A stretch of 64,000 bases of DNA from assembly GCA_903813345.2 (NCBI GenBank), contig CAIIXF020000002.1:22768455-22832454 (forward strand). Direction: 5' to 3'. The stretch comes from Owenia fusiformis (Eukaryota > Annelida > Polychaeta > Sabellida > Oweniidae). A program made the position numbers and the translations under genes. This document shows positions 1 through 64,000 of this stretch, in pieces. Each line of letters begins with the position of its first letter. Within the stretch, counting starts at the first letter, position 1. The notes under the pieces are model-generated. The model was not told the origin of the DNA and ran no database searches. It saw nothing but the letters and a program-made list of their open reading frames with translations.

Positions 1-71
1 ATCCATGGATAAAAATCATGATCATTTGAACCTTTTAATTTTTAGATGCCTTAATAATATCAAAGATGGTC

Positions 72-115
72 GGGCCCGTAGCCAGGATTTGCCCCCCCCC
101 CTTTCCCTGGCTAGT
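72..115. mobile_element. End fragment of the GGCCCGTAGCC family
   Basis: gggcccgtagccaggatttg followed by a ten-C run matches the left end of the element at 63403. No mirrored end is visible. Confidence 0.5.
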
Positions 116-2040
116 GGTCTGATGATAAGCTTAGTTGTAATATAATAAAAACAAATATGTCATCGTATCTCAAACACCTGTGGCACTTTCACAAGATGAT
201 ACTCAACTAGTCCTTAAGGCTTAGTGGAATATCACTTGTGCATGATGCACAGGTATTCACCTTAATAAAATGAACTATTCGTATAGAATTACTAACATCT
301 AATAACTGATCAGTTTCACCAAAAACAGATGTGTGTTTATTATTTACCATATTGGTTTAGACTAGAAGCAGGAAAGTCAACTTGTATTTGATATATCTTA
401 CCCTTGCCAAAATTTTAGAGGTCTTTACTCTTACATTTAATAAATCTCTGAACACAGTGGCAAATCTGCCCCCTTCTTTTGGTGGACCCCAAAAAATGTT
501 AGGTCCCAAAATCTGCCCCTCCCCACATACACTTGGCATTTTAGGTAACAAACTGTCATTACTTGGCTTAATAAAGTTTGATTTGAAATTAAGACCAAAA
601 ATATTTTCCCCGCAATTGAGGACATTTTTGGCCCCGTCTTGACTTCCTGATCTGGCTCTTTATACAGTACAGGTAGCTTGAATTAAATACATACAGTAAT
701 TGAATTTCCCAGGATCATTTGTGAAGTGCTACTCCTGCTGATTGGTTCAGGTTCCTGTCTGTAGGAATATACACCCCCTCCAAAAGTTTGGTAACTGTAG
801 CTACCTTTTTGATGACGCATTAAAAGCCTGTTTATGTAATGGGACAAAATTTTGTTCAAACCTTTTGACCTATTCCATATGAGGAACAAAATTGAGATTT
901 AAGTATAAACATGTATTCGACATGCTGTTTCATCAGGATTTCTTGTCGACAAACTTAAAAAGGGGGGTGTATCATTACTAAAGAATCAATGCTCATAAAT
1001 TTTATTTTCACACAATTTATAACCATACAATGACAGAAAATGTGATCTAGACTTTCCGCATATCCAACAGAAAAGGAAAAATATCGAGAAAACAAACTAG
1101 ATCTGCTTTGCCTAGAACATGCATATTCTGAAAAAATACCTAGTAATTATATCAAAAATGATTCCTCAACATTGATTGATAAAGTTGCTTGTATTTTATT
1201 TCTCAAGAAAAATATCAACATTTAACAAAAACAGACTAGTCATATTTTGTAAGGGTTCTTATCATTAATAGATGATTTCACTAATTACCACCGTTTGTTG
1301 TATTTGCATACATATTGAAAGTGCTGAACATTCACAGGTTGTTATTTGCTTTGAATTATTTCCAGCTCAATGGGATTTATTTCAATATTTGATTAATAGT
1401 TATGAATGATGTTTTACAATATTTTTTAAAAGAATAGGATGTTGCTATTCTGATATTTTTTAGCCTCACATCATGCAAACTATTGTAATCACCCACTTGT
1501 CTGTTTGCATATGTGTCTTTATAAAATCTTCATTTGTCCCATGAGTGAGATCTCAAAAGCACTGAACCAAATGAATCCAGCATCTACTATTGGTTTTGAA
1601 TATTTTTCTACTGTTGTCTTCAATTCTAATCTGATACCTATGCTAACAGATTTTGGTCTTTTAACAATGAACAGAATGAAATTTTCAGTCATATATCATG
1701 CCATAAATCATAAAATCTCTGTCTTTATTATTTAAATGAGTAACAATTCATGAGGTTCTTTTTATAAATGGTCTTATTTTATTCAGGTATATTATAACCT
1801 ATTTAGTCTTGCTTCAATACGGTGAACCTCACCAACATAACATAAAGGTTTGTAGCTAGACTAACCTATACATTATATTTCAGATACAAGATGACTGCAG
1901 TTCTATCTATTTTGTTTTGATGTTATTATACTCTGAACAATGAACATTGTATTAATTGATGCTGCAGAAATGTTAAAACAGTAACTGCAAGCAATAATAG
2001 ATGTCAGATCATTCCAATATGATATTTGATGTCATGCACA
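116..2040. other. No gene or element recognised
   Basis: AT-rich, with short chance frames. The block 470-520 has C/G runs (ccccttcttttggtgg) but no structure I can name. Confidence 0.5.
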
Positions 2041-2848
2041 TAAAGGTATTGGTTAAACAATGTATCAGGCCTCATCGACTTCTACTAACGCGATCATCAG
2101 TTTACACCTTGCGAACCATGGTTCTCACAACGTAAATATTGATTCTTTAGTCGTGAATGACCAATTTCGCTCTCCCGAACATATTTCTCCATTCGCGAAC
2201 GGAGTTTCCACATTGGAACAATAAAACTGTTTGAGAACTGTAGTTCGGGTGGAAGGAACATAGGTCAGAAATGTTGATCGCATTATTGGAAGTCTAGGAC
2301 GCATGGGTATGGGTCTATGATTAGCCTCTATCTAACAGGCCTGACCGGAATTCATTTTCAGCCAATTTTCAAAAAGGTCTCCATGTTCCCCCTTTTGTGG
2401 GCTCAGAATAAAGTTTTAGGGTCCCCAAAATTTTGTAGGCCCTCAAAAAATGGACCTTAAATTTTCAAAATTTGGGCCCAGTTTTTGGTTTTAGGGACCC
2501 AAAGTTTTTTTCCAAAAAAACACAGTATAACCTTATTCTCTCATAATATTGTTGGATGGCTATAGAAACCCAATTTGTTAATTGATAAGGACGTCCTATG
2601 GGGCCAATATTTGCCAATCATCTGGAATTCTGTGATATAAAGTAAGTAGCTTCAGATTTATTACATTCATTATAAATCTATTATTGAGAAAAACTGTGTT
2701 AATGCTAGCCCTTTCAATTAGAAATGATCCCATAGAAAGCAAAATCTATGATTTTTACCAAGTAGTTTATTTGATATGTGTTACGGTTAATTGTATAATT
2801 TCCGTTTGCAAGATTTTCAGTTTCCATATATTCAATCATGGTTAAATG

Positions 2849-3035
2849 CAGTAAAACCTGTCTAATCTGATCGTAGCTGGGACCAGCCAAAATTGTTCAA
2901 ATTAGCAGGTGTTCACGATTCAAGGTTTTTCTAAATATGTGAGTCAATGAGAGATAAAAAATTGGGACCGAGAAAAAATGTTCATATTGAAAGGTGTTCG
3001 GGTAATAGAATTGTTCGAATATACAGGTTTCACTG
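2849..3035. mobile_element. AAACCTGT-family inverted-repeat element, copy 1
   Basis: Ends cagtaaaacctgt and acaggtttcactg form a near-perfect 13-bp inverted repeat. The interior repeats ggtgttcacgat / ggtgttcgggt motifs. It is a 187-bp non-coding member of a family seen nine times here. Confidence 0.75.
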
Positions 3036-3407
3036 GGTGTTAGCGTAGATAATATGAGATTTGCTAAGCTAATGGTTTCATTCATCATTTTACAATTATT
3101 TTTCTAAATGATCGATAATACGATGATAACGAGAAAAGTAATAATAAAATGATATTATGAATTCTCTCATTCATGGATTTGGTACTCTACGTTGCCATAT
3201 AAAATATTCTCTGTCTTAGTTCAATACCATAATGCCCAGAGCCTTAATAAAATAAAACTTTTCAAAGAAACAAAACTGAACCTTTCAAAAGTGAATATGA
3301 TTATAATTTAGATGTGAAGTTCTCTCAAAAAGAAACCAAATCAAAGTATTGAAAGGGGTTTATGTGCATGTAATTTTGAGGTTTGTTAAAACTTAGGTGG
3401 TTTTTCA

Positions 3408-3525
3408 AGTAGTGTTTTGAGGAGTTGTCTCAAATAGGGTTTGAGGAGGTTTCTTCAGTTGGGTTTTGAGGAGATATCTTTAGTTGAGTTTTGAGGAGGT
3501 GTTTCAAATAGAGTGTTTTTAGTAG
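3408..3525. repeat. Degenerate ~33-bp repeat
   Basis: gttttgaggagNtNTNtc motifs (gttttgaggagttgtctc, gttttgaggagatatctt, gttttgaggaggtgtttc) repeat four times. Confidence 0.7.
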
Positions 3526-5909
3526 ATTCTTATCTAGGACTTCTAAGATGGTATACCAAAGTAGATATGCTAATAGATACACAGTAAAGAGGGCAGCACC
3601 TTACATCTGTATAGTCTTTTTGCCTTCTCCTGGCTTGTTTAAAAGATAAAAGGAATGATGAAAACATCAACTTGCTGTATTATATTTGATTTAAAATCCC
3701 CCAAATCATAATTTATTACATTTTGCACAAAAGAAGGAATGACGTTTTTAGCAAATGCAAGAAAAACAATCCCAGAAATGTGTATTGATCCATAAATAGA
3801 AGCTGTATTTTGTCTAGCCACACTATATTTGATGCATCACTTCCAGGTAGCTTCATTGGCTCACAGTGTGGGCCTAAGGCATTAGGTAGGCATCTGTCTG
3901 TCTACCTGTCAGTGCATTTGTCCATCAACATCAAAAAGTCACAATTTGTTAATATGAACAGACAATACGCAATATAGAACAGGAGTGTACACAGGATTTT
4001 TTCAAGGAGGTTGCACCTTTACATCTATATTTAAAAAAGTCCCTGTCATCATAACTTGCACTTGAATCCTGGCAGCTTCTCCACCTCTTTCCCCTCAGGA
4101 GCACATAGTTCTTCCTTAGTCTCATTTTCCTCAGCACCACTATCAAAATCCTTGGGGATTGGATCAATGCACTCCCTGGATACGCCCAAGTAGAATACAC
4201 TTTGTAAGCATAGGGGCTTGTCAGCCCACATACAACTCTGCTATGCAAAAGCATGTTTATCTATCCGATGTATAAAAAATGAGGTTTATATGACAAAAAT
4301 CGCTCATAAATTGCTAGAAATATGTCAGACGTCACCTTAACGACCAGAATGATGGTTATAATGTTTTTTTTGGAAATAATTGCATTTTTTATTCATCAAA
4401 TAAATCAGCTCTTGGTCTCATCTCGTCATGTAGCAATGATATTGTCCCAATCGAGGTATATAGATTCTAGTCTCTTTTTAAAGATGAGATTTAACATAAT
4501 GTTTTATTGAAGGCAATCCAGACTTTATAAACCTTAAAAAACTTTGAAGGAATAACAAAACAATTATCCTATGATTTATGAATGATATGATTTTTATCTA
4601 CAAATGAATATTGATATCTGTACAAGCGTTTTTTTATAAAAATGATAATTCAGATACTTTATACCAGATGGATTTGAATTAATAGCTGGAAACTCGGGGA
4701 AATGTCATGTTGCGATAATGTATTTTATATTCAAGGTCTAATATAGAAGAATAGCAGACAATGTTGAATAATTCATCAACTGTGACTGAATAATCTATGG
4801 ATATATTTGCCACAGTATAAAATTAATATAGACGTCAGGTTGTTTGTATCTAAACTGGAAATAAATACAGCGAGACCTATATATAGAGCGTGAACATTCT
4901 TGCATGTAACAGACTAACAGCTTTATTGATCTTGGAATCTTTTCACTATGGGCATCATGTATCTTTGAAAGTACGAATGGCTCATCTTAAAAAGCGCAAT
5001 TTTTGATTAGCTTTACATCGCATCAATTTGTAATTGTAATGAGCCATTTTGCTGTATTTTTTCTTCTGCTTCGAGCATTTTTAACATCAGTGCTGGTTTT
5101 ATTTATAGAGTTAGCGACTTTACATCTCTGAAGGAGAACTTTGTCCTTACTTAAGTGTAGAAATTTCATTTTTTATTAGATTAAGGGTTTTATTTGCGTA
5201 ATAAATTATCTAATACAATTACAGTAATTGTAAAGGGCCTAGACTGAAAGCATTATTGGCCCCTCTGGCCTCTAAACCGAAAAAATTAAAAGATATTCAG
5301 AATCTCAATTCAAGAGAATGTCTGGAGACAACGGACGGACAGACAGTAGCGAGGCCGAGTCCGTAAAATATACTTAATGGTGAGTATATAATGGTGAGAT
5401 GAGTTAGATTGGGTTGGGTCAACCTCAGTCACATATGATATTGTATAAGAATCTTTTCCTCTAGAATTTGTTACACTAAAGGTAATCCTGACTAAGGTTG
5501 AAAATATAATTGCCCGATGTAACATCTTGGCATTCTGATTCTATTGCTTGAGTAGGTGCCCTTGTCTAAGTTCATTGTCAGAGTGAAAGGTGATTGCCAT
5601 TGGTAGACAGCTGTGAGTTTCAAGCCCTCATGACTAGAACAGCATGCCTTATTTTCTTTAAGATCATTGACACTGGCATTTTTATGAGACTAATGCGAAA
5701 CAAAATTAATATTTTATGAAAGTTGTTTTATAAAGGCGATCTTACATTGGAAATATCTGAGGGATTACCATAATACCATGTGTTTTAATACCCTGTATCT
5801 CTGTTGGCTTACCATTTAACCCTCTGACTATCATAGGCAATTTTCTGATTTAGAGACAATCTTAACAATCTCAAATGCAGCTTCATCTCGTTAATTAGTA
5901 TGGTGAATA
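3526..5909. other. No gene or element recognised
   Basis: Only short chance frames. The minus-strand frame at 3949-4254 lacks any family pattern and splice context. Confidence 0.5.
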
Positions 5910-6350
5910 GTTGATGACAAAGTCTGATTAGATACAGGCTAGATCAATGGAATATTTTCTGTACTAAAGAGGGATATGAATTTGAGCTTTTGTAAAGGGT
6001 ATTGACAAAATCTGGTTATATACAGGTCAGATCAATGAAATATTTTTTAGAGGGATATGAATTTGAGCTTTTTGTAAAGGGTATTGACAAAGTTTTGTTG
6101 GATACAGGCCAGATCAATAAAATATTTTCTGACTGAAGAGGGATATGAATTTGAGCTTTTGTAATGGGTATTGACAAAGTTTGGTTAGATACAGGCCAGA
6201 TCAATAAAATATTTTTTTGACTGAAGAGGGATATGATTTTAGCTTTTGTAAAGGGTATTGACAAGGTCTGGTTAGTTACAGGTCAGATCAATGAAATATT
6301 TTCTGAACTGAAGAGGGAAATGAATTTGAGCTTTTATAAAGGGTATTGAT
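5910..6350. repeat. 87-bp tandem repeat, 5 units
   Basis: attgacaaagtctggttaga, tacaggccagatcaatgaaa, gaagagggatatgaatttg blocks recur near 5910, 6001, 6083, 6170 and 6257 with units of 82-91 bp. Confidence 0.9.
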
Positions 6351-6676
6351 TCAACAGGATATAAGCTGAAATACACTTTGTTAGCTTGGAATAAATGGCT
6401 CTTTAATATCATACATAAAACTTCAAGATAAAACAAAATTGCAAATTGTTATGGAACATTTATAGTGCAAATTCATTTATTTATATTCACAATTGATTAG
6501 GAATTATTGAAGCCAGAATATATTATGATTATTTTAGTAAAAAATTGATAATTGGTTACGATGGAAATGACAGTCATACTGAATTTTTAAACTATTTTAT
6601 AAGTATTGTGTCATTTGTTATATATAAAACATATATTCAAGAACTGAATAATGGTATTAACACTCCCCCCAGTTTT

Positions 6677-6772
6677 CTGCAAGTTAAAATGCTCAATTCT
6701 GCAAGTGAAATTAGTGAATTCTGCAAGAAGAAAGGGCTAGTTCTGCAGAAATTCCGCGGATATTCGCGGCAT
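6677..6772. repeat. Left subterminal motif cluster of the BED-finger transposon
   Basis: Four ctgca-containing motifs (tctgcaag three times, tctgcagaa once) are followed by attccgcggatattcgcggc. The other end has the same motif types in inverse orientation. Such subterminal clusters are typical transposase-binding regions of hAT-type elements. The CGG-containing palindromes are a plausible target for the element's own CGGBP1-like finger; this is inference. Confidence 0.6.
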
Positions 6773-6994
6773 TTTTTTGCGGTTATTATAAAAAAAATCA
6801 AGATTGGTTTAACAAGAACAGTATCATATATTCTAAAAACATGATTTGATAATCATATTCCTACATGTTAAACCCTGCCACAAACAAATTTGACCACTGA
6901 AAGTTCCATTTCCATGAAAATGCTGTAATTAATGCCATAATCTACGAGTATGTCTTTATTTTTAGTCTCTGACAAGTCCGATGCCATGGACAAA

Positions 6995-7592
6995 TCACTG
7001 ATTGAGTAAAGCAATGATTTCATCGAGCACATCATCAATGTTCGGTACCTCATCATACCAATCTTGGCAGACCTGAAAATAATCCATTATTTTAATTAAA
7101 TTGTGTATTTAAAATAAATCTCTTCAAATTAAGTATTTAAATATCATCTGGAATTTGGAAATTAAAATTCTAATTAATGTAATTTAAATATTTTATTCGA
7201 TTCCTTTAACTTTTGAATTTCTAAGTTACTTAAGCTAATGACAATCATCTAGATTTAGATCTACATGTACATGTAAGTACCTCAATGCGAGATTGGGATG
7301 AGACAGTTGCACTACTTTTCATAGTTGTCAGTATTGTTCGTGGTCTTTTAAGTGGGTGTGGACTTGCGTTTCCAGTTTGTTTGTGATCTTCTTTTTTCTT
7401 TAAATGTTTGTTTGAAGCAATGTGATCAGTTATGGTTGATCTCCGACTATGATCAACAACAATGTGACAATACAAGCAAAACATTCGATCACCGTCGCAA
7501 TACATTTCCTTTGGAAATTCTCTAGCTCTTTGGTTTGCTGAAATTTTAGAGGAATGTGTTGGTTCTTTTATTTTTTTTACGAAACGATCCAT
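6995..7592 (-). CDS. CGGBP1-like BED-type zinc-finger protein, two exons, transposon-encoded
   Basis: Exon 1 runs from the ATG at 7592 down to 7281 and ends ATTGAG|gtactt. Exon 2 runs from 7072 to a TGA at 6995-6997, after the acceptor ttattttcag. The intron is phase 0, giving 129 residues. Residues 38-66 carry C39-x2-C42-x14-H57-x5-H63 in the context MFCLYCHIVVDHSRRSTI, TDHIASNKHLKKK, matching in spacing and flanks the finger of CGG-repeat-binding protein CGGBP1. A lysine/arginine-rich segment follows (LKKKEDHK, LKRPR). Exon 2 adds an acidic tail (WYDEVPNIDD). No hAT catalytic region is present. It is likely a DNA-binding helper or a domestication-like remnant. The exon 2 join is inferred from splice signals only. 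Confidence 0.72.
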
Positions 7593-8028
7593 TTTAAATG
7601 TTTTATTCAGATTTTATTTCAAATTTCACATTTTTCGAAACTTCAAACACGGAGGATCGGGCGCATAATGGGAATCACGATATATGTAAATCAGGTTTAA
7701 AGTGTAATATCTCATTGGAGTTCGAAGTTTTCGATCAATAACTTAATAATATAAATAACTGTTATTAATTTATGTCTTTGTTTAACTTTCTGACGAGAAC
7801 CGAAAGAAAAACTAATGGTTTTCGAACCAGTAAACGGGAAAATATCGTGATAGTCAGGTAGTCAGTCTCAGTCACTACATACATGCTGCCATCTAACGGC
7901 AGAAATCAAACGATGGCGTTTAGAATTTTCACTTCGCATAATTTGGGTTATTTCTGCAAGGGATTTGACTGAAAACGTGTCAAATTGTTACAGGTAAGAC
8001 TGACTTTTTAAACTTTTGGAAAATATAT

Positions 8029-8120
8029 GGATTCTGCGGAAAATTCCGCGGAAATTGACCAAAATAGTTGATTCTGCAATTCCGCGGGCAGAGGCAAATT
8101 CCGTCCGCGCTCTGCAAACA
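8029..8120. repeat. Right subterminal motif cluster of the BED-finger transposon
   Basis: The stretch holds ttctgcggaaaattccgcgg, ttctgcaattccgcgggc, aattccgtccgcgc and ctctgca. CCGCGG occurs twice here and once in the left cluster, which is high for this AT-rich region. Confidence 0.6.
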
Positions 8121-8145
8121 TGGAATCCTGGGGGCAGTGTATTAA

Positions 8146-9702
8146 GCGTAATTTTGAAGGCACTATTAAAACTTTAAATTTTGAAATCTGTACTCGTAAA
8201 AATGTATTTTTAAAAACAAATGGAAAATGATTAAAACATAACTCATTATACATTATTGTAATTAATTGTATCATGTATTTCTGTATCGTAAAAACCTAAA
8301 TTGGAATAAACTATATTTGAAAAATAAAAAAAAAATAGAAAATGTATAGGCAACATGAAAAAAAAAGAAGATTATTTTAGTTGCAGAGCTAGCTATAGAC
8401 ATTAAGATGACCTTAACCTTTTCTGAATATTTTCAGATTTATTTAACTAGGTATTTTAGATTGAGGTGCTCTCTCATTCATTTTAATTAGTCATCAGATC
8501 TTACTCGAGTCTCTAGCTTACAGCTAGACGAAACTTCATTGATTTCGTATGTACTGTGCTACATGCACCTACACGCACCTAGAACTCATTTTTAATAAAT
8601 TTTATAAATATTTTTAAGAATATTATCATATTTAGGATGAAGCGTTGCTTGTCTAGATTTAGATATTTCAAAATTTCATTTCGGAGTTTGACACATGGTG
8701 AAATTTTCTCGCTGTAGCTAAAAATGGCTTCCGGTTCTGGACGTGAATAACATTTGAAATTATTCTCGCTTAAAGAAATCAAATATAACAATAGATTCAG
8801 ACGGGGATGTGAGCTGATGTTCTTCAAATCTATACATAAAGGTATATTTCATATTATTATGCCATATTTACTGTGCGTGTGACACAATGATTTACAATAT
8901 TTATAATACTAAGGCAGCTCAATCTTCCTCCTCAAAGCCGGAATATAGAGAAGGCTTTGGACCGAAGTAAATCAGATCCTCTCTTAGGTAAATGGCAGAT
9001 CTTGAGACTGGCATTTGTTTCATTTTAGGCCTAAAAGGGCCTTTTCCGTTTTTTTAAAAAATTTCATTTTTGAAAAATTGACCTTTTTCTGGAACACAAT
9101 ATCCAAAATGTGGGTCAAGTTTTTGAATAAGTTGCCCAAATCTCAGGAAAAGGATTTTCAAAAGTTAATTTTTGGATCTTTCCATTGTCAATTTTCATAT
9201 CTGCTCATTTGGCTTTTAGGCTGTGAAAGTGTAGAAAACTAGATACTGTTGCTATCATAATGCTATCAATTTTTAATCTCAAGAATCTCTCGAGAAGTTA
9301 CATTTTCAAATATTGTGAAATTGAAATGTGAAATTCAATCTTGTTTCTCATGTTTGAAACATCATCAATCATGATACCTGCCCCTACTTACAAGGGCTAT
9401 AGGGTTGATTACTTTCTTGACAAATGTATATAGAGGAATTAGTGATCAGTCTCATGCATGGAATCATAAAATAGCTCACATTAGGATAGTTTTCTTCATT
9501 TATTTGTATAATCATTGTTGGATCCAAAGTCTACTATCCCTTGAAATAGACAGACACCCTCTTACAAACTTTAGATAAAAGCGGTATATATTTTGTTGAT
9601 TTCGGCTTGGAAAAAGGGTGGTTACATATACTATACCCCCTCAGCCCTCGTATCTATTTTGACCTCAAGTATGACATCTGTGATTTAAACATATTTCATA
9701 TT
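8146..9702. other. No gene or element recognised
   Basis: AT-rich sequence with no tandem or inverted structure beyond a small aaagcc/ggcttt hairpin near 8935. Confidence 0.5.
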
Positions 9703-10998
9703 TATAGGATATCCTATGATTTTGAGGAATATCATTTTTATCTACGAGGTGATATTGATATCTGCACGAGAGAGCGAAGAGAACGAGTGCATATATCAAT
9801 ATCACCGAAAAATGTTCTTATTATCCTACACTTACAAGGAGTGTACTAAATGTATAATATCATTGCAAAATGAATTCCATGCCAAATAGAGTCAATTTGG
9901 CGGGAAATCAACAAGCGGAGTATATCGTCACAATATCCTCCGCATATTGGGTTTTCCGGAGTATATCGTCACGATATCCTCCGCCCGGAGTATATCGTTA
10001 CGATATCCTCCGGATATTGATTTTGCCAATAAATATCAAAGGAGGACGTAGGTTATCGCAAACAATTTCAAATGCTTCTAACTTGAATTATGAATATTTT
10101 TTGATCATGAACATTGGTGTATCTTTTAGATCCATTCATTATCTTCAAGAAAAGTATATATAATGATAATTTAGTTAATCAGACCTAAGTGATATTGAAG
10201 GGGCAATGGACCAATCAACATACTTTTTCAAAAATGTAGACCTAATTTTCACCAAAAATGCAACCTATTATTAAATTGTTGAATGCATAATTAGAATGTG
10301 CTTTGAGACATGTTTGATTTCCTAAAAGGAAAATTTGATTGCTCCAGGGACTTTAAAGATATTCAATTTGGATGACCAAAATGAACTGAAACCAATGGAT
10401 AGCATGAGATTTTTCAATGGAGAAATAACATGGGGAACACTTATCTTATTGCAATTAAGTTTTTCTTTCAAGAACTATTTGATACATCAAAATAAAGAAT
10501 AGTAATGCATTAAACATTGTAAAAAATGATTGCATTTTTGGTGAAAATGGGGTCAACATCTTCAAAATGGGGTCAAAAAGTGTGTTGATGGGTTAATTGC
10601 TAGTTAAATATCTCCGAGTTTGATTGAATTTATTATTACTGTGCATAATTTTCTTTGAGATAATGAATTGATCTAAAAGATAAACTTGTCTTCATTGTCA
10701 GAAAATAGTCATAATCCAAGATATAACCTTCTGAAATTGTTTGCGATAACCCACGTGCTCCTTTATTTGTTAATGTTATTATACATTTAGTACACTAAGT
10801 GTAGGATAAATACAGAATATCACATCATTTTGAGTGATATCATTTTTATCGCCGAGTTGATATCAAATATCAACACGAGTGAGCGAAGTGAATGAGTGTT
10901 GATATTTGATATCTACGAGGCTACGCTCTCTCGTCCAGATATTGATATCAACTTGTGGATAAAAATGATATCCCTCAAAATCATAGATATCCTATACT
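9703..10998. mobile_element. 1.3-kb foldback element with hairpin ends
   Basis: The left arm tataggatatcctatgattt is mirrored near 10998. Pairing continues for ttatcctacactta / taagtgtaggataa-type blocks (9818 with 10805), ggttatcgcaaacaatttca (10051) with tgaaattgtttgcgataacc (10733), and an inner block caccaaaaatgcaacc (10249) with gattgcatttttggtg (10527). Each outer arm is itself a hairpin (gagagcgaagagaacgag; gagtgagcgaagtgaatgag). No coding capacity was found. Confidence 0.8.
9915..10013. repeat. Three tandem 28-29-bp palindromes
   Basis: Three near-identical hairpins at 9915-9943, 9956-9983 and 9985-10013, each of the form cggagtatatcgt then acgatatcctccg. Stem mismatches are few (caca/cacg, gtca/gtta). 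Confidence 0.9.
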
Positions 10999-12294
10999 TA
11001 TCCCATAGTATTGTGTAAATGTGTTATTAGTTCATGGCAGAACTCTGTGTTTTGCCAGAGTTTGAAGATATAATTAAAAGAAGAAAAACAACATTAAAAA
11101 TGTTAAAAAATTAAAATAATATTAATCATAGAATTTAATATTGTTAGCCTTATTCCAGAAGACAAAATTAAATGAAATTATGCTGTTATAAGATAAGAAC
11201 CTTGAGATCTTCACAAATAAAATGTCTCTCTAGTTAAAGATATCCATCTTTAAATCCTCTATATGTCAAACATTTTTTCTCGTTAAAAAATTTATTGATT
11301 ATTTGCCATGTCATATTGTGATATGAAAATATAAAGTTCACTGATACTTTTTAATAAAAAATATCCGAATTAACTAAGTATACTCTACATTATATAGGCT
11401 TAGAAGAAATAAGATATCATATCTGTCTATAATCAATGTCAATGTAGTACTCTGGCACACTCTGACTTTACTTGTCAATGTGGCTTGTTTTAATAAGGAA
11501 AGATGAGTAGGTATACCATACTTCTCAAGGAAGTTTTATAGTCCCAAGTGATAGGCCAGATTTGTCATTAGATAATATATCAATATATTAGAATGAGGGA
11601 AGTAGGTCCTTAGTAGCATTCAAATTGTAGAGTTAATAAGAAATCTCTATTATAATACCACCAGGATTCTAGTGACCTAATTAGAGTTCTTTTTGTAACT
11701 AAATGACCCAATTACTAGTGACTACTTATGTCATCAGTCGTCACAACTGACTTCTCAAATAAGAGATCAAAGGTACTTTTAAGATTGACTTAACATGAAG
11801 TACAGATCGAAGCAACCTTTTAAGATTGAAAAACAGATCGAAGCACCTCTTTTAATTCATTAACATATCAAGGCGACCAGGCGGTAGAAAAATACGATAA
11901 TTTTATTTTTACGCTGTTTGATCAATTCATCTAAAACAAAAGACTATCTTCTGTAAATACAACATGATACTGTTCATATCGGCAAATCTGGCAATGAAGT
12001 TATATCAGGGATCCAGTCCAAATGTCAACGCTTGTAAGAAACAGAATTCAAAAGATAAAAGAAAAAATTAACAACTCATGTCAGATCTAATATCACCGAA
12101 AAGCATTTTGAGTACATGTATTGATGTATTGATTGTATAATCAATTCAAAGCCAAGTAAGGCTGTGAATCAAAGGTAACTTGTCGAACTTATTCATTTGT
12201 AAAAATTTGGGAAACTTTGTGTCAGTCACACACATATTGATGTTGGCCAGAAGTGTGGAATATTTAACTTTAGCCTTAAGTGCTATATTTTTTC
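10999..12294. other. No gene or element recognised
   Basis: Unique AT-rich DNA; a short cagatcgaagca repeat occurs at 11805-11850. Confidence 0.5.
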
Positions 12295-12392
12295 ATATGA
12301 AAATTTCCAAACTCAAAAATTGACAATTTCCATTACTGAAAAATTCACAATTTCTAAACTGAAAAATTCACAATTTCCAAACTTAAAAATAA
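12295..12392. repeat. Degenerate ~25-bp repeat
   Basis: Four units of gaaaaattcacaatttccaa with variants. Confidence 0.7.
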
Positions 12393-13149
12393 TTTGGTAT
12401 CTCATCAATTTTAAATTTACAATCAATTCACCTTCTGCATGAACACTTTTTTCAAGCTTCAATTAATACAGAAAAGGTTTATATCTAATAGTCTATTGAT
12501 TGTGAAAGTTACATAAGAAGATTGTGTAAGAATCATTATAAAATAAGAGTATTTTAGGGTTATTTAAGATGAGAGTGACAGGTATAAGAACAGATCTACT
12601 CTTATGCCCGGCATAAGAATTGAACCTAATTTGCCCAAACCTCATGTTTGCTGAAGTCCGAGTATTTGTAGGATTCCGAGTTCAAATGTCGGGGTGTTTA
12701 TTACTATTTTAATAATTAATGGTTACTATTTTATTTATATTTTAATATTCAGCGATTATCTATGTGTATTTAGCAAACAAACCACAAAATAATGTTACAT
12801 AAGTTGAATAATCTAAGTTGTTCGCTAACACATAATCTGCATTCTGATATCAATACTCATAGCATCTTTCTGTTTCACCAGACACATCTCAAGGCTGAGA
12901 AAAAATTAGATGTCATGGTTTATCATGATGATAATATGCATGTCAACAAGATCATCCCAGTTGAAAGTCAATGTTGTTTTATATTAATCCAATCGGAAAT
13001 ATTTGATAATTCAGAAATAAAGAACTAAGAATTATTTTTGTCTATATCTCCAATTAAAGTAATGGTATTTTAGCCCAACCAAAACTACTGCTGCGATCTA
13101 TATGTCTAAAAAAGCTCTATAGCAAAATTGGCAATACTTATTTAAGCCT

Positions 13150-13250
13150 TTACAGACCTTGATATTAAAAGACCTTGAAATTTGAACACCTGGCAGTCCA
13201 AACACCTATGGCTGAACCCAGTGATGTTCGAAATAGACAGGTTTTGCTAT
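13150..13250. mobile_element. AAACCTGT-family element, copy 2 (degenerate)
   Basis: The right end aatagacaggttttgct and internal gaacacctgg / aaacacctatgg match the family. The left end is eroded. Confidence 0.5.
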
Positions 13251-13628
13251 AATTGACCTTTTGCGATCAGAATTCAGGTATTTTGTTTATGGATACTGTT
13301 GTCATGTATTTCCTATTATTGGTGTGACGTCATATAGACATGATATTAGGCATGATGGAGAGACAGAATGGCAGACACGTGGCAGTTTTGAGCTAAAAAT
13401 GTTATTGTTTCTTTTATGAAAACCATGGGTCAAATATTTATGCCGATTTGACTAGATCATGAATATATCTTTATATGTGTGAAGTTTCGGTGAAATTCAT
13501 ACTAAATATCGAAATCATCAATTAAAACAAACTTTGATATGGAGATTTTACTCAATCAAGAGTCATGAGTACTCCTATATATAGCTCCTGTTGCAATCGT
13601 TCTAGTAAATGTTACATCATGGTATTTA

Positions 13629-13759
13629 TTGTCACTGCCAGAATATATTGTTATGGTCTCCATGTTTGATAGTTGGTATTCGGTGGTTGGTATCTGTAAC
13701 AGTGTTCAACACCTGTAACAAATGGGACATGGCGACACTTTGGATGTTAATGCCTTGTT
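13629..13759 (+). mobile_element. TGTCACCACC-family element, copy 1
   Basis: tgtcactgccagaatat on the left, a variable ggtattcggtggttggt core, then cctgtaacaaatgggac and gttaatgccttgtt on the right. It is one of 11 copies, all in this orientation. Confidence 0.7.
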
Positions 13760-14279
13760 GGCTCTTGTATATGTATTCTCATATCATATAAAAAGATGTT
13801 CAATTTCTCATGACCCAACATACTGTAACAGTGAAAAGATTAACTTCAACTCTGTGTATTCCCAATAGAAAAGACGAAAAAATCAATGATCGGTCATTGT
13901 GCCTAATACCATATTCAAGTCACTTTCTGGGAAATAAATAGCAGCTTTATTGGATCCAGAAGTGGCAAATGCAGTAGGGAACATTACACAGTTATTAAAT
14001 ACAGTATGGGCCTATTGTTGTTAATCAATATCGAAAATCAGTTTGTTAGTAAAGTATAATGTTGTCATCAAGCTTGGTGATGTAAAGATTGCATTCTGTT
14101 TGGAAAAAGCAGAAAAATAGCAATGTTAATATTTATTTGAAGCAGAAGTTTTTGTCAGGTAATCTATTTACAAATTACTGTTATAAGGTTTCTCAATATC
14201 CTATGAAGAGCAATCAGAATCTGAGGCTAAGAATTGATATAGTTTTACTATAGCAAGGTCATCTGGCACCTAGCTTAAA

Positions 14280-14698
14280 TATATATGCACCAATGTTGGA
14301 ATTTGAAATATACCTTGCACCCAACCAAAAGTATATGTGCACCAAGTTAGGAATTTGAAGTATACCTTGCACCTAACCAAAAGTTTATGAGCACCAAGTT
14401 AGGAATTTGAATTCTACCTTGCACCTAACTTAAGTATATATGCACCAACTTTTGAATTTGAAGTATACCTTGCATTCAACTTATATGTACCAATTGGGGA
14501 ATTTGAAATATACTTTGCACCCAGTTAAAAATTGTTTATAAACAATAGTTTAGGATTTGTAATATTTCTTGCACCCAGCTTTAAAGATATATGTACCAAG
14601 TATGGAATTGGAAATATTCCTAGCACCCAGCTAAATGTATAGATGCACCAAGTTGAGAGTTGAGAAATATACCTTGCAACCAACTTCAAGTATATATT
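14280..14698. repeat. 52-bp tandem repeat, 8 units
   Basis: gcaccaagttaggaatttga, agtataccttgcacc and caaaagtatatg recur about every 52 bp, with increasing divergence toward 14700. Confidence 0.9.
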
Positions 14699-14700
14699 TA

Positions 14701-14762
14701 AACCAGTTTCTTATCCCTGAAAACCTAGAGTAACCAGTTTCTTATCCCTGAAAACCTAGAGT
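14701..14762. repeat. 31-bp perfect duplication
   Basis: aaccagtttcttatccctga aaacctagagt occurs twice in a row without change. Confidence 0.95.
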
Positions 14763-14856
14763 ATAGTAGTACTATAGTATATATTAGGTGGAACTTACAT
14801 AGGTCAACATTCTGTTAACACATTAGAATATATACAGTATAATGAGAATAATTAGA

Positions 14857-14970
14857 GGTTATGTCACTATCGTGGCATATATGCCCGAGGTCTCAGTGAT
14901 ATATGGCCACCCTTGGGAGGGACATTGATCTCTGAGAACCGAGGGCATATGTGCCACGATAGTGACATAA
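14857..14970. repeat. Hairpin unit of composite A, copy 1
   Basis: ttatgtcactatcgtggcat pairs with atgtgccacgatagtgacat across about 115 bp, with a second stem layer (gcccgaggtctcagtgat / ctctgagaaccgagggc). It lies directly left of the CRE-bearing MITE at 14976. Confidence 0.9.
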
Positions 14971-14975
14971 ACGAT

Positions 14976-15227
14976 TTATAACATACCTATGATGATGTAG
15001 ACTGGTCAGAGAGTACCGTTTGCTTATAGAATTGACAAACAAATGGTTTGAAAATGATTGAAATGAGTTTAGAAAAATTGCTCGCGCAGTTTTATCTTCG
15101 ATTGATTGGTTATGACGTCAGCGCCTTGACCAATCAGAAAGTTAGCGGGCGCGGGCTTTTCAAGACTTATATTGGCCCGCTGTCTTGTGTACACTTTGCA
15201 CTATACATCATCATAGGTATGTTATAA
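14976..15227. mobile_element. CRE/CCAAT-bearing MITE of composite A, copy 1
   Basis: Ends ttataacatacctatgatga and tcatcataggtatgttataa are inverted repeats. The centre has attggttatgacgtca followed by gcgccttgaccaat: a CRE palindrome (15113-15120) between divergent CCAAT boxes, and a GC-rich gcgggcgcgggc. The same element occurs inverted at 23844. Confidence 0.85.
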
Positions 15228-16308
15228 TATATTATATATCATTATACCAGACAATTCAAGTTCATATATTCGTGATATTCACTCCTCAGTCCTTTTCACT
15301 CCTTCTAGAATATGTGAGTGTAATTTATGATGTTCAATTAGCTTAGCTAGATGATCAATTCTAATATAGTTCATACAGTATATGTTGTAAGAAATTAATG
15401 AAAGGCATACATAATCGGATGCTTGTACATCCAACAAGCTACAGCTATAGAAAAACTCCGATGAATATATGATGCATGACCAAGGCAGTTCGATGCAAAC
15501 TGCAGAGAGAAGCCGATGATAAACTAGACGTTGGAATACATGGGTTAAGTGAATATACGACGGCATCCCACATCAGTGAAGGATGATATATCGAGGTAAT
15601 GGATAAAATAGTGAAATATTACCAAAGGCATTAAAGAATATTGGAAATTATCTATAGTTCGATACAGATATAGGGATGATACAGTGATTACTAATGCAGT
15701 AGCAGTAAAACATTGAAAGCAACGATTAAGTAGCATTTCTCGACAAATACAACACAAATTCACTATCAGTATTCCAGTGTCGTTGCATTCTCTATAGGAT
15801 ACAGACTGCCTTCGATTACCAATGAAAAAACTAAATCAAAGATACTGGCCATATTTGATGGAGACACGTGGCGGAAAAGTAATGTTAGATGCCATATAGA
15901 AATGCCAAGGGATTACTGCAAAGGTTCTTTATTTATTGACGCACTTTATATATCATTTGAAGATAATTTGATTGTGTTAAAATTACATTGCCGCCTGGAT
16001 TGGATACCCTTTAGGACGGATTTTCATTAGGTCAAATGAAATTGAAAAGAAAAAGTTGCAGATTTTTCTTTGGTGCAGTATAACTATTATTAGCAAACTG
16101 GGGTCGGTTTGTTTTAAATCACTTGTTAAAAATACTGTTGAAATCGAGGCAGCTTCTTCGCAGCGTTGTATGCATCTTATACCAGGTGACGCCATGATAT
16201 CTGAGGTAGGTGATGGACTTATGAATGTATCCCTGTTCATAATTTACTTGGCACAAACCATGGGTGTAGCTAAAATTTTACAGAAAAATATTTTTTATGT
16301 CTTTTTTT
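15228..16308. other. No gene or element recognised
   Basis: Several frames of 70-107 codons overlap on opposite strands here; none shows a family pattern or splice context. Confidence 0.5.
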
Positions 16309-16418
16309 GTGTGACATATTGTTATAGTCTACAACTATTTTGTGGACACCATTCGGCATCCTGCTTTCAGCGTCTGTAACAAATGGAAGGTGGTGACATT
16401 TGGCATATTAATGCCTTA
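16309..16418 (+). mobile_element. TGTCACCACC-family element, copy 2
   Basis: tgtgacatattgttatag, tattttgtggacacc, then gtctgtaacaaatgg and tattaatgcc. It is a short-core variant. Confidence 0.7.
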
Positions 16419-16971
16419 TATTAAAACTGTTAAAATTATATCTCAAAGAATTATTAAGTCTCTTGGCTCAGGTTTTGCCTCACCTATTTAAATTTGCCTC
16501 ACCTTTCTTATGCTGGCTATAACCTCGTCTATACAAGGCACAAACTGATGACAATGACAATTTTGTGCTGGATTTTGCAAGGGAATTCTTGAGATGCAAT
16601 AGTCTCATTCATTTTCAGGAACTCTAGAATAAAGTCTTTGATATTTCAAAATTTTAATAAACAGGAACAATGCTTCATTTTCATGACATTTAAAAGTTTA
16701 AAAGCTGCTAGGAATATTATCTAACACTAATAAACGAGACAGAGATTACTAATAACAGTGTTATTCAATAGTGAATGTGACACTTATGCACTCTATTCAT
16801 TGTATTTCATTTGTAAATGATAAGCCAGTTTTTTTCCATTAGTTTCCCAGGCATTCACTTTGTGTCTTTGAAGTATGATTTGATTTTAAATCAAGGATAT
16901 TGTATCTGAAAATTGTATTGACAATAGCTTCATTGGGAATAGTGATTTGAATATCAGTTTCCCTTCTCTAA

Positions 16972-17324
16972 TACCCTGCGTGCAGAGTCTAGTATAAAAC
17001 TACCCTCTGCCTAGTATAGACTATATTACAGTTTAGCAGCCCCACCGCCCTAAAGATTGTTGTCTGTGACAGCCCAGGTAATAAATCATTCCAAATCTAC
17101 CACGCTGACCCTTTCTCAACCAATCTGCAAAGTTGAAGGAACACATGCTAAATACGTGCTCATTAACTATGTGGTGATTTCAAACGAAATAATTTGATAG
17201 AAAGTTGTCCGTATTTCGACGACGGACTCTGATTGGCTCGGTAAGATCAGAGATTTATTGTAAACTGGAAGAGTGAAGACGAAGCTTTCTTTTAAGAAGT
17301 GAAGTTGAACGAATGCAAAGGGTA
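16972..17324 (+). mobile_element. Mutator-like MITE, copy 1, perfect 9-bp duplication
   Basis: Ends taccctgcgtgcagag and gaatgcaaagggta give a short TACCCT inverted repeat. The 9-bp cttctctaa is directly repeated at 16963-16971 and 17325-17333. It is 353 bp and non-coding, and contains gattggctcgg. A 9-bp duplication is characteristic of Mutator-like elements. Confidence 0.85.
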
Positions 17325-17405
17325 CTTCTCTAAAAGGTTACCGCATTTGCATTTTATAAGAATAAATGCAATTACCAACTTGAAATAAATGCACTCATAT
17401 ACAAT

Positions 17406-17575
17406 AACACCTGTAAAGGAGAATACCTTTGGAAGTCGAACACCCCCCTTAGTAGAACACCTCTGTTAGTAGAACACTTCAGAGTCCCGAGACCAACAAA
17501 CTTAATGTTAAATGAAGCTCTATCAGTGGAACACCTCCCAAGTGAAACACTCCAGAGGTGTTAAAGAGGGGTTGG
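17406..17575. mobile_element. AAACCTGT-family element, copy 3
   Basis: The sequence runs aacacctgtaaagg, then gaacaccccccttag, gaacacctctgttag, gaacacttcagagtcc and gtggaacacctccc. It abuts a TGTCACCACC-family copy on the right. Confidence 0.6.
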
Positions 17576-17658
17576 TGTTCAGCTATTGGTGTTTGGCAAT
17601 CGGTATTCAGCATCTGTAACAAATGGCAGGTGCTGACATTTTTCATGTTAATGCCTTT
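17571..17658 (+). mobile_element. TGTCACCACC-family element, copy 3 (5' truncated)
   Basis: Only the core (gttggtgttcagctattggt) and the 3' end (ctgtaacaaatggcaggtg, gttaatgcc) remain. Confidence 0.65.
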
Positions 17659-18202
17659 TATTGTAACTTGCAAGCAATGGCGACTAGTGTTTTTCATGGT
17701 TAGGCCTTATCTTTTACACAGTTGAAATATGTTCTATCAACTCAATAGGACTATCTAATTCTGAATTATTATGTTTGCTTACAAGGAAGCAAATCCTTTA
17801 GATAAATGTCAATGCAATATTCTGTGTAAATTTCAAGTAAAAACATAATGCTTCTCATAGAGTATAATTGCTTGACAAAGAGACATTGCTCAAGTTATGT
17901 AGCTCCTTATAACAGGGTAGAAGGAAATAAAAGATGAAAAAGCTCTATTTATTTTTAATAAATTTTTTCTAGTAAACTATTAAAACAGAGGACTGACACA
18001 GAGTAATATTTTTGTTTATGTTGCCTTAACGGGAGTTTTATCTTCTGTGCCCTTCCCATCTTTACTAGAAGCTCCTATGGCAAGGCTGAAAATACTTGTA
18101 AGCATACATCTGAAAGTATTTTATCCAGATAATTGATTTCATAGTTTAGGTGGGGCTTATAAAATTTTTTTAAATGAATCAGCCAAACCATTGGAAAGGT
18201 TA

Positions 18203-18408
18203 CAGTGATCTCCCCAGCATTCAAGCAAGTGGGCGTAGCACCCATTCAAGATTTTGAAAATAGGCTTGCACCCACCTAAAAATCATTTGCACCCACTTGA
18301 AAGTGAGAAAAAGTCATGAAAAATTGGCATATTTTGACCTTTTTTGGTCTGAATTGATAAAATAAGAATTTTACACCCATCTGAAAAAAAATCCTGGGGA
18401 GATCACTG
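18203..18408. mobile_element. hAT-like MITE with 15-bp perfect inverted repeats
   Basis: cagtgatctccccag is mirrored exactly by ctggggagatcactg. The CAGTG start and 206-bp size suit a hAT-type MITE, but I see no clear 8-bp duplication. The interior repeats gcacccac three times. Confidence 0.75.
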
Positions 18409-18610
18409 GGTAAACACAGGAAAGAGAGCATGGGATAAGATATATCATTTGTTAACTTTATCATGGCATGCTCTTTGTTATATCATGTTCTGCTGCTTTT
18501 GACATATGTAATTGTCACATTCTGAAACTGCACATCTTCCTGTCTTTAAATTATTGATATGCTTTTAGAGCTGTAAGAAGACTGTGATATATTTGCAGTA
18601 GTTCCATTAG

Positions 18611-18858
18611 CATCCTCCGATCACAGGGCTTCAAAATCCAGAATATCTTCTTTCTTTTTACACCCTGCTATAAGCAGTTAGCATTTCCCCGATTAAGAAC
18701 TCGCAATCTGATTGGTTGTCGCAACACTGCGACAGAAATCATGTATAAGTCATTGCGCATAATTAGATCACGTGATTCAGTTTAATCGGGCGCTTCCAAA
18801 TTGGTTATAGCAGGGGGAAGAAGGAGGTACGGATTCTGGATACCTGCTTAGGAGGATG
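18611..18858. mobile_element. MITE with 9-bp target duplication
   Basis: ttccattag repeats exactly at 18602-18610 and 18859-18867. The ends catcctcc / ggaggatg are inverted, and pairing continues through ccctgctataa and cccgattaa blocks. It contains gattggttgtcgc, cacgtg and attggttatagc. The duplication length suggests Mutator-like. Confidence 0.85.
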
Positions 18859-18990
18859 TTCCATTAGCAGCAGACACAAATTTCATGTTGATGATGACAT
18901 TTTAATTTCTTAATTTTTCTCTCTTATTGATTCTCCATTTCACTCTTTCTCTTTTAATCATGTAAAAACTGAAGTTCAGAAAATAGTTTT

Positions 18991-19125
18991 GTGTTACCAC
19001 CTGTATTGTTATAGTCTCATTGTTCGGCATTTGCCATTTGGCCGTCAGTGTTTAGCAGTCAGTGTTCAGCAGTCAGTGTTCAGTGTCTGTAACAAATGTC
19101 AGGTGGTGATGATTTTATTCATGTA
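18991..19125 (+). mobile_element. TGTCACCACC-family element, copy 4, expanded core
   Basis: gtgttaccacctgtattg on the left; the core has three cagtcagtgtt units (agcagtcagtgttcagcagt); the 3' part is gtctgtaacaaatgtcagg. Confidence 0.7.
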
Positions 19126-19353
19126 AGCTATCGATTATATAATATTTTGATGATACTATATAAAGTACTGCTTAATAAATAAATAAAAAATTCTTTTAAA
19201 TATAAGCATTATACCAACAGAGAAGAGAATGAATTAATGGAGGGAATGGGGCCCATCCACTGAGTTAATTGGAAAAGGGGGTACTTGGTAAATATCAAGG
19301 GTTGGTATTGAGCGGAGGCTTCTCCTTTCAGGAAACAATGGGACATAGTTGAA

Positions 19354-19836
19354 GTGGCTTTTTAATGTAGCATCACATGGTCTCACCTTAACTAGAAGTG
19401 GTTTTTTAATGTAGCATCACATTGTCTCACCTTAACTAGAAGTGGCTTTTTAATGTAGCATCACATGGTCTCACCTTAACTAGAAGTGGCTTTTTAATGT
19501 AGCATCACATGGTCTCACCTTAACTAAAAGTGGCTTTTTAATGTAGCATCACATGGTCTCAGCTTAACTAAAAGTGGCTTTTTAATGTAGCATCACATGG
19601 TCTCACCTTAACTAAAAGTGTCTTTTTAATGTAGCATCACATGGTCTCACCTTAACTAGAAGTGGCTTTTTAATGTAGCATCACATGGTCTCACCTTAAC
19701 TAAAAGTGGCTTTTTAATGTAGCATCACATGGTCTCACCTTAACTAAAAGTGGCTTTTTAATGTAGCATCACATGGTCTCACCTTAACTAAAAGTGGCTT
19801 TTTAATGTAGCATCACATGGTCTCACCTTAACTAAC
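19354..19836. repeat. 44-bp minisatellite, 11 units
   Basis: gtggctttttaatgtagcat, cacatggtctcaccttaact and aaaa make a unit. Units are nearly identical, so the array is likely length-polymorphic. Confidence 0.95.
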
Positions 19837-20248
19837 CAACTGCTGAAGAACATTTGCCAAACATTTACTGTATATATAAGGGTTATGTACTGAGAGTTTT
19901 TTGATATGGGATTTACCCAGAGGGAGATCTACCTGAGGGACTGCACATAACTGCTTTATCCTATACTCAGTAGTTTTCTTATTTTTTTATATTTTTCACT
20001 TTTTAAAAAAAAAATTTGTCATTTGTAATTTATCTCCCTAAATCTCTACTGGGCATAGGATAAAAATTATTATGCACCCATTGTTACTTGGAGATTAAGT
20101 TATTTTTAAGGCTCATTACCCAATTGACAGTTTAGTGTGCATTCAGAATACAGAACGGGTAAAGAAATATATTTATATTTTATCACAGCAAAGCTAGATT
20201 TTAGGGTGTAATTTTTGTGGAATTGCATTTGAATATAAGGGCCTTAAT

Positions 20249-20350
20249 CTTGCTTCGAGACTGTACCCCACCCCCTCTGCACTTCTCCTTCGTTGTTTTG
20301 GGAAGGTAAAGTATACAGGGGGGGAGGGGGGTACACAGTCTTGAGGTAAG
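20249..20350. repeat. 100-bp hairpin with homopurine/homopyrimidine stem
   Basis: gagactgtaccccacccc pairs with ggggggtacacagtct. The right half has runs of seven and six G. It could form a stem or a G-rich structure. Confidence 0.65.
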
Positions 20351-20862
20351 ACTAAAGGATGTCACGGGCTGTCATTCCTAAGTCATTGTATTCCATACCT
20401 ACTGAGGTTTAACACGATCCCTATGGTCCCTTGAGAGACATATTGAAATAAACATATGAAATAAACCTCGTATCCAAAACCTCCCAGGACATAACCCTTG
20501 TTTTCTTAAATCATAAATCACCTTAAGTCATTATATGAAAAGAGCATGCAAGAGGGGACAGGTAAATTAATCAAGGTCCCATACTGCAGTAAGTGTGCCG
20601 AGATTACGTCACCTCACTAAGCTCAATCTTGAGATCATGCTACTATCTTCAGAAAGCTATGATTTATATCATCTTAGCTTAGGCCTATTAGATTAGTAGA
20701 CCAGGGTAGTGAACTTGTTGTACTAAGAGGTACATTAGAAGTGTCATTATAAAACAATAAATTGCCTTAGATATTAATAAGCTAGAGGTATCAAAAAGTA
20801 ACTCCTATTTGTAAATTAGTGTACTTTAAACCCTCTTTCCTAGAAATCATTAGAGTAAGTAA

Positions 20863-21002
20863 TGCCTTGGTCACATTTGCTCCGATTTTCACTAGGGCTC
20901 CCGGCCGATTGTGTATTTTGTTCAAAATTGAATACAATATTGAACAAAACACTCAATCGGCCGGGCGCCGGCCGATGGATCGGAGCATATGTGACCCAGG
21001 CA
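20863..21002. mobile_element. 140-bp palindromic MITE of the GTCACAT group
   Basis: tgccttggtcacatttgctc is mirrored by gagcatatgtgacccaggca, with cggccgat and gttcaaaattgaa inner stems. TAA precedes it and TAT follows, a near TWA duplication. Its left end matches the 29478 element, so it is probably a deletion derivative of that family. Confidence 0.8.
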
Positions 21003-21107
21003 TATATAGAGATTATACCATGGGCATGGGAAGGATTGTATATCGGGTTTATTACTCAAAGGTTTATCATCCGAAGAATAAACCTAATATATAAACCTGA
21101 TTTTGGT

Positions 21108-21486
21108 TACCCTTTGCAATCGTTTGACTTCACTTCTTAAAAGAGAGCTTCCGTCTTCACTCTTTCAAACTAAAATAAACCTGTGAACTCACCGCGCCAA
21201 TCAGTGTTCGTCGGCCAAATTTGACCGACGTTCTATATATGGTCATTCCTTCTGACGTCATCGTTGAGCCCGGAATTGACCAATGACATGCGCATATTTA
21301 ATTAGAACGCATTCGGCGTATGTTTCTTCAAGCTCGCTAATTGGTGGAAGAAAGGTCAACGCGAAGGTCAAAAGTGATTTATTACCCAAACTGTCACCGG
21401 TACCTGTCGTGGGGGTGGGGCTACTAAACTGTAATATGGTATCTACTAGGCAGAGTGTAGTTTAACTAGACTCTGCACGCAGGGTA
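21108..21486 (-). mobile_element. Mutator-like MITE, copy 2, inverted
   Basis: Starts taccctttgcaatcgtttg and ends ctgcacgcagggta, the reverse of copy 1. gattttggt repeats at 21099-21107 and 21487-21495 as the 9-bp duplication. It holds a perfect CRE (21253) and ccaat motifs; the family's tcacttcttaaaagagagc block is conserved. Confidence 0.85.
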
Positions 21487-21854
21487 GATTTTGGTTAGCC
21501 ATTTATACAAATTATGTAAATCTAGATTCTGAAATTCAAGAGAAAATAAGGGAGATTAGCTGATTAGTGTTATACATGTACTTGTACCTGAAGAGATCAA
21601 TAAAACCTACCTAATATTATATTTGATAAACATGAATATGAAATAAAAGCTCTGTAACAATTCGAAGCACACGTCAGGAAATTGTGGATAATGAAGTTAA
21701 AAGCTTTTATTCAGAAGGTTTATTATAGAGAGTTTATAGTGAAAGTTATATGCATGTCAGTGTATTCATATCAGTCACAGTTGTGATGAACCTTGATGGA
21801 TAAAAATGATTTACTCTTTTCAGAATTAGTACCTTGCTCTCTGAGTGCTCTTTA

Positions 21855-21995
21855 AGTCTAGTTATAAACTACCCTCTGTCTAGTATAGACTATATTACGG
21901 TTTAGTAGCCTCGCTCCCATACAGATTTTAATGTAAACTGAAAGAGTGAAGATGAAGCTCTCTTTTAAGAAGCAGAGTCAAACAAATGCAAAGGC
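21855..21995 (+). mobile_element. Mutator-like MITE, copy 3, internally deleted
   Basis: agtctagttataaactaccc to the right-end block agagtgaagatgaagctctc and aaatgcaaaggctgg. About 200 bp of the middle are missing compared with copy 1, and neither terminus is intact. Confidence 0.75.
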
Positions 21996-22028
21996 TGGAT
22001 GAACCTTGATGATTCAAAATGATACATA

Positions 22029-22195
22029 CTCTATTTAGAAAGGTGTGGCTATTATTTAGAAAGATGTGGCTATTATTTAGAAAGATGTGGCTATTATTTA
22101 GAAAGGTGTGGCTATTATTTAGAAAGATGTGGCTATTATTTAGAAAGATGTGGCTATTATTTAGAAAGGTGAGGCTATTATTTAGAGAGGTGAGG
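22029..22195. repeat. 21-bp minisatellite, 8 units
   Basis: gtggctattatttagaaaga t repeats eight times. The unit is a multiple of three, so both strands remain open (for example WLLFRKM on plus). Confidence 0.95.
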
Positions 22196-22498
22196 CTAAT
22201 TTGAGTTAAAGGGAATATAATAGCATCATTAGAGTTCACTTCAGAGTTTCAATTGAAAAAATGTGAAATTGAAAATGTGAACTCATTGTTAGAACTGTAT
22301 TGTAAAAATTGTTTTTGTGAGAGAGTATTATCAGTTTCATGCCTGGTTGCGCCTGAGGAAGGTTGGATTCCTACAATGGTTAATTGGTACAATGGTGCAT
22401 GTAAATCTCAAATCTAATGATTTGTTCCCTGAATCCTATCAACTAGACTCTTATGCCTAGATGATATTATACTGTTGATGTTGAGTAAGTCTACTGCC

Positions 22499-22552
22499 TC
22501 AGTCACACTTGATTTACGGCAACCGTACGCAGGCCGTAGTTTCCCAAAAATT
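22499..22552. mobile_element. Fragment of the GTCACAT-group element
   Basis: cagtcacacttgatttacgg then caaccgtacgcaggccgtag resembles the left end of the 27003 element. No right end was found. Confidence 0.5.
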
Positions 22553-23260
22553 GGGAGAAATATGCATCATAAAATATAGGGAATGGCTGTACAATGTAGA
22601 TTTTTTATATCGATTTTGTGAAGCTATGGCTAATTGTACATGTTGCTTTTAATTTTGTTATTATGTAATAATTCATAAGTTGAAGTGAAAATCACGACTT
22701 CCTTCAAGATCAGATTCTTTGTAGGAAAATATCAGGATTGCATTCTGCGAGCCAATCCTCCTTGAGATGAAGCTTTCCCTTAAAGAATAGAAAACAAACT
22801 ATTACTGTAAAGGATGTTGTTAACACAGTTGTTGCCGTTAGTGATATATCTGAAACATTCCATATGCAGTCCCCATAACATCTGCAGTTCTATGCTATAT
22901 CAAAACCATAAAATTGAATCTATAAAACGCAATTGTTCAGGTTTTAATATTCTGTAATGAAATGATAATCTCCCTTATGGTAACTAACAGTAATCATGCC
23001 TAAGTAAAACAGATAAGATAGGGTGGATTAATAATAGGACCTTAATACATCATGAGACCTTAATATATCAAGGCTAATTCTTATCTAAATAACAAGCAGG
23101 AGAATAAGATGCGTTGTTAAGCTTAATGAAGAAGTGGCATATGGATGTTACTATAAATAAGATGGGATTTTGTTGATGGGTTATGTCACCTATACAACAC
23201 ATGGGGCAATTGATTTTGCGTAATTACACTTCATCAAACTCTACTTATAAATTATCAGCA

Positions 23261-23630
23261 TCTACTTCTCAACTGGGAAATTTCAACACACTTTCAGATG
23301 ATCATTTTTACGCTTATTTTCTGTTTTATTTTCAAGACGTACTGATATATCCATTCTTCAGATCAGCTTCACATGTTATCTCTATTGTTACTCATAACTA
23401 GATTTTTATGTTTTATCGTTATTACCTTTACCAAGAAATACTGGCTCTACTTCTCAACTGGGAAATTTCAACACACTTTCAGATGATCATTTTTACGCTT
23501 ATTTTCTGTTTTATTTTCAAGACGTACTGATATATCCATTCTTCAGATCAGCTTCACATGTTATCTCTATTGTTACTCATAACTAGATTTTTATGTTTTA
23601 TCGTTATTACCTTTACCAAGAAATACTGGC
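23261..23630. repeat. 185-bp recent tandem duplication
   Basis: Copies 23261-23445 and 23446-23630 look identical by eye, beginning tctacttctcaactggg and ending aaatactggc. Confidence 0.95.
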
Positions 23631-23843
23631 TAAATAGATTAACACCATCATGATAAACCATGCCATCTCAAATCTTCTCAGCCCTGTTTCAGGTGAAACA
23701 GAAAGATGCTATGAGCATCAGAATGGATTAAAACTCAATAATATTGAGTAATAACATTATTGAAAGATTTTTTTTGTAAGAGAGGGCCCCCTGTCCCCCC
23801 CCCCCCATGGGCCTGATATATATCCAAATGAAATATCATTGTC

Positions 23844-24095
23844 TTATAACATACCTATGATGATGTATAGTGCAAAGTGTTCACAAGACAGCGGGCCAAT
23901 ATAAGTTTTGAAAAGCCCGCGCCCGCTAACTTTCTGATTGGTCAAGGCGCTGACGTCATAACCAATCAATCGAAGATAAAACTGCACGAGCAAATTTTCT
24001 AAACTCATTTCAATCATTTTCAAACCATTTGTTTGTCAATTCTATAAGAAAACGGTACTCTCTGACCAGTCTACATCATCATAGGTATGTTATAA
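23844..24095. mobile_element. CRE/CCAAT-bearing MITE of composite A, copy 2 (inverted)
   Basis: It matches the reverse complement of 14976-15227 almost throughout, including the CRE (23951-23958) flanked by ccaat boxes and the gcccgcgcccgc block. Confidence 0.85.
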
Positions 24096-24100
24096 ATCGT

Positions 24101-24214
24101 TTATGTCACTATCGTGGCACATATGCCCTCGGTTCTCAGAGATCAAAGTCCCTCCCAAGGTCGGGCCATATATCACTGAGACCTCGGGCATATATGCCAC
24201 GATAGTGACATAAC
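24101..24214. repeat. Hairpin unit of composite A, copy 2 (inverted)
   Basis: It is the reverse complement of 14857-14970 with few differences. The junction to the MITE (aaatcgtttatgtcac) is the same in both copies, so hairpin and MITE moved or were copied as one unit. Confidence 0.85.
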
Positions 24215-24495
24215 CGCTAAATATTTTATAGTTATACTGTACTTTAGAAGACTAAGTAAAAATATCTCCTTAAAACTCGTTGATATAGATAATGACCATG
24301 GTTTCATTTTACCTGGTATGTTCTGTTTTGTTTAACAAAAATCAATCAGATGTTTTCTTTGTTAGTTTTCAAGGTACATGTCTAAGAATAATATTTTTCT
24401 ATTGAAGAAAGCCATGTGCTGTAACAATACAGCTCTCATTAAAGAAAGGATCTGGTAAGTGTTATACTGATGTGAGAAGGAAGAAATAAGCTGAA

Positions 24496-24661
24496 CAGTG
24501 AAACCTGTAAAGTGGAACACCTCTAGAATTAGAACACCTCTTTTAGTGGAACACTTCACAGTCCCAAGAACACCTGACTTATATGAGCCACTATGAGTGG
24601 AACACCTCACAAGTAGAACACCTTTTAGAGGTACCAAAGGTATTCTACTTAGACAGGTTTT
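24496..24661. mobile_element. AAACCTGT-family element, copy 4
   Basis: Left end cagtgaaacctgtaaagtgg and right end acttagacaggttt mark a clear copy with four internal gaacacctc-type repeats. Confidence 0.75.
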
Positions 24662-24743
24662 AGTCAGTTCTTTAGTTGAGTCTCTTGTCCCCCCCACCCT
24701 AAATCACTTCACTACCAGTGGGGAGAGTTGTAGTAGGGGGGGG

Positions 24744-24752
24744 GGGGGGGTC
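24744..24752. repeat. Long G run opposite a C run
   Basis: A run of about fourteen G at 24736-24750 lies 50 bp from a run of seven C at 24690. Length is likely variable and prone to sequencing error. Confidence 0.6.
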
Positions 24753-24930
24753 ATAAGAGCTTGTTGCAAGGTTAATTTTCATGGCCTAACCGTTTTCATG
24801 ATTGAAAATCAAACTGGTGAATATGCTTCAGTGGTCTAGCTACATTGATTGATGTAGCATAACATAATGAGGCACATAATGTGTACAACCTAATTCTGAA
24901 AAACATCCATAAATTAAGACCTCACTCTTT

Positions 24931-25078
24931 TATGTCACCACCAAAAGTGGCAACATATCGTTATACTGTAGTCTCCAACTTTTTTGTGGACAATGCTCGG
25001 TGGTTGGCATCCAGCATTCAGTGTTCTGTATCTGTAACAAATGGCAAGTGGTGACATTTTGCATGTTAATGCCTTGTT
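24931..25078 (+). mobile_element. TGTCACCACC-family element, copy 5 (full length)
   Basis: tatgtcaccaccaaaagtgg, then tagtctccaacttttttgtg, a ggtggttggcatccagcatt core, ctgtaacaaatggcaagtgg and gcatgttaatgccttgtt. This is the best reference copy. Confidence 0.8.
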
Positions 25079-25912
25079 CAGATATTGAAGTATAAGGAAA
25101 CATTAGAATCCTTTTTGAAAAAATGGCTTCTACCATGTTTACATACTACACTATGCTGCTACTTAAGTCATATTGATCAGCCAGCTAAACAATGAAAATA
25201 ATATTTTTTCACTTACATTATGGCACAATTTTTTTTCTTTGAGCTTTCTATTAACTTTAGGCAGAATTGCTAGAATGTAACATTTACTTACTAAGCATTT
25301 ATTTGAAATGTGTCATATCTAAGGCATGTGAGTCGTCTATAAAACAGGTTCTACAAGAACTGTCATTCTATTTTGCATTTATAATGCTAGTATCTGTTCT
25401 CTGAATGTAATAACCCATGACCCATGCATATTATATGGTAGAAATCGGTAGTGACGAATGTCTATGTTGTTTTAACCTCTTTTGCATGGAATCTCAAACC
25501 TCCTCAATCCTCTGTCGAAATGAGAATCCTGTCGAAGAAAATACAGGAGATCACTGTAGTGCTAAGAAAACACTTCAGACATATTTTTAGGTGGACATTT
25601 TTTAATTCTTGGATTTTTCAGATTCATGAAGAATATTTTAACAAATTAAAGGTATGCAGGGGGTCGTTTCCAAAAATGTCGTAGACTTACGATATCGTAA
25701 CTTCAATTGTGTTTTCACGACAAGTAAAAAAATTCCGTTTCCAGAAATTTGTCGTAAACCTACGACAAACTACCATGTCGTACACCTGTCGTAGAAAGAC
25801 AATAGCTATCGTGTGAAACCCACGACACCCCAAGGGGGTGTCGCAAGGTTGTCGTAGAGCAATATTTGAGTTATTTGTGGGGTTTTAATTATCTCATAGA
25901 TTATGTCACAAT

Positions 25913-25988
25913 TTACGTTGGCTTATGCAACGCGAGCACTTGACAGAAAGCTGAAGAAATTGCGATTTCATGCCCTCCAAAACATAAG
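25913..25988 (+). CDS. Candidate first exon of the element's own gene
   Basis: An ATG at 25913 opens a 25-codon frame starting MSQFTLAYATRALDRKL and ending HALQNI, stopping at a consensus donor AAG|gtaaat (GT at 25989). It is leucine/arginine/lysine rich and sits about 250 bp inside the left terminal repeat, where a PIF/Harbinger transposase N-terminus would be expected. No continuation exon was identified, so this rests on position, start codon and donor only. Confidence 0.3.
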
Positions 25989-26396
25989 GTAAATGGCCAT
26001 TTCTATGCATTGAAAAATAGAGAAACTGAAGTTCGTTAGCGCATCATCGTTCACATGGTTTTCTCTTCATATTATTTCTCATGAAGGTTGATTGAGTTGG
26101 GTTAATTTAAAGAGACATAACAATTTTAAAATTGTGTAAATCAAAAATAAACATGTTTTCTCTTCATGGTGTATTGAATAATTATAATTTAAAACATTAA
26201 CGTTTCTCGCCTCTTTGGCTTGTCTTTTTAACGAATGAAGCAAGGTGAGAAATATTATTGTTTTACCAAAAGTCAGTTCACCATCAATTATTTATTGCAT
26301 TATTTCCTTTCTTGTGTTGCATATCGACAAACTATCTACATTCACTTTATTCTGAAATCATGTATATTTGTCTCCGGTAAACTGTCTTGCTACCTA

Positions 26397-26462
26397 CACC
26401 GGAACACCCTGACAACGGTAAAGTCAGCTACCGTTGTCACAGATGACGGACTTAACCATCGC
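26397..26462. repeat. Short hairpin repeat, copy 1
   Basis: The core caacggtaaagtcagctacc gttg forms a small stem. The surrounding 65 bp (ending ggacttaaccatcgc) matches the reverse complement of 53636-53700, so this is a dispersed element rather than a chance hairpin. Confidence 0.6.
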
Positions 26463-26566
26463 ATCTACTCTTTAATCACTTTTTCATTTCACGGGACCTT
26501 ATCGTCGCTAATTCTGTGAACTTGTGATAGTATATTATATGAAAATCCAAAGGTCCATTTGTCGTA

Positions 26567-26790
26567 TGGCAAGTGATTTTAGACGGTCATATTTTTCACT
26601 ATGGGCACTTTCTGGCCATCAATACAGTGGTTTTTATTAAAACAATATGTTTTCTTTCAAGTGAAGTCACCATGATAGTAAAATATCATTCAAACTCTCT
26701 GAAAAATTAGGGCCCCCACCTTCGCACTTTTTAAAAATGTTAGGCTCATTTTCTAAAAAAGAGGATCTTGTTTTTCTCGATTTAAACATA
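26567..26790 (+). repeat. Segment shared with the MADF-bearing element
   Basis: Starting at tatggcaagtgattttagac, about 220 bp align in direct orientation with 30518-30735, including ttttattaaaacaatatg and the later aaaagaggatct. It is a second, degenerate copy of the internal part of the 29478-31099 element and is not coding here. Confidence 0.7.
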
Positions 26791-27002
26791 TCAAGATATT
26801 CTTCTACACTGTATTAACGATTCCTGAAAAGGGGATGTGTATTGAAATCCGTTAAAGTTAAAGACCACATCTCCCACTATAGCCACTATACCGCCTTCCA
26901 TATCGTCAATTATAATTGAATTGAAATTGAGAAATGACAATGGGAACTAGACGTATGATGAGGTGAGTGCAAAGAACAACAATGAAAAAATTATGATTCT
27001 CT

Positions 27003-27495
27003 ACACCCCAGTCACATTTGTCTTACGGCGGCCGTACGTCGACCGCAGATCAATTAAATCAGTGTATTTCTACGGCGAGCGTAGCAAAACTACGCTCGCC
27101 TTGCGGTCTCCGTACGGCGTATCCAGTTTTTTACAGGCCGCAGAGTCGCCGTAGAAATTATAACTCGGAGTTATAATATTTGTTCATTTCTGCGGTGCCT
27201 GTAGAAATCAACTGGCTCAACAAGATTAAATCATTATTTGTCAATGTTTCACGAACACTTTTCATTTGATATTACAATCCTAGCACTATGAATAACTTTT
27301 ATAAATTGTCCTGATGTGAATAAAATAAAAATAAGTATTATTTATCAACAGAAGTTTAAAATTCGCCGTGCGGCTGCCGTGGGAAATGTGACTGCAAAAG
27401 TATGAGAGCGCAATAATTCTACGGCGAGCATAGAAAAGCTACTGACCGCAGATATGATGACCGCACGGCGGCCGTAGGAAATGTGACGTGGGTGT
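27003..27495. mobile_element. Non-autonomous palindromic element with CpG-rich ends
   Basis: Terminal inverted repeats run acaccccagtcacatttg and tcttacggcggccgtacg on the left, mirrored by cgcacggcggccgtagg and aaatgtgacgtgggtgt on the right. The interior holds several further cggc/gccg palindromes and AT-rich DNA. There is no coding capacity. The GTCACATTTG terminal motif is shared with elements at 20863 and 29478, suggesting one superfamily. The direct duplication is unclear (cta versus tta). Confidence 0.75.
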
Positions 27496-28413
27496 TAGTA
27501 GTGGCCTGAAACACAAACGGGAGAAACAGGAAAAAGAAACGGGGGCGGGGCTCCCAGATATTCTTTACAGCCGGGCAGTACAGAAGCCTTATTCATAAAG
27601 CCAACGTAAATATTTCCATTTACGTCCACGTAACTCAATTGTACGCTGGACATAAAAACATCTCTCCGTCATATTAATAAACATATGCGGAAATTGGAGA
27701 TCTACGTTTAACTTTCCGCAATTGACTTACGCAATGATTTTCAAGGAAAAATGGTATATCCCGGACGGACAAGTGAACAATTTACAATTAATATTCAAAC
27801 ATCTGACAAAAAAACTTGAAGTCAGTATTAGCTTAAGTATTTAAATGGTAAAATATGCCTATCCTTAAGTTTCTGTAAAAGAATTCATGTCAATACCATA
27901 ATGTTATGATTTTTTTTGCCTTCTAAAAAGGTTGCAAATTTTTTTGGCCCACCCTGTATATCATTATTACAACCCTATCATGTATGTCACTATGGGAAAA
28001 GATAAAAAATTCTCATTTTCTCGGAAAACTTAAGTTGATCGAATCTCAACAAGTTAAGTACATCATGTGGGATAGTATTGCTTGAATCCATGTTCAAAAG
28101 AAAGAACATGGGTTCTTAAACAGGACATTAAAGCTTGACTAAGGCCTTTTTGAATTTTTTCGTTCGTACTAAAGACCGAAACTAGAGTACTCCAATGCAG
28201 TTTGGAACAGATGTAAAAGGGTAGGAGGTCCTATCAATTTATGGTCCTACTCTCCATTGATTTATATGGTGACCTCTTTCCTGAAGGGCCTTTAGAAGGG
28301 GAGACCATAACCCCCGGGTGACCATAATCATAACTATTACAGCCATAGTTTATAAATGTATTTTATATGTTTAATGGAGTCATACCATAAAGAGCCAATG
28401 CTTCTAGCGTTGC

Positions 28414-28430
28414 TTTTATTTATTTATTTA
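28414..28430 (-). repeat. (TAAA)n 3' tail of the LINE remnant
   Basis: Read on the minus strand this is taaataaataaataaaa, lying about 145 bp downstream of the remnant's stop. Short tandem 3' ends of this kind are usual for several LINE clades. Confidence 0.6.
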
Positions 28431-28573
28431 GCCTCCAATACTGAAGAATAGTTTGACAATTAAAACAATCTTACACTATACCTTATGCTAATTAGACAAT
28501 TACAATATCATGAATTATACATGTATACATGGGCAAAATTTAGACCCAAAATAACAATGGATACATTGGTAAA

Positions 28574-29254
28574 TCAGCTAAAAAATCTTCTTCGGTACAT
28601 AATTGAGACACTCTTACATGAAATAATCAAAACATTATCCCAATTTTTCATTGGAAACTCCATGCCTAAAATAATGTTATATAATACCTCACATGGAAGT
28701 TTCTTAAATGTAGGATTTTCCTTAATCAAATTTTCAATCATAATCTTTCTGATATCAACATAATTATCACAACCCATAATAAAATGATAAAGATCCTCTA
28801 ATGAGTTATTATTGCATTTCTTACATTCCCTATTTTCTCTAGGTAAACCATGGTTGTTAATTTCTAAATTATGTATACCACATAGCAACTTAATCATCAT
28901 ATTACATTTTTGCTTAAGTTCAGGATGTTTAAGTCCTAAGTAATACCAGATAGAAGGAATGTCAACATGCAACTGTACAGTTCTAAAATCTTGAAGTTGA
29001 ATACTCATTGATAAAGATTGTCTCCAACTATTAAATTCAAAATCCCTAACATTGTTCTTACATATTTTTTTCCAAAGAAACTTTGACATATTTATACAAC
29101 CATTGTACATGAAGCTCACAACATTGTCCAACAATTTATATTTATTTAAAATAGTAATATACTCTTTAGTAATACCACCTACATTACAATCATTAAATGT
29201 TACCGTTCCCATCCCGATTTTAAAGCACATTTGACCCACATTTACCGTTGTCAT
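28574..29254 (-). pseudogene. LINE (non-LTR retrotransposon) ORF2 C-terminal remnant
   Basis: This 226-residue frame is the longest non-repetitive one in the window. Near its C-terminus it has CKKC, then EDLYHFIMGC and NYVDIRK, the C-x2-C...H-x3/4-C motif found after the reverse transcriptase domain of many non-LTR elements. The catalytic reverse-transcriptase motifs are absent because the copy begins just after an in-frame TAA: it is 5' truncated, as most LINE copies are. A (TAAA)n tail about 145 bp downstream on the minus strand supports this. It lies within the nested cluster and is presumably inactive. Confidence 0.75.
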
Positions 29255-29477
29255 TTATAGTATCCGTTGTTCTGTGTCATATTTTGATCGGTAAAATTAA
29301 GAATTCATTTCGATGGTAGAGCATAATAAACGATAATTAGGAAAAGACTTTGATTGATTGTTGCACCAAAGGAATTAAATTTAGTTTAAGGATATCATGG
29401 GCTTTCCCTTTCAACAGACCCATGATGAAAATTGAATCGAATACGAACCTGCTGCCATTTGTAATACAGGTATCTAA

Positions 29478-31099
29478 TGCCTTGGTCACATAGGCTCCGA
29501 TTTTCACTACGGCGCCCGGCCGATGAGTATTTTGTTCAAAATCGGCCGGCGTGCCCGGGCATCGTACGGGCGCCGGGCGATGATCGCTACTCATCGGCCG
29601 ATTTTTAGACATCGTACGGGCGCCGGCAGGGTTTTATCGCGGAGATAAAAGTTGCCGATGTCTTGGCGATTTTTTCTCGACCAAACTCATCGGCACCTAC
29701 CCGGCCGTGTCCCGTCCGATCATCGTACGATTATCTTACGGCGCCCGGTGGCATCGCACGGTCATCTTGGGATTTTGCGTGCTGATTTGTTTGATAAATC
29801 TTACTTATAAAGTGATATAAAGGTTTTAAAAATAATTAGGTAAAGAATTATAATTACTACACACTGTCAGAGATTTTTTATAAAAGATAAATGGAACAAT
29901 TAGGCTTACTGTAAAACAATGACACACATTTGAATGGCTGGATGGGTGGGTTGATTTAGTCGTTCTTATATTGACATTAATCGTGTATGTCTGTCATACA
30001 CATTGAATAGAGTGATACATTTCTATGCGTATATTCACTCATGCATATACCATTACAAATCATTTATTTTAAAAATCTTCTAAATGTTTTTGCATACAGT
30101 TTTTTCAAGGGTCACAATTTTAATACGAAAGTTCACTGTCTCAATTACAGTTAATATGCCAAAGGCTAAGGATAGAGGGGATAAGGCCAATGGGTCATAT
30201 ATCAGGAAGGCCTTGGGAAGACAGGTGGAAAAAGACAATAACAATGCAAGTGAGCTGGTGGATGATGAAGATTTAGATGTGTCTAGGGAAGAGGGTACTC
30301 CACTTGAAATAGAAGAAAAAATCGCCAATTTCTTTGAGGATATATTTTATGACCAAACAAATTCTCTTTACGAGAACGGACAAAAGAAAGATGCAGAAAT
30401 ATGGAATTTTGCTAATAGCATCGGATGGACAGGGTAGACATAGTATTTGTTTATATGAAAGATCTAAAAATGAATTAAGGTCAGGGTTCACTTTGATGAA
30501 AAGACCACGTGCAGTATGGCAAGTGATTTTAGACGGTCATATCTTTCACCATGAGTACTTTCTGGGCATAAATGCAGTGTTTTTATTAAAACAATATGTT
30601 TTCTTTCAATGGAAGTACCCATGATACAAAAAAATATCAATCAAACAATTTGAAAAATTATGAATAGGGACCCCATGTCAGCATTTTTTCTAAATATTGA
30701 ACCGATTTACTCAAAAGAGGATCTTTCTGATTTTTATTGCATGAAAACGTTATTATCCTGGAAGTCCTGTCTATCGAAGTATTTTGTTTTCAAATCTTGC
30801 ATTCACGCCATGTGGAACAGTCATACCGGGTCATACAAGAATTTAGTATAAATCTAGAGGCCTGTAGATCGACCGATGTCCTGGCGGGTGCCGTACGGCC
30901 ATCGGCGGATAGCCTTGCGATACCCGTGCGATGTCTTTCAGATTCAATTGATTGCGGGCGCCGTACGATGCCTGTACTAATGTGACCATACTCACGATTA
31001 GATCAAGACATCGGTAAAAATTCACCGGCGCCCGGTCGATTTAGAAATCGGCCGATGCCTACTCATCGGCCGGCGCCCGGCGGCTATGTGACCTAAGCA
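29478..31099 (+). mobile_element. 1.62-kb PIF/Harbinger-like element with TAA target duplication
   Basis: The left end TGCCTTGGTCACATAGGC and the right end ggctatgtgacctaagca are inverted repeats. TAA flanks both (29475-29477 and 31100-31102), the TWA duplication typical of PIF/Harbinger. Both subterminal regions are very rich in cggcgcccggccgatg-type palindromes, far above the local GC content. One + strand open frame with a MADF/Myb-like domain sits in the middle; no DDE transposase was seen. It appears to be an internally deleted element that kept the DNA-binding partner gene. Confidence 0.75.
30156..30437 (+). CDS. MADF/Myb-like DNA-binding protein of the transposon
   Basis: The chosen ATG (MPKAKDRGDK) follows ctcaattacag, a possible acceptor. 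The frame is 93 codons: a basic N-terminus, an acidic stretch (ELVDDEDLDVSREEG), then a segment with the helix pattern of MADF/SANT-like domains (IEEKIANFFEDIFYDQ, then LYEN, then AEIWNFANSIGW). It stops where the third helix would be expected; the +1 frame stays open to about 30624, so it may be truncated, frameshifted or spliced there. PIF/Harbinger elements typically encode a Myb/SANT-type partner of the transposase. An upstream in-frame ATG at 30084 is less likely. Confidence 0.5.
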   Translation: MPKAKDRGDKANGSYIRKALGRQVEKDNNNASELVDDEDLDVSREEGTPLEIEEKIANFFEDIFYDQTNSLYENGQKKDAEIWNFANSIGWTG

Positions 31100-31313
31100 T
31101 AACTTTACTGTTGTCAGGGTGTTCAAACGTTGACATAAGTTAATCGGTTATGTGCGGACGTCAGTGAACACATTCCCGGTGTCCCAAAAAAGTGAGACAC
31201 TTTTGACAAGTATTTTCTCAGCAATAGACAAGTTAAATTCTTTAAAAAAAATTACTGAGGAAGTATAGGGTATCCACCCCATGCAGACAAATCGACTAAA
31301 GTTACATTCGTAT

Positions 31314-32532
31314 TCGTACATTATGAAGCAAGCATTGCAGTGGACTTATGATATAATCTCGTAACCTAATTTAGGTCAATGCTCACACGCTTACCGTATT
31401 CTCTGTAATTAGCGCCCACTCTCTAATAAGCGCCCACCCCGCTTCACAAAGTTCAAGAAACATCGAGGAATCAACAAGAATTGAAGAATATATCAGGAAA
31501 AAAATATTTCTCAAAATCCAGGAGCGGGCGATAATAGAGTACTTACCCTAAAACTGCTGTAAACACGACGCGTTTTGTAATTCTATGCATCCTCTCGATA
31601 CATATCTATCGATGGGTGCTTCCCATACCATACCATGCTAATATTGTCTCCAAATAGTCCATAATGAATGAAGGAATTGTTCTTTATCGGCATTCAGAAA
31701 TTTCAAAAGCTACTGCGCAGATGTTCTGCGCATGTCAAGGTCGTGAACTTTCTGGGTTCTCTTTAATGTTTCTCGACTTTTACACGACTTTTGCACGAAT
31801 AATGATGATCTCTCATCAAATTAGAAATAATGTATAACTTCAGATCGATATCCAGCAGTCTCTAGTGGAAATATTGAAGGTAATCGGCGATAATGACAAA
31901 GTGGGCGTGCCGGAAATAAATTAGACATAGACGGGTCTTCAACCACTGTCAATTTTGTCTAAGCGATCTTTACCGTATTCTCTCCAATAACAGCACTTGT
32001 CATATTATTATAAAAATATGTTGAAGAAAATGCATTCTTGTCAAGAAAAATTGCCATAGATCTACATGAAATTCCTCGGGATTTCTGATTTCTTTCATAC
32101 ATGGGCGCTTATTAGAATGGTCTAAATAATGTATTTTCAATTTTCTAAACGCCCTGGGCGCTAATTACAGAGAATACGGTAATTGGAATTTAAAGAACAT
32201 TATGTGAGTGAGATTCAACAAACAATAGCCGGCTGAGTTGATATACTTGTGGTAAAATGTCATGGACATTAATACTACTAATACTTGGACTCTCATTGCC
32301 TACATGTATCATAAATAAGCCTTCTTAGCATGAGTGGATTATTCGACATTCTAGTTATTGACTGATTGTCGGTCTTTAATATTTTTTCATTCAAAATCAA
32401 TAATTTTATTAGCAATATTTCTGAGATGGACAGTGTCTCATAAGCCATTGTTGGCTTGGGGCTTTTGAATAATTGAACGTATAATTATGTAACATAATAG
32501 GCCTGTGACACTTTAATAAATAATAAACTAAA
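31314..32532. mobile_element. Insertion inside the foldback left arm, 5-bp cgtat duplication
   Basis: cgtat occurs at 31309-31313 and again at 32533-32537, exactly where arm pairing breaks and resumes. The inserted 1.2 kb contains the ACCGTATTCTC element at 31393-32180 plus flanking DNA with no coding capacity. Confidence 0.55.
31393..32180. mobile_element. 788-bp element with perfect 26-bp terminal inverted repeats
   Basis: The ends are accgtattctctgtaatt then agcgccca, mirrored exactly by tgggcgct then aattacagagaatacggt. Internal sequence repeats the terminal motif at 31973 (accgtattctctccaata) and has further gcgccca motifs. No open frame was found. The superfamily is not assigned. Confidence 0.8.
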
Positions 32533-32990
32533 CGTATGATGTGAGACTCGACATTCAGCAGGAAACTTGAAATAAGGTGTCACCCAAAGAGCAAATTAAT
32601 TTTTTACTGCTTAATAAATGATGAATGACAGCCAAATTGCGTTTTATAAGTATGAGAATAGCATGATGTCTTGATATTTCAAGGTAACGTCGTTTGAAAA
32701 GTGATGGCGGTGATTGAAAAAACGATGTAAAGATAAAACCGCAACGAAACATTTGTAGATTTCTTTGAAGAACTAAAAAACATACATTACATACCGAATT
32801 TTCCGAAACAGAAAAAAACATGACAATTAATATTTGAAACACAACATTACTGTAATTCGAACTTTTGATCGAACATCAGTATGATACTAGTATTACTTTA
32901 TAACCTCGAAGTACACATCATACTTATGTCTGATCATAAATTCGAAAAATAGTTGTGTTTCAAATATTAACTGAATGACATACACGAGAC

Positions 32991-33022
32991 CAATGTACCA
33001 GGGGGAATCGAACCTGCAGGCC
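32991..33022 (-). other. tRNA B-box-like motif
   Basis: On the minus strand the sequence reads gcaggttcgattccccctgg, matching the RNA polymerase III B-box consensus GGTTCGANTCC. No A box or cloverleaf could be drawn, so this may be a decayed tRNA-derived SINE piece or chance. Confidence 0.2.
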
Positions 33023-35010
33023 TTACTATCTATACATGTTTTTTTTTCTTTGAAAAATTCGATATGTGATATATAGTTTTTTAATGAAATCTACAAATAT
33101 TCCGTTGCGGTTTTATCTTTACATCGTAATTTCAATCACCGCCATCATTATTCAAACGAGTTACCTTGAAATATCAATACGTCGTGCTATTCTCATACGT
33201 ATACTCGTAGAACGCAATTTGACTGTCATTCACCATTTATTAAGCAGTAAAAATAAGTTTCTTTAAGGGTGGCAAAATGTTTCTAATTTCCCGGTGAAAG
33301 TCGAGTCTCGCATCATACGAATGTAGTTTTAGGCGATCTGTCTGCATGGGGTGGTATCATTAGCTAGTGCTATGAATATGAGGAGTGTTGTCAAATTAGA
33401 AACAGCATGCAAAAATATCCAATATCAACGGAGTCTGAAAGAAGACATTTTTCCAATCAAAAATGCTTTTGTGTGTTTCTCCCAATGATATCGTTTCCCA
33501 TGACATACTTATGCCGTCCTTTAATGCATGTTGGATGTAGTCTATTTACAGTGACAGACTCCAACTCTTACCCTTAATTCCTTTACGATTCTGGGATTCA
33601 TCTTCCACTCCATCCTTTCACCTTGTCGAAACAATTTTCAATAGTAGCCGTATCGCTTTCACTGAAAGACATCGTTAACGTTAATCCTTCCAAACTAAAA
33701 CTTTGGACAGAACGGAATTTGGATACAGTTAACAATGAAACAAATCAATATACCTGACCCAGAGACAACCTTTTTTGAGACAAAAACTGATGCCAGTGTC
33801 GGGATGCCATCCCGGGATGCCATCACTTGATAGCTGGCACAAACGCTATGAAGGTACCGGTCTCATTGCGCAGCTCTGATGTTGGATTTTTGACACGCAT
33901 TTTGAACTTGTCAAATTACTCACATAATATGTAACCAATCTCGTCCATATTTGTACCACTAAATAAGGATATTATTTGGGCTACTGGAGTGAAATTTCTC
34001 ATGAATTCGAGTAATCTTATTGCGGAGGAAATATTTGTCAAAAAATGTCTCATTTTTGGAACACCCGATATATTTGTGTTGGTTGTAACATAAACAAGAG
34101 TATGTACATGTGGGTTTAATGAATATGTCAAGGTCTTTTCTGGCATTTAATTCCAGAAACTTTACGATAATTGCATTGCCATAGTTCAATATTCCTTTAA
34201 AAAGATTTTGGCAAAAAAACATGTGAGGATGAATACTAAGTACTGGTATGAATTATCGCTTATTAAAAGATACGTGTGACCTCTCAAAGTTAGTCTTAAA
34301 GATTCTCGCAATCTTTATCCAATCAGCGTTTGCGAGTGTGTCGGCTCACGTATAAAAGGCGAATCCAACTCAAATCCATGCAGGGGTGTATGAGGTACTC
34401 GAATAGGAAAGGGCTCGTGAAATCTGAATTTATATGCACATGGTCAATGTTTACACATGTTTGGAGTTATTGAAGAAAATGTGATATGGGTGTGGTTCCG
34501 AATTTGAAGTCATTGCTGGAAAATATGGTTTTAATACGTGAAATTATATCTATAAATACAGCACTAAAAATAACAGTACACAGTCATGAAGTACATGTAT
34601 GATTGTGTTCAGAAATGTTTGAAACCCTTACGGAAAATTCTGTCTGCATTTTGTCACCATTGCTCTTTCTTCCCGCATTCTAGTGCTGTTTGAATGAATA
34701 TATTAATTAATGTATTTCTAACTAAAATGTATCACATTTTGTTTATAAACCACAAAACATTTAGATCATAAAAAATATTCAATACTTGAGTGAGCACGAT
34801 ATGCAAGGGTTAATAAGTTGACACAGTAAATGACCACTGATATTGTGTTAGTCCATGCACACAGCGTACACCCCTCACTTTCATAGTGAAGTGACTAATT
34901 GGTTTATGTTTACGTTTTAATGTGTTTTGGGTTCCTTGTTACAGCAAGGGGGGCCAGTAAAGTAGACTAACATGTTTGCATGGCAAATTTTGATCGAATA
35001 TGTGAGACAC

Positions 35011-35622
35011 TTTAAAGGAATATTCCTTGCCAAACCATCTCTCTCCTCATATGGTAGCTATAACCATATATATGCTTGCCATGTTAAGCAAAACACGCAA
35101 AAATGTTTTGATATGGTCAAATTTGATCACTAAGAAATGTGATGCTCAATTCCAGTAAGCTGCCATCTTTTAAAATTTCACACAGGAAGTGATGTCATCG
35201 ACTCTCAACTTTGCATATAGCATTAGGTGAGGAGCTATTAAGAATTACAAAACCAGCTAAATATTCTTTTTCAACTTTGTATCTTATTTAATCCTTCTGA
35301 AAATCTCTTCTTTTATTCTAAGTTGACAAGCCCTAAAAATATTTTTGCACAGAAAGTAATGATCACTTGTCTAGAAGTGATTTTGTGCTACTTTCCTATA
35401 CTGTTATGGGCAAGGTTATAGAAGTTGAGAGTTGATGACATCACTTCCTGCAAGAAATCTTAAAAGATGGCAGCTCACTGGAAATAAGCACTAGATTTTT
35501 AAATGATCAATATTGACCATATTAAAACATTTTCCCATGTTTTGCTAAATATGGAAACTATATATATAATTTTAGCTACCATATCAAGAGAGAAAGGGTC
35601 TGGCAAGGAATATTCCTTTAAA
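35011..35622. mobile_element. 612-bp foldback MITE
   Basis: A 20-bp inverted end, tttaaaggaatattccttgc, is mirrored at 35603-35622. The arms extend inward for about 200 bp with moderate divergence (ccatcttttaaaatttcaca with ttaaaagatggcag; gaagtgatgtcatcgactct with agagttgatgacatcacttc). No open frame was found. Confidence 0.85.
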
Positions 35623-36304
35623 TGAATTCACTATTTTTGAACAAAAAGTCCTTCAAAAACCACTTTTTGAATTAAAAAAAAAGTTTCACACTTTGATAAC
35701 ATTGGGTAAGATGTAAGCCAAAGTGGTTTAAACTTTATATGGGGCTTTTAAGTTGATTTTGTTCATTCAGAATAAGTTAAGTTAATTTGGTTCATAATTA
35801 TTTCTTAGTCATAGAATTCCTGGTGTATGATGATCATGGAACTGTACCAAAGCTGTTCTCCTTCTTGCGTTATTTGATGTAAAAATTATTAATGTTGACC
35901 GTTTACTAAGACGGGCCCTCGGGGATGGGCCTATGATCCCGGGCCTGTGATTTCATTTTTTTTAAACAAATCAATAACTTTCAATAAATACAACACTACA
36001 TGACTAGAACACCATATTATACAACTAAAATTTTAAATAAGAATGTCACGTGACGTTCGCATCACATATCGTGGAACTTGTCGTGAGTTGCGAATTTGTA
36101 AGACAGACTTACGATTTTTATGGAAACGGATCTGTCGTAAGTCTACGACAGTCGTAAGTTTGTCGTAACTTTCCCCATTCCTACGACTGTCGTGGAGTTA
36201 CGATATCGTAAGTCAACGACATTTTTGGAAACGACCCCCAGGGCAGAATTAAGAAACATTTAAACCAACAGCTTTTTTTATTTAAGTAAAGAAAAGTCTA
36301 TTGT

Positions 36305-36355
36305 TCTCATGGTGATGTCATAATTTCATGGTGATGTCATAATTTTATGGTGACA
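36305..36355. repeat. 19-bp repeat, 3 units
   Basis: catggtgatgtcataattt repeats, with the last unit changed to atggtgaca. Confidence 0.8.
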
Positions 36356-37067
36356 ACAATAGATTGTGGAATCCTAACTTTACGATTGGTCCTGGTAATG
36401 TGTACCTGACTAATCTTAGATTTTTATCACAAAGTCCACTGTGGTAAGCCACACCTTCTCCATCTCTGTCCTTCTGGATATCTTCGATGTACATTGAGAG
36501 AGATGCTATGGACCTCAGAATGCGCAAGTCTGTTTAGGGTTGTTTTTTGTACAAAGGCCATGAGACAGACAGGCTGAAGCCATATACCGATTGAATTAGT
36601 TACAAACGTTAGAATATGTTTATCAAATCTCTAAATGCTAATTGTATGAGAAATCAATGGAGTTTAATCAAGAAGTTCTCTTTACAAAATGTGGCGTGTA
36701 TTCTAATTTGGTCATCTGTGAGCAAATGGTTCAATCTATTGCCAGTTTTGATTAAATGCGCTTCACAAATTGGTCCATACAACCTCATTTAGAGTTCTCT
36801 ATGGAGAATATTGAAAATGTCAGGCTGATATCCTATTATTGATGTGTCATTTTGTCAGATTACGTTTTATTTATTTCTAATGAAGAAATATGGCGTTAAA
36901 TTGTACGATTTGCAAAGATTGAAACTTCAGCTATACTATTGTGGCTTAGACGAATGAGATCATGTCCAAATACTCTCAAACGATGAATTAGATATGAACT
37001 GTTCACTATTACTCAACGATGAACTATTTTTTGAACTGTAATATCATTTTTCAGACATGTGACTAAA

Positions 37068-37253
37068 CTTGCATTCGCAAATGCAACTAACGCCTGTCGG
37101 CTACCGGATTAACCTACTATTTTATGGGTAACTCATTTAGATATGAATAGTACCTGCCACTATTCCATTCATATTTAAATGAGTTGGTCAGATGCAGAAA
37201 ATAGTAGGTTAATCTGGTAGCCAACAGGCATTAGTTGTATTCACGAATGCAAG
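37068..37253. mobile_element. 186-bp hairpin MITE
   Basis: cttgcattcgcaaatgcaac pairs with gttgtattcacgaatgcaag, and ggattaacctactatttt with aaaatagtaggttaatct. A short spacer with two attcatat motifs closes the loop. Confidence 0.85.
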
Positions 37254-38185
37254 GATAGTTTCGTTCCTGACGCCTTATGATCAATATTGTGATGCCATTT
37301 CAAGGTTAGGCTGAAACCAAGTCAGCTTAGCGCAAAACTTATCCACATGCACATCTTTTTTGTAAATTTTCATGTTTTGAAGAGAGTCAAATTGTTGAAT
37401 TGCAAAATTTGGAATTGATTTATATGATTTATCAGTTCGTGAACTTGGCGCATAAATCCTAAATGTTTTTGAAGAGAGCTAGAGTCGAATCTTTGAATTG
37501 CAAAATTATGAATGAATTCATGTGATATCAGTTGGTCTCATGAACTTGATGTAAATGCTACGTTCAGAGACAATGCTGAATTCTACTTGGCAACAATCCC
37601 AAGCGATGTTTAGTTCATAATTGTTTTTGTAATCTGAAATCTTCAAGAGACATGACGTGTCTGACCAACAGAAATTTCATTTTACGGGAAAGCTATTTCC
37701 ATTTATGTAGATTACTCAGCTAATTTTCTAGGTTGAGAAAAGAGCGTACAATTCTTGAGGACATCTAGATGGAGAAATGTAAATACTGCTTAGTTGATGC
37801 TATTGTGAATATAAAATAGCAATTTCCAAAGCAAATAGACATACGGATCCATTTACTTTATTTCCACTTTTCTAATTAACTTTTTTTGTAGAATCTAAAT
37901 TCTATTCTAAAGGAAACTCACAAGGTAAATCAGTTAGAGTTGAGTATTTAATTAGAGGGATCGCATCTTGTATTTTAATCCGTTTTAACCATTCTTTGTT
38001 GGAATTAACCATTTCTCTTTAGAAATACTCTTCCTAGGGTAGTCCCTACTCTTAGGTAGGGATGTTGCGGTTTCCAGATATTGTCTCGTCCCTCTGGACT
38101 TTGGTCTCGAGACGGAATTGGATAAACCCCATATAGTGACGATTTTTATTAAAAGATATAATTCTTTGATAGCAATTAATGTTTT

Positions 38186-38240
38186 TATGTCACCACCATA
38201 AGTCTCCCACTTTTTTAGATGGTGTTCGGCATACGGCTGA
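38186..38240 (+). mobile_element. TGTCACCACC-family element, copy 6 (3' truncated)
   Basis: tatgtcaccaccataagt, ctcccacttttttag and tgttcggcatacgg match the 5' half only. Confidence 0.6.
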
Positions 38241-38518
38241 ACTAATTTAGAGTGATATAATGTTATACCCTAATTTGATATCATTATCTGTGATTGTATC
38301 CCATAGGTCCCTTATACTAGTGTAATGAACCAAAGATATCCTCAGGGAAAAGAACAAACTAATGAACATACTGTACTGATTGTTTGTTATATAAACTATA
38401 GTAACAAGCAAGATAAAGACATGAAGGAAATTATGCCAAATTCAGTGCCCCATATGGGATTTGAAATCTATAGGATTTAAACCTGGCACCTCTCAGTCAA
38501 GTCATTAGTAATCTTGTA

Positions 38519-38812
38519 GATGTGACTGCTTTGATTGTCCCCCCCCCCGGTTTAGAATACTAATATTAATGTATTGATACTATAAGCATATAAGCATTTA
38601 ATTTATCACTATAATTATGATGTGACTGCTTTGATTGTCCCCCCTGTTTAGAATACTAATATTAATGTATTGATACTATAAGCATATAAGCATTTAATTT
38701 ATCACTATAATTATGATGTGACTGCTTTGATTGTCCCCCCGGTTTAGAATACTAATATTAATGTATTGATACTATAAGCATATAAGCATTTAATTTATCA
38801 CTATAATTGTTC
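38519..38812. repeat. ~96-bp tandem repeat, 3 units
   Basis: gatgtgactgctttgattgt, a C run of variable length, then gtttagaatactaatatt and catataagcatttaattt. Copies differ mainly in the C-run length. Confidence 0.95.
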
Positions 38813-39944
38813 ACCAAGATGCAGGACCCCGAGGCCCGGAGCCTATTTGTAATTCCAAAGGTCGAGGAAGTTCTCTTAAAAAAGGAAATGAAACTATTGA
38901 GAAGTGTAAATAATAGCGCAGAGGGATCCCAAACATCTCAAAAATCATTTCATATACGGAACTAGACGAGGGAGCTTATTGCTATATGCTATAGACTGGC
39001 AATAGGGCTTCATTAAACATTTGTTCATTTGCTTTGATCATATGCTTATCCCACTCAATTTCCCCATGAAATTGAATAAAATTTCTGATTGCAAGGCAAT
39101 GTATATAGAACTTCCTCTCTTTTTGGATCTATTATGAACTAAAAGACATTACCACTGCAACATTTTACTTAATGTGCTATGCTCATCAGGTATTAAAAAG
39201 GTAGTTGATCTCTTAAAGATGCCTTCCTTTGAGGCATTCCTTTAAAACGGAATATTAGATCATTTTGCCATTTTTAGCTAGCCAATTACGCTGATACTGC
39301 ATTATTGAAGATTCTGCTTAGAGGGAATGTTCCAAATTGCCTAGAATGCGTTTGGGTGAACGAGCCCACAGAGAGGGAATGATATTCAATCTGTGTAATT
39401 TCTCAAAGGACTTCAAGCTAATTTGGATAATGGACAAGGGAAGACCTCACACTGAAGTCTTAATAGGAATTTCTTCATGTGTTTGTTTTATATCTCTGCG
39501 ATTTGTTTCTCTTTGACTGGTTCACGCTTTGGTGTTCCTTTTCTATCTGCATTTTATAAAATTCATTTTGGACTTTACTCCTATGACACTTGTGTTTTTA
39601 TTAAACTTAAGTTTATCCTCTTTGTTCATATCTTTTTAAAATTTCTTACTTCACCCCTGTGTTTGAGAGTACCTTTGTTCTTTAGTGTCTTTGTTCGATG
39701 GTACCACCTTTGATTTTATAATTTTCATCTACTTTATCTCAGTGTTTGATAGAGGCCTCTTGAATCTTGTTTTGAATTATCATAATTAATAGCTTTCACA
39801 TTTTTATATGGATATTTATACATTATGGTAGAATCTAATACATAGTTAGTTAGAAAACAAAATATCTTTAATTCAAGTAGAATTGAAGTGACATTATCTT
39901 AAAACATTTTCAACTTTTCTAGAGTGTGCTCTTTTTGTTAGAGT

Positions 39945-40977
39945 GTGGAAATACCTTAATGAGAAAGACAAAATGAGCATTATAAATACCTTAATGGGAA
40001 AGACCAAAGGAGCTTTAAATAGAACATTCTTAATGAGAAAGGCCAACAAGAGTTTTATATGGAACAACCTTTTGAATGAGAAAGGTTAAAAGAGATTTAT
40101 GTGGAACTACCTCAATGAGAAAGACCAAATGAGCTCTATGCGGAACTACCTTAATGAAAAAAGCCAAAAGAGCTTCATGTGGAACCACCTTAATGAGAAA
40201 GACAAAAAGAGCTTTATATAGAACAACCTAAATGAGAAAGGTCAACAGGAGCTTTATATGGAACAACCTTTTGAATGAGAAAGGCTAAAGGAGCTTTATA
40301 TGAAACTACCTCAATGAGAAGGGCCAAAAGAGCTTTATACGGAACTAACTAAATGAGAAAGGTCAACAGGAGCTTTATATGGAACAACCTTTTAAATGAG
40401 AAAGGCTAAAAGAGCTTTATATGGCACAACCTCAATGACAAAGGCTAAAAGAGCTTTATATGGAACTACCTTAATGAGATAGGCCAGAAGAGCTTTATAT
40501 GGAATTTCCTTAAAGAGAAAAGACCAAAGTACCTTCATATAGAACTACCTTAATGAGAAAGACCAGCTTTATATGGAACTTACTTAATGAGAGAAAGACC
40601 AAAAGAGCTTTATATTGAACAACCTCAATGAGAAAGGCCAAAAGAGCTTTATATGGAACTACCTTAATGAGAAAGACCAAAAGAGCTTGATGTGCAACTG
40701 CCTGAATGAGAAAGACCAAAAGAGCTTAATGTGGAACTAGCTTAATGAGAAAAATGAAAGGAATTGTGGAACTACCTTAATGAGAAAAATAAAAGGAGCG
40801 ACATGTAGAGCTTTATATGGAACTTCCTTAAAGAGAAAGACCAAAATACCTTCATATAGAACTACCTTAATGAGAAAGACCAAAAGAGCTTTATATGGAA
40901 CTACCTTAATGAGAAAGGCCAAAAGAGCTTTATATGGAACTACCTTAATGAGAAAGACCAAAAGAGCTTTATATGCA
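39945..40977. repeat. 39-bp minisatellite, about 26 units
   Basis: accttaatgagaaagaccaa then aagagctttatatggaact repeats with substitutions and some 40-bp units. Its length (three times thirteen) leaves long minus-strand frames such as VFLIKVVPYKALL, which are artefacts. Confidence 0.95.
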
Positions 40978-40999
40978 AGGCTGAGTTGGATAAGGGTAT

Positions 41000-43900
41000 T
41001 GTGGGAGTCATGTTATTAGAGAACATGGTTAGATGAGTCTTTTAGTATCTGACGGGATAAACCTCTTAAGAAGATGATCACTCTCTTATATTTCCTTAAA
41101 TAATACATCCCAAAATAACCTCATTATGTTAGGTTGAGCCATTATAGATTTTTGCGCCGCAGTATTGTGAAATTACAATACTTGACCCGTTTGACATATT
41201 CTGTTTTATGAGGGTCATTCAAAAAGTCTTGAATGAAAGATTCTCGATAGACAATTTTTTATTATTTTTACATGAAATACAGTTTGATATTATAAAATAT
41301 ATATTCACCCTTCTGGCATATATATGAGATTTCAGGACCACTAGATGTTGTACTTTCTGAGATACACTGACTATGACAATTTCGTCAATTTGGATAAATG
41401 GGACCATCGTTTCTTGAAAAATAAAAATATAGCTGCAAACTTTGGGGGCTGTAGGGAGGGGTAAAATTATGTTTAAAAAATTGAAAAAGTGTAATAATGG
41501 ACCACCCTGAGAATATACATCATGTGGTTTAACCAGTTTTAAATTGTGATCAATCAGGAGATATACAAATCCTCCCTCAAGATAAACCCTGTATCTAAAA
41601 CCTCACATTACATAACCTTTAATTTTGTAAATGATTTTATGACAAATGATTTGATCACATTATTATAAGGACATGCTTGTGAGAAGAACATATGGGAATA
41701 GAGGGTTGTACGTCATGTCGTCATGTCAACTGATAATATGTCTTAACTGAAAATTTTGTTGAGTCACTTTTTTCTCGTATAAAATTTCTTTGAATATGAA
41801 AATAATTAAATTTTGTAATTTATACACAAATAAATTGACATATTGTTGAAATATTATTTATTTCTGGATTTGTGGAATGTTTTTTTTTGTGAAAATCATT
41901 GATATTTTTCTGTGACAAATATTTGAGGGATTCGCTTTATGTTACAGCATTGATCGAGTTAAGCGCTTGAGATAATTTCAGTGTAAAAATCTAGTGACAT
42001 TGAAGTAACCCACGCGATTTGTGATTGAATGAAATATTGCATGAAATTTTGGTTATTTTTAGGTTCTCATATTAATTTAAAACAAGACGGAATAGATTAG
42101 GACTTTTTCAAAGTTCGATAAAAAGAGTCGAATTTACTGTACTGTAGCGGGTATAGATTTGTCAAAGAACTATGTAACATTGTACAATAAGGAAACCTAC
42201 AAATTCTATCTAAGAGAGTGAGTGTTTGGATGATATGTGGTTTTACTGTGATTTCAGCCTGATCTGTTGCCAGTAGTAACAAACTTTGTCGAAAAAATAG
42301 TGGTTGGTACTCTGAAGTCATATCCTAGTCATGTTAGAGAAAAAAGAATGCTTTTTTATTCCATATTCAGTTCTTTTTGTCATACACTTTAGATAATAAC
42401 TTTCAAAAAACCTTCAGCGTGGATTATTATGTTACTTTTTACAATTGAGTTTAGAAGCATATTATTTTGATGATTTGGTAAAATTCTCCCAAAAGATGAT
42501 ATTTTTCCAATGGTTAGAAATACCATTTCAATTTTTACATGATATCCTATGAATATACTGAAGAATGATAATTTTCATTTCATAATAAAAGTAATCAGTT
42601 ATTAAAGAGTATTCAGAAACTGGAAAGAAAATACTGAGTGTAAAATTACTAAAGCATGAATGAAATCCATACGACAGACGCAGGAATATTGTTCCATTAC
42701 GCTTGTGTAATTCTAGAAAATACTTCAGACAATCAGACAAAACAATAATGACATTAATATCTCAAGCGTTACTATCATGTTTTACATTGAGTAACTCAAT
42801 TGTGTATCTTTTTCTATTATAGGTATTGATAATCTTTATTCTGAAAATAAACATTTTTAGTTGATATTGTATTTATTATTAAACTACATTTATGCCCCTG
42901 CTCTCAGGGGATGCGTTGGTAGTTACTAATGTTTCAATTCAAGATGGGCGCCATAGTCATGCTTTTTATCTTATTCATCATCATCATTAGGACGTAGTGG
43001 ACCAAGCCAGTGATGTCGTCCTCTCATATTGTTAAGTTATATAACTCAAAATTCTAATATATACCAATGACATCATAATTTGAACCACCAACAAAAACTA
43101 CAATCCAATACACCCTGTATTTTAATGGTTGATCATTCGAGATTCCCATATATTGTGCAATGATAAAATATTCATGCTTTTGCCCCAACTGCTCTTACGT
43201 TGTGAGACAATCCAATGTAGAATCTTATTTCAGTTTTGTGAGTCTCAAGATGACATTTATTTATGAAAACGTATCAAGACAGTCATTACACAAAATCAAA
43301 TTGCTTTGACGAAGACAAATTACCATAATCGCCAAATTTACTGCCCATCCCCTACAATAACCAATTATTGCGTCACCAATAAATAAGAACACAGAGTAAT
43401 AATCAAAGATGGCAGAAATGTGAAAAAGAGGAATATACTAAAAACCCTTCACCCTGCACCTTCGACCTATGACCTACGACTTACTGGGTGTCAAGAATTT
43501 TTAGGAATATTTAAAAACCCTTCAACCTTTGACAGGGTACTTATACAGAGAACAAATATTAGATCTTCCAATATGCATGTATTTATACCTACAAGAACTG
43601 TAGCATAATTTGGTTTCAACAAGAACTCATGAGCAAGCCTAGAAATTGAGATATTTGATATGAGAAATCGATCATCCAAATCATGTTTTATTTGAGATGA
43701 AATGAATAACCTCTTATATCATTGTTGATTTATTATAGTATGTATTACACGGAGAAGCTACTGATGTCATACAGCTAGGATTATTAAGGCTTCTTTTCTA
43801 GTCTAGTCTAAAAAAAGACTTTCTGAGTGATCTGCCGATGATGGTGGTTGTATTGAACAGGGTGCAACTTTAAGTAAGATCTTAGAGGTCGCTCTATCTT

Positions 43901-44068
43901 TATTTCTGGAAGTTTCTATCTGATATTCCGGTGTTCCTATCCTTTAAAGAGACAATTTTTCCAAACTTGTCTATTTCATCATTATGAAATCATTAATTAG
44001 TATAGTTAGTTAATTAGTGTAGTTCTGAGTCAATTTGTATAGTTATTTAATGTAGTTCTGTTTTATTT
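41000..44068. other. No gene recognised
   Basis: Around 41209 tatgagggtcattcaaaaag resembles a mariner-type end, but I found no partner. The rest is AT-rich unique DNA. Confidence 0.45.
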
Positions 44069-44213
44069 TATCACCACCAAAAGTGTTGACATATTGATAT
44101 AGTCTCCAACTTTTTTGTGGAGATTGTTCGGCATCTGTAACATGGTGTCTGTAACAAATTACGGCATCTGTTACAAATCCCAGGTGGTGATATTTTGCAC
44201 GTTACCCTTGTTT
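44069..44213 (+). mobile_element. TGTCACCACC-family element, copy 7
   Basis: tatcaccaccaaaagtg, ccaacttttttgtggag, three catctgtaaca-type units, then caggtggtgatattttgc. The core is a variable repeat of the ctgtaac motif itself. Confidence 0.7.
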
Positions 44214-45098
44214 AATTAGTGGTATATCTGTGTTAAGCATATATAACTCTCGTGACAATGTCATTTATTGAAGATTTTAGGAGTTTTTGAAAGATTTCCT
44301 GACTAGTTGTCTGAGGCAATTCTTTTCCACTATTTATTTCTTCCCTTAGGTAATTGGTCTTGACAGCATTAACTTTCATTTCGCATTCTTCCAAGTGCAA
44401 ATCCATTTGGAGACTTCCTTCATTAGCATGTCGCATGACAAGGGATGTTGAAGCCAGATTTCACAAATGGCAAAAGTTCAATAATACTTTGGAAAAAAGC
44501 TATTAGACTAGTGTAAATAAATGATATGTTAAGTAAGGCTGTTGTAAATAACAGATATGCTGAGTTAGGCTAGTAGTGCTGTCCCCAGCTCCGATTTCGG
44601 TGATCGGCTAGTAAAAAAGGTTTGAGGGTATCATTTTGTTCCAGACACTCTCTAGAGTAAATTATCCTAACTTGAGTAAAAATGTGTGGTAAGTAAATTC
44701 GCTATGGGCAGTTAAAGAGGCGCCATCTATTCATTTTAAAACAGGGGGTAGGGGTATAAAATAATTTTTAACACATCTTAATAGTAAAATGACATTGAAA
44801 TACTAATAAAATCTTATCAAAAACATTATTTACAATCAGTATGAATTTTTTTGTGTGAATTAGGGTGAAAATAAGGGCATATTTTGAAATTCACTACAGG
44901 GGCGCCACCTATTTTCATACTTCTACCACGTGTAATAACTTATTTTAGATTCGTTAAGGTACGAAATGTACTGAAAAAATTCATTCTGAAGGACCTATAT
45001 ATGTTCATACCACATACTTAAAATTGGATCAATTGCTTATGTACTGGCGGAGAAAAAAATTCTTGAAATTTAAAATTTTGGCATCATGCAGGATAGGG

Positions 45099-46140
45099 GT
45101 GACCATATCTCACATGATTAACTTCCAAAATATGGAGCATATGTATCTCAAATGTACTCAAAATGGTGTATGTACTCTTGCTTTGTCATAATATTACTAA
45201 TAAGAAGTAGAAAAATGATTGTACATTTTAAAAAATATTAATTCTCATTTTGGCTTCTGAGGTCCCAGGGGTGACCATATCTCACCTTAATAACTTCCAA
45301 AATATGGAGCATATGTATCTCAAATGTACTCAAAATGGTGTATGTACTCTTGCTTTGTCATAATATTACTAATAAGAAGTAGAAAAATGATTGTACATTT
45401 TAAAAAATATTGATTCTCATTTTGGCTTCTGACGTCCCAGGGGTGACCATATCTCACCTTAATAACTTCCAAAATATGGAGCTTATGTATCTCAAATGTA
45501 CTCAAAATGGTGTATGTACTCTTGATTTGTCATAATATTACTAATAAGAAGTAGAAAAATGATTGTACATTTTAGAAAATATTGATTCTCATTTTGGCTT
45601 CTGATGTCCCAGGGGTGACCATATCTCACCTTAATAACTTCCAAAATATGGAGCATATGTATCTCAAATGTACTAAAAATGGTGAATGTACTCTTGCTTT
45701 GTCATAATATTACTAATAAGAAGTAAAAAAAAATAATTGTACATTTAGAATAATATTGATTCTCATTTTGGCTTCTGACGTCCCAGGGGTGACCATATCT
45801 CACCTTAATAACTTCCAAAATATGGAGCATATGTATCTCAAATGTACTCAAAAAGGTGTATGTACTCTTGCTTTTTTATCATAATATTACTAATAAGAAG
45901 TAGAAAATGATTATACATTTCAAAAATTTTAATTTTAGCTTCTTACGTTCCTGGGTAATCATATCGCACCATATAATAATAATAATAACTTCTAAGATAC
46001 TGTATGTAACATATAATCCTCATCCTGTCTTTTTCATATTACTAATGAAATGTAGAAAAATGTAGCATTTTTTTATAAATTTTAATTTTAGCCTCTGGTG
46101 TCCCAGGGGCTATCTCACCTTGATAACTCTCACGATATGC
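45099..46140. repeat. 172-bp tandem units in the left arm of the giant foldback
   Basis: gtgaccatatctcac recurs at 45099, 45271, 45443, 45615 and 45789, and in decayed form near 45954 and 46107. Each unit carries aatatggagcatatg, catctcaaatgtactc-type and cataatattactaataagaa motifs. The outer units are more alike than the inner ones. Confidence 0.95.
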
Positions 46141-47269
46141 AACATATGCATCTCAAATGTGTGCTCAAAATGGTATAAATATAGTCTTGTTTTGTCATAT
46201 TTATTGAGAATCATAAAATCAACAGTTCAGAATCAATGGATTTTGACTGTCTCCTCTACAGCTACATATAATTCAGGGCAAATAATATCTGCTTTCAAAT
46301 ATTTGCATCTGCTCCCCAAACACCCTTTACAAGTACAATGGATGAGATTATTCCCTTGCATACCTTGGATCCAACATCTTTTGTAATCCATACAGGAATC
46401 CTTTTAGCCTTTCAATAGTGGGAGTACTTTACTCCATTCATGAAGTAATGGCAACTGCTAATGTAAGGTGTTAATATGTTATCCTGTGGCCTGCAATATA
46501 TGCACCTTGGATTATACACTGAATTAAGGGATTTTGAGTATGTAAAATACGGGAAAAGGAGCTCTTTGTAATGATAAATCTTTCTAGCCACATTAACATT
46601 CACTAGTTTGCATGTTTGTCATACAACATACATTGATTGTAATGAAATATTAATCTATGATTGTGATGTCCCACACTTCTAGGGTCCCAAAGAAGAGCTT
46701 AGCTTTTGGAACAATTGCATTATTCTTGGCACGGTAGGCCATACAGTGAATACAACTGTTGAGATTGGGCAATAACAATATAGCACAACATGACAAACCA
46801 TGCAAACTAGAGAATGTCAATCAGGATTAGAAGCGACTTATCGCCCTTGTAATTTAGCAGTGGGACAGTTTGGTGTATGTTTGGGCATAAATGCGCCTTT
46901 TAGGCCTAATTTTTCAGGATATTTTCAAAATTTCGGGTCAGATTTGAGGTTAAGGGGCCAATTTTGGTAAATGAGGCTAGGCTACTCACACTACTGATAG
47001 GCTACCAGTATACAAAAGATGTTGCATCCAAGGCATGCAAAAGACTTATCGTCCATTGTTCCTGTAATATAAGGAGTGTTTGGGGAGAAGATGCAAATAT
47101 TTGAAAGTAGATCTTAATGTCTCTGGACTATATGTAGCTGAAGCCTGCAGGGGAGACAGTCCAATCCATAAATTCTGAACTTCTGATTTCATGAATCTCA
47201 ATAAATATGACAAAACAAGACTATATTTATACCATTTTGGGCACGCATTTGAGATGCATATGTTGCATA

Positions 47270-47800
47270 TCGTGAGAGTTATATCAAGGTGAGATATAGT
47301 TGCCCCTGGGATGTCAGATTCGGATGCTAAAATGAAAATTTCAATTCAAAAAAGGTCTAATAATTTTTTCTACATCTCATTAATAATATTATGACAAAGC
47401 AAGACCATATGCCCCATTTTTGGTATATTTGAGTTGTATATGTTACATAATTTTAGAAGTTATTGAGGGATGTCAGAAGCTAAAATTAAAATTTTTTGAA
47501 TGTATAATCTTCTTATTAGTATAATATTATGACAAAGCAAGAGTACATACACTATTTTGAGTACATTTGAGATACATATGCTCCATATTTTGGAAGTTAT
47601 TAAGGTGAGATATGGTCACCCCTGGGACGTCAGAAGCCAAAATGAGAATTAATATTTTTTAAAATGTACAATCATTTTTCTACTTCTTATTAGTAATATT
47701 ATGACAAAGCAAGAGTACATACACCATTTTGAGTACATTTGAGATACATATGCTCCATATTTTGGAAGTTAATCATGTGAGATATGGTCACCCCTATCCT
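47270..47800. repeat. Inverted 172-bp tandem units in the right arm of the giant foldback
   Basis: gtgagatatggtcacccc and related motifs recur at about 47290, 47610 and 47780 in the opposite orientation to the left-arm units. This side has fewer units, so the arms differ in copy number. Confidence 0.9.
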
Positions 47801-48596
47801 GCATGATGCCACAATTTTAAATTTCAAGAATTTTTTTCTCCCCAGGTACAAAAGCAATTGATCCAATTTTAAGTATGTGGTATGAACATATATAGGTCCT
47901 TCAGAATGAATTTTTTCAGTACATTTCGTACCTTAACGAATCTAAAATAAGTTATTACACGTGGTAGAAGTATGAAAATAGGTGGCGCCCCTGTAGTGAA
48001 TTTCAAAATATGCCCTTATTTTCACCCTAATTCACACAAAAAAATTCATACTGATTGTAAATAATGTTTTTGATAAGATTTTATTAGTATTTCAATGTCA
48101 TTTTACTATTAAGATGTGTTAAAAATTATTTTATACCCCTACCCCCTGTTTTAAAATGAATAGATGGCGCCTCTTTAACTGCCCATAGCGAATTTACTTA
48201 CCACACATTTTTACTCAAGTTAGGATAATTTACTCTAGAGAGTGTCTGGAACAAAATGATACCCTCAAACCTTTTTTACTAGCCGATCACCGAAATCGGA
48301 GCTGGGGACAGCACTATAGGCTAAATAAGTGAAATAAATGATATGTCGAACAATATCCTCTTGTATTATTTTCCATTTTCATCATGAATGTTATCCTCCC
48401 TAATCAAATATATAGAACTAAAGTCCATTTGGCATATATACAAAAATTAAATCGAAACATACCTTACTACCTTGCAGGGGGCTATATGTTATGAAGATAT
48501 ATGGTTGATCTGTCTATATCCTGGAAATGATGATGACTATTTAGTATCTATCACATAGTTCTGTTTTAACAGAAAATGGTGAATTTATTTTTAATT

Positions 48597-48684
48597 GGCA
48601 GTTGGTATTTGGCATTTGGTGTCTGTATCAAACAATGTCTGTTCCAAATGGCAGGTGGTGACATTTTGCACGTAATGCCTTGTT
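48597..48684 (+). mobile_element. TGTCACCACC-family element, copy 8 (5' truncated)
   Basis: gcagttggtatttggcattt core, then caaatggcaggtggtgacat and cgtaatgccttg. Confidence 0.65.
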
Positions 48685-51600
48685 TGGGATATAAACTACG
48701 CTGCATAATAGAATAGAATATTTGCATTTTTATATACATGTATAACATTTAAAAAGTAGTAAAGCCATGTTAATAAGCACATGGCTAAAGCTGGTGTTCA
48801 ACACTATAAGAGACAAAAACACTTATTTGGCATTTGGAAATGAAATTCTCATTACTATTTAATGATTTAGCTGATTGACTCCTTGTAGTTGACATTAAGG
48901 CTGAACTCAATTTGTCATGAACTGAACATGCAATCATAGTAGATAATGTGATGATGCCTTAAATGATTTCGTTTCTTGTCATCATAGATTTTTCAAACCC
49001 CATTTATATATCGATTTGAATGACATGTCTCTCTTATACCTCAGCTGTATCAGCCTGTAGTCAAAGAAGATTCACTTTGAGAACAATGATGCATACTTCT
49101 TAAGCATCTACCTTATTTATAATTCAATTCAATTCAGCTTTATTTTTTATATATACGTAGTATTATTTACAAGGTTTTACATGACACCCTTGTGGATGTA
49201 TAACGAATATGTTGTTTAATACGTAGTTGATAATTATCAACCTTTTTGACTGGAGCACGACCAATGAGAAAAGAGTATTAATGTTAAGGTTTTAATAATT
49301 CATTTAATCGGAAGAAACTCTGAATTATAGCAGGTATAGTACGGTGCAATCTGGCTGGATTATAGGTGGTCATATGAAAGTAGCTATCACACGATAACAC
49401 AATCTTTGCATTATCTGTGTCATAATAAATCTCTTGAATATTTTTATTGCTTGTATTGGTTAAATTATATCGCATTTAGAATATTTTAATAACTGGTATT
49501 GGTTTTCATAAGAAACATAAAAATCAATATTTTGATTGTCATAAGATAAGTAGGTTTGCGCGCAATATTGCAGAACGATTCCCAACGTGAATTACTTGTA
49601 TCAACATTAAAACAAAAGTTCTACTTTATTGACTTATTTTTCTATGACACCAATAGGCTATGATTTTCACCATACAAAAAGTACCCCAAAAATTAATTTA
49701 AATATACGTAGCAGTTATATGGAAAATAAGCTCAGTTAGAATTAAATCATACAGAAGAAATACAAATAAGGACGTTTCTATTAATTTTGAAGCTAGTTTC
49801 CCGAGGAAATAGTAGGATTTGATGGTATCGTGTCGAATGTTATAGACAGGGTTGTATATTGTTTGATGTTTTTATAAGTGTCTCTATATTGATTGATCGT
49901 AAGTAAAAATGGTAATTACACTGTAATCCATTACTAGACAGAAACTTAGTTGCCATCCTCGCAGCAGGATTGTTCAGAATCCTTCGATCGTGTCATAGAT
50001 TTTCAAGAAGCTGTTAAAGTAACCAGAGTTATTTAATGAATACTGCAAAATGGTTTTGTCTGACATGATCTGGTATAGTACCGATGCATGAATTATGGAA
50101 TTTTCTTTTTTTAATTAACCTTTCAATTGATTTTGGTGTACTATTTTATTTTATCTATGGCAATCAATGTCATTTATGAAGTGTAAATGTTTGGCTCAAA
50201 TATTGAGAATAGTACAATAACGTCATTTCGAAGGGCAATATAGTGAAATATTGGACCTATATGACCAGGACTGAAACAGCAACAAAATCTTACGCACTGA
50301 ACAATATCTAATTTCCTGGGGAAAATTGCTGGTCGTTAAATGCATTCTCGACCTGTCGTTAAATGCATTCTTGAACACCACTATGACGTCACATATTGCT
50401 CAGGTCGATATAGTAAAATGGACGCCTTCTAAACTAGCACTAAAACCCCTAGAACTGGCCCGGCAAGGTGGTAATAATGTGGAATTGCCCATACGGAATC
50501 GTCCATCCGTCTGTCCATCCATCTGTTTATTGATAAAAAAGAATCATTTTATACATACTGAATTGTTGACAATATGTGAATGAAGGGAATAGCAAGAGGA
50601 AGCGCCATGTGATTGAGATTATTGAATGGTGCCATTTTTGGAGAAAACAATTGCCCAGTGTGTAAAAATCAAAATGTCTGTTGCACTTCAGTTGCTCTAA
50701 TTTTTTATTGTAGGCTAATAATAAAATATAGATCTTATAGCAAATAGGAAAACCTCCATGTTATGTCCCTAAAACAAATAAATCCATTTGATTGATGGTG
50801 AAATTTCTGCTTGAGTTGTGAATAAGAGAAAGTTATGGAGCTAAAAAAGCTATTTCCCATGTTCACTTTGCTATGAGCTAACACTATTAGACCTTGGAAA
50901 CTTAAGTAACCAGATAATTACATAATTAATTTACATTCCAAATAGACACCCCTCCCTTCTTTATAATGTAACTGAAGATATATTGTTTTTCTAGATTAAA
51001 AGTTTCTTGCTCTTAATTATACATGTATCTAAAACATGCAAAGGATCAAGTGTGTGTCTGTTGACATATTTGATATATTTACCATCTCCCTAACCTTCTT
51101 AATTTAAAGGTTGTATATAACTAGTGATTTTCACTCCTTTTCAAAGCCTTAATACAGCATGTTGATATGTATACATAACACTGATTTTTACTTACACATT
51201 TGGATTGGATACTCATCTTTCATTCCATATAAATAAAACAGAAATTGATAAAATATTGATGGAGTTGGAATTGTTACAATGACCCCTACTTTTAGCAATT
51301 GTCAGAATGTTTCGTCCAGTGTATTTAGTTCCAGCACTTTCACACTTGATTAGATAGCGAAAGCGTATTTATTTCATTTAATTGATGAAAATGGATCTAG
51401 TTGATGATATTCTTCTAAAAACTGATTTTCATTGTTTTCTAAGCCCTTGATAGCTATATACATCCTTTAATCAATAATTTCCAGAAACATCTCCTTCCAT
51501 TTTTACCATCAGTTTCAACATAATACATAAAGATAGCATTTTCCTTTAATTTTGTGTAGATAGCATCTTTAAGGTATTGATCTTTAAACCCCTGTGATCC
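48685..51600. other. No gene or element recognised
   Basis: Unique AT-rich DNA. A CRE occurs at 50384-50391 within a small tgtcgttaaatgcattct duplication (50331-50372). Confidence 0.45.
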
Positions 51601-51604
51601 TTGC

Positions 51605-51684
51605 TTGCAGGCAAGATAAAAGATGCTATATTGACTGGCTTATGACGTAATTGGTCAATAACGTTTTTCATCTTTCCTGCAAGT
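51605..51684. repeat. Short inverted repeat with CRE-like half site and CCAAT
   Basis: cttgcaggcaagat…aaagatg pairs with catctttcctgcaag; the centre is atgacgtaattggtcaa. It is a very short element of the same style as the CRE-bearing MITEs. Confidence 0.6.
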
Positions 51685-51716
51685 TAGGATTCAAGAATTA
51701 CATGTAGTTCATCTAT

Positions 51717-51775
51717 AGTAAAACCTGTCTGAGTTAAAGACCCTTCTTAAAGTATTCTACTTGGGAGATGGTCCA
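51717..51775. mobile_element. AAACCTGT-family element, copy 5 (left part only)
   Basis: tagtaaaacctgtctgag then gtattctacttgg resemble the family, but no right end is present. Confidence 0.45.
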
Positions 51776-52503
51776 TTTCAAGGTTGAATTGTCGGAAGAT
51801 CTAAGAATTTTGAATACATTCCATTTATGGGGTAATGTCTCCTTTATATATGTGATCCACTTAATTTTTCTGAATTTCAAATCATGTGATCTAAAAATAA
51901 GCCGATATCCAACTAGAATATATATGGGGTACATATGGGGTAAAATACTTTTGTTCCCTGCTTAGTGTATTCTGAAGCTGACTAATAAACAACACATATA
52001 CAATGAAAAGGGGAACTATTTTCACCAAATTTTGGGGATTTTCTTCATCTGCCCGCCGCAGTGTCTATACCGAAACACTGCATGGGAGTTCGATATTTTT
52101 ACTGCAGGATTCATCTTGATAACAAATCCTTTTCAAATAGCAAAAATAATAAGCCATGTCAAGTAACATATTTTCTCAGGAAAAATATCTATGAAAAATA
52201 GGTTCTGGCAAAGAAAAATGTGTTTGCTCTAAGCTCTACGGATTTTTCTGGAAATGAAGTTATTGGTTTTATTTTATGAAATGTTTCAGTTTACCAATTT
52301 CAATAAAGGATTGTGGTGAAGAAGAATCTTATCAGACAACATCTTGAAATATTGTATTTACTAAATAAGGCAGCAGCTTGGCTAGAAGATTAATTCAACA
52401 ATTTTCCTTATCAAAATTCAAGGCACTATATTCTTATCACTTGTCATATTATTTCAAAAATAAAAATTTGTGTATTCTATAATATTTAAGAAATATGGAC
52501 TGA

Positions 52504-52628
52504 AGAGCAGAGGGGTTTTGGTCGAATACACCCAGGCAGGGCTAGGTACAAACCGAAGGGAGTGAGGGGTTCGAAAACTTTTGTGCCTAGCCCTAAGGGG
52601 TGTATTCGGTGATATTACCCCTGCTCTG
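52504..52628. repeat. Hairpin unit of composite C
   Basis: gagcaggggtaa-type ends pair (agagcagaggggttttgg with tattacccctgctct), with inner stems gaatacaccc / gggtgtattc and gggctagg / cctagccc. Confidence 0.85.
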
Positions 52629-52641
52629 AGGTCTATATTAT

Positions 52642-52829
52642 GATTCGAACATGAGAACTTACCAAAAACTTTTGAATATTCATTATGGTCCGCCGTTACT
52701 ACGACCTCGCCGTTATGACGTCACACATTACACATATTACTAAGGGTATTCTTCGTGAATATACCTCGGGTGAAATGTTGACTTTGTTTACAGTTTATAG
52801 AAGGCGTGAATACAGTCATGTTCGAATCT
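52642..52829. mobile_element. CRE-bearing MITE of composite C
   Basis: gattcgaacatga is mirrored by tcatgttcgaatc. Inner motifs gaatattcattatgg and gtgaatatacctcggg partly pair, and a CRE lies at 52715-52722. It sits 13 bp from the hairpin at 52504-52628, repeating the layout of composite A. Confidence 0.75.
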
Positions 52830-53189
52830 TTATAAATGAATTACATTTGTATTTCCTTTTGTACGTTTTTGTAATATGATTCATTAGAGTGGCTATTATT
52901 TTTTGAGTAGATCATCTTTAGTATAGATTTGTTCTGTGTTTCAAATGAAGTGTTTCAGAAAAATCAATGAATTAAATTATCTTCAAATAGATCAATAATG
53001 TACACAGGGAGATTATGAGACAAAATTCTTGAAGCAAGATCGACAAACTCACTGTCATTTGTTGTTAGTTGTTCCTCAGTGAATATTCACATAAAAGTAT
53101 CATATTGTTACATTTTATTTGTAACGTTGTTAAACTTTTGTAACCATTAGGAATAATTTACCAGATAGTAAGATTCTGTGATGTTAATG

Positions 53190-53390
53190 CAGTCAAACCT
53201 TATAGATGGAGCACTAAATGGTACCTCTAAAAATGTTTCACTTGAGAGCTTTTCCACTTATAGAAGTTAATTTAACATAAAGTCAATTTGTCATGGGACT
53301 CCTCTGAGAAGCTTTACTTATGGAGGTGTTCTACTTACAGAGGTGTTTTACTTACAGAGGTGTTCTACTTACAGAGGTGTTCTACTTCAC
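53190..53390. mobile_element. AAACCTGT-family element, copy 6, with internal 17-bp repeats
   Basis: It begins cagtcaaacct and ends in four ~17-bp units of acagaggtgttctactt (53323-53390). The terminal repeat has been replaced or extended by this small array. Confidence 0.55.
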
Positions 53391-53599
53391 ATATTTTCTT
53401 GTACCTTGTCTCATTTTAAATGCGACTATGGCTATGATTGCTATGGGTTACTGGCCTGAGTTGCAGAAAGTAGATAAGTGAAAATTGATGTTCAAATCTG
53501 GGTGATTATGTCAGACTTATGAAATTAACTTTTTGCAGTCAAGTTTATTGGAAAAGACATTAATAGGCAAGAAAAAGAGGTTACTGCTAGAGTTACACC

Positions 53600-53712
53600 A
53601 ACCTATATTGTACATGTTTATACGCTTTGATTTGCCATGCGACGGTTATGTCCGCCATTTGTGACAACGGTATCTGGCTTTACCGTTGTCAGGCTATTCT
53701 GGTGTGATACTA
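53600..53712. mobile_element. Small element holding hairpin repeat copy 2
   Basis: The core gacaacggtatctggcttta ccgttgtcagg is the reverse complement of the 26397 repeat. Outer gttacacca / tggtgtgatac form a weak terminal repeat. Confidence 0.55.
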
Positions 53713-53951
53713 TGATGGGGCATAAATATTGTTGTGTATATATTTCGTTCATTGTTCTCTTGTTTATGATTTGATAACACTTGATTTTTTAATTAAGTGA
53801 GATGTCTTTATTTCTATGTTATAATTTGGAAAGTTAGGCTGAAACTGCCCAACAATACATAAATCAGCTGGTTTCCCAGACACCATGTGACAAATTATAT
53901 ATTCATATTTCTGGTTACATAAAACATACAAAACAATAAAATCCCCTCATG

Positions 53952-54512
53952 ATAATGATAAGATTCACCATATTGTACATGTATATAATGGTAAGATTCA
54001 CCATATTGTACATGTATATAATGGTAAGATTCACCATATTGTACATGTATATAATGGTAAGATTCACCATATTGTACATGTATATAATGGTAAGATTCAC
54101 CATATTGTACATGTATATAATGGTAAGATTCACCATATTGTAATGGTAAGATTCACCATATTGTACATGTATATAATGGTAAGATTCACCATATTGTACA
54201 TGTATATAATGATAAGATTCACCATATTGTACATGTATATAATGATAAGATTCACCATATTGTACATGTATATAATGATAAGATTCACCATATTGTACAC
54301 GTATATAATGGTAAGATTCACCATATTGTACATGTATATAATGGTAAGATTCACCATATTGTACACGTATATAATGGTAAGATTCACCATATTGTACATG
54401 TATATAATGATAAGATTCACCATATTGTACATGTATATAATGGTAAGATTCACCATATTGTACATGTATATAATGGTAAGATTCACCATATTGTACATGT
54501 GTATATGCTAAG
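53952..54512. repeat. 33-bp minisatellite, about 17 units, just upstream of the exon
   Basis: The unit is gattcaccatattgtacat followed by gtatataatggtaa. Units recur every 33 bp from 53962 to 54480, with one shortened unit at 54127. Single-base variants (ggtaa/gataa, catgt/cacgt) are interspersed. Because 33 is a multiple of 3, both strands stay open, which creates spurious repetitive frames. Decayed units continue to about 54740, close to the exon acceptor. Confidence 0.95.
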
Positions 54513-54740
54513 ATTTACCTTATTGTACAAACATTTTCCACATTGTACATACGTATATGCTATGATTTACTGTATTGCACATGTGTTCATGCTAAAGTCC
54601 ATCATATTGTACATGTCTATATGCTACGATTTACAATATTATACGAATTAATATGTTACAGTTCCCCATATTGTACAAATGTTTTTAGATGCTATAATTT
54701 CCCATAAATATTACACATAATAGTATTTTTATTAAATAAT
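54513..54740. repeat. Degenerate continuation of the 33-bp minisatellite
   Basis: Motifs such as ttaccttattgtaca, tttactgtattgcaca, catcatattgtacatg and ccccatattgtacaaatg repeat at roughly 30-40 bp spacing. They grade from the regular array into unique sequence before the exon. This looks like an older, decayed part of the same array. Confidence 0.6.
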
Positions 54741-54767
54741 TCACCATATTATGCATGTATGTTTCAG

Positions 54768-54857
54768 GATGCGATACTGAAGCTGAGTGGGGTAACAACA
54801 CTAGAGGAGCTGAGACAAGCTATACAAGAGGCACTACAACTAGCCCTTCCAAACACA
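54768..54857 (+). CDS. PDE2A-like: Internal exon, PDE2A-like (cGMP-stimulated phosphodiesterase), N-terminal region
   Basis: This is the only host coding exon I can support. It is preceded by an acceptor (tgtatgtttcag) and followed by a donor (ACA|gtaagt). It is 90 bp long, 30 codons, phase 0 at both ends, with no stop. The peptide starts DAILKLSGV, continues TTLEELRQAI and ends QEALQLALPNT, an amphipathic helix pattern. From memory, the stretch before GAF-A in vertebrate PDE2A follows the same order (D-A-x-L-x-L, a hydrophobic turn, then A-V-x-E-A-L and L-P). PDE2A hydrolyses cAMP and cGMP and is activated by cGMP binding to its GAF domain. No neighbouring exon was found, so flanking introns would be large. 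The 3' half of the exon is tandemly duplicated downstream. The exon call is strong; the family call is moderate. Confidence 0.6.
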
Positions 54858-55312
54858 GTAAGTGCTCACTATTTTAGCATTAAATTCAAGCTATACAAGA
54901 GGCACTACAATTAGCCCTTCCAAACACAGTAAGTGCTCACTATTTTAGCATTAAATTCAAGCTATACAAGAGGCACTACAACTAGCCCTTCCAAACACAG
55001 TAAGTGCTCACTATTTTAGCATTTAATTCAAGCTATACAAGAGGCACTATAACTAGCCCTTCCAAACACAGTAAGTGCTCACTATTTTAGCATTTAATTC
55101 AAGCTATACAAGAGGCACTATAACTAGCCCTTCCAAACACAGTAAGTGCTCACTATTTTAGCATTAAATTCAAGCTATACAAGAGGCACTACAACTAGCC
55201 CTTCCAAACACAGTAAGTGCTCACTATTTTAGCATTAAATTCAAGCTATACAAGAGGCACTACAACTAGCCCTTCCAAACACAGTAAGTGCTCACTATTT
55301 TATATTAGTATA
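54816..55312 (+). repeat. 71-bp tandem array made from the exon end and its splice donor (7 units)
   Basis: Units start at 54816, 54887, 54958, 55029, 55100, 55171 and 55242. The first is the native exon 3' end plus the start of the intron. Every unit keeps the last 42 exon bases, a GTAAGT donor and about 20 bp ending in ttttag. Differences are few (actaca versus actata, attaaa versus atttaa). Donor-like GT positions are 54858, 54929, 55000, 55071, 55142, 55213 and 55284. Because 71 is not a multiple of 3, reading past donor 1 meets a TAG in the second unit, so use of donors 2-7 would truncate the protein. Confidence 0.95.
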
Positions 55313-55840
55313 TACCCAATATGTAACACTGATCCTGATTGGTCAATACCTAGTCACGTGTTCCGAAATAGATTTACTATTTCCCTCGGAAAGTTATATT
55401 CCCTCAAATGTGACGTCAGCGGGAATATACATTTGAACTATTGCCCGCTGACGTCACAATTGCAAGTTCTATTACCCTTGGAAACGTCTGCGCATCATCA
55501 CTGCGCAGACGAAAAACAGAAAAATGGAGGATGAGCACAAACACAAATCAACTCCGTTCACCATGACAGACGTGCGTGAACGATACAATATAAGCAACGT
55601 ATATAAAGTTCCCTAAGCTCAATACGGCTGTGTAATTTCAAGTGTTATGATAATCTATTCCGCGTGTTAAACGCGATTGAATTTGTCAAGTGAGAGTCTC
55701 AGAGGCAAAAATTTCTGTTGAGTATCTGATGACGTCACAGCTTATAATGCTAACAATGGACCCGGGGAGGGGGCTTTCTAAGCCTTTTTGGCCTTCGCAG
55801 AGGAAACGGGACAAGAGTCAGTATAGGGTATATAATAAAA
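55299..55840. mobile_element. CRE-rich element of composite D, inserted at the end of the exon-derived array
   Basis: ttttatattagtatataccc is mirrored loosely by tatagggtatataataaaa. It contains three CREs (55411, 55449, 55730), attggtc, cacgtg and the pair gtctgcgca / tgcgcagac. The first two CREs are in an inverted arrangement (tgacgtcagcggg / cccgctgacgtca). Confidence 0.65.
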
Positions 55841-55846
55841 CAAAAT

Positions 55847-56006
55847 AGTGACTGCCTAATTTCGAGCAATAGTGTAAATGATTTCCCCTTGGGAATATCC
55901 TCTACAATGTACTATTCCCTCAGCCTGCGGCTTCAGGAATAGTACATTGTAGAGGATATTCCCTCGGGGAAATAATTTACACTATTGCCCTCAATGGCAG
56001 TCACTA
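55847..56006. repeat. Hairpin unit of composite D
   Basis: tagtgactgcc pairs with ggcagtcacta, then caatagtgtaaat with atttacactattg, then ttccc…gggaatatcctctacaat with attgtagaggatattccc; the loop is cagcctgcggcttcag. This is a 160-bp near-perfect palindrome. Confidence 0.9.
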
Positions 56007-56086
56007 TTTGTATATTATAGAAGCTGATTAGGGATTGCCTTGAATTCCTTTCTTGTCTTTGATTTTTATGTAAACATTTTTATGTA

Positions 56087-56226
56087 AAGTGGTGACAGTT
56101 GTAATACATGTAGTATCCAACTTTTTTCTGGACTGGACTTGAGTTTGATGGTTGGAGTTAGGAGGTTGGTGTTTGGTATCTGTAACAAATGGCAGGTGGT
56201 AATATTTTGCATGTTAATGCCTCGTT
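56087..56226 (+). mobile_element. TGTCACCACC-family element, copy 9
   Basis: agtggtgacagttgtaatac, tccaacttttttctgg, a ggttggagttaggaggttgg core, then ctgtaacaaatggcaggtgg and gcatgttaatgcc. Confidence 0.7.
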
Positions 56227-57056
56227 GGTCCATATTGTGAGACATATATGGAATCGTCCACTTGTCTGTTTGTCCATCCATCCATCTGCGAGTCAACAAT
56301 TTTCAGATAAATGAAAACTGCCATTCATTTCTCAAAACCATTTGATGGGTTTCACCACCAATTATTCGCACCAATCCTACTTTTGCAGAAATTAACTGTA
56401 AAGGTAAAAGTAAAGCATAGGGAAGACAATTGTAATTGGATCGCTTAAAAACATGTAACTTAACCTCCCTATTATCTATTTTAGTACTCAGTGCCCACCT
56501 ATCCTATATGAAACTTTTTGGAGGAGTTTCTTCACTGAACTAATTGTTCATTTGAGCAACATTGTGATTATTATAAAATAGAACTATTTACTCAGTTTTA
56601 TGAGTGATGGATTTTGTGTTTTTCTCAGTGTTTTTTGGATTGATTATTAAGGCACGCTCTTAGTGAATTATACTGCAAACATATGAGACAAGGGCACAAG
56701 GCCTTGGTGGTAAAGTGATAATATCTGGTTTGGTTCGAAAAACATAGCCACAGTTGGTGCATATAGCACAGCTATCTTTTCATTAATAGTTTTCTATATT
56801 TCACTTTTTGCAGAGATAAAGTGATATATGACCAATTCAAAAGCATTTTTAACCAGATACATAGGTATTAGAGATTGATGATAGCTTGGTTTTCCAAGCG
56901 ATAAGACTCCTCAGTATTGACCTCTGTAAGAATATGCATGATACTAGCTATAATGTACCAAAATGAAAATGGTTCTCCTTTAGAAAACAATGGGATGAAC
57001 ATGTTAAAGTGGCATCGTAACATAGTATGGTATACCTTACAAAAGGTAATCAGGTA

Positions 57057-57215
57057 CAGTGAAACCTGTAAAGTGGTACACCTAGAAGTGGAACACCTCT
57101 GTCAGTAGAACACTTTTCAAGAGACCCAAGACCAACTGACGTAATGTTTATTGAATCTCTCTATAAGTGGAACATTTTTAGACGTACCAAAGGTGTTCCA
57201 CTTAGACAAGTTTAA
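57057..57215. mobile_element. AAACCTGT-family element, copy 7
   Basis: cagtgaaacctgtaaagtgg on the left and ggtgttccacttagacaagt on the right, with internal gaacacctctgtcag motifs. Confidence 0.7.
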
Positions 57216-57796
57216 GTGTACTTTCATCGTATGCCCATGGCAACTGTTTTAAAGATCAAGAGTTCATCACAGCAAAAATATTATATTATACATCGCCTAT
57301 GGGAGACAATGGGACATAATTGATGTAGCTACTTATTTTGAATTTTGAAGAATAACAGCAAGTTGGTTCTTTTGTGGACCCCTATTCCCTTTTTTGAACA
57401 GCATTTTTCTTCAGTATGTTTCAGTTTTAAACAATAGATCATTTTCCTTCCTGTATTTTTTACCCGCAAGGATCATCAGTGTTGCGTCTTATGAACTTCT
57501 TCGAAGAATAATCCTGAGATTAGTCAATTGGCTTATTAGTGAACCAAGGGAAAGTACATTAAATTAGCAAGTGATCAGGTGAACTGTAATGAAGATAACA
57601 CTTCAAAGTGTAGAGATGAAGCTCAGGGGTTTTATTACTCGTAGGCTATAGGCAATTATCTCAGGTTGGTTCTATTAAAATCGCCTGTTAGTTACTAGCT
57701 GGTTCTTATTCCTTGTTCAAATTATAATTTCCGACAATTTTGTCTGTTTTTTTTTAATCTATTTGGCATGTTGTTTTTTTATTTATTTTGTCTATA

Positions 57797-57971
57797 ATGT
57801 CACCATCATAAGTGATGACATATTGTTGTTGTCTCCATTTTTTGTGGATGGTTGTTTGTTGGTTGATGTTTGGCCATCAGAGATTGGTGTTTGGTGGTTG
57901 ATGTTTGATGTTTGGCAGTCAGGATCTGTAACAAATGGCAGGTTGTGACATTTTGTATGTTAATGCCTTGT
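57797..57971 (+). mobile_element. TGTCACCACC-family element, copy 10, longest core
   Basis: atgtcaccatcataagtg, ctccattttttgtggatg, a long core with ggttgatgtttgg-type units repeated four to five times, then ctgtaacaaatggcaggttg and gttaatgccttg. Confidence 0.75.
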
Positions 57972-59475
57972 TAAAATTTCTCATGAAACCCCTGGAATCA
58001 TTCCCCTAAATCATTCTCCGACCTTTTTCAGAAAAAATAATCCTGAATAAGAGGGTCAAAAAACAGTCCCATTTCTTTATACACACCAAATCTGGTGGAG
58101 GAAATAAATAAATAAAAAAAAGGATATGAATGACCCACGCCTGAATATGTGAACTGAAACGCATTCTTTACATTCATGTACCTCCCAATGGTGCCTTGTT
58201 GTTCCACTATTGATCCTACTATCTCTTTTTGATCGCATTCCTGACAAATCCCATGGGTCAGTCGCAACATTCAACCTTATCATTTCCAACCAAATCCATT
58301 TAACATTCTTTCCAGAGAGGCTTCTAGTGCATGCTATGATGAGAGATGTTTTTTTGCATCTCCAACTGAAGGCAATGAACATGTTCGACACCTATGTGTG
58401 AATAATCCTTTTCAATAGTTTAGTTCTGTAATAGAGCTGTCACACTTCAACTGTGTGGGCTCACCATTCCCCACCCTGTGAATATATTGGGAGAGATGGT
58501 GGGGCACGGCATGGATACATGGTGTGCAAAACAGATAGTTTGACAGCAAAATATCCCCATCACACCGAAAATCGAATAACAAAAATCAATTACAAAATTA
58601 ATACCCAAAGTTAGCCACACGGTGGTGAACAGTGAGCCCATAGGGCTAATGTAACAGCTACTTAAAAGAGATCTTCATCTGCAGTCTGATAACAAGCCTT
58701 ATGTTGCTATGAACCCATATGTAAATCCACAAGCAATTACATGTATCTGCACACAATCTTCCCATTATATTAAAAAAACTGGAATATTCATTCATTTTAC
58801 GTCAGTGGCAATGGTATCTATAAAGAGCATCTTCCTCAATAGTTAAGGTTAAGGGAGCATTTCAAAAGATCGAAAATTAACTGTATTTGAAAAGTTATTG
58901 GAGAGAGGGTCATTAGCCTTAAATGTTTTCTGACATTATTCGTGGGAATTTTATTTGAGCAAATTGATATAAACTCAGGATTCTAACGTGAGATACAATA
59001 CATGTACAAGAGATAATCTCATGTTGATACTGTGCAAGAATTCTAATAATCTACTGATTGAATAAAATTGACTGTTTTACATTATGTTAGATAAAGAACA
59101 GTATGACTTAATATAATGATGCATACCAACATTTCTCAAACACAGTTATTCGGGGAAGAGGGAGGGGGTCGTAGATTAACTGTTCAAATACAGTCAATAA
59201 TCCCACATTGAACTTTTGAGATGCTCCTTAAAATGTTAAATTGATGAGATATTTTGTATGAATAGGTAACAGGTGAAGATCTGGAGTATTGCAATAAGCT
59301 AATTGATTATATATGCTTTCATTCTCATTTTATTTTATAGTTTTTAATAAAAGGTGAAGATTTCTGAATAAAAATGACTTTGATATCTGTTTGAACTTGA
59401 TGACATAAGACTAACATAGATAAGACCTATACCATAAATGGAAGACATGTATCTATTTCTGATGATATTATATTG

Positions 59476-59655
59476 CAGTAAAACCTGTCTTAGTGAACGC
59501 CTCAATCTAGTGAACACCAGTGTCTAGTGAACACCTTTTCTCAGCACATACTCCACTGAGTTTTGTATAAAATTGCCTCTCTGTAGTGAACACGTACCTC
59601 AGTGATGACTTTTTTTTGTGGCTCAATAGGTGTTCATTGTATAGAGGTTTTACTG
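59476..59655. mobile_element. AAACCTGT-family element, copy 8
   Basis: Ends cagtaaaacct and aggttttactg are a perfect 11-bp inverted repeat. Interior motifs gtgaacacc repeat four times. Copy length is 180 bp. Confidence 0.75.
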
Positions 59656-60152
59656 TACTTCATACTGTACTTTAATGTATGTACAGTGTATGTATGTATA
59701 TTGTATCTTCAATGGCCATGCTTCTGGCATTATGGAAGATTACCTATTGGCAGACAATTAACAATATAAGACATCAAAATATGAAAAAGGTAACAATAAA
59801 AGGTAATTATAGAATGTATCAGCAGGTAAATGGTATTATCATATATACGTGGCAGCAATATGAATATACAATTGAATTTATGATACAGAATAAATCACAG
59901 GCCCCAGGGGATTTTATATGAGAAATGTATTGAGACATTTGATGGACATATTGACAGGTTACAAATTGTTGAGTTCATCCGAGAGAAAGTCTGATAATCC
60001 AAAATGATTGATCCCTTTTGAGTCACTACGCAATTGCAGTGTTTTTCTTTACCCCCATTATTTATTATTGGCATATTGAAGATATTTGACAACCGCGAAA
60101 TATTTTTAGGTTAATTGTATTCCCTTCAACAATTTCAGTCTGTTGTGGCATA

Positions 60153-60336
60153 CAATGAAACCCGTATATGCGAACACCTCTCTAATCCAAACACTTCTTA
60201 TTGTGAACACTTTCCTCGGGCTCAAGTTTGTTAACTTCCATTAACCTTCATTTTGAAAAAAATTTGAAATGTGAACACCTGCTAATCCAATCACTTTTGG
60301 CTGCTCGTAGAGGCCTTTGAATTAGACAAGACTGTA
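60153..60336. mobile_element. AAACCTGT-family element, copy 9
   Basis: caatgaaacccgtatatgcg on the left, gaattagacaagactgt on the right, and gaacacctctctaatcc inside. It is more diverged at the ends. Confidence 0.55.
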
Positions 60337-60679
60337 TTTTTTATTGACGTCAGTTTCTCGGACATATGGGTCAATATACAGGTTTTTACACATGTTTTTT
60401 TGTATAAACAGACATCAATTTTTTATAATAGTATAGAATAATTATATCAAGACATTATTTGCATAGAAAAATATGAATATACAGTGTTTATATACATCTA
60501 GAGAAATAATTAAATAAACCAGCTTATATTCAGATTAAACTGCATTAGCAAGTCAAAATTCAGACAAACATCTCATATATATCCTTCCACTGAAAACAAA
60601 TATCTATTAAAAGTCTGTAAATGCTGTGGCAAATGTAGAAATTGATGTCAATATTGCATGTTCTTCTTTGTCTGAACCT

Positions 60680-61655
60680 AGCACAATATGTCTGACCATG
60701 ACTCAAGTTATCGAGACAAGATGGCATGCTCTCCCTTATCTGAATCTGGCACAATATGTCTGACCATGACTCAAGTTATCGAGACAAGATGGCATGCTCT
60801 CCCTTATCTGAATCTGGCACAATATGTCTGACCATGACTCAAGTTATCGAGACAAGATGGCATGCTCTCCCTTATTTGAATGTGGCACAATATGTCTGAC
60901 CATGACTCAAGTTATCGAGACAAGATGGCATGCTCTCCCTTATTTGAATGTGGCACAATATGTCTGACCATGACTCAAGTTATCGAGACAAGATGACATG
61001 CTGTCCCTTATTTGAATCTGGCACAATATGTCTGACCATGACTCAAGTTATCGAGACTAGATGGCATGCTCTCCCTTATCTGAATCTGGCACAATATGTC
61101 TGACCATGACTCAAGTTATTGAAACAAGATGGCATGCTCTCCCTAATCTGAATCTGACACAATATGTCTGACCATGACTCAAATTATCCAGACAAGATGG
61201 CATGCTCTCCCTTATTTGAATCTGACTCAATATGTCTGACCATGACTCAAGTTATCGAGACAAGATGGCATGCTCTCCCTTATTTGAATCTGCCACAATA
61301 TGTCTGACCATGACTCAAGTTATCGAGACAAGATGGCATGCTCTCCCTTATTTGAATCTGGCACAATATGTCTGACCATGACTCAAGTTATCGAGACAAG
61401 ATGGCATGCTCTCCCTTATATCTGAATCTGGCATAATATGTCTGACCTTGACTCAAGTTATCGAGGCAAGATGGCATGCTTTCCCTTCTTTGAATCTGAC
61501 CATTACTCAAGTTATCGAGACAAGATGGCATGCTCTCCCTTATCTGAATCTGGCACAATATGTCTGACCATGACTCAAGTTATCGAGACAAGGTGGCGTG
61601 CTCTCCCTTATCTGAGTCTGGCACAATATGTCTGACCATGACTCAAGTTAACGAC
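60680..61655. repeat. 68-bp minisatellite, about 14 units
   Basis: gcacaatatgtctgaccatg, actcaagttatcgagacaag and atggcatgctctcccttatc form the unit. The first spacing is 60691 to 60759. One unit near 61495 is shortened. Confidence 0.95.
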
Positions 61656-61659
61656 CCAA

Positions 61660-63160
61660 GATGGCAGAACTGTAGTAGTAAACCTCAGTCATGTTTGCTC
61701 TACGATCGTAGCGTCACAAAATCAATATAGAAAATCGACATCGTACTGTATTCCTACATTTTGCTGCATATTTCTCTTGATTTTGGGAAGCCATGTCTGC
61801 TGTACAGTTGCCGTAGCTAATATGTGACTAGAGAATAAATCAGCATGAAGTGAGCTGAAATAAATTTTACAGGGATGTTCTTCAAATCGTTACTCATTTG
61901 TACCTGTATTTGTCTTCATTGAACAATGACACCTGACTTAAGTTCATATTATCCTCTTAATGAGTCTCAATCTCCTACAGACGAGTCTACTCTTCATATA
62001 TTACTGTTCGTCTCTGCGGTGATTACTTTACTCGGGGGTCAAAATTATATATTGTTTTTTTTGAAAAATGCTCTTATTATGTCTTGTATGAGTATAATTA
62101 GATGTTAGGTTCTGACACTCATGGCAATTAGATGTAGCAATATGAGCTGTGATTTTTCAAAAATATCTTCATTTTCTTCTTGAAGCTAGAAGACATCAGA
62201 AATTGCTGTTATTAATGATATCATAAATGATTCATTAAAGTAAATGGAGACATCCGGATGGTTTTATCATTAAACTATCTATTTTTGAAGCAGCACATTT
62301 TCTATTTGTTCAACTTTAATGAAAGTTTATGAAAGGAAGAGAGAAAAAGAATAATAATTCTGTTTTGAACTTTGACTCTTCAGTATCAGCCAATAGACAA
62401 TATGATGTAAGAGTGCTACAACCTGATTTTTGTTGTGGACTCTTGCCATTTTCTGAATGAAATTAGACATGGTGTGTGAAGAAAGGTCTTTAAAATGTTA
62501 TCTGGCATTTACTTGGTTGAATTTTTGCTGAAATATCTCGTATCCGTTCAGTTTTCATAGGAAAGGCACGTCTCCTTTGACATTTTCAATACAGAAGGGG
62601 ATGATCTAGAAAGGAAATTGAACATCCTTGTCATGATGACATCATAAACAATCCTAGTCCCTTCAAAATATTTCAAACCCCAGGATCTTCAGCAATAGTT
62701 TGGCTTGGAAGATATATAACATTTTAAATCTCGAAATCCTTAGCGATTTTGGGCTTATAAAACTATTCCTCAAGGATTACTTTAAAATTAAGGCTTATCA
62801 AGTATGACCTAGCATGGCTATGAGAAATGTGTTATTGGTTTCTGAGGACCGGTAGTTTATTTCATAGTTGTAAGGTATCTCCAACCTTCTACATGCCCCG
62901 ATCATCAATTCTGGTTTAATTCACAGTACTGAATAGGTTTCAATGAGCGAAGACAGAAAGATAAGAGCATTTGAAATCCATACATTTCCATAAATACATC
63001 TGATAATTTCAAGCAGGATCGATGCATTAAACACTATCAAAAATAATTATTCTTTTGCGGGTATTGATGAAACACTCGTGGGATGTTATTTGAAAAACAG
63101 GAATATACAATAACAATTTTGAGAGGTACTCTTGTATTGATTTTATTCTGAGGTGTTATT
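61660..63160. other. No gene or element recognised
   Basis: Includes a 60-codon + frame (61926-62108) with a possible acceptor (ctcctacag) but no clear donor. I do not call it an exon. Confidence 0.4.
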
Positions 63161-63167
63161 AAGTTGC

Positions 63168-63300
63168 TATGTCACCACCGCATACTGTAATAGTCTCTAA
63201 CTTTTTTGTGGACAGTGTTTGGCATTTGGCATTCAGCTGGCGGTGCTCAGTGTCTGTAACAAATGACAGGTAGTGACATTTTGCATGTTAATGCCTTGTT
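63168..63300 (+). mobile_element. TGTCACCACC-family element, copy 11
   Basis: tatgtcaccaccgcatac, ctctaacttttttgtggac, core tttggcatttggcattcagc, then ctgtaacaaatgacaggtag and gcatgttaatgccttgtt. Confidence 0.75.
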
Positions 63301-63402
63301 TTGTAGTTATTAAGATCATACTGTTATAGGTTTGAGACTACAGTGGCTCATTCGTGCAGGGTACTGCTTTTTTATTATGGTTTGTTTTATGAATAGTAGT
63401 CA

Positions 63403-63562
63403 GGCCCGTAGCCAGGATTTTCCAAGGGGGGATCAGTTTTCAAAAATTTCCAGGGGGGGGTCACATTTGACAATTTTGGCCCAAATATGACTAAAATCAC
63501 TTGAGAAGTGCTCAAAATGGTGAAAAACTGCATGATTTTGAAAGAATTTTTGGCTACGGGCC
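63403..63562. mobile_element. 160-bp element with GGCCCGTAGCC ends
   Basis: ggcccgtagcc is mirrored exactly by ggctacgggcc. The interior has ccaaggggggatcag and ccaggggggggtcac, two similar G-rich blocks. The same left end occurs at position 72. Confidence 0.75.
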
Positions 63563-63679
63563 CGGGTCTGAGTGAGTTTGAGCCCCTTCCTTTTGCACCT
63601 GTATTTGTGAACACTCAAGTCTACTACCTTTCGTGAGCAGCTTCGAGTTCCATATTTTTCTGCCTTGTTGCCTAAATAC

Positions 63680-64000
63680 TACCCTTTACATTCGTTCGAC
63701 TTCACTTCTTGAAAGAGAGCTTCGTCTTCACTCTTTCAGTTTACAATAAATTTCTCATCTCACCGAGCCAATCAGAGTTCTTTCTATATGGTCATTTCCT
63801 CTGATTCACCGCATAGTTAATGAGCACGTTTTAAGCACATGTTCCTTTAGAAAGGGTCAGTGTCATAGATTTGAAATGATTCATTACCCTGGCTGTCACA
63901 GGCAACAATCTTTAGGGCGGGGCTGCTAAACTGTAATATAGTCTAAGCTGTGTGCAGAGTCTAGTTATAAACTACCCTCTGCCTAGTATAGCAAATAGTT
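63680..64000 (-). mobile_element. Mutator-like MITE, copy 4, running into the window edge
   Basis: Starts taccctttacattcgttcg and follows copy 2 to ctgctaaactgtaatatagt. From about 63944 the sequence switches to the + orientation of the family (gtgcagagtctagttataaa), so this is two copies in contact or an end rearrangement; the window ends before it resolves. Confidence 0.7.

Follow-up and report, generated by a model that had tools for sequence, protein, structure and literature searches.

The window, a stretch of 64,000 nt from Owenia fusiformis, contains a mobile element whose gene encodes a zinc finger resembling that of CGGBP1. CGGBP1 and dozens of its relatives are thought to be separate domestications of hAT transposons, and how the finger separates from the rest of the enzyme is not stated in the accessible part of the paper that describes them (PMC8097297). 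The locus raises the question of where such a gene comes from. The initial annotation, which noted the lack of a transposase, suggested a minimal carrier of the finger gene or an undescribed non-autonomous family. Alternatively, the gene may be a part of the element's own transposase.

Element Boundaries and Target Site Duplications

The complete element occupies 6661-8139, with CACT starting at 6661 and CAGTG finishing at 8139. It is flanked by TATTAA on the left (6655-6660) and on the right (8140-8145). The terminal inverted repeats, CACTCCCCCCAG at 6661-6672 and CTGGGGGCAGTG at 8128-8139 (both read on the plus strand), form an imperfect 12-bp pair with one mismatch.

The host genome (498 Mb, 525 contigs) was searched for both ends. 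The whole-genome pattern search found 122 left ends (at most two mismatches) and 122 right ends (at most three mismatches), and the reversed-pattern controls for left and right ends gave 0 matches. Among the listed ends (100 left, 100 right), 90 pairs could be formed with a spacing of 405-2021 bp. Most of these listed pairs are short, since 86 of the 90 measure 405-830 bp; 508 bp (25 pairs) and 458 bp (12 pairs) are recurrent lengths. The family copies that were read are mostly internal-deletion derivatives. In one short class (L016, L017, L021, L026, L028, and L030), element position ~104 is joined to ~1153, so that the left end corresponding to window 6661-6764 (element 1-104) and the right end corresponding to 7813-8139 (element 1153-1479) are retained on the plus strand. 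Across 82 copies, the first 104 bp differ by a pairwise median of ~1% and the last 300 bp by a median of 1%, and the largest divergence between two right ends is 20%. The ends of the window copy are ~99% identical to those of many other copies. The first DNA search of the host genome scored 40 of 209 candidates.

Duplications were counted in 82 of the 88 family loci read. An exact 6-bp duplication directly abuts the ends in 70 of these 82 copies with readable flanks, against a mean of 1.1 when the flanks are re-paired at random. Other lengths are rare (7 bp in three copies, 5 bp in one, 8 bp in none), and the insertion sites are AT-rich. The 12 remaining rows were inspected by eye. They comprise exact 6-bp matches offset by 1-5 bases (L008, L022, L027), one mismatch (L025), 7-bp matches (L013, L039, L055), a 5-bp match (L021), and no duplication (L007, L054, L077, L083). 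Six loci were left out of the count: L019, L020, L023, and L024 have one end missing or foreign, L031 is the same place as L006, and L026 has one extra base in the left end, for which reason the pattern missed it. L026 also carries an exact 6-bp duplication, outside the 82-copy count. A further 79 paired copies were listed, of which 60 were read and 19 were not.

The element is thereby confirmed as real, with ends that recur far beyond chance. The limits and the TATTAA duplications given by the initial annotation are exact, and its description of an intact non-autonomous transposon with a true 6-bp duplication is borne out by the family ends found across the genome. It had named different boundaries in other copies, or termini lying off the insertion sites, as evidence against the element. 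Instead, the boundaries are the same in other copies, and the termini coincide with insertion sites.

Structure of the Finger Gene

An open frame of 122 codons on the minus strand of the element encodes a C-x2-C-x14-H-x5-H finger (7404-7478), in which the zinc-binding pattern is C39-x2-C42-x14-H57-x5-H63. Exon 1 (7281-7592, minus strand) consists of 104 codons, starts with MDRFV, and encodes the BED/CGGBP1-like finger and a linker; it is the only whole copy found in the host genome. It is followed by a predicted GT-AG intron of 208 nt (7073-7280), whose removal extends the similarity to CGGBP1 through VCQDW. Exon 2 (6995-7072) begins with VCQDWY and continues with DEVPNIDDVLDEIIALLNQ and a stop, giving the translation VCQDWYDEVPNIDDVLDEIIALLNQ. 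Downstream on the same strand, AATAAA at 6955-6960 is a putative poly(A) signal of the truncated gene. The sequence strongly suggests transcription leftwards from the right side of the element, removal of the 208-nt intron, and a product of 129 aa. No stop and no frame break interrupts the 129 codons.

The predicted spliced protein was compared with a CGGBP1 sequence not drawn from a database record. Over residues 1-109, 32 of 113 columns are identical (E 1e-16 for the single pair). This alignment runs through VCQDW against SVIQDF and ends at residue 109, which is also the position of the deletion junction described below. No Hermes-type DNA-binding domain follows the finger, as the similarity to CGGBP1 ends at this residue. 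The Pfam search of the finger protein gave no match to BED, and its best hit, zf-U1, reached 15.2 bits where 22 is required. For exon 1, AlphaFold gave a poor model (mean pLDDT 55.3) that displays, with low confidence, strands followed by a helix as in a BED finger. A PDB fold search with this low-confidence model gave no match at E 0.001, and a PDB sequence search gave nothing significant (best E 0.074); neither the model nor the PDB searches count as evidence here. On the basis of the finger spacing and the alignment to CGGBP1, the CGGBP1-like finger of the initial annotation is upheld; the predicted intron and the second exon had been overlooked. The window copy is the sole family member found in the genome search with a whole finger, and two others retain the first 21-22 codons.

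A Transposase Tail in the Second Exon

PF05699, the profile of the hAT dimerisation domain, was also run against the host genome, and 150 of the 183 candidates were scored. At least 138 matches were found, and one of them (C10:32011001-32011165) lies inside the family copy L015. By rough arithmetic, random placement of 138 matches would put ~0.02 in the ~60 kb of family copies. L015 is 1152 bp long, its ends are 99% identical to those of the window copy, and its PF05699 remnant has the same strand as the finger gene. The match is weak in the genome search (28.1 bits, E 6.6e-4). Read with an X over a frame break in the tail, the remnant reaches 29.6 bits (E 6e-7), above the curated cut-off of 21.4. 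The domain is therefore present as a remnant above cut-off in the sister copy and absent from the window copy itself.

The frame of L015 finishes in DEVPNIDDVLDEIIALLNQ and a stop. The window gene has the same last 19 residues and stop, in the same frame. The shared tail indicates that the finger gene is a transposase gene with its middle deleted, not a captured gene. The start of exon 2 corresponds to the start of the transposase exon 2, and the rest is the transposase C-terminus. The junction of the internal deletion lies in frame at approximately 7056/7057, at the upper limit of the sequence common to L015 (element 1-396, window 6661-7056). The statement that the element lacks a transposase thus holds for the catalytic part, but the last 19 transposase codons and the stop are present. 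A minimal carrier is not an apt description either: the finger is encoded by exon 1 of what appears to be the element's own hAT transposase, fused in frame to the tail.

L010 and L011, two diverged elements whose left ends are related, have homologous fingers. These are 53% and 45% identical to that of the window copy and have the same orientation, and both are broken. The finger is therefore a property of the transposon lineage and not something that the window copy alone captured. In the stretches read, L010 and L011 retain the finger and no hAT tail was matched. This is what might be expected if the finger were a separate accessory gene that had a short second exon of its own, and if a different gene, now lost, had encoded the transposase. 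The complete-looking start, intron, stop, and AATAAA of the window gene would also suit such a gene. However, a separate gene would not be expected to finish in a transposase tail, and the last 19 codons and stop of exon 2 are the hAT C-terminus of L015 in the same frame. In addition, the first residues of exon 2 extend the CGGBP1 alignment. An accessory gene is therefore very unlikely.

Assignment to the hAT Superfamily

From these sequence features, the family is classed as hAT. The N-terminal BED-type finger of the superfamily is recognised by its spacing and by the alignment to CGGBP1, with Pfam BED unmatched. The usual target duplication of hAT elements is 8 bp, whereas in this family 6 bp is found in 70 of 82 copies and 8 bp in 0 of 82. 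IS3EU and Dada elements make duplications of ~6 bp (the phrase '6-bp TSD' occurs in the Dada paper), and the duplication length alone would suit an element of these or a similar superfamily that had captured a hAT-derived finger together with a hAT fragment. This origin is hardly credible. Both coding remnants are hAT-type, share a strand, and are ordered as they would be in a single hAT gene, and inspection of the copies, short of a Pfam scan of every open frame, revealed no other transposase remnant. Furthermore, the accessible part of PMC12730594, citing Kapitonov and Jurka 2007, lists hAT families with 5-, 6-, and 7-bp duplications (hAT5, hAT6, and hAT7). The 6-bp duplication, which the initial annotation had regarded as a departure from hAT, is accordingly a property of hAT6 families already in print (PMC12730594). 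The window family shares with hAT6 the hAT-type C-terminal domain and the 6-bp duplication. It differs in having no full transposase, and its fit to hAT6 is by duplication length, not by tree.

Very probably, then, the window element is a young non-autonomous hAT copy with 6-bp duplications, and its gene arose from the family's own transposase gene through an internal deletion. The parent would have been a hAT transposase gene, and the deletion would have run, in frame, from just after the start of exon 2 to the last 19 codons. The gene left behind would comprise exon 1, the 208-nt intron, and about five residues of exon 2, followed by an in-frame jump to the natural C-terminus. Its product would combine the BED/CGGBP1-like finger with a basic linker and the tail of the transposase. 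The Hermes-type DNA-binding domain would be missing from it, as would the catalytic core and the hAT dimerisation domain. Internal deletion by faulty repair is usual for cut-and-paste transposons, and faulty repair of a cut element probably produced this deletion as well. For movement, the element would depend on a full transposase supplied from elsewhere that recognises its ends, and no such enzyme was found in this assembly.

Search for a Full-Length Copy and Relatives of the Family

The initial annotation had proposed a search for a longer autonomous relative with a transposase. With exon 1 and exon 2, the hAT tail, and the L011 finger as probes, no full-length autonomous copy was found in the host genome. 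Likewise, no copy combining the finger, catalytic core, and dimerisation domain was found in this assembly, which has gaps and withheld stretches, by a search with a loose first step. The finger-gene and hAT-tail probes found no copy that retains the RNase H-like catalytic core and retrieved solely the pieces described here and distant relatives. The autonomous member may have been lost from the family or may be missing from this assembly. The parent gene can, tentatively, be pieced together from two deletion derivatives, the window copy and L015.

Several candidates for a longer copy were rejected. L013, the longest pair (2021 bp), consists of a 730-type deletion copy and an unrelated insertion. 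This insert (~385-1835 of C3:16147530-16149950) has long inverted repeats and is foldback-type in appearance. L014 (1390 bp) contains an insertion, and L019 is truncated. Around 13 ends without a listed partner (L016-L028), ~3 kb was read each, and mostly short copies with a divergent other end were seen. L023 and L024 have no left end within the 3 kb read, and a longer copy extending beyond 3 kb is possible there. L020 is a hybrid of two related families: at ~2270-2811 of C10:35794100-35797100, 227 bp of the left end of the window family is combined with an apparent right end of the L010 family.

Older relatives were sought through their left ends, which are mostly CACACAT...TAGTTTTCTGCATG. 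Of 19 pattern matches, 16 were read; L011 was already included, and C4:27611231 and C7:14400582 were omitted as unlike the rest. By eye, and with no chance control, 6 of the 16 have a 6-bp duplication at a fitting right end (L093, L094, L100, L102, L107, and L108). L095, L097, L101, and L104 have duplication matches at the same offset with no convincing end, and no clear duplication was seen in L010, L011, and L020 in this test. Among these older relatives, L093, L102, and L108 (741, 817, and 810 bp) are non-autonomous, with CACACAT...GAGTG termini next to apparent 6-bp duplications.

Two further loci contain related hAT tails. L110 has an open 217-aa hAT C-terminal frame at 3173-3823 (PF05699, E 2.8e-8) and a related end, CTGTCCCCTCAGTTTTATGCA, at ~4027. 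Its finger and other end were not found at this second hAT locus, which is possibly a less damaged relative. In L111, a 183-codon open frame (2023-2571) joins an L110-type hAT tail in frame to other sequence. It is perhaps a second tail fusion.

Subterminal Motifs and Probable Recognition of the Ends

The left end contains four TTCTGC repeats (6675-6746, plus strand), which start at 6675, 6697, 6719, and 6741 with an exact spacing of 22 bp; TRF reports a 22-bp array at 6675-6727. A CCGCGG palindrome follows at 6754-6759. On the right (7952-8087), TTCTGC occurs at 7952, 8032, and 8072 and CCGCGG at 8046 and 8082. In element coordinates, the left TTCTGC repeats are at 15, 37, 59, and 81, and CCGCGG is at 94, 1386, and 1422. 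The 431 bp of the ends contain seven TTCTGCA and three CCGCGG, compared with means of 0.05 and 0.00 in 145 same-size tiles of the remaining window. Plain CGG is unexceptional, with 11 in the ends against a tile mean of 2.75, and 6 of the 145 tiles contain at least 11.

In the accessible part of PMC10368747, the BED fingers of Hermes bind subterminal repeats of the left end but not of the right end. In the four hAT-encoded CGGBP proteins with known motifs, as far as they are covered in the accessible text, the motifs have matches in the subterminal regions of their own elements (PMC8097297). Given these precedents, the lost transposase likely recognised the TTCTGC and CCGCGG motifs through its finger, and a full transposase elsewhere would have moved the deleted copies.

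The most speculative step, to which the confidence placed in the deleted-transposase origin does not extend, is that the finger-only protein would still bind the ends and dampen transposition. It would then be a trans-acting repressor of its family similar to KP, in addition to being a transposase remnant. KP is an internally deleted P element that keeps the DNA-binding front of the transposase and represses transposition (PMC4938643, accessible part). The architecture of the window gene is KP-like, as the transposase start is kept and the rest deleted, motif clusters are retained in the ends, and the frame is open through 129 codons. However, one copy of the window type was found, whereas KP is described in the same source as widespread in populations (PMC4938643). 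The window protein would also lack the Hermes DNA-binding domain and the dimerisation domain, and an in-frame junction has a one-in-three chance of arising. The conserved prolines of the Hermes domain have been linked to specific binding in CGGBPs (PMC8097297, accessible part). A repressor role is thus possible but unlikely.

Comparison with Known Systems

In the accessible part of Yellan, Yang and Hughes 2021 (PMC8097297), most matches of the CGGBP1 model are to hAT-19 elements. The window family shares with the hAT-19/CGGBP group an N-terminal CGGBP1-like finger from hAT and CCGCGG-type subterminal motifs. However, CGGBPs consist of a finger and a Hermes domain, whereas the window product would continue for about five residues past the intron and then enter the C-terminal tail. 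CGGBPs are also immobile host genes, whereas the window copy is still in a mobile element with complete ends and perfect duplications. The open frame and intact gene signals could mean that the finger gene has already been domesticated and is kept by the host. This is extremely improbable: the element around the gene is intact, its duplications are perfect, and its ends are ~99% identical to those of many copies, which would leave little time for selection to show.

Like KP, the window copy is an internally deleted cut-and-paste element that encodes the N-terminal part of a transposase, in which DNA binding is predicted. It differs in superfamily, in the single copy found, and in the natural C-terminus regained in frame. 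The hAT MITEs BuT2 (PMC3942097) and Mar (PMC3517528), as presented in the accessible text, are also short copies with conserved ends, and those of BuT2 arose by internal deletion. MITEs are defined there as having no coding capacity (PMC3517528), whereas the window copy retains an open spliced frame.

By its sequence, the window element is a non-autonomous hAT and as such nothing unusual; what makes it instructive is the gene it carries. Each piece is already known, namely 6-bp hATs, CGGBP fingers, and KP-like deletion copies. A copy in which a hAT transposase became a finger-only protein with a regained natural stop was not found described in open-licence papers (Repbase was outside this scope). 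The window copy represents one plausible first step toward such proteins: a single in-frame deletion just past an existing intron, with a natural stop, in a copy still mobile. It illustrates that one such event can be enough to produce a finger-only protein. Should the product bind the ends, a direct test of the transition from parasite to regulator would become possible. It is conceivable, though quite unlikely, that this is a CGGBP-type protein at birth, in which one in-frame internal deletion of a hAT yielded a spliced, finger-only DNA-binding protein that spreads along with its element, represses that element, and is ready for use by the host.

The window also contains tandem repeats outside the element. 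Just left of the element, 5915-6349 contains five copies of an 87-bp unit. Six further long arrays with differing units are located at 19352-19835, 39946-40978, 45095-45926, 53952-54529, 54816-55302, and 60649-61666.
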